Origin: Globisporangium splendens
Taxonomy: Eukaryota; Oomycota; Peronosporomycetes; Pythiales; Pythiaceae
Direction of reading: 5' to 3'
Assembly (NCBI GenBank): GCA_006386115.1
Contig: VFIW01000144.1
Coordinates: forward strand, 28,389-92,388
DNA: 64,000 nt
The position numbers and the translations under genes were made by a program. Below are positions 1 through 64,000 of the stretch, piece after piece (position 1 is the first letter of the stretch; each line of letters starts with the position of its first letter). The notes below the pieces were generated by a model, which saw only the letters and a program-made list of their open reading frames with translations, was not told where the DNA came from and made no database searches.

Positions 1-774
1 CACAAGTCAATGACAACGAACTGACCTCTTCTTCGAGTCTACGCACCTGTTGGTTCAACTGAGCGATGACTTCCTCTTTTTCAACAACTTGCTGCTCTGA
101 CTGGCGCAGTTGTGCATCTTGAGCCTGCTCGTTCACTTGCTTGTCGTGGGAAATTGCCTGAAGGCTCAGTTGCTTCTTTAAAGCGGCGATCTCGGCTTGC
201 GAGTCTTGAAGTTGCTGACTTTGCTGCTGCGATTGTGTCTCGAGGTCCGAGCGTCGCTGCTCCAAGTCTTGTTTCTCGCTCTGAGTCAGATGGAACGCAG
301 TGTGGAGGGTGTTGTATTCACTCGTCAGCTGCCTGAAGCGCTCGTTACTCTCATTGATCTGTTTCTGTGGCTCTGCGACCATCTCTTCGTTGGACTGATG
401 CGAGACTTTTTCTTTCTCGAGCTCTTCCAAGTCACTCACCAGCTCGCTCGTGTAGCTTTTCACACTTTCTTCCAGCTGCACCACTTTTTCTTCCAGCTGC
501 ACCACTTTTTCTTCCAGCTCCTTTTTCTCCGCATCCCATTGCTCTTCCAATTCTCGCTTGCTAGTCTCTAGTTGCTCGTACGCCACTCGCCACTGCTCAT
601 TTTCTTCACGATACGCGTCGTTTGCCTGCATCAACTCGGCAAACTTCAGCTTTCCTGTTCAATGGCGATCTGCATCTGGGCTTTTTCATTTGCATGCTGT
701 CTGTACAAGCCATCGTTTGCCTCTTTCAGCTGCTCCACTTCTTCCTCTAGCGCTTTGAGTCGTTCCTGCGTCAT
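1..774 (-). CDS. Coiled-coil protein, 5' part only, with a one-base frame break
   Basis: I do not recognise the family. The minus strand from the ATG at 774 encodes an almost uninterrupted heptad-rich coiled coil (E, Q, K, L dominated) that is still open at base 1, so the gene continues outside the window. The reading frame breaks at about 650-653: upstream codons run into TGA, while the following codons continue the same coiled coil in the next frame. Adding one A to the minus-strand AAA run there would restore one frame, so this is either a homopolymer sequencing error or a recent mutation. A short 5' exon starting at an ATG near 874 with a 38-nt GT-AG intron is possible but the intron is very short. 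A 21-bp unit encoding a heptad is tandemly duplicated at 469-519. Likely role is structural or tethering; no catalytic domain is visible. Confidence 0.7.
469..519 (-). repeat. 21-bp in-frame tandem repeat encoding coiled-coil heptads
   Basis: Two complete copies and a partial third of a 21-bp unit encode the heptad EEKVVQL on the minus strand. The period equals exactly three helical heptads' codon length, so unit gain or loss keeps the coiled-coil register. Confidence 0.8.
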
Positions 775-971
775 GTCCGGCGAATGTGAGCTAGAAGGGA
801 GCTCCTCCAAGTGCCTTCATCGACTCACAATGTAACCAAGTTATCCTGTTGGGGGATGTAGGAGCGCTGAAGCATGCTGATCTATAAGTACGAGAAGCCC
901 AACAAACCTGCAGCATCGTGATTTCATCGCTTCCCTTGCTCATTGGTATATTTAGTGTCACTGACCGTTTA

Positions 972-2954
972 TTATTTGCGAAATTCCTCCAGCAGTTTGT
1001 CAACGAGAATCCACTCTTCGCTTGAATGCTGCAAGTACACAAAGCCAAATGAGACGTCACTGGCATCATTTACTCAACAGAGAGAGAGAAGAGAGTAAAA
1101 TAGCGAACGAACCTGTGGTGCTGGTGCTTCCTCATCTTGTAAGTAGGCTGCCAACTCGCTAAGTACCCGAGAAAGCTGTAAACAAAACAGTCTAGTCATT
1201 AGCTTTCCAGAAAACGGTCTGGTGCGCAAGCAAGCAACGACAGACACACACGCACCGTCGATAAATGCACTAGCAAATCCTGGTCCGACGCCGTCATTTG
1301 TTGGGAAACCTCAATATCGCGCTGCTTCCATCGCATCGTGAGCAGCTCGTGAGCTTTAGAGTACAACATTGTTCGGAACTCAGCATAGTTGATCCCAGTG
1401 TTGGCCTTCATCACCACTTGGCACTGGTCTTTGAACTCTCTGCCAACGAGTCCCAACTCTTTCAGGTCCTCGAGCTCGTTCTCGACGGCACCGCACTCGC
1501 GCTGGAAGAATTGCCAAATCTGGTCGAGATTGTAGCCATTGAACCAGTTGTGGTTGATTGAGATCGTGGCTTCGACATTCTTGACCTGGTGGTACCACCC
1601 ACTCGGTACGAAAATGGCTTCCCCAGCCTCCTGCGTCACGTAGATCGGAGTGGCTTCATGGACGTGCGGGAACTGCGTGCGGTCAATGTCCTCCATAGTC
1701 ACATCCGGAATCACATATCGCCCAAAGCGATCCTTCAACTTCCATTCCTACATATGTGTGTGTGTGTGTGAATAAAGCCACGGTTGCCAAGAGAAAATGA
1801 GTACCACTGCACACGGATAAAGCGTTAGAGGAGCTCGTAAGTAATCGCCTACCTCATCGGGATGAAAGAAGATCCACTCTTTGCGACCAGTGATATTGAC
1901 TGACCAACTGCGTAAGCCAGAGCAAGGCAGGTATCTGAGAACCAAAGAGCGCAGGCATGAATGGAGCCACTGCAATAAACTTACCTGTATGACCGAAACA
2001 CGTCGTGGTGCATGGGCGTCCAGCTCCCAGCAGGACCTGTCCAAACACACAGCAATGCCCATTCAGCACACAGAAGTTCTTGGATGAATGGCACAAACCA
2101 GAGGCTTTACACACCGATGTAAACGAATCGATAGTCGTCACCGCTTTGTTTATGGCGGTCCCACCACCTGCACTCATCCACACTCATATGAAATAATCAG
2201 ATCTTTTGTGCGTTGCTGTCATAGAGATCCATTTGACAGGTGAGCGTACACACCAGTTCAACCAATCGTCCTCAAAAAAGGTCGGCGTGCTTCCCATTCA
2301 CAACCACAGCAAGCAGCATAGATGGTGGGTTAGTTTGAGCGAAAGCAGCAATACCAGATACCTCCATTAAAGGATGAAAATTTTCCACACGCACGTGTAC
2401 ACTGGTTGATCAGGGAACGCGTGCACAAAGTGCCAGTCTTTCAAGTACCGCTTGCCTGCTTCGTTCTTCTGCAGCAACGTCAGGTATTCGTCTGCTGCCC
2501 AGCATTACATAGTAATGCACAGTCAGCATTAAACGATCGTCGTCATCACCACAAGCTCGCATTGTCGTACCGAATCGCATTGTCGTGCGTGTCTCTGCAC
2601 CGTACTCGACCACATTGCCATCGACAACCTTCCCGATATGAATCCAATTGATAAGCAGCGTATAGCGTCAGTGTTATTTACGTATACCCATTGCAGCCAG
2701 AATGCATATCGCGCATCCTGCTTGGAGACACAAACAAACGGAAAAGCAACCGCACGCACCGGGACTTGTGCGTCTCCGTATTTGGCTTTCAACGCGTCAA
2801 AATTGATGCTCCCGTCATGTGGACAGCGCCACTGTGCATCTGCGACCTGGAACCATTTCGAAGTCGCGTTGTGCAGCTTCACGGGGGTGTTGGTCGCGAG
2901 AAAGCGCGCGCAAAACTCGTCGTAACGCAGCGTCTGTGCATCCACCACCTCCAT
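972..2954 (-). CDS. JMJD4: JmjC-domain 2-oxoglutarate oxygenase, JMJD4-like
   Basis: Ten exons, all GT-AG: 2954-2751, 2628-2571, 2494-2395, 2289-2254, 2167-2115, 2036-1985, 1907-1853, 1747-1256, 1175-1113, 1028-972. Phases agree and give 389 residues, close to the family length. The JmjC core is complete: GPAGSWTPMHHDVF carries the HxD iron ligands, WSVNITGRKEW follows, and ISINHNWFNGYN holds the distal iron histidine. Human JMJD4 is known to hydroxylate a lysine of translation release factor eRF1; the same role here is inferred by orthology. The start is the ATG at 2954, 50 nt downstream of an oomycete-like initiator; an upstream in-frame extension is less likely. The intron before exon 8 contains a (GT)n run. 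It is divergent from the RME-8-like gene to the right. Confidence 0.9.
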
Positions 2955-3526
2955 GTGTGCCGCAGTGGATAATAGAGTTGAACGAAACGGCGTCTCATTG
3001 GTCTGAAATGGCGAACAATGATTTCGGCCAATCACATCTCGCATTTGCGGCAGTTGTCTGGTCTGTCACAGTTTCCGTTCTATCAAATCTTCCCTTACAG
3101 CATCTCGTATCTGTATAATCCATTTTCAAAGCAATTCGTTTTAATACATTTTTAAAGATAATAATCAGATCATGAAATGGTATTTCATGGATATGATGCC
3201 ACCTTTTCCTAATCACACCAGCCATCTCTCCATTCGACAGGAAAGCGTATCCATTTGTCCATTTGCGCCATTGCGGAGAAAGAGGAAAGAAGCAGAACGG
3301 AAAAAGAACGCAAGATCGCCTGTCCGCCGCGCTTCCCAGCAACAAGTGGTGCGACGCGCGTGCACTTCAGCGTCTCGATCTTCCACAGTCACACGCTTCC
3401 TCGCTCGCTCTCTCTCTCTGCGCTGCTGTCTGAACCGAAAGCCTTCATTCCGCCAAGTTTCCACGCAAAGCACTCATCCGTTCCACATAGCACAGCAGAG
3501 CAACCAATACACGGAGCAGCAGCTCA
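2955..3526. other. Divergent intergenic region
   Basis: It separates the JMJD4-like gene (-) from the RME-8-like gene (+). Besides the initiator-like motif at 3005-3020 I see a CT-rich tract near 3400-3420 before the plus-strand gene and no convincing coding exon. Confidence 0.6.
3005..3020 (-). promoter_or_regulatory. Oomycete initiator-like motif upstream of JMJD4-like gene
   Basis: Read on the minus strand this is CATTGTTCGCCATTTC, resembling the oomycete Inr/FPR consensus (CATTYYNCAWTTT type) with a small insertion. It lies about 50 nt before the ATG at 2954, the expected distance. Assignment is by eye. Confidence 0.4.
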
Positions 3527-6500
3527 ATGGTGGTCGGGTCCCCGCATCGAAGACGTGACAATGGCGACGCCGTGATCGCGCAGTACCTGGTCACCAAGGT
3601 CAGCTGGAAGCGCGCGTGCAAGCGGATCTTGACAGTCACGTCGACGCATCTGCTCACGTACAACCCGGAGAGCTACCAGTGCACGAGCCAATGGGACCTC
3701 TCGGAGATCGAGGACGTCGAGGTCACGGGCGAGCGCGACCAGTTTCTGCTGCGGCTCGAGAAATCGCGGTTCCGCCTCACGAAAGTGCGCTTCCAGTGCG
3801 CCGCACGCAGCCATTTCATGTCGTTGATCACCAAGTTGCGCCGCCATTTCACGACCCAACCCGCACAGTTCAGCATCGGCGCCAGTGACGCTCGCGGTGG
3901 CGCACCATGGAATAAATACCGATGCGTCGAGTTCTTCGGCGATGGATCGTCTTCGACGTACTACCTCCAGGTTGGCGTCGCGGCGGTGCTGTTGCTGAAC
4001 GACAATGGCGAGAAAATGGACGCGTTCCCGTTCATCTACCTCAAGAAAGCGGCGTCGACGTACTCGCACCCAGACGGGATCGTGCTTGGGTCGCCCTACC
4101 AGGAGCGATTGTTCCTCTGCAGTCAGCGGAATGAGTGTCTCGGGGACATGTACGTCGCCGCGGGTGAGCTTGGCGTCGATCTCCGCTGGGAAGAGAGTCC
4201 GCTGAACGTGCAGCTTCTGCGGCTGCGTAATTCACAGATGATCGACCAGCCCGCCGTCGTGTGCTTCGAAGTGCGGAAAACGAGCGAAGACGGGAAATCC
4301 TTCATGGATGTGCAGCTCATCCTACAGGGCGAGGCGTTGGTGGAGGTGCACCCCAAGATGCGCTCGGTGGTCGCGCGCAAGTACACGACGCTGTTCAACA
4401 TCATTCGCGCCGAGTGGGACCCACAGACCGTCGGACTCGAGTTTGCTGAGGGCGAGAGTGTCGTTGTGCGGCTCGAGGCGCGCGACCAGCTCATCACGCT
4501 TCTTCTGCTCACGTGCCGCGAGAACGGTCACGAACACGTCATGCTCACGGCGACCGAGATCAAGAAGAACCGCGTGTACTACCCGCACGTGAACGACAAA
4601 GCATCGGAATCTGCTGCTGCCAAGATGGAAAATTTCTTTCTTCATCGCGTGCTCCAAACCGCCGAGATCATGAGCGAGCATGTCATTCCGGCGTATGGGG
4701 GTAGTACGCCGCATGTGAGTGGCGGCTTGCTGCTTCGAAAGCAGAGTACACCAGAAAATGGATGGCTGCGCCGGCAGCGTCGAGCCTCACGTCTTCAGAA
4801 GCGAAGCGAGCCTCTTGTCCACGGCGGGACGCGGGACTCCTTTGAGACGGGGGACTCGATGAACGATTTCATCAGCACGAACATCGCGATGGAGGAGCTG
4901 AATGCGAACATCCCGCTGAATGAGACCATCCTCTCTTGCCACAAAGAAGTGCTCAATGACGCCATTGAGCTGCTCGCAGACCACTTGGCATCCCTCGTGA
5001 GCTCGCTGCGGCGGTATGTGGATACAGTCAATGCTGAAATCGTCACGACGCTGCAAGCGCTCGTTCGTCTCTGCTACTCGTCTATCGCGTGCCTGTCGGA
5101 CCGCATGGTGATGTATTGTTGTGACGTTTGTTTGCAATCTCAGTCCCATGTCGTTGAATCTCACGAGGTTGCTTTGTGCACTGGCACTGTAATGTTAGAT
5201 TATCCGCGCCTTTGACGCCGTTCTGGAGCTGCTCGTGCAGCGAGACTACTTGACGAGTTATTGGTGCTTGAAGCTCCTCCAGTGCTTTTTTAATGCCACT
5301 TCACGCGTCGAATTGACCGCCGACAGCCAGCGACTCAAAGTACTTCAGCATGTCGCGGCACAGAACGAACTCCTGAGCGCAATAATCGATTTACTACCGT
5401 CATCGTCTCCGATTTCGTCGCGCTCGTCTGGGTATTGGCTGCTCGGAAGCGATGGCGTCATGGCGCATATGTCCCATCATGCGTCCTTGGATTCGACTCT
5501 GCAATCGAAAGAAGCGCGACTGGAGAAGGACATGAACATCGTCTACTACGAAGCGCTGACGACTGCGCACCAGATCATCATGTACCTGCACGAGAAAGAG
5601 CGGCAGGAGCAACTTGGCGCGAACAACACGAGCATACGTGGGGGAAAACAGCAACTACTGCGTGAATTCATTCCAAAGCGAAACCCGACACTGGGGCCAC
5701 GGCGAAAGACCATGCCAGCAGCAGCGTATATCACTAGAACCGACTCGGATGATATCAACGCCGGTGTCTTCTCCAAGCAGAAGCGGTTACTTACAGAAAA
5801 GCTGTTGGAGAAACACGAGTTTCTCATGGATTCCGTCGTGGACACGCGGCTCGTGCGCGCTGCTCAGACATCGGTGTTGCTCATGAAATTCCTGACTTTG
5901 GAGCTTCGAAGAGACAGAAGCAATGACTCACCACGAGGTTCTCCATGGAAGAAGAAGCCTGGACTTACATCGGGAGACGGATCTTCGTCCCGGAAAGCGG
6001 TGGTGAACCAGTCTTCATCGACTGAGAGTGGTGCGAATGAGACTGTTGGCGGTGGGAGCGACCAGCAGCAGGACAAGCGCCGCGATATGCGCCGAGGTGC
6101 CACGGTGGCAAACTTTCAGGGTATCCAGAATCCGGATGAGGCAGAAAGCCAAGTCACGTTCCCAGATGTCAGTCTTGACGACGTCCTCGCGCGCAAACTC
6201 AGTCAATTGGACGAGTTTCTGGAGTCGTACGCAGCAAAGATCCGTACACAGAACAACCGATCGCATCTCTTTAAAGGAGAGCGAATGATCCACGTCCCAC
6301 TAACCGGGTTCAGTCAATCGTCGGATGAGATCATCGTGAGCGAGAGAACGGATTCGTTGGATCGCATGAAGCTGGAGCATCTGGAGATCTTGGGAGATGA
6401 AGAAAACAGCAGCGGCAAGGACGAAGACGATGACGAGGAGGAAGAAGAGGTTCACGAAATCGATGAGTTTAACCTGGGCTTTCAAAACGACTCGTCGGCA

Positions 6501-7196
6501 CCTCACAGCTCCGATGTCTTGCCAGGAGAAGAGCTACGACCACAACAAGAGCGCGAGTCGTCCGACCTTTTCCGAAGCTCTACCTTTGACTTCGAATCAG
6601 AAAACGAAGGTCAGCAGCAGCCTTGCCCTCAGCACAACTATGTGCCTGAGAGAAGACAAAGATCGAGGAACAAAGGGTTGGCTCGAAGTCGACACTCACA
6701 ATCGACACCCGCGATGCGTGTGCGCGCTGTAGGAGGCAGCCACTGCGACGCATGCATTGGTTGCAACGATGTGTGCGACAACGTTATGTGCTTTTTCTGC
6801 TCCGAGAAGAAATACCAGCTCCAGGCAGCATTCCCTGGTTCGTCTCCGTCTTCGCGTCGCGGCGGTGGAGCCCGGGATCCCTACGCACAGCCGCCATCGA
6901 ATCAGGCCAGTTCCCAGGATGATTATGTGGCCACAGAGCGCAAATACTCGTCTTGTGAAGTCCAGCGGCATAGATCGCTGCGCTCGTGCTGGGTCATTGT
7001 GGACGGCGATGTGTTCAATATCACGGATCTGCTGAGTGTTCATCCTGGCGGGCTGCAGGTGCTTCTCCAGGCAGCGCAGCACGGCGAAGACTGCGGACCG
7101 ATTCTGGACGAACACCCGCCATCGGCACGCCACTTCCTGAGCCACTACCGTTTGGGCGAGTACTACGAGTGCGAAACGCGAACTTTGCCTTCTTGA
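3527..7196 (+). CDS. RME-8/DNAJC13 N-terminal-like protein with C-terminal cytochrome b5-like domain
   Basis: Two exons, 3527-5107 and 5199-7196, phase 0, giving 1192 residues. The first ~330 residues match the PH-like N-terminal region of RME-8/DNAJC13 (GRV2 in plants): WKRACKRILTVTSTHLLTYN and the QWDLSEIEDVEV strand pair. RME-8 is an endosomal DnaJ cochaperone of about 2200 residues; the DnaJ and IWN repeats are absent here. The middle is acidic and low-complexity. A cysteine cluster (CDACIGCNDVCDNVMCFFC, encoded near 6750-6805) could bind metal. Residues ~1120-1185 look like cytochrome b5, with HPGG (His about 1142) and a second histidine about 1166 in DEHPPSAR as candidate haem ligands. 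Endosome or membrane function is inferred from the N-terminus; the haem domain's role is unknown. Confidence 0.8.
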
Positions 7197-7286
7197 TGTG
7201 AATCTTCTCTACATTTCAATACGTCTTTCACGCGGAATGATAAACTAAGAACTAATTACAAATGATGAGAGTTCGGGAGTCCAGTC

Positions 7287-9298
7287 TCATCGAGACGCAG
7301 CCGTCGTCTTGAGATTCTGGATCGATCGCATCGTGGATTTTGCCATCAGAGACGTCAAGCGCCTGCCAATTCCTTCCAACGCATCCGCATGCGCTGCACA
7401 CTGAACAACAAAAGGCAACCCCCTACTTTGTAAGTTACGTCCGTGAAGGTAAGTAAATCCAACCCTCAAACTCCAGTCGTATAGCATACCTGATCTGCGT
7501 ACTTGGAGACCATCGTGAACACGAGCGTGGCGAACTTGAGCGATTTCTGCAGTTCAGCGCCGTTCTTCTCCTGCGCAGCCTCGCAGCACTCGACGAACCT
7601 TTCGATCGTGGCGTCCGAGAGCGTTGCCTTCATCGTCAGGACGTTCTGGAGCACCATGAGCGCTGCCTCGCTCGTGAAAAAGTGCTTACTGTCGTCTTCA
7701 TCTGCAGGCGCGGCAGCAGTAGCGCCTGTGGCTGTCGTCTCGTAGTATTGGAAGCTCTTGCGCAGAAAACCATCGAGGTGCTCGACTGGGATACCGTTCC
7801 GCAAGATGCGCGTGATCGCCTCGCCCTGAGCCGACGCGATGCCCTTTGTCGTCAGCAATGGCAGCAGCAACGAGTCGATGAGTGCGGTCACGTATCGCGG
7901 ACTGAAGAGCAGCGCGGTCTGCAAAAGCACGCGGGAGATGACTGACGACGCCGCCACGATCTTCGGGTACACGCTCGTGCCAAGGAACACGGCCGCATAC
8001 CGCGAACTCCAGTTTGACTCGACCAGGGTCCTGTGTGGTAAGAATTGTTATGTGAGCACAAGGAGGGCGATCATGCACTAGCAGAGCATATAGAAACAAC
8101 AGCAGAGAAACGCGTACGTGGTGATCTGGAAAAGCGCTTCGTCGCTGGTGTTGACGAGCTGCAATTTGTCGCAGAGCCGCGCAAACAGCAGTTCGTTCGC
8201 TGCGTGCGTCGTGTTGGTGGCGTTGATCGTCGTCTGGATGAGCTGCACCGCCGATGCGGCCACCTCGTCCATCGTGGCGCGCTGTAATTGCGCCTCTGGC
8301 ATCGCCAATTGTGCGAGTTGCTTGGCCAACTTCGCCGCTTTTTCCTCGACCTCGGCAGGCAATGCTACAACAACAGGCACGTCGCCATGAGAAAGCGTGT
8401 TGTTCCCTTCTAAACCGATATGACGTTGTGGTTCCTCTCGGTTGTCTGATGCAAGTCCGCGGTGTCTCTTTAATGGCGGCGCGTCCGACGCCTCTGATGG
8501 TGGTGGTGGCACAGACGGTTGCGGTGTAGGCGGCTCGGCGATCTTGAGCAAATGCTGTGGTCGCTCTATCGAACTCGTATTGCTACCACTCGGTCTCGTA
8601 AACTTCAATAGCAGCTTCAACTGAGAAAGTGCCGCAGGATTGCTGCCGTTGGATGGCGCAGAAGCCGACATGCGGCTAAACGTGAGCTGTCGCAGCGCTT
8701 CCTTGAACTCTGCGTCGCGTTTGGTCTTGGCGAGCTTCTCATCGTCCTCGAAGTCCACCTTTCGACTGGAGCTGCTGCTGTTGTGCATATCCACGACAAT
8801 CGCCTGCGCAAGCGATCGGCACACGGGATCTGCCATATGTACGCGCTCCTTCTTGTCTGCGAATTGCAGGAACCGCAGCGCAAGGTGATGACAACGCTGC
8901 GCGAGCGGTCCGCCACTCATGCGTGTGAGCGCACTCCATATCTCGCGCTGCGCTTTTGTCGACGCCACTTGTTCCAGTTGAACGCCTGTGGCTTTGCCGA
9001 GAGGCTGCGATGGTGAGGCTGCGTGATGTTGGCTGTGGCTCGTGGGCTCGAGGAGCACTGGCGCTGAGAGCGCATCGAGCAGCTCCGCGCCGTGCTTGCT
9101 GTTCTCTGCATAGCGTCATCACGATTAGTGCCGCAGGTAGATATATACACAGAAATGCGCACATGTACCTTGCAAATAAGCGCAGACGCCGCGCGCGCCG
9201 CGCGATTCCGCGACGAATGCCAACGCATCCATGCTGTTCGCATTTGCAACAGGCTGGCGCTCGTTTGGACAATAATGTAAATACGGGTTGTTATTCAT
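7287..9298 (-). CDS. FANCE-like protein (Fanconi anaemia core complex), tentative
   Basis: Four exons 9298-9169, 9105-8118, 8030-7490 and 7400-7287 join in frame to 590 residues. An in-frame ATG at 9232 is an alternative start. The C-terminal ~200 residues form helical repeats ending in the pattern KSLKFATLVFTMVSKY, a histidine-bearing loop, then RRLTSLMAKSTMRSIQNLK, which I recognise from the FANCE C-terminal domain. In animals and plants FANCE links FANCD2 to the core complex in interstrand crosslink repair, in the nucleus. The first two thirds are poorly conserved, with a proline-rich stretch and a basic KRH cluster. Identification rests on remembered motif spacing only; another HEAT/ARM-like nuclear protein is possible. 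Its promoter must lie in the 114 bp up to ZC3H3 or overlap that gene's 3' end. Confidence 0.5.
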
Positions 9299-9412
9299 GG
9301 CATGTGTTTTATTTAAGGCATGGTGCGATATACAATGAGCCACAAAAGTATTTGCCTTCTTTGTCCACAAAATCGCTTTTTTTCTCTCCTTCTCTTCTTT
9401 GGCCAAAATGGC

Positions 9413-11504
9413 TCACGATGATGCCGCACCTCGCGTGCTGATGAAGAGCGACGGAAAACCCGACGCATTCTTCGGGCGAAAGCGAATATTCGGCCGCAAC
9501 GAGAGCCCACCCTCAGTGCTGCTGCTGCTAGTCCTGGTCGCAGTCACCAAGGCGCCATTCGCGGTTTCCGAAACAGCCACTGTGGACACATTCTCTTGCT
9601 CAGCAGCATTGCTGCTGGCGGAGCAAGCTGCCCCCAGCTTCTCCTCAGTTGGACAAGGCGCAGACGTACCTTTTGCTGTTGATACTGGAGCTACTGTTGG
9701 CTTCTTCTTTGGTGGAAGCTCGTGCTTCAGTCGGCACGACGCACCCGCCGAACAGTATCCTTTCAGAAACGCCTCGCACACTTGCGCACTGCGACTTACT
9801 TTGACGTGACGGTACTTGCAGTCTTCGCGAATGCATGCACCTCGAAGGAACAGCGTACACACCGGCATCTTGTTCTGTGTCACATCATTCATATAAGCAA
9901 AGCAAGAGAGAGGCACAATACACGCGAAATACAAATCAGCAACGTCATCCACACATTCATCGCGACACATGGTAAACATGCAAAACCTGGTCGTGCTTGT
10001 GCGAGAGCAAGCAATTCGGATCGATACACTCGTCTCGCAGAAACTTGCGACAAATCGCAACCCGTCGACTGTCGTGGATGAACTTGCAGTCGTTCTTTTT
10101 GCTGCAGTAACCTACCAACATTGCAATATACACAGCAAAACCACAACATAGTGTCAAGACAGTTTCAGGTTTCCGCAATGGATATGGCGTGCATTCGAAA
10201 TGTGGGTGTACTTGCCGAATCGGTTGAAGAACGAACAGTACTCGGTGCGCACTTGAATTCCTTGTTTCTTCAAGCGAGCAATGCGCGCACGCTGAACGGC
10301 AGCCTGCGCACGCGACCTAGATTTGTACAAACATGGAGTCATGATACAGCAAATGTCAGCACAGAGAGATTGCAGTCCCTATAACAAACAAAGACGCATA
10401 CGTTGCGCTAGCAGGAACGCCCTTGGTCATGATGCCCAGGGAGTTTTGCTTTGCTGCCGCCACGGATTTGTTGACTTCATCCACAGTCAAGCGTTTCAAG
10501 GAGTTGCCACGCTGTGTGGCTATGTACTTCACTCCACTAATGCTCACGGCATCTACACATAGCAAGGATAAAAGTGAAGGCAACGTTCAACAAACAGGGA
10601 AGCATGCAAAATCACAGCGTACTGGCTAGCTTAGGAGCTGGTCGCGTCACTCTCGGAACCGATGGCAATGCTGCAGTCGGTTGCTTCTTCACCCCAGCGC
10701 GGATGAGACTGAAGCCTCCGTTGGCTTTGGCATATTCCCCGTCTTCTAGCTTTAGCATTTGCAGTTGCATTCTATCTCTAGATCGCCTATGAAACGATCA
10801 CGACGTCATATCAAAATGGTTCCATTCAATTGCATCCCCAACTCATGAAGCTCAGAGGCATCTGCATGAAGCACCTACTTGGTCAGAAGCGATCGGAGCG
10901 ATCCATGTGACGATGATGCCACTTTCAGCTGCGTTGGCGGGGCACAATCAAGAACAAAACGGTCATAACATTCATCAATTACCATCAAAAGAGCAATGCA
11001 TCGCGCTGAGATACTCACGGGTCGTTTCCACGATTTGTTCGACACTGTAGCTTCAAGGAAATCTTTCTTTTGCATTGAAGGTTGGACCCGCGGTGCTTCT
11101 GTGGACTTAATGGTACCTCCGCTACTATTCAGGCTGCTGTCGGTCCCTGTTTCCACTTCATCCTCCTTGCGCCACACCTTATTGACACCGAGATATGGCG
11201 TGTTGCTGTTTGCACTGCTACTCCCAGTGTTGTCATTTGCCAGGCGATTCCACGAGCGATTCGCTGGTCTTGCTGCGGTGTTATTGTACACGCGGTTGTA
11301 GCTGTTCGAATGGTTTTGAAGAGCATGCGGTGCGCGATGCGCATAAAACGGCAGCGGCGGCGCGCGACGCTGCTGGTGGTAATTACTGCTGCTACTGTAG
11401 CTAGAAGGAGGCGTCGCCGCTGCTGCGCCGTTCTGCTGCTGCTTCTTGACCTGCAGCAGGTTCTTCATCGCCTGGATCTTGGCGCGCAGCGCGGCTTCCT
11501 CCAT
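9413..11504 (-). CDS. ZC3H3: ZC3H3-like CCCH zinc-finger protein
   Basis: Seven exons: 11504-11019, 10928-10879, 10786-10623, 10552-10402, 10316-10216, 10111-9987, 9874-9413; 512 residues. The C-terminal half has consecutive CCCH fingers in ZC3H3 order: YCSFFNRFG..C (C-x8-C-x5-C-x3-H), then fingers with IHD, SH and KYRH ends and FLKGYCSAGASC. Upstream is the family's YIATQRGNSLKR segment. Human ZC3H3 acts in polyadenylation-coupled mRNA export; same role inferred. The fifth intron (10215-10112) only fits if it begins GC rather than GT: the GC donor restores the missing finger cysteine and the phase, whereas the nearest GT donor either breaks the frame or loses the cysteine. The N-terminus is an Asn/Ser-rich disordered stretch after a short helix. 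Confidence 0.85.
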
Positions 11505-11785
11505 CTTGCTCTTCTTGCCTTCCTCAAATATTCACTCGTCCGTTAGAATGATGGCCGAACTGGCCAATTTTACCAACAGCAGCGTTCTTTTTACCAACCG
11601 AAAGATGAAGGCGTAATTACGCTTCAATAATAGTGTGTACCACCCTACGCGAATGGTGCGCATAAAGTTCGCATGGTGGTAGTAAGTATGCTTTCTTCAT
11701 TCAGGGTTCGCATGTTGCCATTAAGTGCGGCCTCAAGCCGATTGCCTTCGTGTCGGCACTAAAACAGACGGACGACGCTGCTAAA
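11505..11785. promoter_or_regulatory. Compact divergent promoter between ZC3H3-like and syntaxin-5 genes
   Basis: Only 281 bp separate the two start codons, so both promoters must share this interval. A possible 5'-UTR intron for the plus gene ends at an AG near 11703 (CATTCAG). No other gene fits here. Confidence 0.5.
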
Positions 11786-13189
11786 ATGGACCGCACGAGC
11801 GACTTCGTCAAGATCTGCGTGCTCTTTGACACGGGCGCGAAGAAGCCGCAGACCCACCGACCGCTGTCGCAGGATGCGCGCCGCGCGCAGCAGATCGCGG
11901 ACCAGCTGCGACAGCAGGAGCTGTTCCTGCGCGACCTCCAGGAGCTCGTGACGAAGAAGTCGATCATCGGCGACGACCCGACGGCGCAGGTCGCGACGCT
12001 CACGGATGTGCTCAAGAAGGAGCTCGGCGCGATCGAGAAGAACATCCAGATGTTCCAGCAGACGATCAACACGCAGCGAGGACGCCACCAGCAGCACCAC
12101 CAGGCGCACTTCACGATTATCTGCTCGTCGCTCAAGTCGCGATGTGCGAAAAGCGCGAAGCTCTTCCACGTAAGTGGTAGCAAATGCAATCATGTGGCAT
12201 GGCGTTTGATAGCCTCACAGGAAGTTCTAATGTTCTCTACGTTGCCTTTCTGCGTACAGCAAGCACTCCAGCAACACACAGCTGCGATTAAGGAGCGAAG
12301 CTCGCGACGGAGCAAATTTTCGCACGGCGGTGCGAGTCCCATGGTGCACATTAACGCGCCACTGTTTTCGCGAACAGGAGCGATTCCGCAGGGACCTTCC
12401 CCGCTGACGAAGCGACCGAGTGACCCCGCGTTGCAGCCTTTGCTGGGCAACCGTGGACCTCAGCCAAATGGCAGCACGCCGAACGCTTTCCAGAACAATT
12501 TAGGTCAAGGTGAGGGTTCGCTATCTTCCATCCGCAAACGCTTGTGCACAACACTGATGAGTTTCGCTTTTGTGAGAAATGTAGGAAACGCATTACCAGC
12601 AAACGCCACAGAGCCACCGATGCCTCCGAATGCAGGTTTGCGTCGAAGAGCAGGCAACTTAGGAGCAAGTCCATTTATGCAGCAGCAACCGACGGCTCCA
12701 GGTACTGGTAGTCACCAAGCGATGCAATACCATCAGCGCCAAGATGCTCAGACGCGGTATCAGAATGCCATGCAAGTGGAGAGTACCATCGTAGAGGTGC
12801 GTGGTCTCTTCTAATGTGCTGTACTCTGTGGTGATTGAGACACTAACGTTTGTGTCAATTACCTACCTGCCTTCGCAGATCACAGGCATGTACACTCGCA
12901 TGGCGACAATGGTGTCCGAGCAGGGCGAGATCATTTCCCGCATTGATGACAACATGGACGTGGCGTAAGTACCCCATTGCTATTAGTTGTGTATCGCATG
13001 AGACCTAAAGAATGGCTGACTAACACGGTGGCGGCGTGATGGTTAAACAATTATAGGAGCGCGAACGTCATCGCAGCAGAGGGCGAACTGCTCAAGTACT
13101 ACAACATGGTCACAGGCAATCGCTCGCTGATCCTCAAGATCTTCCTCATCCTCCTGCTCATGATTTTCCTCTTCGTCGTCGTCTTTTAA
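11786..13189 (+). CDS. SED5: Syntaxin-5/Sed5 family Qa-SNARE
   Basis: Five exons 11786-12169, 12260-12509, 12585-12796, 12879-12964, 13057-13189; 354 residues, the usual size. The protein opens with the family's MDRTSDF motif, then a helical Habc-like region, a Ser/Pro/Gln-rich linker, the SNARE helix (VESTIVE...MVSEQGEIISRIDDNMDVA, spread over three exons) with the zero-layer glutamine, and a C-terminal anchor rich in Ile/Leu/Phe ending at the stop. Sed5/syntaxin-5 is the Golgi t-SNARE for ER-Golgi and intra-Golgi fusion. I chose the ATG at 11786 because it gives the conserved N-terminus; the upstream frame has no ATG. Confidence 0.93.
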
Positions 13190-13358
13190 CAGTAAGGTGC
13201 TGTATGACCAGCCCAGCAGTAACAAACAGCAGAGCTTTTCCGATCCTGAAGCTTTGGTTTTGGTGGGAGCTTCCAAATAGGTCTACGGCTTTTCATCCGC
13301 CATCTAAGGATCATATTTGCGCGATTGTTCTCAGGATGTAAAGGATACAGTGCCGGAG

Positions 13359-13386
13359 CGCACCCAGTGTTATTACATTGGGTGCG
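13359..13386. other. Hairpin 3' of syntaxin-5
   Basis: CGCACCCAGTG, a 7-nt loop, then CATTGGGTGCG-type pairing (one G-T) form an 11-bp stem about 170 bp after the syntaxin-5 stop. Could influence 3' end formation; no family known to me. Confidence 0.4.
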
Positions 13387-13459
13387 TTCCCTGCTTGCTC
13401 CCTCGTCATGGATGACATGGTGGGCGATTGGGTTCTGATTCATACATACATGAGCAATA

Positions 13460-13639
13460 ATGGGAGTCACGACTGGCCCCAAGATCGGGTTTATCCCCAT
13501 CGAGAGCGCTCGTGGATACTTTGGCCAAGGTCGCAACTTCAATCTGCAGTTCCGTATCTTCACATACAGCGTGGCGATCATCCCAGCTTACGGTGTTGCG
13601 AGATCCGGCATTTCGAGGGAGGAAAAGAACCGGATATAG
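13460..13639 (+). CDS. Small hypothetical ORF, 59 codons
   Basis: From ATG at 13460 the frame encodes a basic N-terminus, GYFGQGRNFNLQFRIF, a short hydrophobic stretch TYSVAIIPAYGVA and a charged tail. It has the look of a small inner-membrane protein, but I know no family. A downstream open segment beginning after an AG at about 13692 continues plausibly, but no GT donor joins them. Kept because it is too short for routine ORF listing. Confidence 0.2.
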   Translation: MGVTTGPKIGFIPIESARGYFGQGRNFNLQFRIFTYSVAIIPAYGVARSGISREEKNRI

Positions 13640-14082
13640 AGTTGACTTGGCTTATCACTGCTGTGTTTTTCCTTTCGCTCTCGCGGCCTAGAACCTAAAA
13701 AGTCTCAAGATCGTAGCTTCCACACAGAGCATGGACACCGACCCCAACCTGGAGTTGTGTGAGGACCGATCTGCCACTTCACGGCTGCCACGTTGGTTGA
13801 AGTGGCAGACAGTGCGGACAAAACAGTGATGTAGAAGAAGACCCTACCTCATCAGCAATAGCGATTTGCACTGCATAACAAGATAGAGACCTCTCTTTGC
13901 ACTGGAGTCGTTTCTCCTTTGGTGTGACCCACGAATCACAACAAAGTGTCTGCATGGATGCCGAGCAAGTGCGTAGCTCTTCTTTTGTGTGTGCAAGCAC
14001 GACATTATCGACGGACTGAGTGCGCTATGCTGTGCTTCATTTTGCTTGTACCAGAGACGATGCCAGAAGCGTCCGCGCTGCG

Positions 14083-14394
14083 ATGCAGATAACGCTGCGG
14101 CATGCGGAGTTTCTCCAGCAGCACGGACCGCTGCTCGTCACGATCTCCATCTCTGTGGTCGCGCTCGCTCTCTTCATGCTTGCTTGCTTGAGTTTCCCAG
14201 TTGAAGCGCCATTTGGACAGTTTATACGAACAAATACCAGACGCTCTGGCCACTTTGACAACAAATATCAGACGCTTGAATCTGTTATGTCTTTTCCTTC
14301 GGGCTTTTTTTCTCTGCAGCCCCTTTCTCTTGGCCAAAAGAGGGAGCGCGCGCTTATTTGGGTGCCACTCTATGGCGTGATGCAGCAGTATTAG
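14083..14394 (+). CDS. Small hypothetical protein with one predicted TM helix
   Basis: The 103-codon frame from ATG 14083 has a strong hydrophobic segment LLVTISISVVALALFMLACL near residues 16-37 followed by a basic tail. No family recognised. It ends less than 200 bp before the VPS9-domain gene, so it could also be untranslated leader. Confidence 0.22.
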   Translation: MQITLRHAEFLQQHGPLLVTISISVVALALFMLACLSFPVEAPFGQFIRTNTRRSGHFDNKYQTLESVMSFPSGFFSLQPLSLGQKRERALIWVPLYGVMQQY

Positions 14395-14580
14395 TAACTA
14401 ACCTCACGCTGCCTGCAACACGCGCGCGCACTTGAACACAAGCGCCAAGAGAGCAAGAGAGAAAGGAAAAAGGGGGAACGCTCAGTACGGAAACACGCGA
14501 CTCGCGCTCGTACCCCGTGCTCCGTTGGAAGCCTGCGACCCCACCACCACCTCTCGGCTGTGCACTTGTCCGCTGCGGCC

Positions 14581-17500
14581 ATGCCTGGCAGCCACTATGG
14601 CGGCGAACGCAGCAGCGAGTTCTTCTCGTCCACAGTGTCCAACTCGCCGCCGACCAGCTCGCGCCGCAAGTCGATCTGGAAGTCGGAGCCGCGCGTGCCG
14701 AAGCTAAAGATCAAGCGACATCAGCAGCAGCATGCGCCGCGAGACTTGAACAGCAATAACAGCCATTTCCATAATGGCGGGATGATGGAGAAGAAGAAAA
14801 AGGAAGGCAGTTTCCTCGATGCGCTCTTCCCGAAGCGAAAAAACTCGAGTGCGCACTCATTACTGCACCCGAACAGCTCGATGTCGTCGTTGATTGCAGC
14901 AAAGCGCAAATTGGCCACGAACCCCGCAGCGATCGCGCGCGGAGTCGAGATCTTGAAGTCGATTTTCCCAAAGTGGGACACGGAGCCGCTGCAAGCGCTG
15001 CTGGAGATCAACGAGTACGTTATGGAAGACACCATTTCAGCGATCTTGAAGATGGAGGCAGCCGATGCGTCCACGAACGAAGCGAGCAAGGAAGCGGCAA
15101 CAGGAGCAACGACGATGACTGACTTTCCCATCAAGAACCCGCTTCCGGAAGATTTCTTGCGGGTAGGATGCGCTAACTCTGTGTGGCTGCTGTTGCAAAT
15201 GCTAGCGTGGCTAATTTCTAATTTGTTTCGCTGTCTACGTCGATTATTGTAGTTGCCTGACGATGACTCCGAGGATGATCAGAACGAAGACGACGACGAC
15301 GAAGAAGAGGAAGAAGAAGACGTCGAGCGCGAAGAGCAAGACGGGGATGAAAAAGAACTCGAAGCCAAAGCAGTGCATGTTGTCAAAGACGACTCTGATG
15401 ACGACAATGTGTCTGAAAAGTCCAGCACACTCGCAGAAGACGATGGAACGCTGTACGGCAAAGAGTTTAGCGTCGATGGCGAGGATATGAAAGAGGAAGA
15501 GTGCGCGCCGCCAGTGTTCAATGGCGCTGCCCAGCTCGCGAATGACAAATTGGTCGTGGACTCGATGAACCAGAAGTTCATCCCCGAAGAGCTGCGCAAC
15601 GAGCCATCGAGTATTTTCGACACGGCGCACATCGATGTGATCAAGCGAAGCAAACTGAACCTGAACGAAGCCGAAAATCGAATCCGCCATCGAGAGCCGC
15701 ATCTGGTGTTCGAATTGTTGTCGAAGGCGAGCGAGATTTATCGAGATGGGCTCATTTCCAGTCACGAGCTCGATTTACTTCGATCTATGATTGTGACCCG
15801 AATTCAGCCGAGCAAGATGGTGCGTGGGCTTTCTCATATTGCGTTTTGAAAGCTTGTAGTGTCATGTTAACCTTGTGCCTGCTCACTTGCGTCACAGCTG
15901 ATGGACATGACAATGAACATGGACGGTATCATTTCCGACCACGAATGGCATTTGCTGATTCTGAAAGCCAAAGGTTGGTAGTGACAGCGTCGGGATGTAT
16001 GTCAAGTTATTTGTCCTTTTGATCTGACAACTCTGGTACGCTTGACTCGTAGGCATTCGTCAAGCGTTGTCAATTCGGGTGATCAAAGAAGACTTCCGAG
16101 CTGTCCGCAGCAATAGCCACATGGTGAGTTACTATATTTTCCATTGGCGAACAATTTTGTCAAGAGCGGCGCAACTCACATATCGTTGTGCCTCAGGAGT
16201 ACATGATTCGCGTTGTGGACGTGGAGAGTGGTGTTGTGTGGTTTACGCGGAAACGATTTCGAGAATTCTACAAGCTGCATCGCAAAGTAAGTAACCAGGA
16301 GTGTCTATTCCCCAAGCGATAAGTTCTGTAGCCTAACCTAATCTGTGCGATGCATTTATGCCTAGCTCTGCCGGCTATCGGGCCGAGTCAATGCCTGCGA
16401 GTTTCCAACACGTCGAACGGAGCGCAAATCGGCGAATTCATTGGCAACTGATCGGGCACCGATTCTGGAGACCTTTTTGCGCACTACTGCAGCTTTGGTT
16501 ACGCCGTCGCCTCTCACGTTCCTTCATGGTGTGGCGTTGAAGCAGCTGCAGCAATTCTTGGATGTGCCTCATGTGGGATTGCTTGAACGGAACCGAACGC
16601 AACCGATTCCGCGAGAGCTTCGTGTGTATGTCTACCACACTGTAAACGATATTACGTCACCGGAAGGCAAAGCGTGTGCGAAATTCCTTGCAAAAATGAA
16701 ACAATACGGTGTCGATCCTGGCAAGAACATGCTCGAAGAGCTTGGCGACATTCTTGATGGAGTGCAAGAGTACATGCTCGAGCACCGCTTCGAAGAGATG
16801 AAGACGCACGTTCAACGTTTGATCAAGTATTTTGGCACGGCAGAGCAGTCGCACAATGCTGGCGGGCGATCAAGCTCGTTTGTGAACCTGAACACCACCG
16901 ATGTGTTGAGCAACAATGATAAGATGCAGCAGATGATATCGGATGCGATTCGCCACGAGCTAGAAGAGCGAATATGCATCCCACTGATGCTCGACCTCAA
17001 CGCTTACCTGCGCGGAAGAGTTATGCACAAGGAACAGCAATTCCGTCAACGGGTATTCCAACTGAAGGGCAAGCCACAGAGTTATTTTGGCATCCCGATC
17101 GACAAGATCTCGCTGAGCAGCTGGCGGTCCGTGGTTGACACGATTAAAGAGATAGATGACGCGTTCCTCCCACTCGACAAAATGCGGAAGCTTGTCGCCA
17201 CGGCGCACAGTATCCACACTCTGTACAAGGCTGAGCGTCAGATCTACCGCGCGAGTCTCCCGCCTCGCCACTCTCGTCGTCACTCGATCTCCTTTTCGAT
17301 GCCCCCAGTGTCGACTCCATCTCGTGTAAGTAGCGACTTCCAGCTTCATGAATCCTCGACGGTGGAGCTCGACCGTGACCCGTCGTTCCATGAGGAGGAA
17401 GAGACTACAGCTACTGTGGCGGCTGCCGAAGACCACGACGACGTGTTGAGTGGCGACGACTTCCTGCCAATCTTTGTGTATGTGATTGTTCATAGTGATC

Positions 17501-17649
17501 TGGAGACCCCGATCATGACGCAAGTGCTGTTGAATCGACTGTGCGATCCAGAGAAGCGACGCAGTGAATCCGGGTACTACTTGGCGACCTTCGAAGCGGC
17601 GCTGCACCACATCCTGTCTCGCGACATCTTTGACGCGGAGCATGAGTGA
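14581..17649 (+). CDS. Rab5-type guanine exchange factor with CUE-like, PX and VPS9 domains
   Basis: Six exons 14581-15162, 15253-15819, 15898-15973, 16053-16123, 16197-16286, 16366-17649; 889 residues. In order: basic Ser-rich N-terminus; CUE-like helices at ~121-162 (GVEILKSIFPKW...); a very acidic linker starting exon 2; a PX domain at ~433-520 (WFTRKRFREFYKLHRKL); a helical region; and a VPS9 core ending in DDFLPIFVYVIVHSDL and SGYYLATFEAALHHIL. PX domains bind phosphoinositides, VPS9 domains activate Rab5-type GTPases, CUE domains bind ubiquitin; early endosome action is inferred. The start at 14581 is the first ATG of the open frame. A variant 3' end using a 29-nt intron (17646-17674) would add about 16 residues. 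Confidence 0.88.
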
Positions 17650-18429
17650 GTAGAGCGAGTTTAGTTTGCTTAAGCCGAAAGAAAGAAGGAGCGGAAGAAA
17701 GCATTGCGGAGCTGCTCGTCTGACAGCTTTTGAACCCATTTCGTGGCAGTTTGTTCATGCGATGAAGCCAGAGAGTGTATGTCCCAACTGGACAGTGTAA
17801 ACTTAAATCAGTGCGTTCCAGTTTGCTCCCAGTTCCAGTTGCTAACAACTCGCCTCTTTGTGTCCGCAGCTATCATATTAAGGAGTCCATTCGAATACGG
17901 AGGGGTTATAACCAGGATACACCTAGACCCGGCTTAAAAATACACCAAGTCAGGGAGTTCCGACTGTTGCATCCTCTGCACTCGCATAAATATGATTTGA
18001 CAGACCCCACCACCTGACGCTCACCCACATCTTCTTACAAAGCATTCAGTCTCAGTAGACGCATAGAACCGAGTACTTGCATATATCATAATGGAGCATG
18101 CAATTGCAGAAGTGGAACTGTACTCTGTTAAAGCCGACAAAGAGGGGGGAAGGGGGGAACACAATCGCAGCGAAAGAACAGCGCATTTGGTTGTCGCACG
18201 CACCCCATTTGAAGCAGCGCCAGTCTCTGCGGTACGTGCTGCGCTTCCGACACCGCGATTACAGACAGGAGCTGCGCGCCTCTGTGTGGACCACGACCGC
18301 GTTTTCCGCATCGAAATCGGGGCCAAAGTGGCGGAGTTCCGCTCCCTTTTGTGACTCGCATTCCGTTCAACCTGGAGCAAGAGTCCGCGATCTGAGTGAG
18401 GAGACTTTTTGTTTATCCGAGACGCCGGC
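17650..18429. other. Intergenic region
   Basis: 3' region of the VPS9-domain gene and 5' region of the kinase. Open frames on both strands have mixed codon usage and no motif. CATTCCGTTCAACC near 18359, 70 bp before the kinase ATG, is a weak initiator candidate. Confidence 0.5.
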
Positions 18430-20655
18430 ATGGATCCTGTGCTCTCGGGGTCGCTTTGCTTCCTCGTGCTCGCGATCGTGATGTACGTTAAGTTCATCCG
18501 CGAGCACCCGTGGAACGACGACGACATGAACGACCACAAGACGTCGCCCGTGGAACCCGACACCGTGCCGTTCCTGCACCCGGCGTCTCCCGCAGGCATC
18601 CTGCAGAAGCAGGGCAAGCAGCAGATGCAGTCTGCGCACCACGGACTTGCGGTGCTACAGAAGGCGCATCAGTACAAGAACATGCAGGGTGGCGGTGGCA
18701 ACAATGGCAACAGTGCCGCGCTGAACAACAATTACCCGCAGTACTTGAACAAGCAGAAGCAGCCCATGCGCCGACGCACGCACAGCGCAAGCGTAAATTC
18801 CAACGCAGTGGCTGCGATGGGCGCAACACAGGTACCCGCTGGAGGAGGTGGCGGGTCGTCGTTAGTAGTAGATGGTGATATTGGGGAGCAGCTCCCGACG
18901 ACGATTTACGAAGGCGCAGGAGGCTTCGAGCATCACCAAGAGCCGCAACGCCATCACCATCACTTGCATCACCGGTACCCTCCGTCATCGGGCCGCGGTC
19001 AGCACCGCATTAATTTCGACAACATCGATTTCGACAGCGAGGACGAGATGGAGTTTCTGTCGCCACGACGCAGTGACGCCGCTGCTGCTGGAGCTGACGA
19101 TTCGCTCGAGAGCGTTCCATTTGAGGACCACGACAGCGGGTTCCTGGATCTCGAGAGCAGCGTGAGTCCAGCGGAGACAGGGGACATCGGCGATGCGACG
19201 TATCCACCGCCGGCGCGTGCACGCACGACGTCATCCCCACCAGTGTATGATTCGACTTTCGGTACTGAAGGCGAATTCATGGTGCTGGGGGACACTACGC
19301 CGTCGAAACTCGATATGAAGAACACGGCGATCGACCGTCAGTTTGTGCGCACCGTGGCACAACCGGCGCAGATGCAGTTGGAGGTGGCTCGCAAGGCGCG
19401 GATCCCGCTGTTCCTGCACTCGCCCATGTATGTGAAGACGTCGATGCCTCCGATCGTCGACGAGATCGTGCCGGTGGGGCCGCGTCTCGATCATTTCGGT
19501 GGTGCCGAGTTACCTGATGGCAATGCAAACAACAACAACAACAACGACATGTTCCCAGGCGCAGTGCCCAACAATAACAACAATGAGCTCCTTGTACGTG
19601 GCACGACGCCGCGACGACGAGACAAGTTGCCTGCGAATGCGAAAACGAACAACAGCAGTCTGCACATTGACTTCAATGAGCTCAAGGTCGCGGAACTGAT
19701 CGGTCAAGGCGCATTCGGCACTGTGCATCGTGCGACCTGGCGCGGCACCACGGTCGCCGTGAAGATTCTCGTCTGTCAGTACCTCACAACGGACATTTTG
19801 GAAGAGTTTGAGACTGAGGTGCAGATCATGAGCATATTAAGGTGCGTCTTACGTATTGCTTTGTTCGTTTTGCTTGATTTTGTCGGTGCTTTCTGACCTG
19901 ATTTTGCTTTTCCACGTAGACACCCGAATATTTGTTTGTTGATGGGGGCGTGTCTAGATCCACCGACGCGATGCCTCGTGATCGAGTATTTACCACGCGG
20001 CTCGCTCTGGAATGTGTTACGGCAAGATAACGATATCGATTACACAAAGCAGACGGGGTGCGTGTGCTTTTGCTTGCATGGATTCTCTGATTATGATGGC
20101 GTTTGTCTAACTTATATGATCCTTGACACCTCTTGCTGTAGAATTGCGCGTGACACAGCACTGGGCATGAACTACCTGCACTCGTTCCAGCCACCGATCC
20201 TGCATCGCGACCTGAAAAGTCCGAACCTGCTCGTCGATCTCTCGTACGCGATCAAGATCTCGGACTTTGGGCTCGCCCGCGTGCGCGCGCATTTCCAGAC
20301 GATGACGGGGAACTGTGGCACGACCCAGTGGATGGCGCCCGAAGTGCTCGCGGCCGAGAAGTACACGGAGAAGGCTGACGTGTTCTCCTATGGCGTCGTG
20401 CTGTGGGAGACTGTGACGCGACAGTGTCCATACGAAGGACTGAGTCAGATCCAGGCCGCGCTAGGCGTGCTGAACAACAATTTGCGGCCGACGATCCCCG
20501 CGGATTGCCCGCCATTATTTAAGAAGCTGATGACGCTCTGCTGGGTGAGCAAGCCCGAGGAGCGACCGACGTTCGAGTCGATTCTGGAGATTCTGCACCA
20601 CCACGCGCACGAAGACGCTCGTTTGGCGGCGGCGGCTTCGTCCGAGGAGACCTGA
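18430..20655 (+). CDS. TKL-family protein kinase with N-terminal membrane anchor
   Basis: Three exons 18430-19841, 19920-20057, 20142-20655; 687 residues. The ATG at 18430 starts just before a single hydrophobic helix (SGSLCFLVLAIVMYVKFI), giving a type-III-like anchor with the kinase in the cytosol. A ~380-residue low-complexity linker holds Asn, His and Gly runs. The kinase domain (~417-670) has GQGAFG, VAVK, HRDLKSPN, DFGLA and a WMAPE motif, all catalytic residues present. HRDLKSPN and CGTTQWMAPE place it in the tyrosine-kinase-like (Raf/CTR1-like) group that is expanded in oomycetes. No extracellular domain precedes the helix, so any sensing is through partners. Substrate unknown. Confidence 0.9.
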
Positions 20656-20869
20656 TTATAGGGGATCTGGACGGACGCCGGTGCCGAAGATTGCTTCAAG
20701 GGACAGTAGTCATAGGGACATAGAAACAAACAAACCCACACACAACAAAACAAAGAAAAGCGCGGCATATTCCAAACAACGCGTCTGTGTCAAAGAAACA
20801 AATGCACCCAAAGGAAAACAGAGAGTGCCGTAAATCCATAAACCCGTAAACAATTTGATACTCTACCAA

Positions 20870-20895
20870 AAATACCGATACTCTTACCGGTATTT
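20870..20895. other. Hairpin between kinase and P5CR genes
   Basis: AAATACCG and CGGTATTT pair perfectly around a 10-nt loop, 215 bp after the kinase stop and just before the P5CR promoter. Possible terminator or boundary element; function unknown. Confidence 0.35.
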
Positions 20896-20966
20896 GTCTC
20901 CTACCATCTCTTTGTTTCAGGTATCGCATGCAGTTGCCGCCACTTGTGACCCACTCGAAAAGGTAT

Positions 20967-20981
20967 CATTCCCAAATTCAA
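20967..20981 (+). promoter_or_regulatory. Oomycete initiator-like motif of the P5CR gene
   Basis: CATTCCCAAATTCAA resembles the oomycete initiator and lies 52 nt before the ATG at 21033. It lies inside the longer in-frame extension from 20928, which argues that the extension is not translated. Confidence 0.45.
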
Positions 20982-21032
20982 GCCAAAGCACCCATCAACA
21001 ACACTTTGACATCAAAGCAACAGCAAGCAACA

Positions 21033-22014
21033 ATGGCGCCACCACAGGAGACGACGATCGGACTGCTTGGCACGGGCAAGATCGGCTCGGCCGTGGTGTC
21101 GGGCTTCTGCAGCGCCAACGGCTGGCAGCCGCACCACGTGACCGTGTCGGCGCGCACGAAGACCAAGGCTGACGCACTCGTAGCGCGCTTCCCTGAGCGC
21201 GTCTCGATCGGCGAGACCAACCAGGAGATCGTGGACAAAAGCGACGTGATCTTCATCGGCCTGCTGCCGAACGTCGCCAAGGAGGAGCTTCCCAAGCTGC
21301 ACTTTGCGCCGACGAAGAAAGTGGTGTCGATGATGGCGACGATCCCGTACGACGAGCTCCTGCAGCTCGTCAAGCTCCCGCGCGAAAACGTGGTGCGTAC
21401 GGTGCCGCTGCCTGGCGCCGCGAAGCGCTCGGGTCCGATCCTGGCGTACCCTGAGAACGAGTTTGTGCGCGATCTCCTGACGCAGATCGGCACGCCCGTC
21501 ATGGTCGCGAACGAATCGGAAATCACGACCTTGGTAACGTTTGTTGCATTTTGTGTTGCTGTGCATTGTCAATTACTTGTGAGTAGTTTGACTTGTCCGC
21601 TTGTTGTCGTCTAGACCGGCATGACGGCACTGATCTCGTACTTTTACGCGACCTGCTCGAGCACGCAAAAGTGGTGCGCGAACAACGGCGTTGGTAGGTT
21701 GTCTTTGTTTCTCTTCCCATGTGCAATTTTGACGATGGGGTTACCTAACGAGTCGGATTATTCGGTCAATAGGCGAACAAGCGTCGCGCGATTTCGTGGC
21801 GTCGTTCTTCAAGTCCCTGGCTGAAGCTGGCGCTGAGTCGACGGAGCCTTTCGATGAAATGGCAGAGGAAGCTGCCACTCCAGGCGGTCTGAATGAGCAG
21901 GTGCACCGTGGTCTGCTCGCCTCGGGTGCGTACGAGCTCGTGGTCGATCAGGTCGATGCGATCTTCAAGCGCCTGACGGGACAAGACCCGGCGCCGCGAC
22001 CTGCACGCAACTAG
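21033..22014 (+). CDS. P5CR: Pyrroline-5-carboxylate reductase
   Basis: Three exons 21033-21533, 21615-21693, 21773-22014 give 273 residues, the normal size. The N-terminal Rossmann motif GLLGTGKIGSAVVSG binds NAD(P)H; MMATIPYDEL, RTVPLPGAA and the conserved TGMTALISYFYA helix of the C-terminal dimerisation domain follow. It catalyses the last step of proline synthesis, reducing pyrroline-5-carboxylate, presumably in the cytosol because no targeting peptide is seen from this start. The ATG at 21033 has a good context (ACAATGG) and follows the initiator; an in-frame ATG at 20928 would add 35 unlikely residues. Confidence 0.95.
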
Positions 22015-22205
22015 CTTTCTCTTTGCAAGTGATATGGACACCATACACAGACAATTGAAGAAATGTGAAGTTGTTTAATTGGTTCCGTTGATCGGGTCTT
22101 TTGGCGAATGGCTTCCTCCTTGCTCTTGCTTGTTGCTGATGACCTAGGTATCCCAATCTACGCTTAATAAAACAATCAAAGCTGCGCAATATGACATCGT
22201 TCGCC

Positions 22206-25178
22206 TCAATTGGATGCACCATTTGCGATACTCTCACGCGAGGTGAACATGTCAGAAAGGATGCCAGTCTTCTGCAGGAGCCACACTAGCTTCCCGACGT
22301 CACTCTGGCCGGGTATCCGTTTCCAGTCCACGTTGCAAACATCGCCGCTCGAGGACTTGGTGAGCACGGAGATGTCAAGTACGTTGGACGCATTCACGGC
22401 CTGCAGCATGCAGTTGATCGAGATACTCCCATCGACTTGGAAAAACGGCTCAAAGTAGATCGAGCCGACTGCCTTTGTATCCGAGACGCGGCCATCACCC
22501 ATGCACGTGCCATTCCACTCCTTCGCGGAGAACAAACGCACACTCGCACGATCCAAATCCATGGTAGCTTGCTTTAGACCAAACGACAATGCATCGCGAT
22601 GCAGTGCGTATGCGACTTGCGTACACACGGTCTTTTCCACAAACTCTTTCAGTCCTTCCAGCCCCGACACTTCACGAACACTGACTGGACCATCTTCGAA
22701 GCGAATGCGCGTCCCCGCAATCAGCACCTCTACAAAATACAAAAATGCACAAACGAGCAGTGCTTAGTCAACATCAGAACAACCACACCATCAGCACGAA
22801 TGAATACCTAAGAAGCTCACCCGTAGTAAAGTTCTTCCCGATGCTGAGGTCAAACGCCGAAAGAGTCGAGTCATGCGCACAGATTTTCCATCGCGGACTG
22901 ACGTAGATACCTCGAACCGAATCGCAGATTGGCTGAAGTAGCGCGTCTTCTAAGACTCTACCCGATGAGGACGACTGCATGTTCTGGAAAGCAAGCGTGG
23001 CCGAAAGCTCGTCCAAGTATCTTGTGACTTCATGTTTCAACAAATTGTGTGCCACAACATTCAACACCGTCGCGAGAGTTCCAACGGAGGTATCCTGCTT
23101 CTCGGATTCGCTTTGGTGAGTGCTCGAGTTCATTCCACTTGTATTGTTGGGCAACGAATCCGTTCCAGTGTACAGCAGCGTGCGAGAGATATCTTTTCTC
23201 CCGTGACGATGACGGATCTCTTGTTCGAGTAGCAGCAGACTGTATCTGCTTGTCTCCGTTAAGAATTGCTCTTCGGTCATGGAACCGCTGTATCCACCAC
23301 GAGAGGTCGACGCAGGGTGCGCAGTGCCATTCGGAATCTGCGAGCCCTCTTGCTTCACGTCCGCCATATCCGAATCGGGATCTGCTGCAGACTCTGGGCT
23401 AGTTAAAGTACTCACATCGACCAACTTCACCGTCAGATGGTATTTCTCATTCACACGGAGTTGAATCTCATCGTCGAGCACTTGGAGAACCGAGATACTC
23501 CCTGCCCCAGCACTTTCGTCCGCGCGATGCTTCTTTGCGGCATAATTGTTGATGCTGTACGCGGTGTCGGTCCAATTCGAGGTATTCCGCAGCGCTTCTT
23601 GCATCAGTGTCTGAAACAGCTCTTCACAGAAGACCGAAAACTGCACAGCTTTGAGGACGGATGCATTACGTTCATCCAGGATTTTAATATCTTCGGGGGT
23701 GTTTCCCAACCGCTCAAGCTCCGCTTTGCTCCTACAGGTTAGATAGACAAGTTAAGTGCAAGCGTCTTTGCATACGTCTGCATCTTGACGAAATACTTAC
23801 ATCTTGATCATTTGCGGGGATGGAAGCGTATAGCTGCCGACTTTCCCAGACTCCACAGCAGATAGTTGCAGCTACATACAAATTGATGGGCACATTGAGT
23901 AAAATTCATCACCATACTTTGATGCAATGGAATGAGAGTCGCATTTACCTGGATTGTTCGTGCAAGAAACTCTTCAGGGGCTTTGATGCGGACCATCCCT
24001 TTCTCCGTGCGACTCAACTTCACATAAAAAGAGAAAATAGAGTCGTCAGCAATAAGATTACAACACGAGCTCCGGGGTTCATTGATAACGATTGTACCTC
24101 TGCAAAGGAAAGATCAGCAATCGATCGTGTCTGTGGAGTAAATGTCGAGCCAGCTGCGCACAAACAAATTCAGCTAAACATTGAGCATTTCTTGACAAAT
24201 CAACCCCCCAAATACTCTAGCTCGCTTTCGTGAAACGTACCGCTCATAAAGCTGCAGTCCACGGCCAGCGGTTCTCCAGCGCGGAATGGCTTGGGAATGT
24301 TGCCGTGAATCGGCGCGCAGATCTTCCACTTGCGCAGCAAATGCGTGATGCCCTGGAAGAACACGCTCTCTTTCTCGACCGTGTTCGCGAGATTGTCGAC
24401 ACCCGCGAGAAGAATGCTGCTCGACTCCTTCACTTGCGTTGACTTGGACTCGATCAGGTACTCGAGATCCTCTTTCTTTGGCGCCGTGTTGTCGCGTAGA
24501 CACCGCATTTCCTCCATAAACTCGCGTCGTCGAATCAGATCGATCGAGTTGATGAGCTGGTGCAGCTCGGCCACGGCCGCCTGCAGTTCCGCGACCATGG
24601 GGCGATAGTGAATGCGCGGGTCAATGACGTCTTCTTCCTCTTCGTCTGCCTCCGCGAGTCCTTCCGCATCTCCGTCCACTTTGACAGCAGCTCCTTCATC
24701 CTGCTGCGCACCGTTCGCTTCGATACCGTTGACTGCTTCGCCCAGCATCAGCTCGTCGCCATCGCCATCGGCAGTCTCCTTGCTCACGCCATTTTCTTTC
24801 ACGCCGCCGCTTGAACTCGCTGCCGTCGCCGTGTCCTTCTGCGCCGGAGACAACGATCCCGCACTCGTGACTTTTTGCTTCTTCTTCTTGCGCTCCAGCC
24901 GTGCTTTCTCCAACTCCTGGATCGAGTGCATGAACAACTGCGCGTCCGTAAACTCTCTGTCCACACACGCATACATACAGACATGTTACACCTCCAAGAC
25001 CAACAACAAACCCCTTATCCGATACAATACTAATAGCCGTTCAAGCAGCCCCGAAGGACGCAACACTCAACTGCTGGAGGATCTCGACGCCCTGGTCCGT
25101 GATCATCTCGACGGTCTCGTAGTCGCTCGGGAAGAGCGTCACGGCCACGGGCTCCGCGCTCGGCTTCGCGTCCTCCAT
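22206..25178 (-). CDS. MED17: Mediator complex subunit 17
   Basis: Six exons 25178-25067, 24954-24241, 24097-23949, 23871-23801, 23731-22821, 22729-22206; 826 residues. The N-terminus MEDAKPSAEP.. leads into FPSDYETVEMITDQG, then a helical head region (FTDAQLFMHSIQELEKARL), an acidic Ala-rich linker, and a stretch (LIRRREFMEEM, SSILLAGVDNLANT, FFQGITHLLRKWKI) matching the MED17 core, which docks the Mediator head. The C-terminal half is beta/helical as in the family. Mediator links activators to RNA polymerase II; nuclear. The first junction is the least certain: donor at 25066 and acceptor at 24955 were chosen to keep frame; the alternative shifts both by two bases. Confidence 0.8.
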
Positions 25179-25603
25179 CTCCTCTTATTCCCCTATGTAT
25201 GCGCGCGTGTGTGTGAAAGCGATCGGCGCGCGCTCGAGGGCTCTCGCTTCTGCTTGTGCTTTCGCGTTCGTTCGTTCCCCACAAACGTCGAATGGGACCT
25301 TCCGACTGCCGTTTGTTCAATAAATAATGCCCCCCTCCCTCTCTGAGATGTTGGAAAAGAAAAAGTATTTTTTACTGTGTTACGATTTTGCAGTGACTGT
25401 CAATGGCTATTTGCAGCAGATTTACAGTTGAAATTTGGACAGCGGGGTAAAGTATTTGCCCACCACATCTCGACAAACGGTACTTTGCTAAATTTTGGCG
25501 GCAAAATACTGCAGGCAAGAAGCAACCCAACCGCCCCAATATAACCCACTTGCGAAATCCTCCCAACAAAAGTAGCACATTTACAGTGAAAGGGACAACC
25601 ACG
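25179..25603. promoter_or_regulatory. Divergent promoter region of MED17 and the SANT-like gene
   Basis: Minus-strand CATTCGACGTTTG at about 25282-25295, some 105 bp before the MED17 ATG, resembles an initiator. The plus-strand side contains AT-rich short repeats of GGCAAAATACTG type near 25500. No exon seen. Confidence 0.35.
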
Positions 25604-26626
25604 ATGCCGAAGGTGAAGGGCAAGAACTTCATGGAAGACGAGGAAGTGCAGTTATGCAAGTCGTACTTGGCGGTTGCGTGCGACTCGAAGGCGGGAACGG
25701 GGCTCACGTTCTGGCAGAAGCTCACGGAGCACTTCAACGCGCAGCGTCCGGCCGGTGCTGAAGTGCGACCGTATCGCTCTCTGGAATGCAAGTGGGGCAT
25801 CATTCAGCATGACGTGGTCACGTTTTGCAAGCCGCTCGCGACTGTGCGCGAGTCGGACGAGGATCTGGACGGAGAACAAGAGATCGACCGCGCACTGGAG
25901 GTGTACCAGAAGACGCACGTCGCAAGAGCCACGAGAGGCATCAAAGACTACAAGCCGTTCCGGTTCCTGCACTGCTGGCGTATCTTGACCGCCGTGCCCA
26001 ATTGGCAGGAGCTCAAGGGCAAGAAGAACGGCACGGTGATGATTACAATGGATGGAGCCCCTCGCAGCGAGGACGGCGATACGGAAGTGGAACTAGATGA
26101 GCAGCGGGTAGAACCACCTAGAGCAGCGAGGGGAGGCGCCAAGACGAGAAGCAGCAGAAATACGGCAGCATCTACGACCAGTGGGTCCTCTCACAGCGAA
26201 GATGCTTCTACGGCCAACGGAACCTCCCAAAGCGATGAATCTTCAGCGGTGGCTCCTGAGAGCTGGCGTCTGCGAGCGCTGAGGCACAGGAACGAGACGC
26301 GAAGTAATAATGTATCCGGGGCTAATGCATTGGCTCATCTGGGAGCGCTCAATGCCGCTGAGGAAATTGCTCAGGCTGCCGTAGCAGCAACATATTCAAG
26401 TCTCGCGTCAGCTATGGGGCAAATGGCAAGTGCCGGTGAGAAGCGCGCTCGGGCGATGGAGCAGGCAAACACGCTCGCTCTCTTCACGGTTCGTATCGCG
26501 GGATTGGACGAAGATGCACGTGAGTACGTACGATTGCGCCGCGCCGAGGTGATGGCAAGGATGAGGAAGCAACTCGATAAGAGACACAACACAGAGAGCC
26601 ATCCAGTCGACGAAGATGTAGCGTAA
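25604..26626 (+). CDS. SANT/trihelix-like DNA-binding protein (NAM-associated or Harbinger MYB-like type)
   Basis: Single exon, 340 residues from ATG 25604. The N-terminal ~110 residues have the pattern of plant-type Myb/SANT-like domains: NFMEDEEVQLCKSYL, then TFWQKLTEHFN, then YRSLECKWGIIQHDV, with the spaced tryptophans. This family includes nuclear proteins partnering Harbinger transposases and domesticated regulators. An acidic/Ser-rich linker and a C-terminal helix with many Arg (YVRLRRAEVMARMRKQ) follow. No transposase or terminal inverted repeats are seen nearby, so a host gene is favoured. Target sites unknown. Confidence 0.7.
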   Translation: MPKVKGKNFMEDEEVQLCKSYLAVACDSKAGTGLTFWQKLTEHFNAQRPAGAEVRPYRSLECKWGIIQHDVVTFCKPLATVRESDEDLDGEQEIDRALEVYQKTHVARATRGIKDYKPFRFLHCWRILTAVPNWQELKGKKNGTVMITMDGAPRSEDGDTEVELDEQRVEPPRAARGGAKTRSSRNTAASTTSGSSHSEDASTANGTSQSDESSAVAPESWRLRALRHRNETRSNNVSGANALAHLGALNAAEEIAQAAVAATYSSLASAMGQMASAGEKRARAMEQANTLALFTVRIAGLDEDAREYVRLRRAEVMARMRKQLDKRHNTESHPVDEDVA

Positions 26627-27194
26627 GCTTATGTGTTTCATTTAAAGTTGCGTGCCCGTCTATTTTCCCGGCGGTGCATTACCAGTAGGATCCTTCGCAC
26701 TCCCTCTTTTTCAGTTTGAGTGTCACCATTTTGCGTCATTCCCGTTTTGCGAAATGCTGACAAACGTATTATGAATGCCACCTAAGGGCATTTAGTTTTC
26801 CACTTGTTTTGGTTGCTCGTTTGTTGCATGCCATGACACGTGCAAACAAAGCGCGGGGGTTGCCCATTTTGAAGTTGGACTTCTTTTACCGAGACCATGG
26901 GGATGAATACAGGGAAATATGCATACAGGGAAACGTGTATACAGGGACAGCATTTTGGTTTTGTTTCACGGCATGTACGTGTATTTAACGGGACCATTTC
27001 CAAGATGCCCTTTATTTCAACGTCCTCTTTTCTTTTTACGCTATTCCACCCACTACCAGACGAACAAAATGACAAAAATGAGCGCGCTCCATCCACACTT
27101 CGACGAATGGACAGAAGACTCAGACTGGGACGCCGGGCTTGACTCTGTTCTGTTTCTTTTTCTTTCTCCTTCTCGGGTATCACTGAACGAAGAG
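26627..27194. other. Convergent 3' intergenic region with short tandem repeat
   Basis: Between two genes ending toward each other. At 26906-26950 an ATACAGGGA unit recurs three times with 16-18 bp spacing. No coding content recognised. Confidence 0.5.
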
Positions 27195-29212
27195 TTACAC
27201 TTCAATGTACGTTCGCTTCGCAAGCTCGATCGCGCCTTTCACCATGTTGATCGCACGCACGCGGTCCTGACGCAACACGCTGAACGAGATCAGACCGACC
27301 AATTGGCCCTTCTTGTCGACCGCAGCGCCACCGCTAAAGCCGTTGTCCAGCTGCGCAGCCGTGCGCAGCATCGCCTTGTCCACTTCCTCGCCGTCGTACA
27401 CCTGGGAGTCCGTGCCCGAGCAAATCGCGTGGTGCACCGTGATCGTGTTGTGGCCGCTGCTCGGATACCCAAACATCCACATTTCGTCACCTGGCTCGAC
27501 ATTGTTGGAGTTGCCAATGAGCACGGCTGGCAATTTCCCGATCGTGCTCGCTGAAGTTCCCTCGATCTTCGTGACGTTCCAGTTCCGCGCGATGATGCGG
27601 TCTGTAACATCGCCAATGTAGAGTCCACTTGGCGGATCCGAGATCACCTCACAGTCAATACGCAACAGCGCATAGTCTAACTCTTCGTCGCAGCATTCCG
27701 GGATCGCCTTGGCGTGGTATTTCCATAATGGCGGTAGCGACGTCGACTCGGTCGGAGCCACTAAGATCATGTAGTCGTCGCTGTAGATGCAATCAAACTG
27801 TTCGCCCTGTAAGCAATGGCGCGCCGTCGCAATCAGACCGCTCTCGTGGATGATAATGCCCGAGCCGACATTGCACAACTCGCCTTCGTTTGTGAGGATC
27901 GCGATGCGCACCGCCGACTGTTGTACGCGGCGCACAAGCGATGCGCGGTAGTGCTTCATTTCCGCGCGCTTCTGCTTGAAACGCGAAATCGGCGTCACGG
28001 GTCGCGACTCCATCGACGGACGGTCTTCTTCCTCTTCTTCGTTGAAATCGGCAAGACACGCGGCAGCATTCAGCAACTTCATACGTGGACCAAACGGAAT
28101 GCCCAGGTCTCGCAAGTGACCGGCGTTCATCAAGCACAGCGACTCGATGTCAATCTCTTCCTGTTCAAAAATCGGCGCGTACTTGCTCAAACCTAGTGAC
28201 GTCAGCAGACTCGACATGACCAAAAAGCTCTTCTTCTTTTCCGCAGCCTTGCGCGCAGTCCATCGGATCGCAAACTTCTGGTTCCACGACAAACTGTCAA
28301 AGCCAATGCCGTGGATGTCGCGCTGGAACGCGACCATGGATTCGCGGTGCGCGAGTTGTTCTCATCGTCGCCAAACTCGCGGATGTACAGCGGCCGCCAC
28401 GTGATGTCCAGCAGCGCACGCCGGTTCCAGAATCGGCACGTCATCGACGCCAAGCAGAGGTCGACGTGGTTCAAGTAGCTCAGCATGTGCGCAAACATCC
28501 CGCGCGGCACCCACGCCTTGGAGTGGATGAACGAATTCGCCGGCGGTTTATTGCCTGCGATCAGCTTCGGGAAGCATTTCTCACAGACTCGCGATTTGTG
28601 CGTATGACCCGCCAATGCGGCTTTGAAGCGCGAGCATTTCTGACAAAAAAGGTACCCACAGCGTCGGCACCGATGCGATCTCTTCAAAATAGTAAACTTC
28701 TCTTGGCACTGGTAGCACGCGTTCGTTGTCTGCTGCGGGGTCCATCGCTCGCTGCCTGGGTACGACGACGACACCGTGGACACCGACGACACCGTGGAGT
28801 ACCGCGACGCGCGGTTCATGGTGTCGTTCTCCCACGCGACCGATGACGCCGACGAGCCGATGGAGACCGTGCTGAGCGACGACTGGCGGGACCGCTGCAT
28901 TTGCTGCTGCTGCATCTGTTGCTGTTGCTGGTACTCTTTGGGCATGAGCACACCGCCAAAGGGACCCGCACTCGCGCTCGAGTGGGCTCCAGGGATCGGG
29001 TACGCTTGGTGGTGACGAGCCGTGCCTGCTGGCTGCGTGGGCGTCGAGCGTCCGGGCGTGGTGCCACTCCGGAAGCCATTGCTGCCACCAGCGTTCGTCG
29101 GCGTCGTCGCCACCACGCCGCGCGAGTACTGGTGGTGGTGGTGGTGGTGCTGACCGTGGTGCGGGCTGGCGCCGCTGCCTTCGGCGCGCAGGCGGTGCTT
29201 GTCGTGGTCCAT
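27195..29212 (-). CDS. FYVE / F-box / SAM / trypsin-like multidomain protein with one frame break
   Basis: About 672 residues on one exon. From ATG 29212 (better context than the in-frame ATG at 29398): His-, Gln- and Ser-rich N-terminus; a FYVE-type finger at ~166-214 (CYQCQEKF, RSHRCRRCG, CQKC, CEKC); an F-box-like region ~235-281 (VPRGMFAHMLSYLNHVDLCL). The frame breaks at about 28358-28366 and resumes one base off with no intron signal; one extra base would join the halves. Counting from ATG 28337, a SAM domain covers ~42-100 and a trypsin/DegP-like protease follows with apparent triad His174 (ATARHCL), Asp221 (LDYALL), Ser335 (GFSGG). FYVE domains bind PI3P on endosomes, F-boxes recruit SCF ligase; the combination with a protease is unusual. 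The break may be assembly error or pseudogenisation. Confidence 0.75.
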
Positions 29213-30633
29213 GGCGCAGTGAGGCAGGCGGGAAGCTTCTCTTTTCTCGCGTTCGTTCTCTCTCTTCCACCGAGCACACTCAGTCGCCTGCCGGTCTTTT
29301 ACCTTTTTTCCTTCTCCCTCTAGAAAGGAAGGTGAGGGGCAAACGGCTGGCTTTCCCGAAGGTTTTATTGCTGTTGCGGTGAGGTTTTTTCGGCGCATTG
29401 CAGCATCTAGTTTAGGGCTTTTTTTACTTGGCGGTTGAAATTTGTGCCGAAAGGTGTTTCAAACAGTGTCGAGGTTGCATGACGGCAGGCACCTGTGAAG
29501 ATGACCAGGCATTTCATGGAGGTTTCTCCCAGTCGTTTCTCGCCAGGGTATCCGTGCACTGGTGGCCATCAGGATGGCGACTCGAATGAGACTGCAACAA
29601 TAGGCGCAGAATGGATTCTTTCTTGCAGCTCTGCGGACGGTGGGCAGACGCGCCATGCGAGCTGGTGGAAGATCCTGCGTGGGTTCACGCAGCGGCGTGA
29701 TAGAAGCGCTGGATTCAGTCCATTGTCGGGCAATTTGCCCAGCTCGGTCGATCATCATCACTGGGGCTCTGGCCGATGAATGATGTAGCAGTCGCAAATC
29801 TCTGCGACAGATCCGCAGTACAGCAAAGTACCCAAATTCCTAAACTTCACACATGTGATGCGAATGAACAGCAAGCAGCACCATGCCAGAGGAGCGGAAT
29901 GCAATGCCCTACTTGATGATAAACTGGCGGACTTCAAACACAAACGGACGAAATCGTGCGACGTCGTTACAAGTGGGCGACAACGTTCGCGTGGGTCACT
30001 GCGGGGCGATGAGCGCTCCCGATAGTCAGTCGCCTGCCGGTCGCAATGTGTGTCAAGAGCAACGCACAGGGCACACAGCGCTGCAGCTTTGGCTGACACG
30101 CGGCATGCACCTGTGGTGGCTCACTCGAGGTTTTGCTTCTGAACCGCTATTTGGCCAATCAGCGAGCAGATACCAGCTCACCCCTCCCCATTGCATCAAC
30201 TCTCACAGGCAATAGCGATTCCACAGTCTCTGCTCCAGCTTTAGACCCATGGAACACGTACAGCACCACATACAGCAGCTGGCTTGTGAATGTACAAGAA
30301 TATGACAGCAACCAAGCTGTCATGCTGACGCAATGCTACATCTTCGTGTGCTGTCGACAGCGTGTTCGTCTAGGCTCCATGCAGTCAGATTCGACACTTC
30401 CATACAATTGGTCGACTCCTCAATACGATCGTCTTCCACAGGGTATTTATTTTCGCGTGCTCTAGGTGGAGGTTACAGGTGAGAGTGTGTGTGTTTTTGG
30501 CCGAGTGCCGCGCGTTCCAAGTTGCCCGATCTGGTCGCCGCCCCCCTTGCGTTCGCTCGCATTTATAGTTCGTAGCCGTCGCCACCAGAGCAGCAGCAGC
30601 AGCCACTTCAGCCCCACTCCCTCTATTCACACA
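29213..30633. other. Large divergent intergenic region
   Basis: 1.4 kb between the FYVE-protease gene (-) and the MYND gene (+). Several short frames are open on both strands but none has consistent codon usage or a motif. An in-frame ATG at 29398 lies in the leader of the minus gene. Confidence 0.5.
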
Positions 30634-31280
30634 ATGGCCCCAAAGAAGAACGTCAAGCCAGAGGACGACGGTCTCTCGGAGAGCGAGGTGCGCTCGATCC
30701 TCATCGGCAAGGACGGCAACCTGTCGCGCGACTTCGAGGCTGTGCTCACCAAGCTCTTCATTTCGTTCCTCGAGGCACCGACGGACCGCAGCCTCACGCT
30801 CGACAAGCTCAAGGAGTTCAGCAAGATCTGCAACGACGGCCAGGCGTTCTCCGATGCCGAGATCAAGGAGATCCAGACGTACTTCCAGTGCGACGAGAAC
30901 AAGGGGCTCACGCTCAAGGGCTTCAAGGACATGTACCACACGCAGTCGAGCGCCGAGCCCATGGAGACCTGGAAGGACATGAAGAAGCTCGGGTACGTGT
31001 ATATATTTACGTTGTTTGTCTCCCTTTTCTTGCGCTTATGCACAGGGGAAAACACAAGAATGTGCTGACGTGTTTATTTTCGTTTGTGTGTGCCAAATAC
31101 TGCAGTTACGAGAAGGAATTGCTGGAAAAGCGCGATGCTGCGCTGCGCTGCCGCGTGTGCAAGTCGGCATCGAACCTCGTGTGCTCGCGTTGCAAGGTCG
31201 TGCGCTACTGCGGTGCCGACTGCCAGAAGCAGGACTGGAAGGCGTCGCACAAGAACACGTGCAAGCCAGTGTTGGACTAA
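30634..31280 (+). CDS. EF-hand-like / MYND zinc-finger small protein
   Basis: Two exons 30634-30992 and 31106-31280, 177 residues. Residues ~1-115 are helical with a degenerate EF-hand pair (FEAVLTKLFISFL; FQCDENKGLTLKGF as the loop). The second exon encodes a complete MYND finger: CRVC, CSRC, YCGADCQ, HKNTC, giving the C4-C2HC ligand set. MYND domains bind proline-rich peptides in regulatory proteins. A Ca-responsive adaptor is possible but inferred. Start context ACAATGG is good; codon usage is strongly G+C biased, suggesting high expression. Confidence 0.85.
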
Positions 31281-32214
31281 GCAATTGACCACACCCAGAA
31301 GGGACAAGTCCCCCCCACTCCCAGTGTGACCGTAACGAGAGAATACTGCGCCGCGTTGCCAGTGGATGAGGGCGGACCCGTTCGATAGGACAGCGATGCG
31401 TAATTAGGGAAAGAAGACGAAGAAAAAAAGAGAGCGGCGGTGAACTTGTTCGAGGAAGGGGGAGTCGCCTAGACTTGATGACCCCCCAATGGCGGCGACC
31501 TGCCACGCGCAAGCAGAAAAACGGAAGTGCGATTGAGAGTTTCGTTTGTGTGACAATACGCGCAAACTCCCCATAATTGACAAATAAAAAGGAGAATAGT
31601 AGCTACGCCACAATGCAGAATCGCCGTTATGCGCATGTTGCCAAGCGAATCTTTATCTCCCCATTTTCGTCTCCACGTTTCAGATGCGCGGATGATTGGC
31701 TGAAAACATCTTCAAGGAGGACCACAATTGGCCAAAAGTAGACTGATCAAGTCAGAAACTGCTGAGCATTCACTAAATCAACGGGATATTGATTTAGTGA
31801 GGCGAATGCGTACTTACGAGTTGAAATGCGCACTTTACGCAGAACTTTCCCTCTTCTGGCTCTCTTTGTGGATACCCTACGCCACTTGGGAAAGGATTGA
31901 GCCGGCTGTTTTGATGGTTCAGACGCAACTCATCATGCGTTTTTATTTTGGGGATCTGCAAGCCATTATTTTAGGCTATTTCCTGCAACTTCTTGCAATT
32001 TGCCAAGCCAGGAATGCCAGTCACTAAAATTGATGGCTTCAAGATATAAGATTGGGTCATCGCCTTATCCAAAGGTGGGACTTGCACCCATTGTCATGTT
32101 ACCGGTGAGGTGCCATTTGTCATTCGTCACCATGCATGGCTGGTGCATAGGCAAATCCAGAGAAACGTTCTCTCGCCTCGTCCCAATGCGCGTCTTTGCC
32201 GTCACTTGTTCCCG
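31281..32214. other. Intergenic region
   Basis: Contains the MYND gene 3' region and AT-richer sequence. A 73-codon hydrophobic frame from the ATG near 31806 has low third-position G+C and no relative known to me, so I do not call it a gene. Confidence 0.5.
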
Positions 32215-32227
32215 CATTCGCCATTTT
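32215..32227 (+). promoter_or_regulatory. Oomycete Inr/FPR motif of the acid phosphatase gene
   Basis: CATTCGCCATTTT matches the oomycete initiator plus flanking promoter region at all but one position and lies 15 bp before the ATG at 32242, implying a very short 5' leader. Confidence 0.55.
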
Positions 32228-32241
32228 GAAAGCACGTGACG

Positions 32242-34111
32242 ATGTCGCTCCAAGTCCGATCGAATATGTGGCGTCGTCATCACCTGAGCCTGGCGGTCGT
32301 TGCACTGACGCTGCTCGTGATGTGCGTCGAGGCCATCGACTTCAACGCGATGGACAAAACCGTCATTGGCGTGAGCGCGCTCTCGACCTCGTCAGCTCCG
32401 TCGTCGCCGCAGTTCCACTTGAGTCTTGTCGGCACGTCCAAGACGAACGCGAAGGTTGTGGACTACACGATCGACTGGATCACGTCCGCGGACGCCACAA
32501 GCTCGCAGTTGGTCTACGGCACGTCGGCGGATGCGATGACCACGCAGGTCGACGCCAAACTGGGGGGCCTTGTCGAAGAAGCCAAGGGCGAGTCCGTGAG
32601 ATGCTGGTCGGCGGTCGTGCGGAACGTCTCCCCAGGAACGACAATCTACTACGCGCTCGCGGATACCGCGGCAGAAAGCAGCGCGCCAAACAGCTTCACG
32701 GTGCCGAAGGACAAGTTTACGTGGGCGGTGTTTGGTGACATTGGTGCGCCGATGCAGAAGCAAGCGTCGGGCGTTGCGCTGCCGGCGCTGAAGAATGCAT
32801 TGGAGAAGGACAATGCGTACCACGGGATCTTGAACATCGGTGACCTCGGGTATGAACTCGTCGGTGCCAATGGCAAGAACTACATGGACGAGTTCGAGTC
32901 AATTACGTCCAAAGTGCCGATGCAAACGACAGTTGGCAATGTGCGAATATCTAGGTATATTTGGCTTGATGATGTGCACATACTGACTTTGTGCTTTTTC
33001 TTTGTTGTAGCATGAGTATCAATACGGCGCGGCTCCAGACTTTGCAGTGCAGAATTACTACCGGCGGTTTGCAGGACTCACGCTTGGAGCAGGCACCGTG
33101 AGTGGCTCGTACTCAAATGAGTTTTATAGTTTCGAGTCGGGCTTGGTCCATTTCGCAGTGATCAATACGGAAGTGTATGGTGACGAGGCATTTATGGCTC
33201 TCCAAGCCGATGGCGTCACGTGGAAAGCGGATGAAGATGCACGGAAGGCTGTCGGTAGTGCGCAATCCGCGTGGCTCGCGTATGATCTGAGCCGCGTGGA
33301 TCGATCGGTGACGCCGTATATCATTGTGTGCGGCCACAGACCGCCGTTCAAGACACCGGGTCCACTGAGTGCACCGAACAATAAATTCATGAAGGAGATC
33401 ATTCCCGTCATGAGCAAGTACCAAGTGGATCTCTACCTGGCTGGTCACGAGCACACGTACTTGGTGTTTGACGCTTCGGTCGTCAACGGGTTCAATGTTC
33501 CACCGATCATCATCAGCGGCAGTCCAGGCAACAATGAGTTCATTCGTGAAGAAAAAGATCTGAAGATCGTCGGGTTCAAGTGGAAGACGCTGATTCCAAA
33601 GTACGGCTATGGCTACTTGACGGCAACGGAAGACCAACTGAGCTGGCAGTGGGGAACTGCGGCGTCCGATGGCACACACTCACCAAAGTCGACGATGTGG
33701 GACTTGCAAGACGAGATGACGTTCCCTCGACAAAAGAATTTCGCAGCATCCACGCCAGAAGGGACTCCCGTAAAACCCCCTGGTGAGCTAGCCGATGTAT
33801 GGTCTGGATCCCAACCAAACGGTACGTGGTTTTATCGTGCAACAATGTTTCTTGAAGACAGTGCTGCAGTTTGTCACTAACTCTTCATGCCTCTGCTTTG
33901 CACACTTGCAGCAACAACTGCTGGTAGTGGAGGTCGCGCAGGCTCCGACAGCACCGGCGTTTCAGGAGGAAGCTCAGCAAAGTCGGATTCAGCACGTTCG
34001 ACGAGCTCACCTAATGCCACGACCCAGGCAAGTGCGGCTTCCGATAGAACCGTCCACGCTTTCAGTGCCATTGCCACGATTCCCTTGATGTTGTCCTGGT
34101 TTCTTGCTTGA
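32242..34111 (+). CDS. Purple acid phosphatase, secreted, probably GPI-anchored
   Basis: Three exons 32242-32940, 33011-33821, 33912-34111; 569 residues. N-terminal signal peptide (LSLAVVALTLLVMCVEA), a fibronectin-like N-domain, then all five purple acid phosphatase metal motifs: VFGDIG, IGDLGY, VGN-HE (split by intron 1), CGHRPP and GHEHTY. The C-terminus is a Ser/Thr/Gly stretch and a hydrophobic tail after small residues, as for a GPI signal. Such enzymes use a Fe/metal pair to hydrolyse phosphomonoesters outside the cell and are usually linked to phosphate acquisition. The ATG at 32266 gives an equally good signal peptide. Confidence 0.93.
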
Positions 34112-34460
34112 GAGACCGTTTTTAGTGTGTTTGCTGTTTCGCGTTGCACCATTTAAGTGATACAAGCTTGCATATATTTGGACTCAGATCCTCGCTAGCG
34201 AAGCGAGAATAGATGGCATTTTTAGTTTTGACAACCAAAGTGTACTGCTGGCAGGTTCTCCCGAATTGCTCTCTCTGCAGGCTGACTAAAACTCTTGTTT
34301 CTCTGCGACGTCTACTTGATACGAGCCAGCACTAGAGAAATCTGCATTAGGGAATCCCTTTCTTGGCACACCACCAATGGGTGCGCACGGCTCTTCGCTG
34401 ATTGCCGTGGACGATCAACTCGGGGAATCGACCCCGTTCTCGTGAGAAGAACAGCAGTTT

Positions 34461-35297
34461 ATGGTGGATCTCCTGCCAGATTTTGTTTTCTCCACGCATT
34501 CGACCAAGAACGACCATCGACCAATGATCGAGCACTGGGACAAACTGTTCGCGCAGACCAAGCAGCCGCAGCCATCATCAGGGGGACCAACGTCGTCGCC
34601 CATGGTCGTACTCTTCGACAACTTTTACAAGTACCTGTTCGAAATGGCGCCTCAGGTCAAACCGCTCTTCCGATCGTCGATGCAGGTTCAAGGCAAAGCG
34701 CTCGTGCGGACCATCAGCTCGATCAAGAACATGCTGCAGTCTCCCGACCTCCTGACGTTTGCAGCGGATCTGGAACAGCGTCACGTGAAATACAGTATCG
34801 GACTCTCGCATTTCAATGTGTTGGGGATCACGCTGATGAAGACACTCAAAAGTTGCTCGGAGGAGATGTGGACACCCGAGACGGAAATGGCATGGAAGCG
34901 GATCTATGGCTATGTGGCCATGATTGTTGTCATGGAGCTGTCCAAACAAACCGCAGCACCACGGAAATCCTCGCTACTGACGACGTTGAGTTCGTATCGG
35001 CGTCAATCGGGTGTCGATGTCACGTTTCATTCCCCTGACGACAACCGACCACCTATTGAAAACACCAAAAAGAGCACTTGCCATCACACTCCACATCCAA
35101 ACGCGATGTGCCCCATGAGCGGCAACAGGCTCAAAAAGATGCGCACTCACCGACGAATCGCCACCAACACCAATCATCCGACACTGCTGCCGAGTCGGAT
35201 AGCGACCACCACCAGTCGAGCTACAGCCTCACGAGTTGGTCCGCCTGGGCGTTTGGGCAGCACGACAGGGCTTCGAAATACACCGTCAACTAGGTAG
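34461..35297 (+). CDS. Globin-domain protein with basic C-terminal extension
   Basis: Frame from ATG 34461 to stop gives 278 residues; the true 5' end is unsettled. The globin fold covers ~40-165: VVLFDNFYKYLFEMAP (helix B/C), MQVQGKALVRTI (helix E, glutamine near the distal position), LEQRHVKYSI with the proximal F8 histidine, and MWTPETEMAWKRIYGYVAMI (helices G-H). It resembles single-domain or flavohaemoglobin-type globins. The ~110-residue tail is basic and low-complexity. An ATG at 34378 opens MGAHGSSLIAVDDQL, a possible myristoylated first exon, but I could not join it in phase. Oxygen or NO chemistry is inferred from the family. Confidence 0.72.
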   Translation: MVDLLPDFVFSTHSTKNDHRPMIEHWDKLFAQTKQPQPSSGGPTSSPMVVLFDNFYKYLFEMAPQVKPLFRSSMQVQGKALVRTISSIKNMLQSPDLLTFAADLEQRHVKYSIGLSHFNVLGITLMKTLKSCSEEMWTPETEMAWKRIYGYVAMIVVMELSKQTAAPRKSSLLTTLSSYRRQSGVDVTFHSPDDNRPPIENTKKSTCHHTPHPNAMCPMSGNRLKKMRTHRRIATNTNHPTLLPSRIATTTSRATASRVGPPGRLGSTTGLRNTPSTR

Positions 35298-35429
35298 ACA
35301 CCACATGCTAATAACTTCATATCGACAACTCCATGCATGCTTTTTGGGAATTGGAAGCAGTAATTTTGCTTCTATTAATTAGCTTGGCATTGTTTTGGAG
35401 ATCTGGGTTTCCAAAAAGCATATCAAAGT

Positions 35430-36723
35430 CGTCACAAGTTAGACATTTCTGTTGTATGATAAATGTACTCATCTCAGAACGCACCACAACTGGAAAGAGC
35501 TTCCGGCTGGAAGCCAACCGACTCTCCATGTGGAACTATGAGAAAGCTGATCTATCCTGCTCGAATCCCGAATGCTCCCAAGTTGTCCAATCTTCTGTTC
35601 AACATCTATTCTGGGAGTGTCCGAAAGCCAAACTGGTGTGAAACTACTTTTATGCGCTATGGGCGAAGATCGGAATCACTCCTGGTCACGACCCCGCAAT
35701 CTGGATCTTCAGTCTGGATCTACCACATACTCCAAGGCATGCATGGACCTCGATCAAGAGACACATTATCGGACACAAGTTCTCCAATGAACATCTCCAA
35801 GATCATCTCTATCCCGTCGCACACATGCTGTGGCGATATATGAGCGCGTCGCTCATACAGACCATTTGGTGTGCGCATCTGCGACGCACGGATTCGGATC
35901 CAATCGAATCGACTGCTGAGATGGCGATCATGATGACCAGATTAGAGGCAGGAATGCGAAACCTCACACGACTTGCTGAAGCGCAAGCTGGAGACTCGGA
36001 CGGTCACACGGTTGCAGCAGTTCTCAAGGCATATGTCGACTGCTTTCTCAGCCAAACCGACGCCATCCCCTTGACTCAAAGTGATACTCGCGGCGTTTAC
36101 CTGTTGTTTTTCGATGGTGGATCACGCGGCAATCCAGGACCAGGAGGGACTGGATCCGTTATCGTGCGTGTCCATAAGGACTCGCACACAGCCAGTTTAA
36201 TTTGGGCCGCCAGCATGGCATATAGCAGGAAGGACACGACCAACAACTTTGCCGAGTACTGGGGTCTCATACACGGACTCCGAGAAGCCCAACGCAGTCA
36301 CTTCGAACCGTTGTACGTGATTGGAGACAGTGCACTGATTATCTCCAACAGCGAATGCATCGGTCCCCTCGACAGCACCGATTGGCACGTTTATACCTGA
36401 CAAGTCGACGACTCGCGGATTGCATCGACATCCGAGGATGGTACCATCACTACCGTGCCATCAACAAGATGGCGGACTCAGCCGCCAACCTAGCCATGGA
36501 CACCAGAACCTCAACGCAGGTTCACTTCCCAACTCATCGAGCTGCTTTCAACAATCTCACCCAAGATCTTGACAACGACGTCATACATTGGCTTATGCGA
36601 AGTTCGGAAGACCCAAAGTTATTGGACAACACAAGGCAGCCTCACATAGGACCAAGAGAACATGCCATCCTGGTCAAAGATTATTTAGCAGTTAGAAGTG
36701 ATCTATTGCAATCCGCGCTGTAG
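35430..36723 (+). pseudogene. 5'-truncated, decayed LINE (non-LTR retrotransposon) 3' end with RNase H
   Basis: The open stretch shows a zinc-binding RVT-type motif (CSNPEC...HLFWEC), then a TGA at about 35638 where a tryptophan is expected, then a long open frame to 36400 containing RNase HI sequence: FFDGGSRGNPGPGG, NNFAEYWGL, VIGDSALI. The frame is lost at about 36370; the final RNase H helix motif (NKMADSAANLAMD) appears in another frame near 36460-36510. Reverse transcriptase itself is missing. So this is a dead LINE fragment with at least one nonsense change and one deletion/frameshift. Confidence 0.85.
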
Positions 36724-37484
36724 ACACATTTACACTCCTAGATGAAATTCGTAATGAAGATTAGGTAGGAGAATGGATATTGTAGGTCACGACGATGAAC
36801 CTAAATACACCTCACCTTATAAACATAAACATTAACAACCGGAAAGAGCAAATATGTGTGTGTTTGCTTGGGGGGAACATTGTCGACGATTTTAGCAAAA
36901 CAATCAGAGCCTTTCTTCGCTTGCAGCGAGTCGGATGCTTATCTGCTGGATCGTCTGTTGGACAACAAGTTATTTCAAAAACAAACTCAGGGTTTAGCCC
37001 CAAGCGATTGCATACCCGGGCAAGACCTCGGACATGCAATCGCTTTGGGCTGAACCTGGACTTGCAATTGACAGCACCACATTAAAAGCGCTGCAATAGA
37101 GAGGTTTCGCAGTTGTCCTTATCCGCAGAGCAAAAAAATCGCAGCAATGGTAAAGTGTGGAACGCGGCAAACAAATGTTTCGCAGAGTTCTTTTCCTGCG
37201 CCTTTAAAACGATACCAGTTGATTCAACTCCTTGCAAATAGAAATCTCGATCTTTTTGCCGCTCTTCGGCTCGTTGCACCTCCTCCAACTCTCTGGTTTC
37301 TCTTTTACCCGCCTACTCTTTTTCTGTGAGCCTTAATAAACACTGAGATCGTCTTCCTTGCGTTTTTCGTTGGTGTATCGCCTTCGTCACGTAGGCGCTC
37401 TGTAACGGGAATGTCCGTTACATGGCGTACACGTGCGTTGAGGAAGCGCAGATGAGAGGACGGACACAGCGTTACCTCTGTAAG
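36724..37484. other. Gene-free repeat-flanking region with a large hairpin
   Basis: LINE 3' flank followed by unique-looking sequence. At 36997-37050 two arms of 17 nt pair with one mismatch (12 consecutive pairs of AAGCGATTGCAT with ATGCAATCGCTT) around a 20-nt loop. No coding content seen. Confidence 0.5.
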
Positions 37485-37502
37485 TAATGGGCTAAGGCTG
37501 CC
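37485..37502. repeat. Target-site duplication, left copy
   Basis: Exact match to 37992-38009; flanks the minus-strand LINE on its poly-A side. Confidence 0.88.
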
Positions 37503-37991
37503 TTTTTTTTTTGGAATTGTCTCGATTACCGATTTAGACAGGTGAGAACTCAACTGCAGGAGATAAATAAATGGGCTCGACAGCTAGAGTATGATGGTTA
37601 CGAAGTGTGGTGTGGGGGTACCTGGGAGTCTTGGACAAGCGCAATGTTGTGAAGCTTCTGAATCTTGAGCATGTTGCTTCTGGGATTGAAGAAGGATCCA
37701 AAGTGTTGGGATCGCCGGAGTTGAGTGATGATACACTGTAGGTCTGCATACGATGGAGATTGGGTTCCATCGCAGTTAGCGCGACGGAGGAGAGAGCGAA
37801 TGTGCGCCGAGAACGTAACAAAAATGCGGAGCTCGATGAACTGTGGAGAGGTTGGTTGCGCGTTCCGAAACACAACTGCGTTCCTGTCTGTCCAGACAGT
37901 GTGCAGTGTGATGGCAGAGATAACGCTCCACAAAGTCACAATTGCTTCGTTCTTGTGTTCCCAATCTTGTCGTAGCTGTCTCGTGAACGGT

Positions 37992-38009
37992 TAATGGGCT
38001 AAGGCTGCC
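37992..38009. repeat. Target-site duplication, right copy
   Basis: Exact match to 37485-37502. The site lies in sequence that also occurs, inverted, at 48500-48517. Confidence 0.88.
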
Positions 38010-38090
38010 ATCACATGCAACGTGGCTCTTTGTGTGTACCACACACAGTCTTTTTCTGGCGCCTGACTGCTCCACCTCCGTTCGTCGTCT

Positions 38091-38870
38091 TCAAAATGGG
38101 TACCACTTGTGAACATGGGGGCCATCGCACACCGCAATATCACAAGGGCCATCTGGGATCTCTTCCACAGATGTGTACACCCATACTACTTCATCCGTTG
38201 TTGTGCAGCACAAGTCAACATCGCGTGACTTGTCAACGGAGATCTTCATATCCATCCAGTCAATGCTAGGTTGGTAACGCTTCAACCATGGCATGCCCAG
38301 GATGATGTCAAACTTGTCATCGAGGTCGAGTAAAATAAACTCGTCTTCACCTCGGAAATCTTCACACTTGATTGCCAAGCGCACCACGCGCTTCGGCATC
38401 TTCACAGTTGACCCATTTGCCAACCGGACGATCATTGTCTTCTCTTCATTCGCATCAGACACGAAGACACTATGCCTGACGATCACTTCATTTCGAACAA
38501 AGTTGTTCGACGCACCAGTGTCAACCAAAGCTCGTAGAGGCGTTGCAATACCGTCTACATGAACTTTGTGAACGATAAAACTTGACGTTTGACTGACACT
38601 CTTCTCACTCATAGTGGAAACTGCATGTGCTTGATGCACATAGGAGCCAGAGTCCTGTGTCTCCACAACGTCCACAGTCCTCTTTTCCGGGCCAGTAGGA
38701 GGCCCCGCCCCTACTGTCCATTCCCGTTTTTTGGCCCAGGCGACCGCTCGAACCGACGACCGTAAGAACGATCGTGGTTGTTCGAACGAGCACCTTGTGT
38801 CGTTTGCCGACCCGGCAAAGACACCTTGCAGTTCCGAGCAATGTGACCCGGCTTCCCGCAACGAAAACAC
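38091..38870 (-). pseudogene. Aspartic protease of the minus-strand Gypsy remnant
   Basis: Open frame overlapping gag by 160 bp in the -1 register. The catalytic motif LVDTGASNNFV and the later IILGMPWLKRYQP segment are typical retropepsin features. It stops at 38091 without reverse transcriptase, so the element is non-autonomous or truncated. Confidence 0.85.
38693..38732 (-). promoter_or_regulatory. -1 ribosomal frameshift signal, gag to protease (minus-strand element)
   Basis: On the minus strand the heptamer A-AAA-AAC (38732-38726) is in the gag zero frame. After a 9-nt spacer, CAGTAGG (38716-38710) pairs with CCTACTG (38699-38693) around a 10-nt loop; the gag stop lies at the stem base. 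Slipping one base back enters the protease frame. Confidence 0.8.
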
Positions 38871-39733
38871 TTCCCATCGTTGCGAGGACGCTCATTTCCA
38901 GGCGTGGAAATGTACGAGATGTCCATGGGCTCGGGACCATCATGCACGACATTTGATTGCCGCATTGGTCTCGACGCAAACCCATGGAACTTCGCTTGCT
39001 TGATGCTGAACTCTTCTTGCATCGCGCGCTCAATGGCTTCGTCCAGCGTCTTGGGGTACTCGCGGAACAGTTGGTTCCGAATCGGACCATCGTTTAGACC
39101 CGTCATGAACGTCACGACTTGCGTCGGAACGTCAATCGGCTCGTCAACGATGCTCGACACCAAGTAACGAGCACGTTGTGCATACGAGTGAAGGTCGAAA
39201 CGACCTTGACGAAGCTTGAGGAACTCGGCGCGCGCACGGAACTCACTCTGTGGAGGTTCAAACGCCTTCTTGAGTTCGGTCTTGAAGTGGTCGTAGCTGG
39301 GGAAGCAGTTTAGATCGGCTAAACGCTTGCCATAAGCCCAGCTCTTCGCACGACCCGCAAGGTTGGACATCGCGAACAACACTTGCTGCGAAGGGTCTCG
39401 CAGTTGTCTTGCAGTGATGACTGCATCCAACTCGACGAACCATCGTGAGAGAGGCTCGCTCTCTCCGCCGCGATACGAAGAGACGTCAAGCTTCAGTGGC
39501 ACCGTCCTGAGTGAGGAAACAGGGGTTGCGACCTGCTTCAGGGAGGACATGATCTCGTGGTGCATGAAACTGACCACCGCACTCTTCTGGTCCTCCGGAG
39601 ACGCCGACCGAAGCAGGCTGACCACGGCAGCCTCTCCGATGACATCTCGCATGCGCTCAAGCGCCATCCACTCATGAGAAGACAGATGAGGGAAACCCTC
39701 AATAGTCAACTCGACAGTTTCCGGTACTGCTGG
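38711..39733 (-). pseudogene. Gag of the minus-strand Gypsy remnant, N-terminus lost
   Basis: About 340 residues remain. A retrotransposon Gag domain (FVELDAVITARQLRD...; FKTELKKAFEPPQSEF) is followed by a CCHC knuckle (CFRCGKPGHIARNC) and a basic tail. It is homologous to the Gag of the plus-strand element (shared FPHLS opening). Codons beyond 39733 belong to the inserted LTR, so the open frame that continues to 39781 is chimeric. Confidence 0.85.
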
Positions 39734-40268
39734 TGTAACGGGGTTACACTGTAACATGGTTACGCACTTGTGTTGTGTCACACAACCAAACCGAACCTTG
39801 CAGTACGTAGAGTACGCGCAACAAGTTTAAGACCGAACCATGAGGTTCGTCGTACTTGCTCGAACCTTCACGGTGGAGTCGGCAGCCAGTCTGAGTGACG
39901 GCGCCTCCGATTGAATATAATTGAACATGCATTTCATCCAATCACGTAAGACAACTAGCGTTAGTCTTTCATAGCCACTCATTGCCCCATGGGGAGTAAT
40001 TACACTTGAGATTGCTATTGTTCATAGTTACATAAAGATAATCAAGGTTGTCCTACAGAGGGCAACCTCCAACAAATAAACAGTTCCATTTTTACCGTTA
40101 ACTAAAGCCTTTGGTTGTCGACGGTTACTCTATAGAGACCTATAGGTAACCGATTGTTGCACTGCAGGAAGCAGGCAACCGCTCTCGGAACAGAGTCCTT
40201 GAGAGAAGCGTTGCATACGCTTCCTCACACACGTACCGTGCTGCGTAACTCGGAAGTGTCCGGTTACA
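39734..40268 (+). repeat. 5' LTR of the chromovirus
   Basis: Begins with the palindrome TGTAACGGGGTTACA and, by my reading, ends CCGGTTACA, giving inverted TGTAAC/GTTACA ends. The first 460 bp align with 47737-48195. The end at 40268 is inferred from the inverted terminus and the primer site right after it, because the 3' copy is shorter. Confidence 0.75.
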
Positions 40269-40270
40269 AC

Positions 40271-40285
40271 TGGTAGCACTAGTAG
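40271..40285 (+). promoter_or_regulatory. Putative primer-binding site
   Basis: TGGTAGCACTAGTAG starts 2 nt after the inferred LTR end. TGG is complementary to the CCA end of a tRNA; the tRNA was not identified. Confidence 0.45.
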
Positions 40286-40340
40286 TCAATCTACGACCCG
40301 GCAGAGGTGACTGCCTGAATCGCTTCCTCAAGGATTCATC

Positions 40341-41534
40341 ATGGCGTCAGTTGACCCTGCGCAGTTCCCGCACCTCTCGGCTGAACACCGGAGTGTGCTG
40401 ACCCGAATGGCACAAGCGCTAGGCGACCAAGTCGCTCTAGACGTGCTCTCGGCGTCGCCGGAACAGCAAATCTTTCGACTCGAGCAGTTCGAGAACTTCT
40501 CGAACGCTCAGCGCCTCGAAGGAGAGCGAAGTGCGCAAGCACAAATGCAAGCCACCGCAAGCTTGACCGCAGAGATGCTGCGCTCAGCTGCTGAGTCGCG
40601 CGAAGCGCTCGAGCGAGTGGTTTCTGTGGTTGCTGGTGCAGCCACGTCTTTGTCGAGTGCGGCTTCTGCGCCTCAGACACCCACGTCCCAAACTCCCCGC
40701 CCAAGAGCTGTCAAGATTGACGCTCCGAAATTCGATGGTGCGGATGGCGACAAGCTCATCCACTGGCTACTTGCCGTGGAGCGTTGCGCCAAGGCTCAGC
40801 TCATCGACAGCAACGAGCAGATGGTGTCTTACGCCATCTCGAACCTGCGCGGTCGAGCGTCGGAATGGGCATTCTCGACGTTGCTCGCCGATGAGTGTGC
40901 ATTCGACACGTGGGATATTTTCCGTGCGAGAACCACCGCCATGTATCAGCCTCCGAACAACGAAGTGCTGTTGCAAGGTCGTTTCTTCTCCTTGAAACAA
41001 GGGAAGCTCTCACTGGAACGATACATCCAGGAGATGAGAAGCCTGTGCGCGGCGATCACGATCAGCCCTTTACCTGAGTCTGTGAAAATGTCTGCGTTTC
41101 TCAACGGCCTCAACAGTGGACCAGCGCGTCAGGAGTTGTACCGACGCTTGCCGGCCACGATGGAAGATGCGATCCGCATTGCGCTCGTTGAGCAGCAATC
41201 GTTCAGAGTCAGCCGACCTGATTGGAACGCTGGCCGCCACAACGGTGCGCATCACAGCCATCGAGCAGTCACGAATGAGCGGCGCTTCCATGGTCCGACG
41301 CCAATGGATCTCAGTAGCGCCGAAGTGACCTGCTTTAATTGTGGCAAGCGAGGACACTATCAGTCGAAGTGTCCCGCTCCAAGGCAGCCCGCTCCTCGCA
41401 CTGGAAATCAGGCGAGGGACTACCAAACGCCGCGCGGCAACCACGCTCACCGAGGTGGCAGATCCGCTGTGGCAAGAAAGGGAAACGGAATGTCTCAGCA
41501 GAAGCGGGACGCTCTACTGAGACAGACTCTATAG
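40341..41534 (+). CDS. gag: Gag of the chromovirus
   Basis: 397 residues from ATG 40341, about 70 nt after the LTR. Residues ~130-300 are the retrotransposon Gag domain (LIHWLLAVERCAKAQLID; AFLNGLNSGPARQELY) and a CCHC knuckle (CFNCGKRGHYQSKC) lies near 331-344, for nucleic-acid packaging in the particle. The frame is intact. It overlaps pol, which is in the -1 register. Homologous to the Gag of the minus-strand remnant next door. Confidence 0.9.
   Translation: MASVDPAQFPHLSAEHRSVLTRMAQALGDQVALDVLSASPEQQIFRLEQFENFSNAQRLEGERSAQAQMQATASLTAEMLRSAAESREALERVVSVVAGAATSLSSAASAPQTPTSQTPRPRAVKIDAPKFDGADGDKLIHWLLAVERCAKAQLIDSNEQMVSYAISNLRGRASEWAFSTLLADECAFDTWDIFRARTTAMYQPPNNEVLLQGRFFSLKQGKLSLERYIQEMRSLCAAITISPLPESVKMSAFLNGLNSGPARQELYRRLPATMEDAIRIALVEQQSFRVSRPDWNAGRHNGAHHSHRAVTNERRFHGPTPMDLSSAEVTCFNCGKRGHYQSKCPAPRQPAPRTGNQARDYQTPRGNHAHRGGRSAVARKGNGMSQQKRDALLRQTL
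41480..41524 (+). promoter_or_regulatory. -1 ribosomal frameshift signal, gag to pol (plus-strand element)
   Basis: G-GGA-AAC at 41480-41486 is in register with gag codons (AAG GGA AAC). After a 4-nt spacer, TGTCTCAG (41491-41498) pairs with CTGAGACA (41517-41524); inside, AGCG (41503-41506) pairs with CGCT (41510-41513) around GGA. Slipping back one base joins gag to the pol frame, and the gag stop (41532-41534) lies just beyond the stem. Confidence 0.85.
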
Positions 41535-42040
41535 CTTCGGCGTCGCCGACTACTAGAGTCGTGCAGATGGGAAGCTTAGTCCCAGGAGCTCTTGGCAACA
41601 AGGCTCCGAGTGAGATGTTGGTATATAGCGCCGATGTGAAGGGCTATGGGAAGAAAATGACGGTTCTTGTTGACTGCGGTGCGTCACAGAACTTCGTCTC
41701 GAAGGCAGCTCTGGAACAGAGTCTGCAAGCGTATGAGCGACTTGTCCACAGTGGCAAGCGCGAGAAGATGATCGTACGTCTGGCCGATGGGTCGACAGTA
41801 CACACTGAAGGGGTTCAAGTCGAACTCTCTTTCAGTTTTTGCGACTTTGTCTGCAAAGAAACGTTCGTGGTACTAGCGATGGGGTCGAAGTACGATCTCA
41901 TCCTAGGGATGCCTTGGCTGGCGAAACATCAGCCTTGGATCGATTGGCGAGCACGCACAATCGGAAGCTCCATCCCTTCCTCTGATGAAGAGCGAAGGTT
42001 GCGGGAAAATTTCCACGCAATGGATGCGAGCTTTGAACAC

Positions 42041-42176
42041 GCTGTGGCAGGGAGCCCAGCAGGGAGACATGCGGCGAGCTCCGCTTCAAACACTCACGCT
42101 GTGGCAGGGAGCCCAGCTAGAAGATGCGCTGAGGCAGGGAGCCCAGCAAAGAGATCAACTGCGGCAGGTAGCCCAA
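42041..42176 (+). repeat. Four degenerate 20-bp repeats encoding AGSPA motifs in pol linker
   Basis: GCTGTGGCAGGGAGCCCAGC recurs at about 42041, 42098, 42128 and (degenerate) 42158, between protease and RT. Spacing is irregular (57, 30, 30 bp) but stays in frame. Confidence 0.7.
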
Positions 42177-43891
42177 TTTGTGCGGAAGCGCCAGAAAGTC
42201 CAGACGTGGACACTGGTGCGCAAGTGTGCGGCTCCAGAGCACCCGAGCCAGCCCCCGCAAGTGACAGCGACAGTACAGGTGTACACGCGTCAACCAGCTC
42301 GTATCACCCTGACGGTGCAGTACTGGAACTCAGAACCGCGAGGTCGCGCGTTCGCATCAACCGACGAGGGCGACGCAAGTTGTCAGCTCGCGAGAGAGAC
42401 AGTGCATTGGCATCTGTTGCTGAGGAAACGGCCGCCTCGCACACGATTGCCCCATCTCTCAATGCAGCTGCAACTTCGCTGCGCACCTTCGACAGGATCT
42501 CGGATCCGTCGATAGATCGCGCTCACGTTGACGTGGCGCTCAGACGCGCGACACGCAGTCCGGAAGCAAACGCATTAGACGAAGTGTTCTTCGCTGAATT
42601 TGCGGCGCTCCATGAGCTGCCGAGTACCGTTGAGGCGATCGTATCCCTCGAAGAAATGAGCTATGAGCTCTTTCTTACGGATCTAGAGCGTGATCAGATC
42701 CGCGAGATCGTCGTTCCCACCGCGTTTCCGCGTGGCGAACTGTGCACCTCGTCCACTGCGGATGAGAGTGTTTTGGAGTCAGACAAACAGAGGCGGTTTG
42801 CTGCTCAGGACTGGGACGCCGTGAAAGGCAGTCCATACTTTGACTTGTTGTGGGAGTTCAAAGATGTCTTCCCCGACAAAGTGCCAAGTGCCCTGCCCGT
42901 TGACCGTGGCGTACGGCACGAGATCGACCTCGAGCCTGGGAGCAAATATTGCGTGACCAGACAATGGCCGCTACCCCGCGAGCAGGTTGAGGCTATCGAC
43001 GAGTTCTTCGCGAAACGAGCCCTCGCCGGTCATGTGAGAGAAAGCAAATCTCCACATAGCTCACCCACGTTTTGTGTGCGGAAAGCGACTGGTGGCTGGC
43101 GCATTGTTCACACTTTCAACAAGCTGAACGCCGCCACCATTCCGGCACAAACGCCGATCCCAAGAAAGGATGTCTTGATCGACTCCATGGGCGGCTCGAC
43201 AGTTTTCTCCGCACTGGATCTGATGGATGGGTTCTATCAGATCCTCATGCGAGAGAGTGACGTTCCCTTGACGGCAGTAAGCACACCCAGCGGGATGCTG
43301 TGGGAGTGGCTCGTTATGCCGCAAGGTTTGAGGAATGCACCAGCGACGTTCAATCGTCTGGTAATGCATCTTCTGCGTCCTCATCGTGCGTATGCACCGA
43401 GCTATTTCGATGACATCTTCGTGCACAGTCGTGCCGAAGAAGGTCTCAGTGCCGTTGACGTGCACAAGAGACATTTGCGCTCAGTGTTGCAGTGCTTACG
43501 AGACAACAGTCTGTATTGCAACCTGAAGAAATGCATCTTTGGCGCCTCAGAGATTCCGATCCTGGGCTGCTATGTTGGCAAAGCTGGCGTCCGCGCGGAC
43601 CCAGAGAAGATCGAGGCGATCGCCGACTGGCCGATCCCAAAGAATGCCAAGGACTTGCGCAAGTGGCTTGGCTTGGCAAATTACTTGCACAAGTACAGCC
43701 ACAACTATGCGGCAAGAGTCCGTCCGCCCACGCATCTCTTGAAAAAGGATGTCGAGTGGGACTGGACGAATGATGTCACGAATGCATTCATTGACGTGAA
43801 GGAGTCGCTCGTTCGCGCTCCTGTCCTGGCGTTGCCGGACCACACGAAAGCCTTCAGCGTCGTGTGCGATGCCAGCGATTTTGCAATTGCT

Positions 43892-45693
43892 GTGCACTGA
43901 TGCAGAAGGATGATGACGGCCATGAGCGCGTCGTATCATACCAAAGCAGACTGCTTAAAGCAGCTGAAAAGAATTGTCCTGTGCACGACAAGGAGCTGCT
44001 TGCGATCAAGTACGCTCTCTTGAAGTTCAGGGTCCACCTTTTGGGTGCGACACCGTTCGTTGTGTACACGGATCACGCGTCCTTGCGGACCGCGATCAAT
44101 TCCCCCCATTTATCGCAGCGAATGGCGCGATGGCTTGCATTCTTCTCCGAGTTCAACTTTCGGGTCGAATACAAGCCGGAAAAGGAAAATGTTCTGGCGG
44201 ACGCGCTCTCGCGCCGTCCAGATTACGAGTCGAGCGCTGACAGCAGCTCTGACGCCCTGTGTTTGGAGCGCACTCCTGATCTCATGCATCTGAGCATCAG
44301 TCGAGTGCAAGCAAAGCTCAAGGACAATATTCAGTCGCTTTATCCAAAGGACGATGAATGTCGCTTGTTGCTTGCTCACTTTGACGGCTCGTCCAAAGAG
44401 TCATTGCCTGCCAAACTCGAGTCAAAGCTTGCTCGGTTTAGTTACCACGACGGGTTGTTGTGGCATCGACTCTCCAACTTTGATTACCCGCGTGTGTATG
44501 TACCGCATGACCAGGATCTGAAACTTTCGATCCTGCATGAGTTTCACGATGCACCAGCGAGTGGGCATCTCGGACGTGAAAAGACCTTCTTGCAAGTGTC
44601 CAATGTGTTTTGGTGGCCACACCAGTACAAATGGGTGGCCAATTATGTACGCTCATGCGAGCAGTGCCAGCGCGTGAAGCCTGCGGGCAAGAACAAAGCG
44701 CCGCTGCATCCGCTGCCGATTCCGCAAGACTGCTGGAAGTCGGTCAGCATGGATTTCGTCTTCGGTTTCCCGGAAGACAAGGCGCGCAACACAGGCGTCG
44801 TCGTGTTCGTCGACCGACTGAGCAAAATGGTGCACGTTGCACCTGTGCGCAAGCATGTCACTGCGCAAGAGACGGCGTGCCTATTTTTAGAGCACGTGTT
44901 CCGCTATCACGGCTTGCCCGAGTCTATTGTATCAGACCGGGACCCGCGTTTCACCGCCGCCTTTTGGCGCGAACTCTTTCGCCTGCTCGGTACAGATCTG
45001 GCGTTGTCCACTGCCGATCACCCCGAGACAGACGGGCAAACCGAGCGCGTGAACCGTGTCGTCGAGGATATCCTTCGCAGCATCGCTGTCGATCATCCCC
45101 GCGACTGGAGCCGCTGGCTGCCGTACGCCGAGTTTGCTATAAATAGCAGCGAGCACGCCTCTACGGCCGCGACTCCGTTCTATTTTAACTCGCTGCGGCA
45201 CCCGCGCGTACCTGCCACTCTGTTTGAGGGCGTCGAACGTTCTGCGGTGGGAGGGCAACTCGCTGCGCTCGATGCGAGTGCGGGATCTCCGTCACCGGAC
45301 GTAGCGTCGACCGCTCACGTGGACGCGCGCGATGCGCCGCCTGTGCGATCGCGTTCCGAATCTGTCACGGTCTTACCGGACAGCACGCAGAGTATTGACA
45401 TGTCGGGCACGGTACTGAGTTACGGTACACGTGTCCCTAAAGATGGATCACCCACGGTACTGAGTTGCGGTACTCGTGTGTCTATAGATGGCTCTCCCAC
45501 GGTACTGAGTTACGGTACTCGTGCCAAAAATAGCCAGTCTCAGACGGAATCAGGCGACTGCTCGCGTGAGCGTCAGCCACGAATGGAAGGACGCGCGGTG
45601 TCACCCACCGGCGCAGAAATAGATCTCTCTGCAGCACGCGCTGCGAGAGCAACGAAAAAGCAAGACAAAGCCGTCGCGCCAATTTGTCGATGA
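43892..45693 (+). pseudogene. pol: Pol part 2: RNase H and integrase
   Basis: Continues after the frame break. RNase H: CPVHDKELLAIKYALLKF, TDHASL, ADALSRRPD. Integrase: HHCC zinc finger (HEFHDAPASGHLGREK ... CEQCQRV), core with MDFVFGF, VSDRDPRF and TDGQTERVNR supplying the D, D and E residues. After the core comes an unusual spacer with a 45-bp tandem repeat, then a stop at 45693 caused by a second frame break somewhere in 45620-45690. Confidence 0.85.
45409..45531 (+). repeat. 45-bp tandem repeat (2.7 copies) inside the integrase gene
   Basis: Units start at 45409, 45454 and 45499; each encodes TVLSYGTRV plus a six-residue variable part. The array lies between the integrase catalytic core and its C-terminal domain and keeps frame. 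Confidence 0.8.
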
Positions 45694-46582
45694 GCGCGCA
45701 GCATTGTTGCGTCGCGTACGCGACCAACTAGCTGCTGCGCAAGACAAGCAAAAGCTCTACGCCGATAAATCGGGTAGAAAGAACAAACAAACGTTTTGTG
45801 TGGTTGATAAAGTGCTTTTAAGCATTAAAAACCTACCAAACGATGCAGTCACAACGCTCCCCAGCGGGAGTAAGTTGTTGCCACGATTCATCGGGCCATA
45901 CACTGTTGCGGAGAAGATTGGAGACTTGAATTACAAGCTCGATCTCCCAACGAGAATGGCAACGCACCCCGTGTTTTACGTGGGTTTGCTTAAGCGCTAC
46001 CATGACGCTACTGTGGATTTTTATCCCAGTCCGGGAGAACGTCGGTCTCACCAGGGGGCTCAGACGCCGCCCATCGAGACACGAGCGCGTTGTGCCTCTC
46101 CCAAAGCGTCTTCACTCGCGGAGCGTACCTCGCGTGGAAGTGCTTCCCGCAGACATGGTACTCCTCCAGCATCTGACGAGCTTCCTTCAGCTCCGTCTCA
46201 AGCGCTGTCACCCTCTGCTTCAACAGCGAGGTTTCGTCCAGATATTGCTGGCGAAAGGTACGGACGTCTTGCTGTAGCGCCCCCAAAGACGATGCGTTCG
46301 CGTGAACCATCTGAACCACCGCATCTGGTGCAACCACCGATGCTGAAGCGAAGTAGGGCGCCACCTGTCCCGCTAATTGATAAGCAGGGAGAGCGCCACT
46401 ACCATGTTGAGCGCCTGCTGCGTGTGCAGCGGCGTAAGGGGAACACCCACTACCTTGTGAAGTGGCGTGGGTACGATGTGTCGCAGAGCTCGTGGGAGCC
46501 TGCTGAGCGCCTTCGCGAAGACGTCCCGGATCTTGTTGACGCCTTTGAGGCGCAACTGAGGGACTGTCATTCGCGCGAGTAA
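45623..46582 (+). pseudogene. pol: Pol part 3: integrase C-terminus and chromodomain
   Basis: A third frame, open from 45623, carries the integrase C-terminal module (FVDERAALLRRVRDQ, FIGPYTVAEKIGDLNYKLDL, HPVFYVGLLKRYH) and ends in a chromodomain (YHVERLLRVQRRKGNTHYLV; WRGYDVSQSSWEP). Chromodomains of chromoviruses steer integration to modified histones. The 3' 575 bp of this reading frame are also open on the opposite strand. Confidence 0.88.
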
Positions 46583-47552
46583 TTTGTCGCCTGATACCAG
46601 CGCGACCACCCGCTCGCAGAGGCGTGCCACCGCCCTGCTTGGAGCGAAACAGACGAACACGGTCAACTGCAAATTGCATGCGTTGACTGCGTTGCGCTGT
46701 CGGATCGGTAGACACTGTGCTAGTGCTACCTCCCTTAATTTTACTGATGCACGACATGAAGTCGGCATCGTACTCTTCTTCCGTCTCTCCAACAAAGAGG
46801 ACGACTGGGATCGGGAGAATACGCAATTCCCCATTTTCATCCCGCAATCGCTTTTCACGCCAATTTTTAAATTGAGCGTCATAGTCCCTCGCACAAAGTC
46901 TGGCTCTCGCGAGCAGATTCGATGCGGTCTTGCCAGCCGGCCATAGTTCTGGCGGCGGCATTTCGGGCAGTGAGTACTTGAGCTCATCGTGAACGATGGC
47001 TCGCACTCCTGCCTCTTCGTTTGTAATGAGGACTTCGTGCTTCCTCTTACGATTGTTGACAGCCTCAACGGCGTCATTTTCCTCCTTCGTCCGATACATC
47101 GAGACGTCAGCGGATGGATCTCCCTCGAGCTCGTGGAGATAAGCGGCGTGTCGCTCGCTTTGCAACTCCTCGTACTCGACCCACTCGTCGATGGAGCCGA
47201 GATTCATGGTGAGCGCTCCCTCGTCTTCAAGCGAGCTCCCGTCATTGTCAACGACGAGGAATTCCTCAGTCACTTCCTCCTCTTCCAAAGCACGCGCGAA
47301 CAACGGCTTCACGGAAGGGAGGTCTCCGAATCGCAACTCACTGCTTATAGCAGGAGCGCTATCAGATGTGAGAGCAGACCTGCCGTCGCTCTCCGCAGGC
47401 ACGTTGACCGCATCCGCGGTGACCGTCGTTCGTCTTGCGCTCGACGCGACCTCTCTGTCTTCCTCGCGCTTGCGCAGAGTCTCGACGAGAGTGCCGACGC
47501 CTTTCCCTTTTTGTCGCGCGAGCTTCTCGCGGACAGCTTTGTTGGTAACCAT
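46008..47552 (-). CDS. Antisense ORF of the chromovirus, 514 codons, unknown protein
   Basis: From ATG 47552 to the stop at 46008, uninterrupted on the minus strand (no stop up to 47594). I know no homologue. Composition looks protein-like: basic N-terminus (MVTNKAVREKLARQKGKG), an acidic Glu/Asp-rich middle (EEEEVTEEFLVVDNDGSSLE), a central segment with LRILPIPVVLFVGETEEEYD, a Gln/Ala/Pro-rich stretch, and a C-terminal coiled coil (LLKQRVTALETELKEARQML). About 970 bp are outside pol; the rest overlaps the chromodomain gene, whose third codon positions face second positions of this frame. It starts about 185 bp inside the 3' LTR, which could supply an antisense promoter. Confidence 0.6.
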   Translation of the reverse strand: MVTNKAVREKLARQKGKGVGTLVETLRKREEDREVASSARRTTVTADAVNVPAESDGRSALTSDSAPAISSELRFGDLPSVKPLFARALEEEEVTEEFLVVDNDGSSLEDEGALTMNLGSIDEWVEYEELQSERHAAYLHELEGDPSADVSMYRTKEENDAVEAVNNRKRKHEVLITNEEAGVRAIVHDELKYSLPEMPPPELWPAGKTASNLLARARLCARDYDAQFKNWREKRLRDENGELRILPIPVVLFVGETEEEYDADFMSCISKIKGGSTSTVSTDPTAQRSQRMQFAVDRVRLFRSKQGGGTPLRAGGRAGIRRQITRANDSPSVAPQRRQQDPGRLREGAQQAPTSSATHRTHATSQGSGCSPYAAAHAAGAQHGSGALPAYQLAGQVAPYFASASVVAPDAVVQMVHANASSLGALQQDVRTFRQQYLDETSLLKQRVTALETELKEARQMLEEYHVCGKHFHARYAPRVKTLWERHNALVSRWAASEPPGETDVLPDWDKNPQ

Positions 47553-47736
47553 GATACTCACGTGCGCGAGCACAGTGACTATACGTGCCAACACTCGGTG
47601 AAATTAACGCACGCGTCGCCGCTGTGCTCTTTCCCGAGGAATACACGAATGTTCCCCTTTCTCGGCGCACACGCGCGAGATCCACGCGTTTCTCACACCG
47701 ACCCTTCGAGTGTTTCGCACTTTAAGTGGGGGGTGG

Positions 47737-48195
47737 TGTAACGGGGTTACACTGTAACATGGTTACGCACCTGTGTTGTGCCACACAACCAAACCGAACC
47801 TTGCGGTACGTAGAGTACGCCCAACAAGTTTAAGACCGAACCATGAGGTTCGTCGTACTTGCTCGAACCTTCACGGTGGAGCCGGCAGCCAATCTGAGTG
47901 ACGGCGCCTCCGATTGGATATAATTGGACATGCATTTATCCAATCACATAAGACAACTAGCGTTAATCTTTCATAGCCACTCATTTCCCCATGGGGAGTA
48001 ATTACACTTGAGATTGCTATTGTTCATAGTTACATAAAGATAATCCAGGTTGTCCTGCAGAGAGCAACCTCCAACAAATAAACAGTTCCATTTTTACCGT
48101 TAACTAAAGCCTTTGGTTATCGACGGTTACTCTATAGAGACCTATAGGTAACCGATTGTTGCACTGCAGGAAGCAGGCAACAGCTCTCGGAACAG
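47737..48195 (+). repeat. 3' LTR of the chromovirus, truncated
   Basis: Starts TGTAACGGGGTTACA after the polypurine tract and aligns with the 5' LTR to 40193; then similarity stops abruptly and the final ~75 bp, including the GGTTACA end, are missing. Confidence 0.85.
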
Positions 48196-48992
48196 TGACT
48201 GGCTCACGCCACTCACTTCAGGTGGTAGAGACACGTCCGTCTCGTCACCAGTGTTGTTTCACCAAGTAGGAACCATCATTCACATGTCTCGAGTACTGTT
48301 GTGCGTAATCACGCCGAATCTCAATGATTGCGAGCGACCAACACTCAACTCAGACACAGATTGCTCTGACGTCAGACGGTGACGTCACCTGTGCATGTGG
48401 GGATCACTTTTATGTTCTTCACCCAATATCTTCGCACCCACAATGCACTTCCACAAGGTGGTGTGTGACACACACACAAAGAACCACCTTGCATGTAATG
48501 GCAGCCTTAGCCCATTACAGACTTGCTCCTGCAGTTGTGTCACGGAGCTCGACTAACTTGCACTCGATGTGAGCAACTTGTGCTCAGGTTCTACATGCAG
48601 GACGGCCGACCCTCATAAGCGCGTGTTAGGACTGACCATGCGTGGCAGACCTTCATGTGTGTGCACCGCTGAAATCCAGGATTAAAATCCGCACGGCAGC
48701 AATTGGTCCGTTATAAAAAGATGACCGTTACGACATATCATTGTAAGTACTTTAAGTACGCAACCGTACTTCAGACTGATCTTCAGAAGGAAAAAAACCA
48801 TTGAACCACTTCAACTGTGAAGAGCTCCGAAACCCAAATCAAAACCCAATTTTAGTTTGGGTCTTGTTATGTGGGCCACATCAACTTTGACAAAATGGGT
48901 TGTAACTAATACCCGTATTTTCAAAACCCGTTGGACCGACCCGCCATCATTTGAGCCATCAGCTCCACTGTGCAAGACCAACGACGACCATA
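48196..48992 (+). other. Breakpoint flank and LTR-like sequence of a second Gypsy family
   Basis: 48196-48493 is unique-looking. From about 48494 TGTAATGGCAGCC...CCATTACA opens an LTR-like segment with a TATA-like TTATAAAAAG near 48714; its preceding ~35 bp match, in inverse orientation, the sequence left of the minus-strand remnant (around 38012-38050). A hairpin of ACCCAAA/TTTGGGT occurs near 48833-48864. The LTR's right end is not identified. Confidence 0.45.
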
Positions 48993-49862
48993 ATGCTGCT
49001 CCGCTCTGCTGTGCGCCGCAGCGCCGTGCGCTCTCTACGTCACGCCATTGGCAGCCGCAGCAATGCAACAAGCGCATCAGCAACCGCTTCGTCCAGTGAC
49101 AGTGCTCCTTACGCGTTTGAATCGCTGATCGCAGCGCCTGCCACGGAAGAGCAGGTGGCGCTGCGCGTGCACAAGTACTTTGACTTCAAAGAGTTGAACG
49201 CCGTGTCGCCGTCGGTGCGGCAGCAGGTGGTGCACTCTGCCGCGTTCGTTGCGAAACTGAGCCCGCTGCTGCAGTGGGGGTTCCAGAATCTCACGCTCTC
49301 GAAAGATGCGGCCACGGACAGCGAGTCGAATAATGCTCCAGTGGCAAAACGCGATGCTGTCGAGTCCATTTTCGTGATGATGACGCCCTGGACCAACATC
49401 GCCAAGGACAAGGTGTGGCGCAAGTTCTACATGCGGCAGTTCTTCCTGTCGCGCGCGCCGCTCGCAGCGTTCCTCGCCGTGTTTGAGATCCACCAGTCGG
49501 TGCTGCCGGACAAGCGGAACGACCACAAGGACATGATGGCGTACATGGCAGCGGATCTCGTCCAGGAGTTCTGCTCGCGCGGCCGCTTCGAGGAAGTGCT
49601 CGATGCGTACGCGCAGCTGCCGCTGACCGACCGCGCGCGGAAGGACGTGGTGACGACGATCCAGGACCATGAGCAGTTCCTGAGCCTCGTCCTGTTATAC
49701 AAGGTGCACCGCGCGCTGGAGCCGCCCGCAGCGCCACTGGACCCGCTCCCGCACCTGAAAGCGCTCAACGTGCTCAAGCGCCGCGAGGAGCTGCATCGCG
49801 AGTTTCAGAAGCTGTCCCCACGAGAGCAGAGCCGCGCGGATATCCAGGAACTCATTGCATAG
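48993..49862 (+). CDS. Hypothetical protein with mitochondrial targeting-like N-terminus
   Basis: Single exon, 289 residues. The first ~30 residues (MLLRSAVRRSAVRSLRHAIG) form an Arg-rich amphipathic presequence without acidic residues. The rest is helical with a conserved-looking core (WRKFYMRQFFLSRAPLAAFL) and a charged C-terminal helix. Third-position G+C is very high, so it is coding. I recognise no family; a mitoribosome or assembly-factor role would be a guess. It begins about 800 bp from the transposon. Confidence 0.8.
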   Translation: MLLRSAVRRSAVRSLRHAIGSRSNATSASATASSSDSAPYAFESLIAAPATEEQVALRVHKYFDFKELNAVSPSVRQQVVHSAAFVAKLSPLLQWGFQNLTLSKDAATDSESNNAPVAKRDAVESIFVMMTPWTNIAKDKVWRKFYMRQFFLSRAPLAAFLAVFEIHQSVLPDKRNDHKDMMAYMAADLVQEFCSRGRFEEVLDAYAQLPLTDRARKDVVTTIQDHEQFLSLVLLYKVHRALEPPAAPLDPLPHLKALNVLKRREELHREFQKLSPREQSRADIQELIA

Positions 49863-50059
49863 AGATAACGAGAAGATGGATGTGGAAGATGGTTTAAAAA
49901 GAAAAAGGAACATATGGAAGTCCCAGTTCAGGGACTGAACAACACTACTTTGTGCACAACATATTTAGAGGAGAGATGACTCGTTAGCGCAGAGTTGCAA
50001 TCCACACCATCACCTCCAGATCTCCCTTCTTCTTGATCAGTAAGTAGAAAGCTTCCTCC

Positions 50060-51394
50060 CTACAAGATGCAGCTTCCCATGGGAGTCGTCATCATGCGGC
50101 GGTTCTGATCGAAGCTCCCAGCGGGGGTCTTGTCGTCGAGCGCGTCCAGCTGCGCCTTCTTGCGGCGCACAGCAAAGATGGCCGTGCCAGCAACCACGGC
50201 CGCGGCGCCCATGACCATGAGAACGATCAGACCCGCACCCGACGTGCTCTCGGTGCTGGTCTTGGCGTTCACTTGCTGCACGTTGTCTCCCGAAGACGCT
50301 CCGCCTCCGATCGCGACAGTCGAGTCCGAAGTGGTCGTCGACGCTTCGCCCGCGATGACATCGGCGGTGGACGTGGTAGCAGAAGCAGCAGCAGCATCTT
50401 CCTTGCTTCCGGTTGGCGCCACGGTGGCAAGCGTGTTGTCCGAGTCCTCGATGCTGCGGTCCTTTTCATCACCAGCGTCAACGCTGAGCGACGAGCTGGA
50501 GCTGCTGTCAGTTGCGTTGGACAAGAGCAGTCCGCTCTCCAGCTCCGCCTTTGGCGCCGGCGTTGGCTCTGGCGTTGACTCTGGCGTTGGAGAAGGAGTT
50601 GGCGCTGGAGTTGGTGCTGGAGTAGGAGCCTGGGTCGTTGGTGGCGGAGTCGGTGCTTGGGTGGTAGGTGGTGGGGTTGGCGCTGGCGTCGCGCCGCCGT
50701 TGCCGCCGGGACAGAATGTCACCTCAAAATCCGTCGAGAGCACGCACGTGTGCGTCTTGGTGTCGTCCTTGGGGAACTGGTACGCGTCGGCGCAGCCGTC
50801 AGCCATGCACGTGAGCACGCGGCAGCGGTCGCCGTCGGGCGTCTTGGGTGCGATCTGCATGGCCACGTTGAAGCCCACGCCGCCCGTGTAGTCCTTGCAC
50901 GCCTGGAGACTTCCACAGTAGTCAGGCTGTATGCACACAAAAACAGAAGGTCATTAGCCATGACGTGTTCCATACTGAGTCAGTAGAGTGGTAACGTACC
51001 CCACTCTTTGGTCCCGTTGGGATGATGCTGATGTCGTACCATGCGCGGCCGCCATCCCCCGAAAACTCGGCCACTGCAAGTAATAACACGCATACATATG
51101 TCAGGCTTTCCTTTGTTCAGAGGGACGCGAATGAGATTATGGGACACATAGCATAATGGTAGACGTACAGGTGGCCTGCGCGCTCGTGCTGGAGCGGAAG
51201 ACGTGCGCGCCCGTGTTGGCGCCGACGGAGCGTGTGATGGAGCCACCGGGTGCGATCTTCTCGACGGTCTTGGCGTCGAACAGGTCGATGCTCGAGTCGC
51301 ACTTGTTGGTGAGCTGCACATTGAACGCGCGCACGCTCATGGGCGCCATCGTCATGACGACCACAATGGCAGCCACAGAGAACGTCCGCACCAT
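50060..51394 (-). CDS. Thaumatin-like protein with Pro/Thr linker and C-terminal TM anchor
   Basis: Three exons 51394-51169, 51073-51000, 50926-50060; 388 residues. Signal peptide (FSVAAIVVVMTMAPMSVRA), then a thaumatin-like (GH152) fold of ~150 residues: FNVQLTNKC, FSGDGGRAWYDIS, DYCGSLQACKDYTGG, CRVLTCMADGCADAYQFP, with many paired cysteines. A PT-rich mucin-like repeat (PTPPPTTQAPTP) and Ser/Thr region lead to one TM helix (GLIVLMVMGAAAVVAGTAIF) and a basic cytosolic tail. Family members bind or hydrolyse beta-glucans; oomycete walls are glucan-rich, so a cell-surface wall-binding role is inferred. Membrane anchoring is unusual for thaumatin-like proteins. Confidence 0.88.
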
Positions 51395-53324
51395 GTTGTC
51401 ACTGCCTTTGAGGAATTCGGATCAGCGCGGAGACGGTCGAATTGGGGAATACCCCCATGGAGCAAGCGCCATTTCACAGGGAAGGGAGAGGGGATGGACC
51501 GCCGCCCATTATTGTAGCGCTTCCATGTTCATTTCCGCATCAGCCATTTGGGCACACACACACACACGGTAAAGGGGAGGACTGGAGGGTCTTTGGAGCA
51601 AAAAAGCCAGAAGTGCGGGAAAAACAGTGGCAGATGAACTCACTTGACTCAGTAGACGATGCAAGAAAGTGGGTGTAAAGATAGACTAATGTACTGGTTC
51701 TGGATAGTTGGAGGTACACATGGGAGCAGACGGTTGCGTTGTCACATTGTGAAGTGTTGACTGGGATACAGTTTCGGATGGACCGAAACGTTAATTGAAA
51801 GGGGCTAAATCGGGGTTGACCCCTTTTGTGGAAAGTCAAGGGCATTGACACATTGGTCTTTGTACTCAGAGACTCATTTTCGTTTTTCCTTCTACGTTGT
51901 GCATTCCCAGTGAGACAACAGGCGGGATTCCAACTGCTCATATAGAGCCATAGCATGATGCGTTCACATAGAGTCATAGCACGATGCTTTCTTTGCCGAC
52001 TGAGCCATTAAGTTCGCAGCTAATTTCAGTTTGGTTGCCTCAGTCGGTTCAGATGCGGACTTGGCGACCAAGCCCACCACAAACGTTACACTCGCTGTGT
52101 TTACGAGTGCACATCTTGCCTCAGGCCAGTTCTGCCCAGACGCCTGTTATACAATCTTCTATTGAATACAAAAGAGAGTCGCATGGCAATTTCTCGTGTG
52201 ACGGTGTGTCAAGTGGTGACTAATGTCATCTCCGCCCGTAAGTTTATCGAGCCCAAACACTGAGCCTTTGACGAATGGCGCCGGACGCATTCAGAACACA
52301 CTGACCTGGTTGAAGCTCAGGCGCCATCTGCCACATCGATAGCACAGAGCGTCAAGTGGACGTGCCTTCAATGGGGTGGCATTGACAAAGCGTTTCGTCA
52401 TTGATGGATGGAAAAATGTCCCCAAAACATTCCCGAGAGGGTTGTTCCGTATGGTCGCGTACCATGAAGCCCCTCTTTGTCATCCTGCGAGTCCACGTGA
52501 CCCACCCAAGTGAGTAATTTTCCAAAGATCAATAAGCGAAGTCTGCAGATGTCGATACAATCTTTAATCGCGATTTAGGAGCAACGGGTACCTTGACTAC
52601 CCACCCACTCGTATGCTATGGCAGCACTGCAGACGGTGGATGCGAGCGTTAAGGACCCCCAATTCTGTTCAGCGATTATCGGCGTGACTTCAACCTGAGG
52701 GGTGAGGGCTTCAGTCCATTCTGACTTCCAGCATCCAAACACAAGTGCTGTCTTCTAATGCACTCTTGAAGTCGACTAGGCTAAAATTATCGGTTTAAGC
52801 AGGATCATAAATGCAACCAGTCAGCAATGCTTTCTGCCTTTTACTTTTTAAATTTGTCTTTTTTCCATATGTGTGCACCTGTGTCATTTTATCAAACCAG
52901 ATGTGGAGGTCAGACGGTACGGTATGACCTGCAATCTGTTTTTGCACAACCTGCAAAATCGCCATTTTGGATTCGAAAAAAGGACAGACAGCAAACAGCA
53001 ACTTCAACAGAAGGAAGGTCACAACTTGGCGGATCAGGCTGACGCTTCTGCATATGGATACGTGCTGTGCATAACGCATCAACCGCGACGGCCCCCCGAT
53101 GGAACACATCTGGTGCCGCTTTTGTCCGCAGCATTACATGTTCCGCCCTCTGTCCCCAACAGCATCTGGCGAAAGCAACACAAAATACGGATTCCCATCC
53201 ACTGAAAGCATAACAGCGATTTTGGTTCTCAAAATAGCTCTTCAGCTGTGATGGTGAGGTTGTTCTGAGCATGCTCACATGCAATACGAACTCGACTCCA
53301 TTTGACTGCGAGTCCGGCTTTGCG
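51395..53324. other. Gene-poor intergenic region
   Basis: Nearly 2 kb with low third-position bias in every frame. Open frames of 80-145 codons occur on both strands but lack motifs. Contains an (CA)n run near 51553. Confidence 0.5.
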
Positions 53325-53708
53325 TTACGACGGCGTCTCGTCCGGCGATGGTGGCGCGCTCGCCGATCTCCAGCGCCAGGCGTCGACGACGGCGTTCGCG
53401 CAGCAGGTGCTGCCGTTCCGGCGCTCCCGGTCCATCGTCGAGCACTCGATCCAGCTCTCACTCGGTTCGCCCAAGATCGTGGTGCCTGTGCGCGTGACGC
53501 GCTCGGTGCAGAGCAAAAACTTCAACAACTCATCCTCGCGGCGCCACAACCGCAACTCGCAGTCGCGCAAGGCGCATCCGAGCGAGTCCTGATACTCGAA
53601 CCGCTCGTGGCGCGACAAATCGTCGCAGTTGAAGTCGATGGCGAGCTCAGTGTGCCGGTCCTTGGGCTCTTCATTATTCAACAAGGACGAGCTCCTGACG
53701 ACGAACAA
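53325..53708 (-). CDS. Probable coding exon, unknown protein, 5' end unresolved
   Basis: A G+C-rich island whose minus strand is open for ~127 codons with about 88% G/C third positions, ending TAA at 53325: EPKDRHTELAIDFNCDD, RFEYQDSLGCALRDCELRLW, then a Cys-containing tail. An AG at about 53702 could be a splice acceptor. The plus strand is also open (53302-53592) with similar bias, but it stops inside the island while the minus frame spans all of it. Family not recognised. Confidence 0.35.
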   Translation of the reverse strand: MFVVRSSSLLNNEEPKDRHTELAIDFNCDDLSRHERFEYQDSLGCALRDCELRLWRREDELLKFLLCTERVTRTGTTILGEPSESWIECSTMDRERRNGSTCCANAVVDAWRWRSASAPPSPDETPS

Positions 53709-54259
53709 GGGTGTTTAGCGAGATGCGAGCAGGGATTAGTGCCTTTGCTCATTTGCTGTTTGGTTGAGGTCTCGATTGCTATGTTCTTCTGCTTCGACTT
53801 GGTGGATTTTCAGAGACGAGATGATGAAAGAACGCTCAAGACCGCCTGGACTCGGACAAAATGCGAGCCCATAGTCTGAGTCATTCCTTTGGCGCATTGT
53901 AATTTGGCTTCTTGCAAGCGTTAGACACCAGTACGATCGATTAAGCTCTGTGTCAGTTGACAATGCACCCGACTTCTTTGGATTGTAAATGCTGTGTGGG
54001 GCTCAACTCTGGTTGCTACAATGCAAACTACTTGATCTACCCATTGTCACTTGGAGTACAGACGTATGCCAGATAGAGTGATAAATGCGATTAATACATT
54101 TCCTATTTGCCCTTGTCGCACGATCGTCAAACCAAGCGCTGCGATTCAGGCGCGACGTCTCTCTCTCTCTCTCTCATGTGCGGCCATTGATCGAGCCGCT
54201 AGCGTGTTGCAACGCACGCCGACCATCAGCATTACGCCGTCACCGTTCCGAGGAGCTCT
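53709..54259. other. Intergenic region with (CT)n microsatellite
   Basis: A CT run lies at about 54160-54176. No gene recognised. Confidence 0.5.
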
Positions 54260-55647
54260 TTAATCAAATAAGCGTGGTGTTACGTTTAGCGCTCGCGATA
54301 CCCTTCTTACTCCAGATGCCCTTGCAGGTGGCTTGCAACATGCAAGTACTTGGGCTTCAAGGTCAATTTCCGCAGATCCATTCAGGATGCATCGTACACG
54401 TGATTGCAGCCGATAGAACGGAATCGACGACCCAGCACCACTGCACACGGGTGTGTTGTCTGCATAGACAGCGGCGCCGTTCGCTGACAAGATGCCATTG
54501 ACCCAAGACGGAAGCTTCTCCAGTCGCGTGGACTCCATCGACAGCAACTGCAGCCCAGACAAATTGGAGCCGCTGCTGCTCAAGTGCTGGAACTCTGGGA
54601 GCTCCGCGATGGGATTCCCATTCAGCCAGACATGCTTGTTGTTCTCCAAGAGCGCAGATGGGACTTCTTGGATCGCGTTCCCACGCAGTGAGAGTTCATG
54701 GAGCTGTAGTGTCGTCGTCACGCTTGTAGGCACGACAGCAGTGACGAAGATTTTGTGGCAGTGCGCGGTTTCACTGCGATGACGTCTTTCCAATCTGGCG
54801 GCGTGACGTGGACTTGGTTCATTGACAGATCGAGGTGGATCGCGAGCATTGCCACCACAGCATGTAGCCCAACGAGAAGATGGAGGTTAGAGAGAATCCG
54901 ACGCACTGGCGGTCCCAAAGACGTCGCAAAAACGGAGGTTCAGCAGCACCTTCACCATGCACGGGTCATCGCTCGAGCGTCTTCTTGACAAGAGCAAGTA
55001 TTTACCATAGGTTTCGTTGGTTTGTGGGACGAGAGGACCGATGGGTACGATCAGCACTGCAGTGATATCGAGCCGCAACATGGGAAGAATATTGGATACG
55101 AGTCGTCGCGGCAATGGATTTGCTTTTTGCATCAAAATATGAGCAGCGAGAGGCAGCCAGCAGCTGATGATGATCACGGCGATGCTGCTGCGAGTGGCTT
55201 CGCTTTTGGCGCCGGTGCCGAGTTGAGACCGTTCCTTTCCGCGCTACTACTGTGCACACTCTCGAATGGCTGGACCTGGTCGTTTGACGCGGGACTGGCT
55301 GCTGCTGTCACCATTACAGGAGTAACTCGTACGCGTGTTCTAAAGCAGCGTGCTTTCTGCAAAAGCATGGCTAGCATCAAGCCAAAGTGGATACTTGCAA
55401 AGAGACTGCAGGAGGCAACAACGAGCTGGCATTCTGCGACAATGGCGTCGTCATTATGAGCCACGAACAATGGTACTTGCAATTGCAGCGTGTGCGTCAA
55501 AGTCTGCCGCAGGATTGCGAGCACGACGTACCCGATTCCGATTGCTGCATGCAGCAAGAGTTTCCCGCTCCAGAATACACGAGACGCGTTTGCGTAGACC
55601 GAGGTGGGGCTGCTCGTTTGTCCCAATTGCTGGGTTGTCCTGCTCAT
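54260..55647 (-). pseudogene. Oomycete LRR membrane protein gene with three frame breaks
   Basis: From ATG 55647 the protein has a multi-TM N-terminal part (LLLHAAIGIGYVVLAILRQT; LFASIHFGLMLAMLL), a second TM region (IAVIIISCWLPLAAHILM), a further hydrophobic segment (NLHLLVGLHAVVAMLAIHL), then leucine-rich repeats (LHELSLRGNAIQEVPSALL; LEKLPSWV) and a Cys-rich tail. The frame must change at about 55236-55238, 54918 and 54750, each at an A or G homopolymer and each one base. No introns fit these points. It belongs to the TM-LRR proteins common in oomycetes. Either three sequencing errors or a decaying gene. Confidence 0.65.
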
Positions 55648-55870
55648 CGACAGCGGCGATGGCACGATGGCATTGAGCGCGGGCGATGACGCAATGGCAT
55701 GCAACTGCGTGGGCAATGACGTGGTCTGGCGTGTGAAGGCGCTCGGGTACACGGTGGCATCCTGCCGAGGCAGCGGAGGCAACGCTGACGCGAGTGAAAC
55801 ACAAAGGAAGCATTCCAGCACCGAAAGGCGCTTGATACGTGCTGCATAACGTCACAAAGAAAGCACATCA

Positions 55871-56287
55871 TCAGTCGTTACATATGATATGAGCCATCAC
55901 TGCAAAAGAAGCAACAAAAATATTCAACGTACGCTCCAAATTCCTCACTTCAATTCCACGCTCTGGTGATACCACCAAGATGTGAAGGCTCTCAGGGCTA
56001 GACGCGAAGTCCACTCCAAAGTACTCAAGATCAAGCTCGAGCAATGGACACATTTCCGTATACCTGCCGCAAATCTCGTCAACTCCTCCTTTCAGCAGCT
56101 CGCCGAGATCTTCGACTTTCAACCAACTGCCGTCCTTCTTCGCAAGGTACAACTCCAAAGACCTCGCAGGGAACGGGAACTTGTTCTGCGTTATGATCTC
56201 CTTCAATTCGTGCACGGTGCAGTTCAGCTCGATGTTCACAGGAAACACGGTTTGTTGTCCCACCACGGCGCAATGGAGGCTCGGCAT
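55871..56287 (-). CDS. Crinkler (CRN)-type N-terminal domain protein, no effector domain
   Basis: 138 residues from ATG 56287. The fold and motif match CRN N-termini: MPSLHCAVVGQQTVFPV start, a ubiquitin-like segment, the LELYLAKKDG motif (Pythium-type LxLYLAK variant of LxLFLAK), SWL, a predicted second helix region and HILVVSPE at the usual end of the DI-type domain. CRN proteins are host-translocated effectors whose C-terminal domains act in the plant nucleus. Here the frame ends after ~25 further hydrophobic residues, with no C-terminal domain. A GT donor at 55935 exists but the only close acceptor makes a 33-nt intron that still ends at a stop. Probably a truncated or decoy member. Confidence 0.7.
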   Translation of the reverse strand: MPSLHCAVVGQQTVFPVNIELNCTVHELKEIITQNKFPFPARSLELYLAKKDGSWLKVEDLGELLKGGVDEICGRYTEMCPLLELDLEYFGVDFASSPESLHILVVSPERGIEVRNLERTLNIFVASFAVMAHIICND

Positions 56288-59200
56288 GCTTTTGGTTCGA
56301 TCCGGCGAATTTGCAAATGCAGGAGTCCCTATCACTTCGACAGAGAAAGAACAAAGCGAACCGCGTTCAGTTGAAAGAAGTTGACAACATTTTGAAAGCG
56401 GTTGAAAGCTTCAACGCAGCGGACACCACGAACCACTGCCCCAGAGCAACCAAACATGTGAGGTCGCACAAGTTGCAATGCAACCCACAATACCCAGCAG
56501 CTCATGCGCACATCACATCCTGTGCCGCTGATCTGATAACCATTCACTTGATCGAGAGTGAACTTCAAGGCATTGCATGTTGAATCGCATCGAGATGTAG
56601 CTCCACAGACGACGACGATGCGCTGTGGATGGTTGCCCACACGATTGGAATGCTACCGTTTAGCATTCGACCCTAGCTCAAATAGAGAGACAACTTCAAT
56701 GTGGATGGCTGCTGGCGCCTGTCGCGGCTCATCCATGGTGTCGCTTTGACCACTGTACAAGAAGAGCCATGCGCGTAGCCACGTGAGTGAGCCGCGTCCA
56801 TCGAAACAATCGCACGCTTGACACTGGATACAGCACGACAGGAAAACCGAATGAACAATGTGCTGTTGCTGTGAGCCGCAATCAGGAGAGCGGCAATGAA
56901 GCTCCTCAGACCGCAGCCACCGCTGCTGCCTCGCAAGAAGCATGCGTTCACAACCTCCTGCAGAACACGCACGGATGATCGAAGCAGACAGGCATTTAAC
57001 ACTCGCGTGAGCGAGGAGAAAGAGTGCCAACGCGTGAGCCTCAGTCGCATCGCTGCGTCCATGCTCATTCAATTGTAAAAGTGGGAAAAGCCATGTGCGA
57101 CAGCAGAACCCATCGAACCGCATACTTGACACTTGGGTACAATACAAATCAGCAGACACTCACAGCGAAAAAACTATCGAACAGCATACTCGAAAAGACG
57201 CGGATCTTGCTTGTGTGGTTGGCTCTCTGCCTCCAAATATTGGCACTGAGTGAGGGCAGAGGGAATCGTGACAGCTTGGCAACAGGTCCATCCGTTTTTC
57301 TGGTGCGCGTTAGACAGCCAATCGGCTCTGCATTCGTTTGCATCACGCGCTGCACTTCCCCACGTCACCACCGACAACCTCTGATGGGCATGCGCGCATT
57401 CTCAAGTACTGTGGACCGCTTCTTGAAGCACCAGAATGCTGAGCCCGATTGCATTCTTTCCCTTGGTCCACGTGCGATCTTCAACAGACACACAAGTGTG
57501 ATGACAAACGAATGTGCATTTTGCTCGTGTGTACCCATGTGCCCTTTGTAAGGCAAAATGCGCGCAACAACGACATGACTGATTTTCTTTGCTGGACGAA
57601 TGCACCCGTTGCGAAAGAAAGAAAGGAAGAAGAAGAAAAAAAGAAACGATATGGCCACGCCATATACGATCCAAAAATGCGTGTGTGCTGCAACAGTATT
57701 GCTTGCAGGAACAACAAGCCCGCATTTTCGCGTTTGGACGACGCCGCAAAAATGCGTTGCGAGCGCTTACTGTCTGCAGACACCAACCAAAATGAAAGAG
57801 CTGCAGAGAGTCCGTCTCTTGGTTTCCCAGAACAGCGCACATCCTCCTCAGCGCCGCCACCGAGGACATGCGCCAGCCACGCATAGAGAGAGCTCCATCG
57901 ACGGCCGATCCAACGAATATTCGAATGCCATTCATGTCATGTGAGAGCAAACAAACAAGGAAAGAAACACATGGCGCACAAAGATCCTGGCGCCATAGGC
58001 TGTTGCGTAGGTTCTCGAATGCATTCCAGAAGGGTTGCGACACTTGACAAGAGACCGAAATGGCAGGGAATATGCTGTTTGGCAGGAATAAGTGGAACGT
58101 GGCTGTGCAATCCGTTCTTCCTGGGTGCTGGGGTTTCGCAGGTTCCCAGCTGGACCGTGCGTTTGTGCGTTTGGTTGTTTGTTGCTGGGTGCGCGCACAC
58201 TCTCTTTTGGCGAAAATTACGGTCCGCTTTGTCACACCGTCTGCGGATTTTGCAAGCGCCAGATCACTCTCCATGTAGTCATCTTCGTTTCCAAACACGT
58301 TGTAGCAGGCATATAATATTTGGCAGGCTGACAGTTTTGGGGTGCGACTTTGTGGACAGAGTTCTTGCGATCAGATCTGACGAGTCCTACATTATAATTA
58401 CGAAAGGTTCTTCTGGATGCGCAGATGACTACAAAGAGCGTTGTCTGGATCTGGATTTTTGGTTTGCGGATCTCCACCTGTAACTGCAAGTAATAAATCG
58501 AAAATGACCGCTCGAGTTGCAGAAGGCTCAAAGACGGGGTAGGTTTAGAATCCACACCCCTATTCCACTTTGTACAAAAAACCCTTCTTCTCGGACACCG
58601 TGGTTTCGAAAGAAAACACTTGCAAACGCAAAAAGCAAAGACAACCCATTCGAGGTTTTTTGAGCAGGTTGTGACGCGATGCTCGCACCGGATGTGTCGC
58701 GATGGTTTCGCCGCGTCTTTTTGCCCAAAGACAGAAGGAGACAGAAGATAGAAGAAGCAAGATGGAGACGAACGCGCAGACTAACACGCGCATTAAAGAA
58801 GAGCTCTTCGTGTCGCAATGCGCATTGTGCGCGATTTGTGTCGTGCTCCGAGTAAGCGTGGGGTGGTTCAATCAGAGCCGTCATCACGGTGCGTGGATAC
58901 GTCCGGAGAAGCGCGACTCGGTTGTTCCCCCGTTCTGACCATCTGACCTGAAAGAAACAGTGGGACGACGGTTTGTGTTGCACTTCAAAACCTCGCTCGT
59001 AAGGTTTTTTTTTTTCAACTTTTGTGATTTCTTGACCGACAGCGTTGACTCGATCCGTGGTGTGTGTGTGAACAAACCTCTCGAAAGAGCAACGCTGCAA
59101 AAATAAAACCTTGGTTCCGAGGTTTAAGAAGATGAGGTGAGGAGAGGAGCACGCACCCGTGCGGAGAGGGGGAGGGAAAACAGGATGGGGGTTTGGGGAA

Positions 59201-59545
59201 AACTTGCGCGGACAGGAGGGAGGTACGCAAGCAGAGCGGGTGAACGTGCTGGTTTTTTTTCCTTCCTTCTTGCTGCGTCTGTTGTTCCAGACCCGCCTGC
59301 CTGCCCTCCTTCGGCCTGTGGTTGTGTGTTGCTGTGCTGTCTGCGAGCTTTAGTTTTTTTTCTTGCGCGCGCCGCTCGCTTTGCCTGCCTTCCCTCTCTC
59401 CTGTGCCTTCCTTCGTGCACGGCAGCCTCAAGAGACGACTGGTGACGACGCGACTCATTTCTCGTTCTTCTCCATCGCTGCCGCCGCCTCCTCCTCCTTC
59501 ATCTATCGTCTGTCGGTCGCCTCTCTACCAATCGCGCGTGTGAGA
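56288..59545. other. Gene-poor region
   Basis: Over 3 kb without a recognisable gene. Stop codons are sparse on both strands, giving many 100-300 codon frames. Three AAACCT/AGGTTT-type inverted motifs occur between 58640 and 59125. One long orphan ORF is listed separately. Confidence 0.45.
57402..58274 (-). CDS. Orphan ORF of 290 codons, doubtful
   Basis: Open from ATG 58274 to 57402. The product would be Cys-, Ser- and Phe-rich with a hydrophobic run (SFFLLLPFFL) and no motif. Codon usage shows no G/C third-position bias, unlike the genes around. Length alone makes it improbable by chance in neutral sequence, hence listed. Confidence 0.15.
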   Translation of the reverse strand: MESDLALAKSADGVTKRTVIFAKRECARTQQQTTKRTNARSSWEPAKPQHPGRTDCTATFHLFLPNSIFPAISVSCQVSQPFWNAFENLRNSLWRQDLCAPCVSFLVCLLSHDMNGIRIFVGSAVDGALSMRGWRMSSVAALRRMCAVLGNQETDSLQLFHFGWCLQTVSARNAFLRRRPNAKMRACCSCKQYCCSTHAFLDRIWRGHIVSFFLLLPFFLSQRVHSSSKENQSCRCCAHFALQRAHGYTRAKCTFVCHHTCVSVEDRTWTKGKNAIGLSILVLQEAVHST

Positions 59546-59605
59546 GTGAGTGCCTCCCCTGTTTCGATATCCCGTCCCGCCCTTCTTTTTTGCTTGGTTG
59601 AGCAG
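59546..59605 (+). other. Probable 5'-UTR intron of the TTP-like gene
   Basis: GTGAGTGC donor and a pyrimidine tract ending TTGAGCAG bound a 60-nt interval 90 nt before the ATG at 59695, in a long CT-rich leader. Confidence 0.4.
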
Positions 59606-59694
59606 AAAGACACGTGCGCGCAATTTGCGTCAACAACTGAACCCCCGAGCCACTTGTTTGAACATCGAGAAAGACAAGCAAGCAAGCACACAAG

Positions 59695-59942
59695 ATGTTG
59701 CTCTCGTCCATGGACCATTTGAACTACTACTCGCTGCCCAAGGACAACTTCCTCCAGCTGGACACGAGCGTGAACGACGGCTACGACCTCCAAGGCGACG
59801 ATGGGTACCTGAACGAGGAGAACAGTCCGAAGAACGGCACCAAGTCGTCGCTCTACAAGACGGAGCTTTGCAAGCGTTTCTCCGAGTTCGGCAACTGTCG
59901 CTATGGAGGTATGTCTTGCTTGGTAGCTACAGTTTTAATTCC

Positions 59943-59975
<33 letters not shown>

Positions 59976-60999
59976 GACACTGACCTGATTGTGTATCTAT
60001 CTTTGTGTAATTGCAGCCAAGTGCCAGTTTGCGCACGGTCTCGCGGAGCTGCGCCATGTGGTGCGCCACCCCAAGTACAAGACGACCAAGTGCAAGTCGT
60101 ACTGGGGATCGGGCCACTGTCCGTACGGCAGCCGCTGCCGCTTCATCCATGAGGAAGTCGAGGGCTACAATGCGCCGCAGTACTCGCCGCAGGGGATGGG
60201 CTCGATGGGCAACATGTTTTTGGTGGACAAGGACCGCATGGGTGGCATGAACGGGCTCGGTGTGCCTCCACCGTCGGACCTGGGTTCGTCGTCTGTGAAC
60301 AGCAATTACCTGTACGGCGACCACCACCACCACCACCACGTGGCGGACCACATGGCGGACCACATGGGTGTGCCGAGCATGACGTCGTACCAGAAGGAGT
60401 ACTCTTTGCTGTCGTCCTTTGACAAGAGCACGTGGGGCAGCACGCGTCCTGCTCCCAAGTTAAATTATGCGGGTGACCACTTTGGCACCTTACCACAAGT
60501 GTCGTCTGTGCCTGGCGCCATCGGCTCGATGCCGTTGTCGTCGCCTACGAGCAGCAACCAGACCAGCACCAACGGCGCGCAGCCAAGCTACCCGGACCTT
60601 CAGGATGCCATTGACGCGTTGATGAAGTTTTCGCTCACGCAGGAGAACGAGTCGCCGTCGAACGCTGTTGTCGGTACGATCAGCACCACGCCTGTGGATG
60701 CGTCGTCGGTTGGCGCGGCTGCGGGCAGCGAGTCGTTGGCGCGGTCGGCGTCGAGCTCGGCGTTGATCCACAAGAAGGACTTTTCTCTGGAGTCGGACGA
60801 GCTGTGGAAGGAATTTTCGTCGTCGTCGGTGCCGTCGTCGGTGGACTTTGGTTCTAGCGAGAAGCTGGACACGTCGCGCTGGTCGTCGGGTCTTGTGCTG
60901 AACCTGGACACGACGAAGCCGTTCGACGTGAACGAGAAGAAGTCTGGCTCGGGCAGCGAGCACAGTCCTCGCCTGAGCGTGTTCGAGCGCTTCCACTAG
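59695..60999 (+). CDS. Tristetraprolin-type tandem CCCH zinc-finger protein
   Basis: Two exons 59695-59908 and 60017-60999; 398 residues. The tandem finger unit is textbook: YKTELCKRFSEFGNCRYG, AKCQFAHG, the linker HPKYKTTKCKSYW, then CPYGSRCRFIH, with C-x8-C-x5-C-x3-H spacing. Such proteins bind UAUUUA-type AU-rich elements and promote mRNA deadenylation. The remaining ~270 residues are Ser/His/Asp-rich and disordered, with a HHHHHH run and several SP sites. The intron splits the first finger and carries (AT)n(GT)n. Very high third-position G+C suggests strong expression. Confidence 0.92.
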
Positions 61000-61393
61000 A
61001 GCGTGCGCTCCCCCGTTTTGTCGTGAGTGTGTGGTGCTGATCGAACGCGCGCGAGAGAACGAGCAAGTTGTCTGCTGCTGCTATGTATTGACCCGCGACC
61101 GGCTCGGTCCGATATTGTGAAGATGCTGCTGCCTTGGTTGACGCCACTGTCAGCGAGCTCGCCCGCCCAACCAACCCCCTATTTACATTCCTATAAATAT
61201 TACTACTATTACTGTTTCGATAGCTATTTATTATTTGCTGGGCAGAAGTAGACGCTTCCATCCACTTGTAGCTGTGAAAGAAAGAAGAAAAAAGAGAGAG
61301 AGAGACACCACACATAAAGGCATAAACAAAGAGCATGCACATGAAGAAGCCATTCTTTCTCTGTGTTAGCTGTAGGGCAATTTCTCATCATCA
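61000..61393. other. 3' intergenic region
   Basis: TTP-like gene 3' region with an AT-rich, possibly regulatory stretch near 61180-61240, then the 3' end of the convergent small gene. No gene seen. Confidence 0.5.
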
Positions 61394-61812
61394 TTAGGCG
61401 TTCTTGATGGGCGGGCTTTTGCGCTTGGGCGACTTGGACGTTTTCTTCTTGCCGTCGCCCACGCCGTGCAGGTTCTGCACGCGCGCGCGCTGCACGACCT
61501 TGTCCTTGGGCACAGCGATGTCGGGCTTCTTCTTCGGCTTGCGGTCCGGCAGCACGACCATGCGGCGGCGCGCGGCCCAGTCGCGGCAGAACCGGATGAG
61601 CGCCCACAGGCACGGACACGTGAACACCATCGTGTACACCGTGATGAGCATGATGTAGTCTACATAGAAGGCGGAAGCGGTTGGTTATTGAAATGAAGCA
61701 TTGGAACAGAGATGGGGGACATAGTAGAGAGCGAAGGGGTATGGGACGTACTGATGTCTTCGCCCTGGAGCTGAAGGATGAGGATGAGGATCGCGATCTC
61801 CACTTTCTCCAT
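61394..61812 (-). CDS. Small membrane protein with basic tail
   Basis: Two exons 61812-61752 and 61659-61394; 108 residues. Two hydrophobic segments (VEIAILILILQL; IMLITVYTMVFTCPCLWALI) are followed by a strongly basic C-terminus (RRRMVVLPDRKPKKKP; KKKTSKSPKRKS). Family not recognised; a short ER or organelle membrane protein is plausible. The splice restores one frame and both exons have high third-position G+C. Confidence 0.7.
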
Positions 61813-62266
61813 AATGCTCTCGCTTCAATTGCACCGCCAATGCTACACGCGCGCGCAGAAGAGCGCTTGGGACTTGCGCTCTCTTCTGCTGATCAGGATT
61901 GTTCAGTGTCAAAGGTCGCGCGACCATGACCTTTGGAACTCACGGACAGCACTGGTGGCAAAGACGCTCGCCGGTTCTTCAATAGGCAGAGAGAGAGAGA
62001 GAGAGATGCGCAGTCACACACACGCGGACTAGCTATAGACAATGCATGGCGATGAGCATCTAGTTTGCACACACTCCGAGTCCTAGAGCGAGAGAATCAG
62101 GCGCTGCGACGCACGCCGCCATGGTGATGTGAGCCCAACACCAACATCCACCATATCGAACATTATCGCACCTAATCGGGGATGCAAATAGTACTTTATC
62201 GGAGTGCTGCAGTTCGTTGTGTGTCTTTGCATGAGTGGAGCTGTCGTTTTCGTTTTGCGAGCGAAC
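61813..62266. other. Divergent intergenic region
   Basis: Holds an (AG)n run near 61985-62006. It must contain the promoters of the small membrane protein (-) and the EF-hand gene (+). Confidence 0.5.
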
Positions 62267-63947
62267 ATGCACCGCTTTTCCACGGCGGCGGCGTCCACGG
62301 CGGCGACGTCCGTCGAGTCTGCGAAGAGCAAGTGGTCGTTCATCCACAAGATGTTCCAGCATGTGCCGATCGGTGCGTAGTGTATGCCTGTGCGCGCGGC
62401 GTCTCTGTACAAACCCTGTGTGTGTGTGTGTTCGGCTGTTGAGTTAAATGATTGACGCAATGTGTGCGTGGAAATGCAGGCGAGCTCGTGGAGATGAAGA
62501 CGATTGCGTCTGTGCAGCGCCTCGTGGAGCAGATCCCCAGTGACTCAGTGCCCAAGCGCTTGGCGTCTTCAGGTAGTAGCGGCCAAGGGTATGCGCAGTG
62601 GTTGCAGCAATACCAAGCGAGTAAGCAGTGGCAGAGCACTTCGCACCTCGACAAGGTAGAAGCAGACTGCGTCCGTTGTATGTTGGCGCTGTTATTGCTG
62701 TTCAGGCAATGACAACAAATGCTATGCGCTTTTTCTTTTTTTGTTGTGATTTGGTTCATTGCAGCAAGAGTTTGAAGCGCTGGTGCAGGACTCGGTCTCG
62801 TATTTGAAGACGATTGAGGACGCCACATGGGAGGAGAAGCCAAAGATTGGCGTGATCGAAGAGAGCGACATCGTGACGCCAGAGGCGAGCGAGTATATCG
62901 AAGCTTTTAAAGTGAAGCTTGCAAAGCACAAGTGCGCGAATGCCGCCAAGTACTTTGAGCAGCTGGATAAAGACAAGGATGGTACGATGTTGCGCCATCA
63001 ATTACATAGAAGCTATGCTATGACACTTTGCTCTAACGAATATGACTGTGGTGGTGCTTTAACAGGCAAAGTGAGTGTTGAAGATGCAGACAAGCTGCTG
63101 TGTGTGCTCACGAATGGAAGCACAAACGATTGGTTACAGAGTAAGCATCATATACGCCCGTCATCTTTTTGCACAGTGAATCTGATGGAATGCCGTGTGC
63201 CTTTGTGTTTCTCAGGCCAATTCCAGCTTTTTGATGCTGATAGCGACAACACTGTGAACGAGACTGAATCGAGACTCATCTTGGAATCGATGGTCGAGAC
63301 GCAGAAAACGGTTCTCGCAGAGATTTTCGCACTCCACGTACGTCTTTCATCCCCTCTCGTGGTGCTGCTATAGCATCATGAGACTTCTGTTCAGTGAGAT
63401 TTTCGTTGTGAATCTAAACATGCCGTTGAAAATTTCATTGCAGGTGGACAACTTGCCCAAGAAGCACCCGAAATTGCTGACAAAGAGCATGAAAGAGGAG
63501 GACTGGAAATCCAAGATCCCAGAGAAAATCCGCTGCGTGTTCCACTTTGCCGAGAAAGAAGACGCCGAAAACAAACTGCTCGCGTGGGACTACTTTAAGG
63601 AATCACAGGTTCGTACAAAGTCGGTGACTCTTGCGGATGTTGGCGGCTTGAACCCAGTGACCTACCTCATTCTGTTGTTTCAAATGATAGGAGGCCGAAT
63701 TGCCGGAGCTCGACGACATCCTCGGTGTCTACGCCAAGGGGTTCTACGACGACAGGTGCGCGCAAGCAGCTTACATTTACCCAAATGCACTTGAGACTTT
63801 GCTGAAGTCATGCTGATTAACTTTGTCGGCATATTTTGCAGATTCACGTTCTACGAGCGCAAGCGCGACCGCCGGGACACGCGCATCAAGGGTCTGCTGC
63901 TCGCTGCGGCCATCGGCGTGGGGGACTACGTCGCCACCATTATCTAA
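62267..63947 (+). CDS. EF-hand protein with mitochondrial-type presequence and C-terminal hydrophobic segment
   Basis: Eight exons 62267-62372, 62480-62655, 62765-62981, 63066-63140, 63216-63337, 63444-63608, 63691-63755, 63842-63947 join to 343 residues, all GT-AG. N-terminus MHRFSTAAASTAATSVES is presequence-like. Two EF-hand loops: DKDKDGKVSVED (ligands D, D, D, D at standard spacing, split by an intron) and DADSDNTVNETE. The end is a basic stretch plus LLLAAAIGVGDYVATII, a possible membrane helix. A Ca-regulated mitochondrial protein is inferred; no specific family recognised. Confidence 0.83.
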
Positions 63948-64000
63948 CGCTTTTGTCATTTTCCATTTTCGCACACTTGTGAATATGCCAATAGAGTTTT

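Follow-up and report, generated by a model that had tools for sequence, protein, structure and literature searches.

Antisense genes in retroelements

Antisense open reading frames ahead of the 3′ LTR are known from plant elements, and antisense genes of retroelements have been described mainly from plants and from HTLV-type viruses. The sequence-only reading of the present locus had pointed to such frames at a like position in some plant Gypsy elements, and they are indeed described in the accessible sections of two papers (PMC11963269, PMC7264820). Among them are the aORFs of the Ty3/Gypsy elements Retand, Grande and RIRE2, which encode TRP28 proteins and, in some cases, SMC-type matches. 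The antisense protein of maize Grande is nuclear and has a promoter of its own (PMC7264820, accessible part). HBZ of HTLV-1, and likewise APH-2, is an antisense gene whose reading begins on the side of the 3′ LTR and whose protein is nuclear (PMC11963269, accessible part). By comparison with HBZ, a trans action of the plant antisense ORFs on the element has been proposed. Among microbial Gypsy elements, Boty/BcGypsy1 of Botrytis likewise carries an additional antisense gene, brtn (PMC7264820; Zhao 2011 via PMC8365987). The likeness of brtn to the gene reported here is by description only, and overlap with a chromodomain is not mentioned in the accessible parts of these sources.

The window, i.e., the whole stretch of 64,000 nucleotides of Globisporangium splendens DNA that was analysed, contains a Ty3/Gypsy element like those of plants. 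Retand elements are non-chromoviruses with a gap of 2.9–6.6 kb between pol and LTR and with TRP28, according to the accessible text of the plant papers, whereas the window element has a chromodomain and a gap of 1.15 kb (from the pol end at 46582 to the 3′ LTR start at 47737), and TRP28 was not found in it. Unlike that of Retand, as far as the accessible text goes, its antisense gene overlaps pol by 575 bp. The Chronos LTR elements are oomycete Ty3/Gypsy elements with a captured chromodomain, as here (PMC5348765, accessible part). The same part ascribes to Chronos an extra archaeal/plant-type RNase H; the scanned pieces of the window pol matched only RT_RNaseH families. Antisense genes of oomycete elements were not found in the open-access PMC literature searched; the word antisense is missing from the accessible text of the oomycete retrotransposon paper (PMC5348765), and such genes are unmentioned in the G. 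splendens genome paper (PMC7163027). New here are a second lineage with a dissimilar antisense gene in the same layout and an apparent cassette swap of part of the first gene. Both of these, and the division of constraint within the overlap with pol, had gone unnoticed in the sequence-only reading.

The host element and the antisense frame

The element is a chromodomain Ty3/Gypsy (chromovirus-like) element of G. splendens, and both its type and its oomycete host had been recognized correctly from the letters. It has the features of the class: a PR-RT-RH-IN pol with C-terminal chromodomain, LTRs, a primer binding site, a polypurine tract and a 5-bp target duplication. The duplication was legible by eye in nine related copies and is unreadable in the window copy because its 3′ LTR stops early at 48195. 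The parts of the element are as follows.

39734..40268, forward strand: 5′ LTR (TGTAAC...GTTACA)
from 40271, forward strand: primer binding site, TGGTAGCAC, after the 5′ LTR
40341..41534, forward strand: gag (PF03732, zinc knuckle)
41567..46582, forward strand: pol (protease, RT, RNase H, integrase, SH3, chromodomain; ORF list and domain scan)
45806..46003, forward strand: integrase C-terminal SH3-type domain (PF24626)
46004..46399, forward strand: pol linker from SH3 to chromodomain, sense frame unconserved between families A and C
46400..46552, forward strand: chromodomain, end of pol (PF00385, E 3.6e-15)
46008..47552, reverse strand: aORF1, antisense accessory ORF of 514 aa (stop codon 46008-46010, ATG 47550-47552)
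47724..47736, forward strand: polypurine tract, AAGTGGGGGGTGG
47737..48195, forward strand: 3′ LTR with its 3′ end missing (LTR comparison)

When segments of the pol of a relative served as tblastn queries, the pol frame of the window copy, which had been read as already broken, was split at two places. Immediately next to the 5′ LTR, on the reverse strand at 38268-39739, lies a truncated gag/protease that belongs to another Gypsy element and is 85–89% identical to the gag part of the public gene model P0016.

The 514-codon, ATG-started frame noticed in the sequence-only reading is present. Its overlap with the chromodomain-coding end of pol, put at about 575 bp, is exactly that (46008-46582, where the pol frame ends), and its start, said to be near the 3′ LTR, lies 184 bp ahead of 47737. 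The aORF1 stop codon begins 5 bp past the end of the SH3 domain. The ORF listing extends the frame to an upstream GTG (47594), giving 528 aa. The start MATNK is common to families A, B and C, and reads MVTNK in the window copy. When the 189 overlapped pol codons were reshuffled synonymously, the antisense frame stayed free of stops in 0.49% of the 20,000 trials, the mean number being 4.8, while the 323 aORF1 codons outside pol were open in none of 5,000 dinucleotide shuffles (mean 10.7 stops). These figures bear out the judgement that chance is unlikely at this length. A sense gene in the region 46989-47741 was considered and rejected, with pN/pS of 0.98–1.27 and 1–3 stops in each of families A, B and C in the aligned stretch; another sense frame, which mirrors the antisense codons, gave 0.56–0.59 yet contains 5–7 stops.

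Conservation among copies

The 53.3-Mb, 195-contig assembly of the same genome was searched with aORF1, and 82 matches were scored. Among those of at least 90% identity that cover at least 498 of 528 residues, 35 of 43 have no internal stop, and a family at 59–61% identity is open in 17 of the 21 matches listed; the remaining 18 are partial or of intermediate identity. The 514-codon frame is retained in 20 of 21 fully examined family-A copies, namely the window copy and 20 taken from high-scoring matches, a sample that is by this choice biased to intact frames. In two of the 21, pol runs uninterrupted in a single frame over 1,660 codons or more. Among the matches listed, 123 of 128 pol-integrase places are followed by aORF1 on the opposite strand at a distance of at most 3.5 kb (150 listed integrase matches merged; 137 antisense matches used), and two of the five places lacking it are located at contig ends. 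Taken together with the selection analysis below, aORF1 is almost certainly a real gene, i.e., a conserved antisense accessory gene and not a product of chance.

Three protein searches listed 40 related proteins, and all of those with a named organism come from G. splendens, although, with only about 8,000 candidates scored per search, the lack of matches in other named oomycetes carries little weight. Ten other relatives, on short Logan, JGI and ENA contigs, are 37–63% identical to the window protein where aligned. Among 191 pattern matches in viral contigs none was confirmed as a relative. The deposited G. splendens (FI667) models of the family bear the name hypothetical protein or, in the case of fusions, Gag or retroelement. 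The public models P0002, P0006 and P0016 join gag to the antisense frame of the family and are apparently annotation artefacts.

Selection on the antisense frame

The frame is protein-coding and under purifying selection. The dN/dS ratio was obtained by NG86 for the part outside pol, between families that are 44–48% identical in protein. It was 0.33–0.38 for A and B (0.30–0.38 with the more diverged A copy L010), 0.25–0.27 for A and C and 0.18–0.22 for B and C, all of which are rough values because dS exceeds 1 and is near saturation. Within family B, nine of ten pairs gave 0.38–0.47, and the tenth gave 0.71 on five differences. Against constraint stand three single pairs within family A with ratios of 1.0–1.55 on 12 to 69 differences. 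For the non-overlapping part, on which the sequence-only reading had proposed that the matter be checked, the outcome is thus 0.18–0.38 between families and 1.0–1.55 in these three pairs. Copies exist, most of them open (35 of 43 and 17 of 21), and neither random interruption nor a between-family ratio near 1 was observed.

Further support came from measures of other kinds. Differences at codon positions 1, 2 and 3 numbered 136, 107 and 181 (P 5e-5) and 95, 98 and 163 (P 4e-6) in protein-guided alignments, and this bias is independent of the saturation correction of dS. In one family-B pair with few gaps, 29 of 64 single differences are synonymous (P 9e-5 to 0.003 by transition weight), as are 23 of 56 variants pooled from the 21 family-A copies (P 0.003–0.047 at transition weights of 1–6). 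The pooled variants gave a pN/pS of 0.48 for singletons and 0.39 for shared variants in the aORF1 frame, and 0.62–2.68 in the other five frames. For gag in 15 copies the corresponding values were 0.47 and 0.16.

These data bear on the possibility that the antisense RNA is the functional product, acting in dsRNA silencing or copy-number control, with the frame incidental. Antisense RNAs of comparable kind have been described for other retroelements (PMC7264820, accessible part). The antisense frame shows a codon-position bias and a dN/dS of less than 1, and the linker aligns far better as antisense protein than in the pol frame (see below), all of which makes this explanation improbable.

Division of constraint in the overlap with pol

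The overlap was found to be segregated, the chromodomain zone being constrained in pol only and the linker zone in the antisense frame. In alignments guided by the antisense protein, with families A and B each compared with C, the antisense pN/pS outside pol was 0.50–0.52. In the chromodomain zone it rose to 1.22–1.28, against 0.38–0.39 in sense. In the linker the antisense frame gave 0.63–0.64 with 36–37% identity, and the pol frame 1.34–1.36 with 14% identity. Some of this sense divergence may reflect decay, since family C is represented by a single copy in which each of the two frames has one stop (in the pol frame, within the linker) and most of pol is absent nearby. A guide-free linker alignment of all 18 same-strand frame pairs gave z 31.4 for the antisense frame and z 1.1 for the pol frame; two of the remaining pairs, which mirror the antisense codons, reached z 7–9. 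The antisense C-terminal motif is also present in environmental relatives.

Opposite the chromodomain, with the pN/pS just given, the antisense frame acts like a shadow frame, and in this stretch the locus resembles what a chance or shadow ORF reflecting pol codon bias would produce. As an account of the whole frame this is extremely improbable and is refuted by the selection tests; the shuffle tests, the conservation outside pol, the antisense-conserved linker and the co-occurrence with pol (123 of 128 listed places, and 33 of 34 in the second lineage described below) all speak against it.

Predicted protein and its possible role

The AlphaFold model of the window protein (mean pLDDT 60, pTM 0.29) has a folded centre at residues 195-306, a disordered part at 309-407 and a long helix at 409-494. 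In ten-residue blocks from 411 onwards the helix has pLDDT 69–95, for the most part 84–95. The model of a relative of 41% identity shows a matching layout. The predicted segments map to the window as follows.

46635..46970, reverse strand: residues 195-306, central predicted folded domain, outside pol (AlphaFold, blocks with pLDDT 66–91)
46401..46553, reverse strand: residues 334-384, predicted disordered, opposite the chromodomain (AlphaFold; antisense frame unconstrained)
46071..46328, reverse strand: residues 409-494, long predicted helix, a probable coiled coil, opposite the pol linker (AlphaFold; linker z values as above)

According to the model, then, the chromodomain faces a disordered antisense stretch, and the antisense helix faces the poorly conserved pol linker. 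An acidic stretch at residues 91-145 has a net charge of −18.

Pfam and fold searches matched no known domain or fold, so that the role of the protein is assigned by analogy. TRP28 (PF04195) had no match in the whole genome at E ≤ 10, with no plant genome among the controls. In Pfam the window protein matched only DUF5798 (E 0.37), and TRP28 is also not among the 25 families listed for 20 members. HBZ of HTLV-1 has a C-terminal zipper. The window protein, which has a long predicted helix, differs in that no bZIP family was matched in Pfam at E ≤ 1, and its element is a retrotransposon and not an infectious retrovirus.

In the sequence-only reading it was suggested that the product could regulate transposition or chromatin targeting, and it may do so. 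The best explanation, which we favour by a modest degree of confidence, is that a purifying-selected antisense gene interwoven with pol encodes a nuclear protein acting in trans on the expression of the element or on an integration or chromatin step. The nuclear regulatory role taken by itself has roughly even chances. An antisense transcript would begin in or just ahead of the 3′ LTR; no convincing oomycete initiator (motif as given in the accessible part of PMC3599244) was seen by eye upstream of the ATG in four copies. Translated, it would yield a nuclear protein that associates with itself by a coiled coil, has an acidic part at its N-terminus and a folded domain at its centre, and acts in trans on the element's own expression or on its integration or chromatin step.

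The long helix and the central domain, both predicted, would also suit a factor other than a regulator, one that has a structural role, belongs to the particle or serves nuclear import by partnering integrase or gag. The gene is interwoven with the integrase tail, and some retroviral accessory proteins act in import (PMC7264820, accessible part). Such a function is unlikely, in our estimate.

Cassette exchange between elements

The non-overlapping part of aORF1 appears to have been exchanged as a cassette between elements that are elsewhere nearly identical, judging from sequence comparison of three elements (L017, L039 and L038).

46546..47680, no strand: exchanged cassette, approximate extent, carried over from L017 7250-8386; A and B′ diverge strongly only here

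The gag-pol pieces of one B′ element are 94–99.7% identical in protein to those of a family-A element, and the DNA of the two is 97–100% identical through the sampled pol end and 99% in the LTRs. Strong divergence is confined to about 1.15 kb, from the chromodomain end to just ahead of the polypurine tract, where DNA identity is mostly 48–66% and at most 74%, and the cassette proteins are about 45% identical. In another B element a related cassette is accompanied by a U3 that differs. In these three elements the same U3 thus occurs with either cassette and a related cassette with a different U3, so that U3 and cassette are not tied, and this speaks against a protein that serves a single U3 only. 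Since either cassette can accompany the same U3, a shared host or element factor would be a likelier target of the aORF1 protein than one U3 sequence. Owing to the exchange, the function becomes testable by comparing elements that differ mainly in the antisense gene.

A second lineage with an antisense gene

The genome also contains a second lineage of chromodomain Gypsy elements, in which a dissimilar antisense gene has the same interleaved layout. The chromodomain set of this lineage consists of 34 matches of 165–168 nt among 150 listed. None of the 34 has aORF1 antisense downstream, and two have it nearby in another arrangement. The gene, aORF2, was found in a 2.5-kb stretch.

L040 (G000:C32:91000-93500) 170-1780, reverse strand: aORF2, antisense frame of 536 aa from ATG

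The aORF2 stop codon lies inside the last codons of the SH3 match, and the heptad-rich C-terminal part lies opposite the linker. Matches to aORF2 overlap 33 of the 34 listed chromodomains on the opposite strand (50 of 81 matches used). A nested reverse insertion of another element was rejected as the origin of the antisense genes, since one orientation and position is shared by 123 of the 128 places listed for the first gene and by 33 of the 34 listed for the second.

Comparison of aORF2 with a 76% identical copy gave an antisense pN/pS of 0.41 outside pol; the chromodomain gave 0.18 in sense and 1.57 in antisense, and the linker 0.30 in antisense and 0.79 in sense. With an 89% identical copy, the value outside pol was 0.36 and the chromodomain gave 0.18 in sense and 0.78 in antisense, while the linker (antisense 0.38, sense 0.40) did not discriminate the frames. 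Two lineages in one oomycete genome have antisense genes interleaved with pol, with constraint largely split between the strands. They provide a natural example of the coexistence of overlapping genes, in which an antisense gene is physically tied to a chromatin-targeting chromodomain. Between the two lineages, the pol ends show homology (35% identity, E 4e-35); none was detected between the aORF1 and aORF2 proteins by hhalign (probability 0.35) or BLASTP (E 0.16).

The dissimilar gene at the same position, together with cassettes of about 45% identity in elements whose gag-pol proteins and LTR DNA are nearly identical, would also be expected if the protein were an anti-silencing or anti-defence factor whose divergence and exchange among elements serve to evade the host. 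Between-family dN/dS is well below 1, positive selection appeared in none of the tests run (site tests not among them), and no known suppressor domain was matched. Such a factor is a possibility that we regard as doubtful. Returning to the regulatory protein preferred above, we propose only tentatively a wider generalization, in which an antisense regulatory gene intertwined with the chromodomain would be characteristic of the chromodomain Gypsy elements of oomycetes as a group. The protein of this gene and the chromodomain would make up a physically linked targeting and anti-silencing module that elements trade by recombination, with different lineages having recruited unrelated genes to this slot.

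An acidic AVDYE-like motif was seen in the N-terminal parts of both aORF1 and aORF2 and is noted here as a lead only; when aORF2 was shuffled 100,000 times, AVDYE turned up in 28 of the shuffles.
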